Shown here one piece after another: positions 1-7,794 of a stretch of DNA of 7,794 bases. The notes below the pieces were generated by a model that searched no databases, was not told the DNA's origin, and saw only the letters and a program-made list of their open reading frames with translations. Within the stretch, counting starts at the first letter, position 1. The number at the start of each line of letters is the position of its first letter. The position numbers and the translations under genes are program-made. The stretch is from NCBI GenBank assembly GCA_025453925.1, contig JALOPK010000151.1, positions 1 to 7,794 on the forward strand, written 5' to 3'. Source of the stretch: Candidatus Eiseniibacteriota bacterium. Its GTDB lineage: Bacteria > JAFGKV01.

Positions 1-742
1 CAACGAGACAACGTTCCACCCGTTCCTCTGTGTGAAGACCATCGTCGAACTCGACCCGGACGAAGTACACGCCGTTTGCCACGCGATGCCCGTCGCCGTC
101 ACGGCCGTCCCAGGTCGCCCACGGGAAGAACCAGCCGGGATCCACCGAGCGCCAGCCGTGAACGGTGGCCACGACACGCCCCTGGAAATCGTGGACGCGA
201 ATACGCATGGTACCTGCCGTCGTGGAGCGATACCCTATGCGCACGGCTTCGTGGAACGGATCGAACGGGCTTGGACACACCAGGAGACTGTCGATTCCCC
301 CTGTCCTGAAGACCGCAATGCTCACCTCCCGTGTCAGGGCCTCCATGCCGGCTCGGACCGAGATCACCAGGGTGTGAATCCCCTCGTTATCCGATGTGGA
401 AGGGTCATCGGCCGCGATCGCCCAGGGCCAACGCGCCACGAAACGGCTCCTCGCCGGACCCGGGAAGCTCACGAGACGCTCGCCCAGCTCATCCACCAGT
501 CCATCGGAATCATTATCGGTCCCATCGTCCTCAGGCAACAAGCACCCCCTGATCCCATCTATCGTCACCAACCACGCGGCATCATCGAGGAGTGCGCCGT
601 CGACGATGGCCTCCACCAGTGGGGGATTGAGCGTCGCTGCGGGTTCCGGGCCCGAAGGATGCACCACTTCCAGCTGAAGCCCCTGGGCAGCGGTTGCTGC
701 GGCGAGAAGCGCAACGGTGAGAGTGGACCTCGGACCTTGCAT
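1..742 (-). CDS. Secreted protein with EF-hand-like loop and C-terminal FlgD-like Ig domain (3' end outside window)
   Basis: Read from an ATG at 742 down to the window edge, this frame is open for 247 codons. A ribosome site AAGGGG lies 7 bases before the ATG, and an in-frame TGA sits two codons upstream, so the start is firm. Residues 1-20 resemble a signal peptide: a short basic N-terminus, then an Ala/Leu/Val core ending near AAATAAQ. Residues 76-85 read DNDSDGLVDE, a DxDxDGxxDE calcium-loop pattern as in EF-hand, dockerin or thrombospondin-3 repeats. Residues about 156-247 match the FlgD-like Ig fold: CPSPFDPFHEAVRIGY, then RVHDFQGRVV, WDGRDGDGHRVANGVYFVRV. In this family such domains end exported or surface proteins. 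The tail usually closes soon after a stretch like RVERCLV, so few residues are probably missing. The ligand and function are unknown. Divergent from the NUDIX gene. Confidence 0.85.
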   Translation of the reverse strand, partial: MQGPRSTLTVALLAAATAAQGLQLEVVHPSGPEPAATLNPPLVEAIVDGALLDDAAWLVTIDGIRGCLLPEDDGTDNDSDGLVDELGERLVSFPGPARSRFVARWPWAIAADDPSTSDNEGIHTLVISVRAGMEALTREVSIAVFRTGGIDSLLVCPSPFDPFHEAVRIGYRSTTAGTMRIRVHDFQGRVVATVHGWRSVDPGWFFPWATWDGRDGDGHRVANGVYFVRVEFDDGLHTEERVERCLV

Positions 743-1058
743 GATTCAGCCCCTTGGGAAGGCGTCGGCGAAACCGCTCTATGGCGGCGAATTGTTGACA
801 AGGAAACCCTTGCCACTGGGGAGGGTCAAGTACTCCTTGGCGATCGGAGCAACTGATGGGAGTCTGCCGTGCCCCTGGTGCCCCGCATCGCGCGTGACGC
901 ACGGGGACGCCACGAGCTGGCGAGTAATCAGGATCGCGCGGTGCGCGGATGGCAAGTGCGCGGTGTGCTATCGCACCGGCCCGGCATCGAGTCCGCTCGA
1001 ACGACGGCAACGGTCTCTCATTGCCCTGTGGGGTTCCGAGCGCTGAGCCGGAGGAGTC
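743..1058. other. Divergent intergenic region, no convincing gene
   Basis: This gap lies between the starts of the secreted protein (minus) and the NUDIX hydrolase (plus) and should hold promoters for both. I found no box pair with good spacing on either strand; the TTGACA at 795-800 has no matching -10 element. Visible small structures are an inverted repeat CAAGG-AAAC-CCTTG at 799-812 and two direct copies of GTGCGCGG at 941-948 and 956-963. A minus-strand open frame ending with TAG at 779-781 could encode about 44 residues from a GTG at 913, but it has no ribosome site. Confidence 0.6.
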
Positions 1059-1496
1059 GTGAAAGCCTACTGCAACCCCAAGCCGACAGTCGACGTGATC
1101 ATCGAGGTTCCTGGTGGCATCGTGCTCATCCGCCGGAGGAATCCCCCGTTCGGCTGGGCGCTTCCTGGAGGGTTCGTGGACTGCGGCGAGACACTGGAGC
1201 ACGCGGCCATTCGAGAGGCCAGGGAGGAGACGGGTCTGTCCATCGACCTCGTCAGGCAACTCTATACCTATTCCGACCCGGGCCGTGATCCGCGTCACCA
1301 CACCATCAGCACGGTGTTTGTGGCCCATGCGTCGGGCCGCCCGGTCGCTGCGTCCGACGCGGTTGACGCAGCGGCATTCCAGCCGCCGTGGCCATCACCC
1401 ATGGCCTTCGATCACGCCGAGATCCTCGCCGACTACCTCATTGCGCGGAGGGACCCCCTCTACAGTCCTCTACGGCGGATCGTTCACGGTCCTTGA
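1059..1496 (+). CDS. NUDIX hydrolase (ADP-ribose pyrophosphatase/MutT-like)
   Basis: A 145-residue single-domain NUDIX protein. The NUDIX box GX5EX7REUXEEXGU is complete: G38, E44, R52-E53, E56-E57, G59-L60. The glutamates bind the Mg2+ that drives hydrolysis of a nucleoside diphosphate linked to another group. The [16 protein letters not shown] stretch and the later [12 protein letters not shown] segment resemble the branch usually annotated as ADP-ribose pyrophosphatase or generic NUDIX; the exact substrate cannot be read from the sequence. The GTG start at 1059 is chosen because GGAGGAG lies at 1050-1056 and the N-terminus (KPTVDVIIE) is the usual one for this branch. No signal peptide, so cytoplasmic. 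Its last 19 codons plus stop overlap the opposite-strand mazG; the overlap covers a variable tail after [12 protein letters not shown]. Confidence 0.92.
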
Positions 1497-2223
1497 CCTC
1501 CTTCCACGCCTCCTCCATGTCGCTCAAACGCGCCACGCTGAGTCGTGTTCCCCGTTCCGCGAGGAGCCCTTCCATCTTGGCGAATCTGCCCGAGAAGCGG
1601 GTGACCGCTCCGTGGAGCGCCTCTTCCGCCACCAGGTTGAGGTGGCGACCATATGCAACAAGCGCGAACAGCAGGTCGCCAAGTTCTGCAGCCGTTTCAT
1701 CCAGATCATCGCGCTCGACAGCCTCTTCCAACTCCCGCAGTTCTTCGAGAACCTTGGCCCACCTCGCTGCTGCAGTCGGCCAGTCAAACCCGACCTCGGC
1801 GGCGCGCTGCTGACACCTCCAGGCCCGGAGAAGAGCGGGCAGCGACCGGGGAACTCCTTCCATGATGGAGGTCCGCCCCTGCTCACGAAGTTTGCGCGTC
1901 TCCCATGTCGCGGCCGGTTCCGGTTCTTGGCCGTCAAGAAGATGGGCGTGCCGGGCACTGATCTTGGCGACGATCTGGGCAATGACGTCGTCCAGGCAAA
2001 ACGCCCCGCGCTCCCTGGCCAGTTCCGCCTGGAAAACAATGTGAAGGAGAATATCCCCCAATTCCTCGCGGATGCTCTGGTCGTCTTCATGAGTGATGGC
2101 GTCAACCAACTCGTACGCCTCTTCCAGAAGGAATGGTGCGAGAGACCTGCTTGTCTGAGCCCGATCCCAGGGGCATCCCTCGGGGCCTCGGAGTCTGCGG
2201 ATGAGGGTCATGAGTCTTTCCAT
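1438..2223 (-). CDS. mazG: Nucleoside triphosphate pyrophosphohydrolase MazG
   Basis: A 261-residue two-domain MazG, close to the length of the E. coli enzyme. It converts NTPs to NMP and pyrophosphate, removing non-canonical nucleotides and, in E. coli, affecting (p)ppGpp levels. The N-terminal repeat starts with [15 protein letters not shown] and has the EExxE...ExxD metal site at E34, E35, E38, E54, D57. The linker carries the family signatures [10 protein letters not shown] and [20 protein letters not shown] opens the second repeat, whose site is around E160-E164, E180 and D183 (AELGD). The ATG at 2223 gives the expected N-terminus; a second ATG at 2211 has a nearby GGAAAG, so a start four codons later is possible. 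Convergent with the NUDIX gene and divergent from the STAS operon. The last 19 residues, which are variable in the family, lie in the overlap. Confidence 0.95.
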
Positions 2224-2261
2224 GCCGTCAACATTGCGGCATCGGGCTCCGCCCGCAACCC

Positions 2262-2290
2262 TTGACGACGGGGACGGGTAGACCTACAAT
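2262..2290 (+). promoter_or_regulatory. Sigma70-type promoter of the STAS-phosphatase-kinase-flippase cluster
   Basis: TTGACG at 2262-2267 and TACAAT at 2285-2290 are separated by exactly 17 bases, each one base off the housekeeping consensus. Transcription would begin around 2296-2299, leaving about 45 bases of leader before the ATG at 2343. It sits in the gap between mazG and the STAS gene and is the only strong promoter seen before the four plus-strand genes. Assigned by inspection only. Confidence 0.65.
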
Positions 2291-2332
2291 AGGCTACCTG
2301 GAGCTAACTGCCTGGGGATCACTTCTATACTC

Positions 2333-2336
2333 GGAG
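2333..2336 (+). promoter_or_regulatory. Ribosome binding site fixing the STAS start
   Basis: GGAG lies 6 bases before the ATG at 2343. The open frame extends further up to a TTG at 2262, but that TTG is the first triplet of the -35 box, so the longer version would begin upstream of its own transcript. Confidence 0.65.
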
Positions 2337-2342
2337 TGTGCA

Positions 2343-2687
2343 ATGTTGAAGATCTCCCGTCGTGACGTGGATCATGTCGTGGTCTTGACTCTGAAGGGGA
2401 AGCTCATCGGCGGTCCCGAGGCGATCGAGTTCAGGGAGACCGTGAAGGGCTTGATTGCGGAGGGAAAGACGAAGGTTCTTGCCGATTTGGGTGGAGTGAC
2501 GTGGATCGACTCCACTGGGCTCGGAACCCTGATCTCCGCGTACACGTCGTTGAAAACAAGCACTGGCGAACTCAAACTGTGCCATTTGACCAAGAAGATT
2601 CACAGCCTTCTGGTCATCACGCAACTCATCACGGTGCTCGAAGACTATGATGACGAGCAACAGGCGATAGCGAGTTTCGGGAACTGA
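2343..2687 (+). CDS. STAS-domain anti-sigma factor antagonist (RsbV/SpoIIAA type)
   Basis: A 114-residue protein that is a single STAS domain. In partner-switching systems the unphosphorylated form binds the HATPase kinase and frees the kinase's target; phosphorylation ends the interaction. The phosphorylation motif is present as WIDSTGLGTL with the acceptor Ser57. The N-terminal strands (HVVVLTLKGKLIGGPEA) and the region between strand and helix (KTKVLADLGGV) fit the fold; the C-terminus ends with an acidic EDYDDEQQA. No signal or membrane segment, so cytoplasmic. The phosphatase begins about 50 bases downstream and an RsbW-like kinase follows it, which supplies both expected partners. The kinase and the phosphatase are the likely regulators of its activity; transcription should come from the promoter at 2262-2290. 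Confidence 0.93.
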   Translation: MLKISRRDVDHVVVLTLKGKLIGGPEAIEFRETVKGLIAEGKTKVLADLGGVTWIDSTGLGTLISAYTSLKTSTGELKLCHLTKKIHSLLVITQLITVLEDYDDEQQAIASFGN

Positions 2688-2704
2688 TCGCCAGAGGCGG
2701 AGCC

Positions 2705-2722
2705 ACAGCGAATACAGCGAAT
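2705..2722 (+). repeat. Perfect tandem duplication of ACAGCGAAT
   Basis: Two adjoining copies of the 9-mer ACAGCGAAT, at 2705-2713 and 2714-2722, fill the spacer between the STAS gene and the ribosome site of the phosphatase. A small CGCC-AGA-GGCG inverted repeat lies just before, at 2689-2699, without a T run. Role unknown; it may simply be a slippage product. Confidence 0.7.
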
Positions 2723-2724
2723 CA

Positions 2725-2732
2725 GAAGGTGA
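2725..2732 (+). promoter_or_regulatory. Strong ribosome binding site deciding the phosphatase start
   Basis: GAAGGTGA matches seven of the eight bases of the full Shine-Dalgarno sequence GGAGGTGA and sits 5 bases before the GTG at 2738. The alternative GTG at 2729 lies inside this element, so 2738 is the better start. Confidence 0.6.
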
Positions 2733-2737
2733 AGTCT

Positions 2738-4882
2738 GTGGTCGGGAGGACCGAACTCAGAACCGCCGCATTGTCTGTGGCAGGTCTTGCGGTAGCGATT
2801 GGCTGTGCCTTCGTCTGGTTCCCGCGGGCATCGACCTTGTGGGGGATCGGGCCGGATGGCATCCGCTCCCGGGCGGTCTCGGTGATGAAGACGCTCGACG
2901 CGCGGACATCCCCTCTGCCCAAACCCGCCCTGCGCGGCAACCCCACGATTCCTCTCTGGGTGTCGTCACGGACGTCTGGCGGGAGGTCAACGACTCTCGC
3001 GCTCAGTCCCGCGGGTGACATGGTCTACGTGCGCCAACAGCCGTCGCCGATCTCCTTCCCCGTGCCGAGGGAAGGTCTGCAGGGATGGCTTCAATCTCTG
3101 GGCGCGACGCTGCCGATCGAGGTAGGGCGCGTGAATCCGGGACTCGGTGATTCGGGAGTCATCGGGGTCCTCGAACGCCACGACGGCACCGCGCTCGGGG
3201 TGGTGCTGCCCGAGATCGCCGCCGCGGGTCCGCTGGAGATCGGAGGCGGGAGGCCGCTTCCGGACCTTTCTCCCCCGTTCCGCATACCGGGGATCCCCGC
3301 GCTCCTGTTGGCCGTCTGCGTGGTGGGTCTCTCGGCGCCGGCGCTGTGGAGGACGGTCGCCGAAGGGCGAGCACGCCCCGATCGGGCTGCCGTCGTGGGG
3401 GCGCTCACGCTGGGTGCCGCTCTGGTTGGCTACCTCGCCTTGATGCTCGCTCAGGGTGTTTCCGGTGAGCGATCGGTCACGGCGGTCGGAATGGCGGCTG
3501 CCATGGCATTGACGGTGGTGGCCGGGCTCATGCTGTCCGCCAGTGCGCCATCATCGAAAGGGGGGGCATCCCGCGGCGAGGTGCGCGCAGGATGGCTGCT
3601 GAGCGGCGCTGCAGTTGGGCTGGCCTCCCTGATCCTCGTCCTCCCGGCGGCCACCCTGCAGGCAGTCTCCTGCTCGGCCGCCCCCGGATACCTTGCCGTT
3701 TCCTCGGCGCTGCTGGCGGTAGCCTTTGGCTTATTCATCGAAATCGGTGTGCGGCCCACCATCGAGATCGCCCTCACACCCGCTCGTCTGCCGGTCAGCC
3801 TCGCGCTCGTCGGAGCGGCAGGGGGCCTGTCTCTCGCGCCTGCGATGGCGGGCCCGTGGTGGTGGTCCCTCCTTTGGTCGATCGCCGCCACCGTCGGTTC
3901 GGGTATCGTGGCGAGGCACGTGGGGCGCTGGGCGGCCGCAATGATCCTCGCCATGTACTACGCGGCGGCAGTCACCCTCCCCGCCTTCGCCACGTCGGTC
4001 GCGGGCGTCATGGCTGGGCTGGCAGGCCTCGCAGTGGTCTACATTGTGGTCCCGGCGCTGCTGGTGCAGCGCGTCGAATCGTGGTGGCCAACATCCGCGC
4101 CACAGGTCCCCTCCTATGTGCGGGAGATACGCGACGCCGCACAACGAGGATGTGTCCAGGAGTTGGCGGGAGTTCTCCAGTCATCGCTGTGCGTCACGAC
4201 CCCGGCCCTCGAAAGAGGCATCGAGGTAGGGTGCGTCGTCAAACGAGCGCAGCCTCCGGCCTCGGACGTGTGTCGCATCATCGGCATCACCCGTGACCGA
4301 TTGGGGGTTGTTCTCGGTGATGTCCCGGGCGAGGGCGTCCAGGGGTCGATCCAGGCATCGGTCGTGAGCACTGCGGTGGTCGGTGCTCTAGGCGACGTCA
4401 AGAACCTGGCGGCTCTTCCGGGAGAGGTGGAGCGGGTGCTCGGTTCAATGTGGAGTGGTGCGGGAGAAACGGTCGCCGTGAGTGTCGGCATTCTTGATCG
4501 CCGATCCAAGAGCTTCGCCTTCCTCAACGCCGGGCACCAACCCGCCCTCCTCTTCCGTTCCCTCGTCGGAAGATTCGAGCGCGTTTTCCCCGCCGGCGAC
4601 CCGCTGCGAACGGTTCCGCAGGAGGCCAAACGAATCCACGAGGTGTCCACCCTGCAATTGGTGACCAAGGACCTTCTCATCTTTCACTCCGATGGGCTCC
4701 TGCGCGTGCCGACACAGGGGGGGCAGCACTTCGGGCCGGATGAACTGGAGAGGCTGGTCCTGGGGAATCCGGCTGCATCCTGCGACGAACTGGCACAGTC
4801 TCTCGATTCTCAAATCGATGCGTTGCTCGGTGGGTCGAGCCCCGATGACGATGTCGTGGTGTTGTTCTTGAGAGGGAAATGA
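2738..4882 (+). CDS. Ten-helix membrane protein with C-terminal PP2C/SpoIIE-type phosphatase domain
   Basis: A 714-residue protein (717 if the GTG at 2729 is used). By eye: helix 1 at about residues 11-28; about 155 polar residues expected outside the membrane; nine more hydrophobic helices from about 185 to 445; a linker; and a SpoIIE/RsbU-family phosphatase domain from about 495 to the end. Ten helices place both ends in the cytoplasm, which fits. The phosphatase motifs are GDVPGEGVQGS (Asp528), FLNAGHQPALLFR, FHSDGLLR (Asp652) and SPDDDVVVLFL (Asp703-705). The first motif, normally GGDxxD, reads ASDVCR: one Asp (510) is kept, the second is Arg. It probably dephosphorylates the neighbouring STAS protein in response to a membrane or periplasmic signal. 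The layout recalls Bacillus SpoIIE, but the extracytoplasmic part is not one I recognise. Its stop overlaps the next start by 4 bases. Confidence 0.9.
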   Translation: MVGRTELRTAALSVAGLAVAIGCAFVWFPRASTLWGIGPDGIRSRAVSVMKTLDARTSPLPKPALRGNPTIPLWVSSRTSGGRSTTLALSPAGDMVYVRQQPSPISFPVPREGLQGWLQSLGATLPIEVGRVNPGLGDSGVIGVLERHDGTALGVVLPEIAAAGPLEIGGGRPLPDLSPPFRIPGIPALLLAVCVVGLSAPALWRTVAEGRARPDRAAVVGALTLGAALVGYLALMLAQGVSGERSVTAVGMAAAMALTVVAGLMLSASAPSSKGGASRGEVRAGWLLSGAAVGLASLILVLPAATLQAVSCSAAPGYLAVSSALLAVAFGLFIEIGVRPTIEIALTPARLPVSLALVGAAGGLSLAPAMAGPWWWSLLWSIAATVGSGIVARHVGRWAAAMILAMYYAAAVTLPAFATSVAGVMAGLAGLAVVYIVVPALLVQRVESWWPTSAPQVPSYVREIRDAAQRGCVQELAGVLQSSLCVTTPALERGIEVGCVVKRAQPPASDVCRIIGITRDRLGVVLGDVPGEGVQGSIQASVVSTAVVGALGDVKNLAALPGEVERVLGSMWSGAGETVAVSVGILDRRSKSFAFLNAGHQPALLFRSLVGRFERVFPAGDPLRTVPQEAKRIHEVSTLQLVTKDLLIFHSDGLLRVPTQGGQHFGPDELERLVLGNPAASCDELAQSLDSQIDALLGGSSPDDDVVVLFLRGK

Positions 4883-5310
4883 ACGCCGAATCCTTCATAA
4901 GGACGATTAGTCTGGAACTCCCCAGTGATGTCAGATTCCTGGAGCTCGCCCACTGTCTCGGCAAGGAGATCCCTCAAGCGCTGGGTGTACCTGAGTCGGA
5001 AGCGGAGGCAATTGGGAATGCGGTGCTGGAGGCGGTGGGAAACGCCATGCGTCACGGCAATCGCCTGGATCCATCTTTGCCCGTCGCGCTCCGCTTCGAG
5101 GTGGACAGCGGGACCTTCCAAGTGAGCATTGGGGACAGAGGGGTCGGGTTCGACCCCGACGCTCTGGCCGATCCGACAACCGGTGAGAACCTCATGAAGT
5201 CGTGCGGGAGGGGCCTCTTCCTGATGCGCGCGTTCGTGGATACGGTCCAGGTCTGCCCCCGGGAGGGCGGCGGCACGACCGTCACACTCCGCAAGTCGTT
5301 CGGGCCGTAG
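4879..5310 (+). CDS. RsbW/SpoIIAB-type serine kinase (HATPase) anti-sigma factor
   Basis: A 143-residue GHKL ATPase-fold protein of the anti-sigma kinase type. The N box is EAVGNAMRHGN (residues 51-61, catalytic-type Glu51 and Mg-binding Asn55), the G1 box is GDRGVGFDP (Asp86), and the G2 region is GRGLFLMRAFVD (110-121), followed by the closing strand GTTVTLRK. Such kinases phosphorylate the STAS partner on its serine and, when not held by it, bind and silence a target, often a sigma factor. No sigma factor is present in this window, so the target is unknown and might not be a sigma factor. The ATG at 4879 shares ATGA with the phosphatase stop, a sign of translational coupling that would keep kinase and phosphatase in step. 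Confidence 0.93.
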   Translation: MNAESFIRTISLELPSDVRFLELAHCLGKEIPQALGVPESEAEAIGNAVLEAVGNAMRHGNRLDPSLPVALRFEVDSGTFQVSIGDRGVGFDPDALADPTTGENLMKSCGRGLFLMRAFVDTVQVCPREGGGTTVTLRKSFGP

Positions 5311-5316
5311 CCGCCG

Positions 5317-6855
5317 GTGGGCGACCTCGCCACAGGGCCGAGACCTCACCGTACCGCAGAATCCCTGGCAGACAAGGGCGCCTACAACGTCCTGAACACT
5401 CTCCTGGTTGTCGCCAGGTCTCTCATACTCTCGATCCTGGTAGCTCGGGCGCTGGGCCCTTCCCTCCAGGGCCTCTACTCGATCCTCCTCTATGTGACGC
5501 AGGTCGGCGTCCAGGTCGTCAGCCTGGGCTTCCCGAGCACCTTGGTTCGTTTCGTCGCCCGCAGGAATTCCGAGGGCGACAAAGCCGGCGCACGCGCGGT
5601 AGTGGCCAGTATCGTTCGGCGTGAGATCGTTCTGGGGCTTGTGGCCACGGTAACCTGCGCACTGCTGGCGGGAGCCCTGGCGGTCGGAGTCGGCCAGGAT
5701 GCACCGCGGGCCCTGTTCCTGCTGGCCGCGTTGGCGATTCTTCCGGACAGCCTCACGTTGGTTTACGAGGCGGCGTTTGAGGGCCTCTTGGCCTACTCGC
5801 TGCTTCTTCGGATCAATCTCGCCTTAGTACCTCTCTCGTTGGCCGCTGCGGGAGCGATACTCCTTTCGGGAGGTGGAATTGGCGAATTGCTCATCCTGAA
5901 AGTGGCGCTCGCCGTCGTACGGGTTGCCTTGTATTGGCGAGTGATTGGTCGACGGTTGCCGGCCGGTGGAACGCTCATGGCAGACACCAGGTCTCAGATG
6001 TCACGGTACACGCGAAGCCTGACTGCCATCTTCCTGTTCGACGCCGTCGTCTGGCAGCGCTCGGAGATGCTGTTCCTGGGGCTCTACTGCTCCCGGGCGG
6101 CGATCGCGTTCTATGATATTGCCTACCAGGTAGTGGGGACCACCATGCGGACACTCCCTGAGAAGCTCACGGACATCCTGTTCCCGGTGCTTTCAGGTCT
6201 TGAGCAGCGTGGAGAACGGGAGCGGACTGCCGCATTGTACCAGCGGAGCGTGCGGCTTCTGTTTGCCGTAACGCTTGGAATCTCGGTGACGCTTGGCGTC
6301 TGCGCAGGCCGATTGATCTCCCTGGCATACGGCCCTGAGTACGCCCCGGCGGCCGATGTGATACGCGTGCTTTGCGCTGCTGCGCCGGTGGTGATCGTCG
6401 CTCGGGCAACCGCCTATGTGCTCTATGCGGCCGGGTGGCAGAACTTCAATGTCAGGCTCGCCGGTGCGGCTGCCGCGCTCAACATCCTGCTCGCGATGGT
6501 CCTCATTCCCCGCTCCGGGGTCGTCGGTGCCGCGGTAGCGAACAGCCTCACGCAGGTGCTGTCGGTGTGCGTACTGGTCTCGTATGTCGTGAGGAGGAGC
6601 CACGCCAGACTTCCGTGGGACGCCATGCTGAGGACGCTGCTGGCCGCGGCGGCGCAAATGACCGTGATGATCTGGCTGGACCGTGTGCTGGGCGGATGGG
6701 GCGCACTGGCAGGGAGTGCTGTGTGTGGAGTCGCGACGTACGGAGCAGCGCTCATGGCGATGAGGGTTCTGACCGCAGACGAGCGGGCAATGCTCGCGCG
6801 GTGGATTCGACGAATCCTCGGGATGAGAAGGACGAGTGCCGGGGGACGGAATTGA
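5317..6855 (+). CDS. Polysaccharide/lipid-linked oligosaccharide flippase (MOP superfamily, Wzx-like)
   Basis: A 512-residue integral membrane protein with about 12-14 hydrophobic helices spread over its length, the usual size of Wzx/PST flippases. These move undecaprenyl-linked sugar units across the inner membrane for O-antigen, capsule or exopolysaccharide. Family-like features are the N-terminal GAYNVLNTLLVVARSLILSI segment with ARALGP (44-48 area), GLYSILLYV, the LRINLALVPLSLAAAGAIL helix, LPEKLTDILFPVLS near 280-293, and LIPRSGVVGAAVANSLTQV near 397-414. The GTG at 5317 follows the kinase TAG after six bases and has no visible ribosome site, so re-initiation by ribosomes finishing the kinase gene is likely. 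No glycosyltransferase is adjacent, so the exported glycan is unknown. A MATE or MurJ role is less likely from the sequence pattern. The last 19 bases overlap the tRNA gene on the other strand. Confidence 0.88.
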   Translation: MGDLATGPRPHRTAESLADKGAYNVLNTLLVVARSLILSILVARALGPSLQGLYSILLYVTQVGVQVVSLGFPSTLVRFVARRNSEGDKAGARAVVASIVRREIVLGLVATVTCALLAGALAVGVGQDAPRALFLLAALAILPDSLTLVYEAAFEGLLAYSLLLRINLALVPLSLAAAGAILLSGGGIGELLILKVALAVVRVALYWRVIGRRLPAGGTLMADTRSQMSRYTRSLTAIFLFDAVVWQRSEMLFLGLYCSRAAIAFYDIAYQVVGTTMRTLPEKLTDILFPVLSGLEQRGERERTAALYQRSVRLLFAVTLGISVTLGVCAGRLISLAYGPEYAPAADVIRVLCAAAPVVIVARATAYVLYAAGWQNFNVRLAGAAAALNILLAMVLIPRSGVVGAAVANSLTQVLSVCVLVSYVVRRSHARLPWDAMLRTLLAAAAQMTVMIWLDRVLGGWGALAGSAVCGVATYGAALMAMRVLTADERAMLARWIRRILGMRRTSAGGRN

Positions 6856-6909
6856 ACCGCCGACACACGGATTTTCAGTCCGCTGCTCTACCTGCTGAGC
6901 TACCCCGGC
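6837..6909 (-). tRNA. tRNA-Phe (anticodon GAA)
   Basis: The 73-base gene folds into a full cloverleaf: acceptor GCCGGGG with CCCCGGC, D stem GCTC/GAGC, anticodon stem GCGGA/TCCGT around loop CTGAAAA (anticodon GAA), variable loop GTGTC, T stem GGCGG/CCGTC (one G-T pair) with loop TTCAATT, and discriminator A. The genome does not encode the CCA end. It lies 50 bases downstream of mltG on the same strand and overlaps the 3' end of the flippase gene on the other strand. Confidence 0.97.
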
Positions 6910-6935
6910 AGATTTGCCATCATGCAATCTAGTAC

Positions 6936-6963
6936 AAAATACCTCTCCTGTGCCTTCCGTCAA
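6936..6963 (-). promoter_or_regulatory. Likely promoter of tRNA-Phe
   Basis: On the minus strand TTGACG (6958-6963) and TATTTT (6936-6941) are 16 bases apart, giving a start about 20 bases before the tRNA. The -35 box contains the stop codon of mltG, so the tRNA could be made independently of mltG despite the short gap. Assigned by inspection only. Confidence 0.45.
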
Positions 6964-7794
6964 GGCCCCGATGATCTGCTTCCTCGATACTCCCTGACCG
7001 CGGCCCGATGCTCCGCGAAAGTCTCGCTGAACTGGTGGGATCCATCGCCGCGCGCCACGAAATAGAACGCGCGGCAGGATCGATCAGGGTGTAGCACGGC
7101 CTCGATGCTGCCCAAACCGGGCGAGCAGATCGGCCCGGGAGGCAGCCCGCCGTTAAGATAGGTATTGTACGGAGAGGGACGCCGGAGATCACTGAGACTC
7201 AAGCGCCGACCGGGAATCCCAAGACCATACGCGACCGTCGGATCCGCATCGAGCTTCATCCCAATGGCGAGTCGATTCAGATACGTCGCCGCGACGGTGG
7301 GCCGTTCGGCCGGAAGAGCGGTCTCTTTCTCGATGATGGACGCCAGGGTGAGGATCTCGTGGAGAGACAACTGAGTCAACCCCTCATCCCAATCAGTGCC
7401 GTCGAGCACGGCACGCAGTCGGGCCACCATGATGGAGGCGATCCGATCAGGCCGGGTGCCGCTGCTGAACAGGTATGTGTCGGGGAACAGGTAGCCCTCG
7501 AGAGACGAAGAGGCGATGCCCAAGGACGCAGCGAACGAGTCGTTGGCGCAGAACCGGAGGAAATCAGTCGAATCAATGCCCACAGTGGCCTTGAGGATTG
7601 AGGCGACATCCAACACCGTGCTGCCCTCTGGCACCGTCACTGGCCTGCTCATCACCTGACCGCTGACCAGATAATGGAGAATCTCGCGGGGGGTCATGGC
7701 GGCACTGAGCAAGTATGACCCGGCTTGGATGCGGCCGTCCCGGGAGGCAAATCGCCCCCAAAGGGACAGGAGCCTGGGATGCCGGACCAGACCG
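6960..7794 (-). CDS. mltG: Endolytic murein transglycosylase MltG (YceG family), N-terminus outside window
   Basis: 277 residues are visible, read from the window edge to a TGA at 6960-6962. The frame is open to the edge, so the cytoplasmic start and the membrane anchor are missing; a TTG at 7712 is not the start, because the family segment GRIQAGSYLLSAAMTPREIL spans it. MltG cuts nascent peptidoglycan strands at the outer face of the inner membrane and is thought to end their synthesis. Family motifs in order are VTVPEGSTV, SLEGYLFPDTY, LASIIEKETALPAER (the EKET that carries the catalytic Glu, at 7320-7331), YLNRLAIGMKLDADPTVAYGLG, NGGLPPGPICSPGL and FYFVARGDGSHQFSETF. Its true neighbour upstream is off the window; tRNA-Phe follows downstream. 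Confidence 0.96.
   Translation of the reverse strand, partial: GLVRHPRLLSLWGRFASRDGRIQAGSYLLSAAMTPREILHYLVSGQVMSRPVTVPEGSTVLDVASILKATVGIDSTDFLRFCANDSFAASLGIASSSLEGYLFPDTYLFSSGTRPDRIASIMVARLRAVLDGTDWDEGLTQLSLHEILTLASIIEKETALPAERPTVAATYLNRLAIGMKLDADPTVAYGLGIPGRRLSLSDLRRPSPYNTYLNGGLPPGPICSPGLGSIEAVLHPDRSCRAFYFVARGDGSHQFSETFAEHRAAVREYRGSRSSGP

Follow-up and report, generated by a model that had tools for sequence, protein, structure and literature searches.

The window, by which we mean the whole stretch of DNA analysed here (C155, a complete contig of 7.8 kb from a 3.9-Mb genome that is 82% complete), encodes a STAS protein, a membrane SpoIIE/PP2C-family protein, an RsbW-type kinase and a Wzx-like flippase in one apparent operon. 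The explanation that we favour, and to which we give an even chance, is that this operon would specify a sigma-free variant of the partner switch, expressed from one sigma-70 promoter, and with a target other than a co-encoded sigma factor and, as judged by descent, other than the flippase. Within the phylum the comparison covered three genomes: that of the window (G000) and two relatives (G001 and G002).

Operon layout and the STAS-kinase pair

The window contains the following features:
3–742: fragment of a secreted-type protein, its C-terminal domain weakly FlgD-Ig-like (under the Pfam cut-off)
1438–2223, minus strand: MazG pyrophosphohydrolase, divergent from the operon, with the same arrangement in both relatives
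2254–2290, plus strand: sigma-70-like promoter before the STAS gene (match 2262–2290), CGCAACCCTTGACG-N17-TACAAT (TTGACG-N17-TACAAT)
2343–2687, plus strand: STAS-domain protein of the anti-sigma-factor-antagonist type, 114 aa (PF01740, 1.3e-12)
2729–4882, plus strand: membrane SpoIIE/PP2C-family protein, 717 aa (PF07228, 5.8e-21)
4879–5310, plus strand: RsbW/SpoIIAB-like GHKL serine kinase, 143 aa (PF13581, HATPase_c_2, 1.5e-25)
5317–6855, plus strand: MOP-superfamily, Wzx-like flippase (Polysacc_synt_3), 512 aa (PF13440, 2.9e-22)
6836–6909, minus strand: tRNA-Phe(GAA), convergent, 3′ of the flippase gene
6960–7793, minus strand: MltG endolytic transglycosylase, 3′ part of the gene, convergent

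All four operon genes lie on the plus strand in the order STAS, phosphatase, kinase, flippase, with intergenic gaps of 41, −4 and +6 nt, the second being a 4-nt overlap of the phosphatase and kinase genes. The first-pass annotation had reported a STAS protein with its phospho-serine motif, an RsbW-type kinase, a membrane phosphatase and a flippase encoded together, and these domains were confirmed; its values of −4 and +6 for the later gaps were exact, and its estimate of about 50 for the first was close to the actual 41. Overall, its observation was partly confirmed and its interpretation partly supported. At the far end of the operon, the flippase gene runs 20 nt into the convergent tRNA-Phe gene, both in the window (6836–6855) and in G001 (L047, 5849–5868), and the C-terminus SAGGRN common to these two flippases comes from this overlap; the corresponding genes of G002 (L048) lie apart.

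A consensus scan of the plus strand between positions 2000 and 7000 returned one promoter-like site, directly 5′ of the STAS gene, and no match 5′ of the flippase gene. Both relatives carry the −35 block CGCAACCCTTGAC unchanged; the −10 element TACAAT recurs unaltered in G001 and in a weaker form in G002. This pattern fits a single transcript from a housekeeping-type promoter, which would drive the whole four-gene operon, and the separate flippase promoter that had been raised as an objection to a common transcript found no match: a single promoter-like site heads the operon.

The STAS protein carries the acceptor motif IDSTG (Ser57), which is invariant in the orthologues, and scores over the TIGR00377 cut-off. 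The kinase has intact motifs (N-box E51/N55, D86-G88-G90 and G110-R111-G112) that are invariant in nine aligned kinases. Among solved structures, the kinase is closest to RsbW/SpoIIAB and the STAS protein to SpoIIAA. Judging from the intact motifs, the kinase would bind the STAS protein and phosphorylate it at Ser57, as RsbW does with RsbV, and the free kinase or the free STAS protein would contact a target other than a co-encoded sigma factor.

There is no sigma gene within the 7.8-kb contig, as the earlier description had it, but this is not unusual: among 100 loci of this STAS family in other lineages, a sigma match lies within about 7 kb in only four. Absence of a sigma factor is therefore the rule for this STAS family and not an oddity. 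A canonical anti-sigma switch with an unlinked sigma factor, in which the kinase would sequester the sigma factor and the STAS protein would free it as in RsbV/RsbW, agrees with the structural relationships described above and with the supply of about 20 sigma genes per genome (20–22 Sigma70_r2 matches in each of the three phylum genomes). We nevertheless consider this explanation unlikely, with a real minority chance of being right, given that no SigB/F/G-type sigma factor exceeded the family cut-off (TIGR02980) in the three genomes, one of them 82% complete, and that the best matches in this search look RpoD-type and second sigma-70-type. The kinase, too, falls far under the anti-SigB/SigF equivalog cut-offs (SpoIIAB, TIGR01925, 51.5 versus 135 bits; RsbW, NF003144, 44.1 versus 145 bits; TIGR01924, 39.8 versus 155 bits), and where RsbW has its helix-1 Arg, all three orthologues have His and the nearest kinase relatives D, N or H. 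Read against SpoIIAB and its Arg20, this His is a weak lead only.

Signature and conservation of the membrane PP2C protein

The second gene of the operon encodes a membrane protein consisting of a first TM segment, an extracytoplasmic stretch of about 150 aa, about eight more TM segments, a linker and a PP2C domain at residues 496–717; its AlphaFold2 model, made with three sequences, is of low confidence (mean pLDDT 44.9). The metal ligands of SpoIIE are Asp610, Asp628, Asp746 and Asp795 (PMC3517971; PMC5468089). The PP2C domain of the window keeps Asp at all four of these positions (D513, D531, D655 and the D706–D708 run), and its signatures are changed from GGDxxD to ASDVCR, from TDGxxE to SDGLLR and from DDxT to DDVV. 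All three orthologues lack the second Asp in GGDxxD, the acidic residue in TDGxxE and the Thr in DDxT, and both relatives additionally have a ligand substitution, Glu at the 628 position in G001 and Asn at the 746 position in G002. At the Asp628, Asp746 and Asp795 positions, every one of 79 other SpoIIE domains has Asp; this reference set is made up of 71 domains from other loci and 8 paralogues of the three phylum genomes. The earlier description of the module as complete is thus doubtful as stated, with the PP2C signature eroded in three of three orthologues and a ligand Asp lost in both relatives.

The PP2C domain is at the same time the best-conserved part of the protein, at 65.6% versus about 36% for the remainder (window versus G001), with dN values of 0.28 and 0.67, respectively; since pS is about 0.7 and synonymous sites are near saturation, dN alone was compared between the two parts. 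Because the domain is the best conserved and yet has lost signature residues, the alignments suggest for it a role in addition to, or in place of, ordinary catalysis. With all four ligand Asp residues retained, the copy in the window may still be fully active. In the mechanism that we favour, the membrane protein would sense an envelope or extracytoplasmic cue via its fast-evolving N-terminal region, and would either have weak phosphatase activity on STAS-P or, with the erosion of its active site, act mainly in membrane docking or sensing. In the docking or sensing case, another SpoIIE phosphatase of the genome would reset the STAS protein.

The flippase and its neighbourhood within the phylum

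The flippase scores 79.7 bits against PF13440 (gathering score 23) and is well under the named Wzx equivalog cut-offs; a sequence search returned no solved structural relative. It resembles the Polysacc_synt_3/Wzx-type MOP flippases in exceeding the PF13440 cut-off, but differs in its surroundings, with no full glycan locus nearby in the contig and no further capsule genes in the operon. The possibility that it is the MurJ of this lineage was rejected, as it scores 40.8 versus 235.55 bits against TIGR01695 and a separate MurJ is present in G001 and G002.

The order STAS, PP2C protein, kinase, flippase is present in all three phylum genomes. Identities of the two relatives to the window are 85% and 71% for the STAS protein, 45% and 30% for the PP2C protein, 71% and 50–51% for the kinase and 66% and 59% for the flippase, and the kinase and flippase genes are spaced by +6, +3 and about −8 nt (a short overlap) across the three genomes. 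Conservation of the four-gene order in relatives, which had been proposed as a check, was therefore found in both, but it is non-specific, for synteny extends past the four genes, to MazG on one side and to MltG, RuvX, an S41 protease, a glycosyltransferase and GAPDH on the other. In the window MltG is the next protein gene past the flippase; RuvX, then the S41 protease, follow behind MltG in G001 and G002. At an unrelated control locus, recN and the genes for a membrane protein, an NYN-type protein and a second HATPase protein are also together in G002. Because the surrounding block and this control locus are equally conserved, the adjacency of the flippase has little weight alone. The second HATPase_c_2 kinase of the control locus (L042, 3481–3984, on contig C110 of G000) adjoins the NYN-type gene and recN and is kept in both relatives; an ECF sigma/anti-sigma pair lies near it in G000 and G001 and is missing there in G002.

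The first-pass annotation had suggested that the switch may act on envelope or capsule production. In its direct form, unphosphorylated STAS protein or free kinase would gate the flippase or a glycan pathway on a signal sensed by the membrane phosphatase. The close spacing of the kinase and flippase genes in three genomes, the retention of the flippase at 59–66% identity, the lack of a promoter match of its own and the precedent of sigma-free switches for polysaccharide pathways are all consistent with such tuning of glycan export. We give it a small chance, however, because the synteny covers the whole neighbourhood and not the kinase-flippase pair alone, the operon has no other capsule genes, and related modules elsewhere have no adjoining flippase. 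On this last point, a flippase profile matched at none of 100 related STAS loci elsewhere, a result from a profile that is only moderately sensitive (of 7 loci in these genomes with other MOP-type flippases it recovered 3, and it missed both MurJ proteins).

The precedents are instructive in what they share with the window and in what they do not. Beside the premise that modules of this type usually control a sigma factor stand the sigma-free partner switches for polysaccharide or biofilm that are already known, namely SypA/E, HmpUVW, SiaABC and BgrU/V/W (PMC8256260, PMC10120452, PMC7647112). With the Bacillus RsbV-RsbW-RsbU and SpoIIAA-SpoIIAB-SpoIIE systems the operon has in common an acceptor-Ser STAS protein, a GHKL kinase with intact motifs, a SpoIIE-family PP2C domain on a membrane protein and the single operon; it departs from them in having no sigma gene in the operon, no SigB/F-type sigma over the cut-off, a partly lost PP2C signature and a flippase next to it. 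SypA-SypE, of the Vibrio fischeri symbiosis polysaccharide locus, likewise combines a STAS protein with a serine kinase/phosphatase in a polysaccharide context and has no known sigma factor as its output (PMC10120452, PMC8256260), but SypE unites kinase, receiver and phosphatase domains in a single protein within a biosynthesis locus, whereas here there are three genes and a lone flippase. SiaABCD of Pseudomonas aeruginosa and BgrU/V/W/R of Sinorhizobium also co-encode a PP2C phosphatase, a kinase and a switch protein for sigma-free biofilm or glucan control (PMC7647112); the outputs described for them are diguanylate cyclases, a type of enzyme that the window operon does not encode. HmpU/V/W of Nostoc punctiforme comprises a phosphatase, a STAS protein and a kinase at a hormogonium motility/polysaccharide locus, with its target unknown (PMC8256260), and differs in gene context, a flippase or RuvX/MltG link not being reported for it. 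A limited literature search found no paper describing a flippase encoded together with a partner switch.

Since related switches in distant bacteria adjoin cell-wall and RNA housekeeping genes, the flippase is probably a local passenger and not the original target of the switch. In the explanation that we favour, it would be co-transcribed with the module as a phylum-particular insertion beside an older STAS-kinase/ruvX-mltG neighbourhood, and may share an envelope role. Several points count against this explanation: the MltG-linked kinases do not resolve as a single clade, other lineages have a different gene order and a different membrane part of the PP2C protein from those in the window's phylum, the window's PP2C domain has all four ligand Asp residues and may be fully active, and the tight coupling of the kinase and flippase genes would also fit a functional pair.

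RuvX and MltG beside related kinases in other lineages

At six of the 100 STAS loci the module adjoins RuvX and/or MltG (L144, L148, L150, L152, L169 and L174, the contig of the last ending after RuvX), and a kinase search added three further RuvX/MltG-linked loci (L272, L275 and L277). The RuvX-MltG-linked kinases fall in six families: f26, f67, f100 (three genomes), f136, f159 and f174 (two genomes). The neighbourhood, which recurs in unrelated families, can be written lspA/rluD-[STAS]-kinase-[PP2C]-ruvX-mltG, with genes that overlap or nearly touch (L148, L174, L272, L275 and L277) and with rluD 5′ of the module in the loci examined closely. The STAS gene is missing at this place from L272, L275 and L277 and the PP2C gene from L144, L148, L275 and L277; as each is missing from some loci, it is the kinase that stays constant. 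The f100 loci (L150, L152 and L169) have an ABC-type transporter, ATPase plus permease, between the PP2C gene and ruvX.

MltG is single-copy in nearly every genome that has it, and the proximity of kinase and MltG is therefore not expected by chance. On the kinase tree the MltG-linked rows cluster (3 changes versus 8.3 in shuffles), a pattern that does not establish a single clade. At L144 (8534–9361), directly following rluD and the STAS gene and preceding MltG, one 275-aa frame encodes an RsbW-like kinase joined to RuvX (YqgF), a fusion known from a single MAG sequence. A limited literature search returned no paper on a partner switch or anti-sigma antagonist with MltG/YqgF.

These loci raise the possibility that RuvX or MltG is the real partner in the window as well, an old link surviving as proximity across the flippase, through which the switch would control rRNA maturation or DNA repair (RuvX) or the release of peptidoglycan glycan chains (MltG). 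The placement of the kinase next to or near both genes in six other families and the kinase-RuvX fusion point in this direction. Here, however, MltG and RuvX are on the opposite strand, past the flippase and tRNA genes, translational coupling in a housekeeping operon is no proof of contact, and the fusion is one sequence; we give this possibility a slim chance for the window. A broader proposal, to which we would assign quite a small probability, is that there is a family of RsbW-like kinases whose conserved partner is RuvX and/or MltG and not a sigma factor, and that in this phylum the module has gained a flippase and has a PP2C domain on the way to a pseudophosphatase, the outcome being a switch that acts by direct contact on envelope or RNA-processing enzymes.

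Active-site erosion in a conserved phosphatase domain suggests a pseudo-enzyme inside a phospho-switch, which we offer as a lead and not as a result. No sigma factor is known for many STAS-kinase modules, and for these the RuvX-MltG neighbourhood, together with the kinase-RuvX fusion, provides a concrete and testable candidate target, again as a lead.
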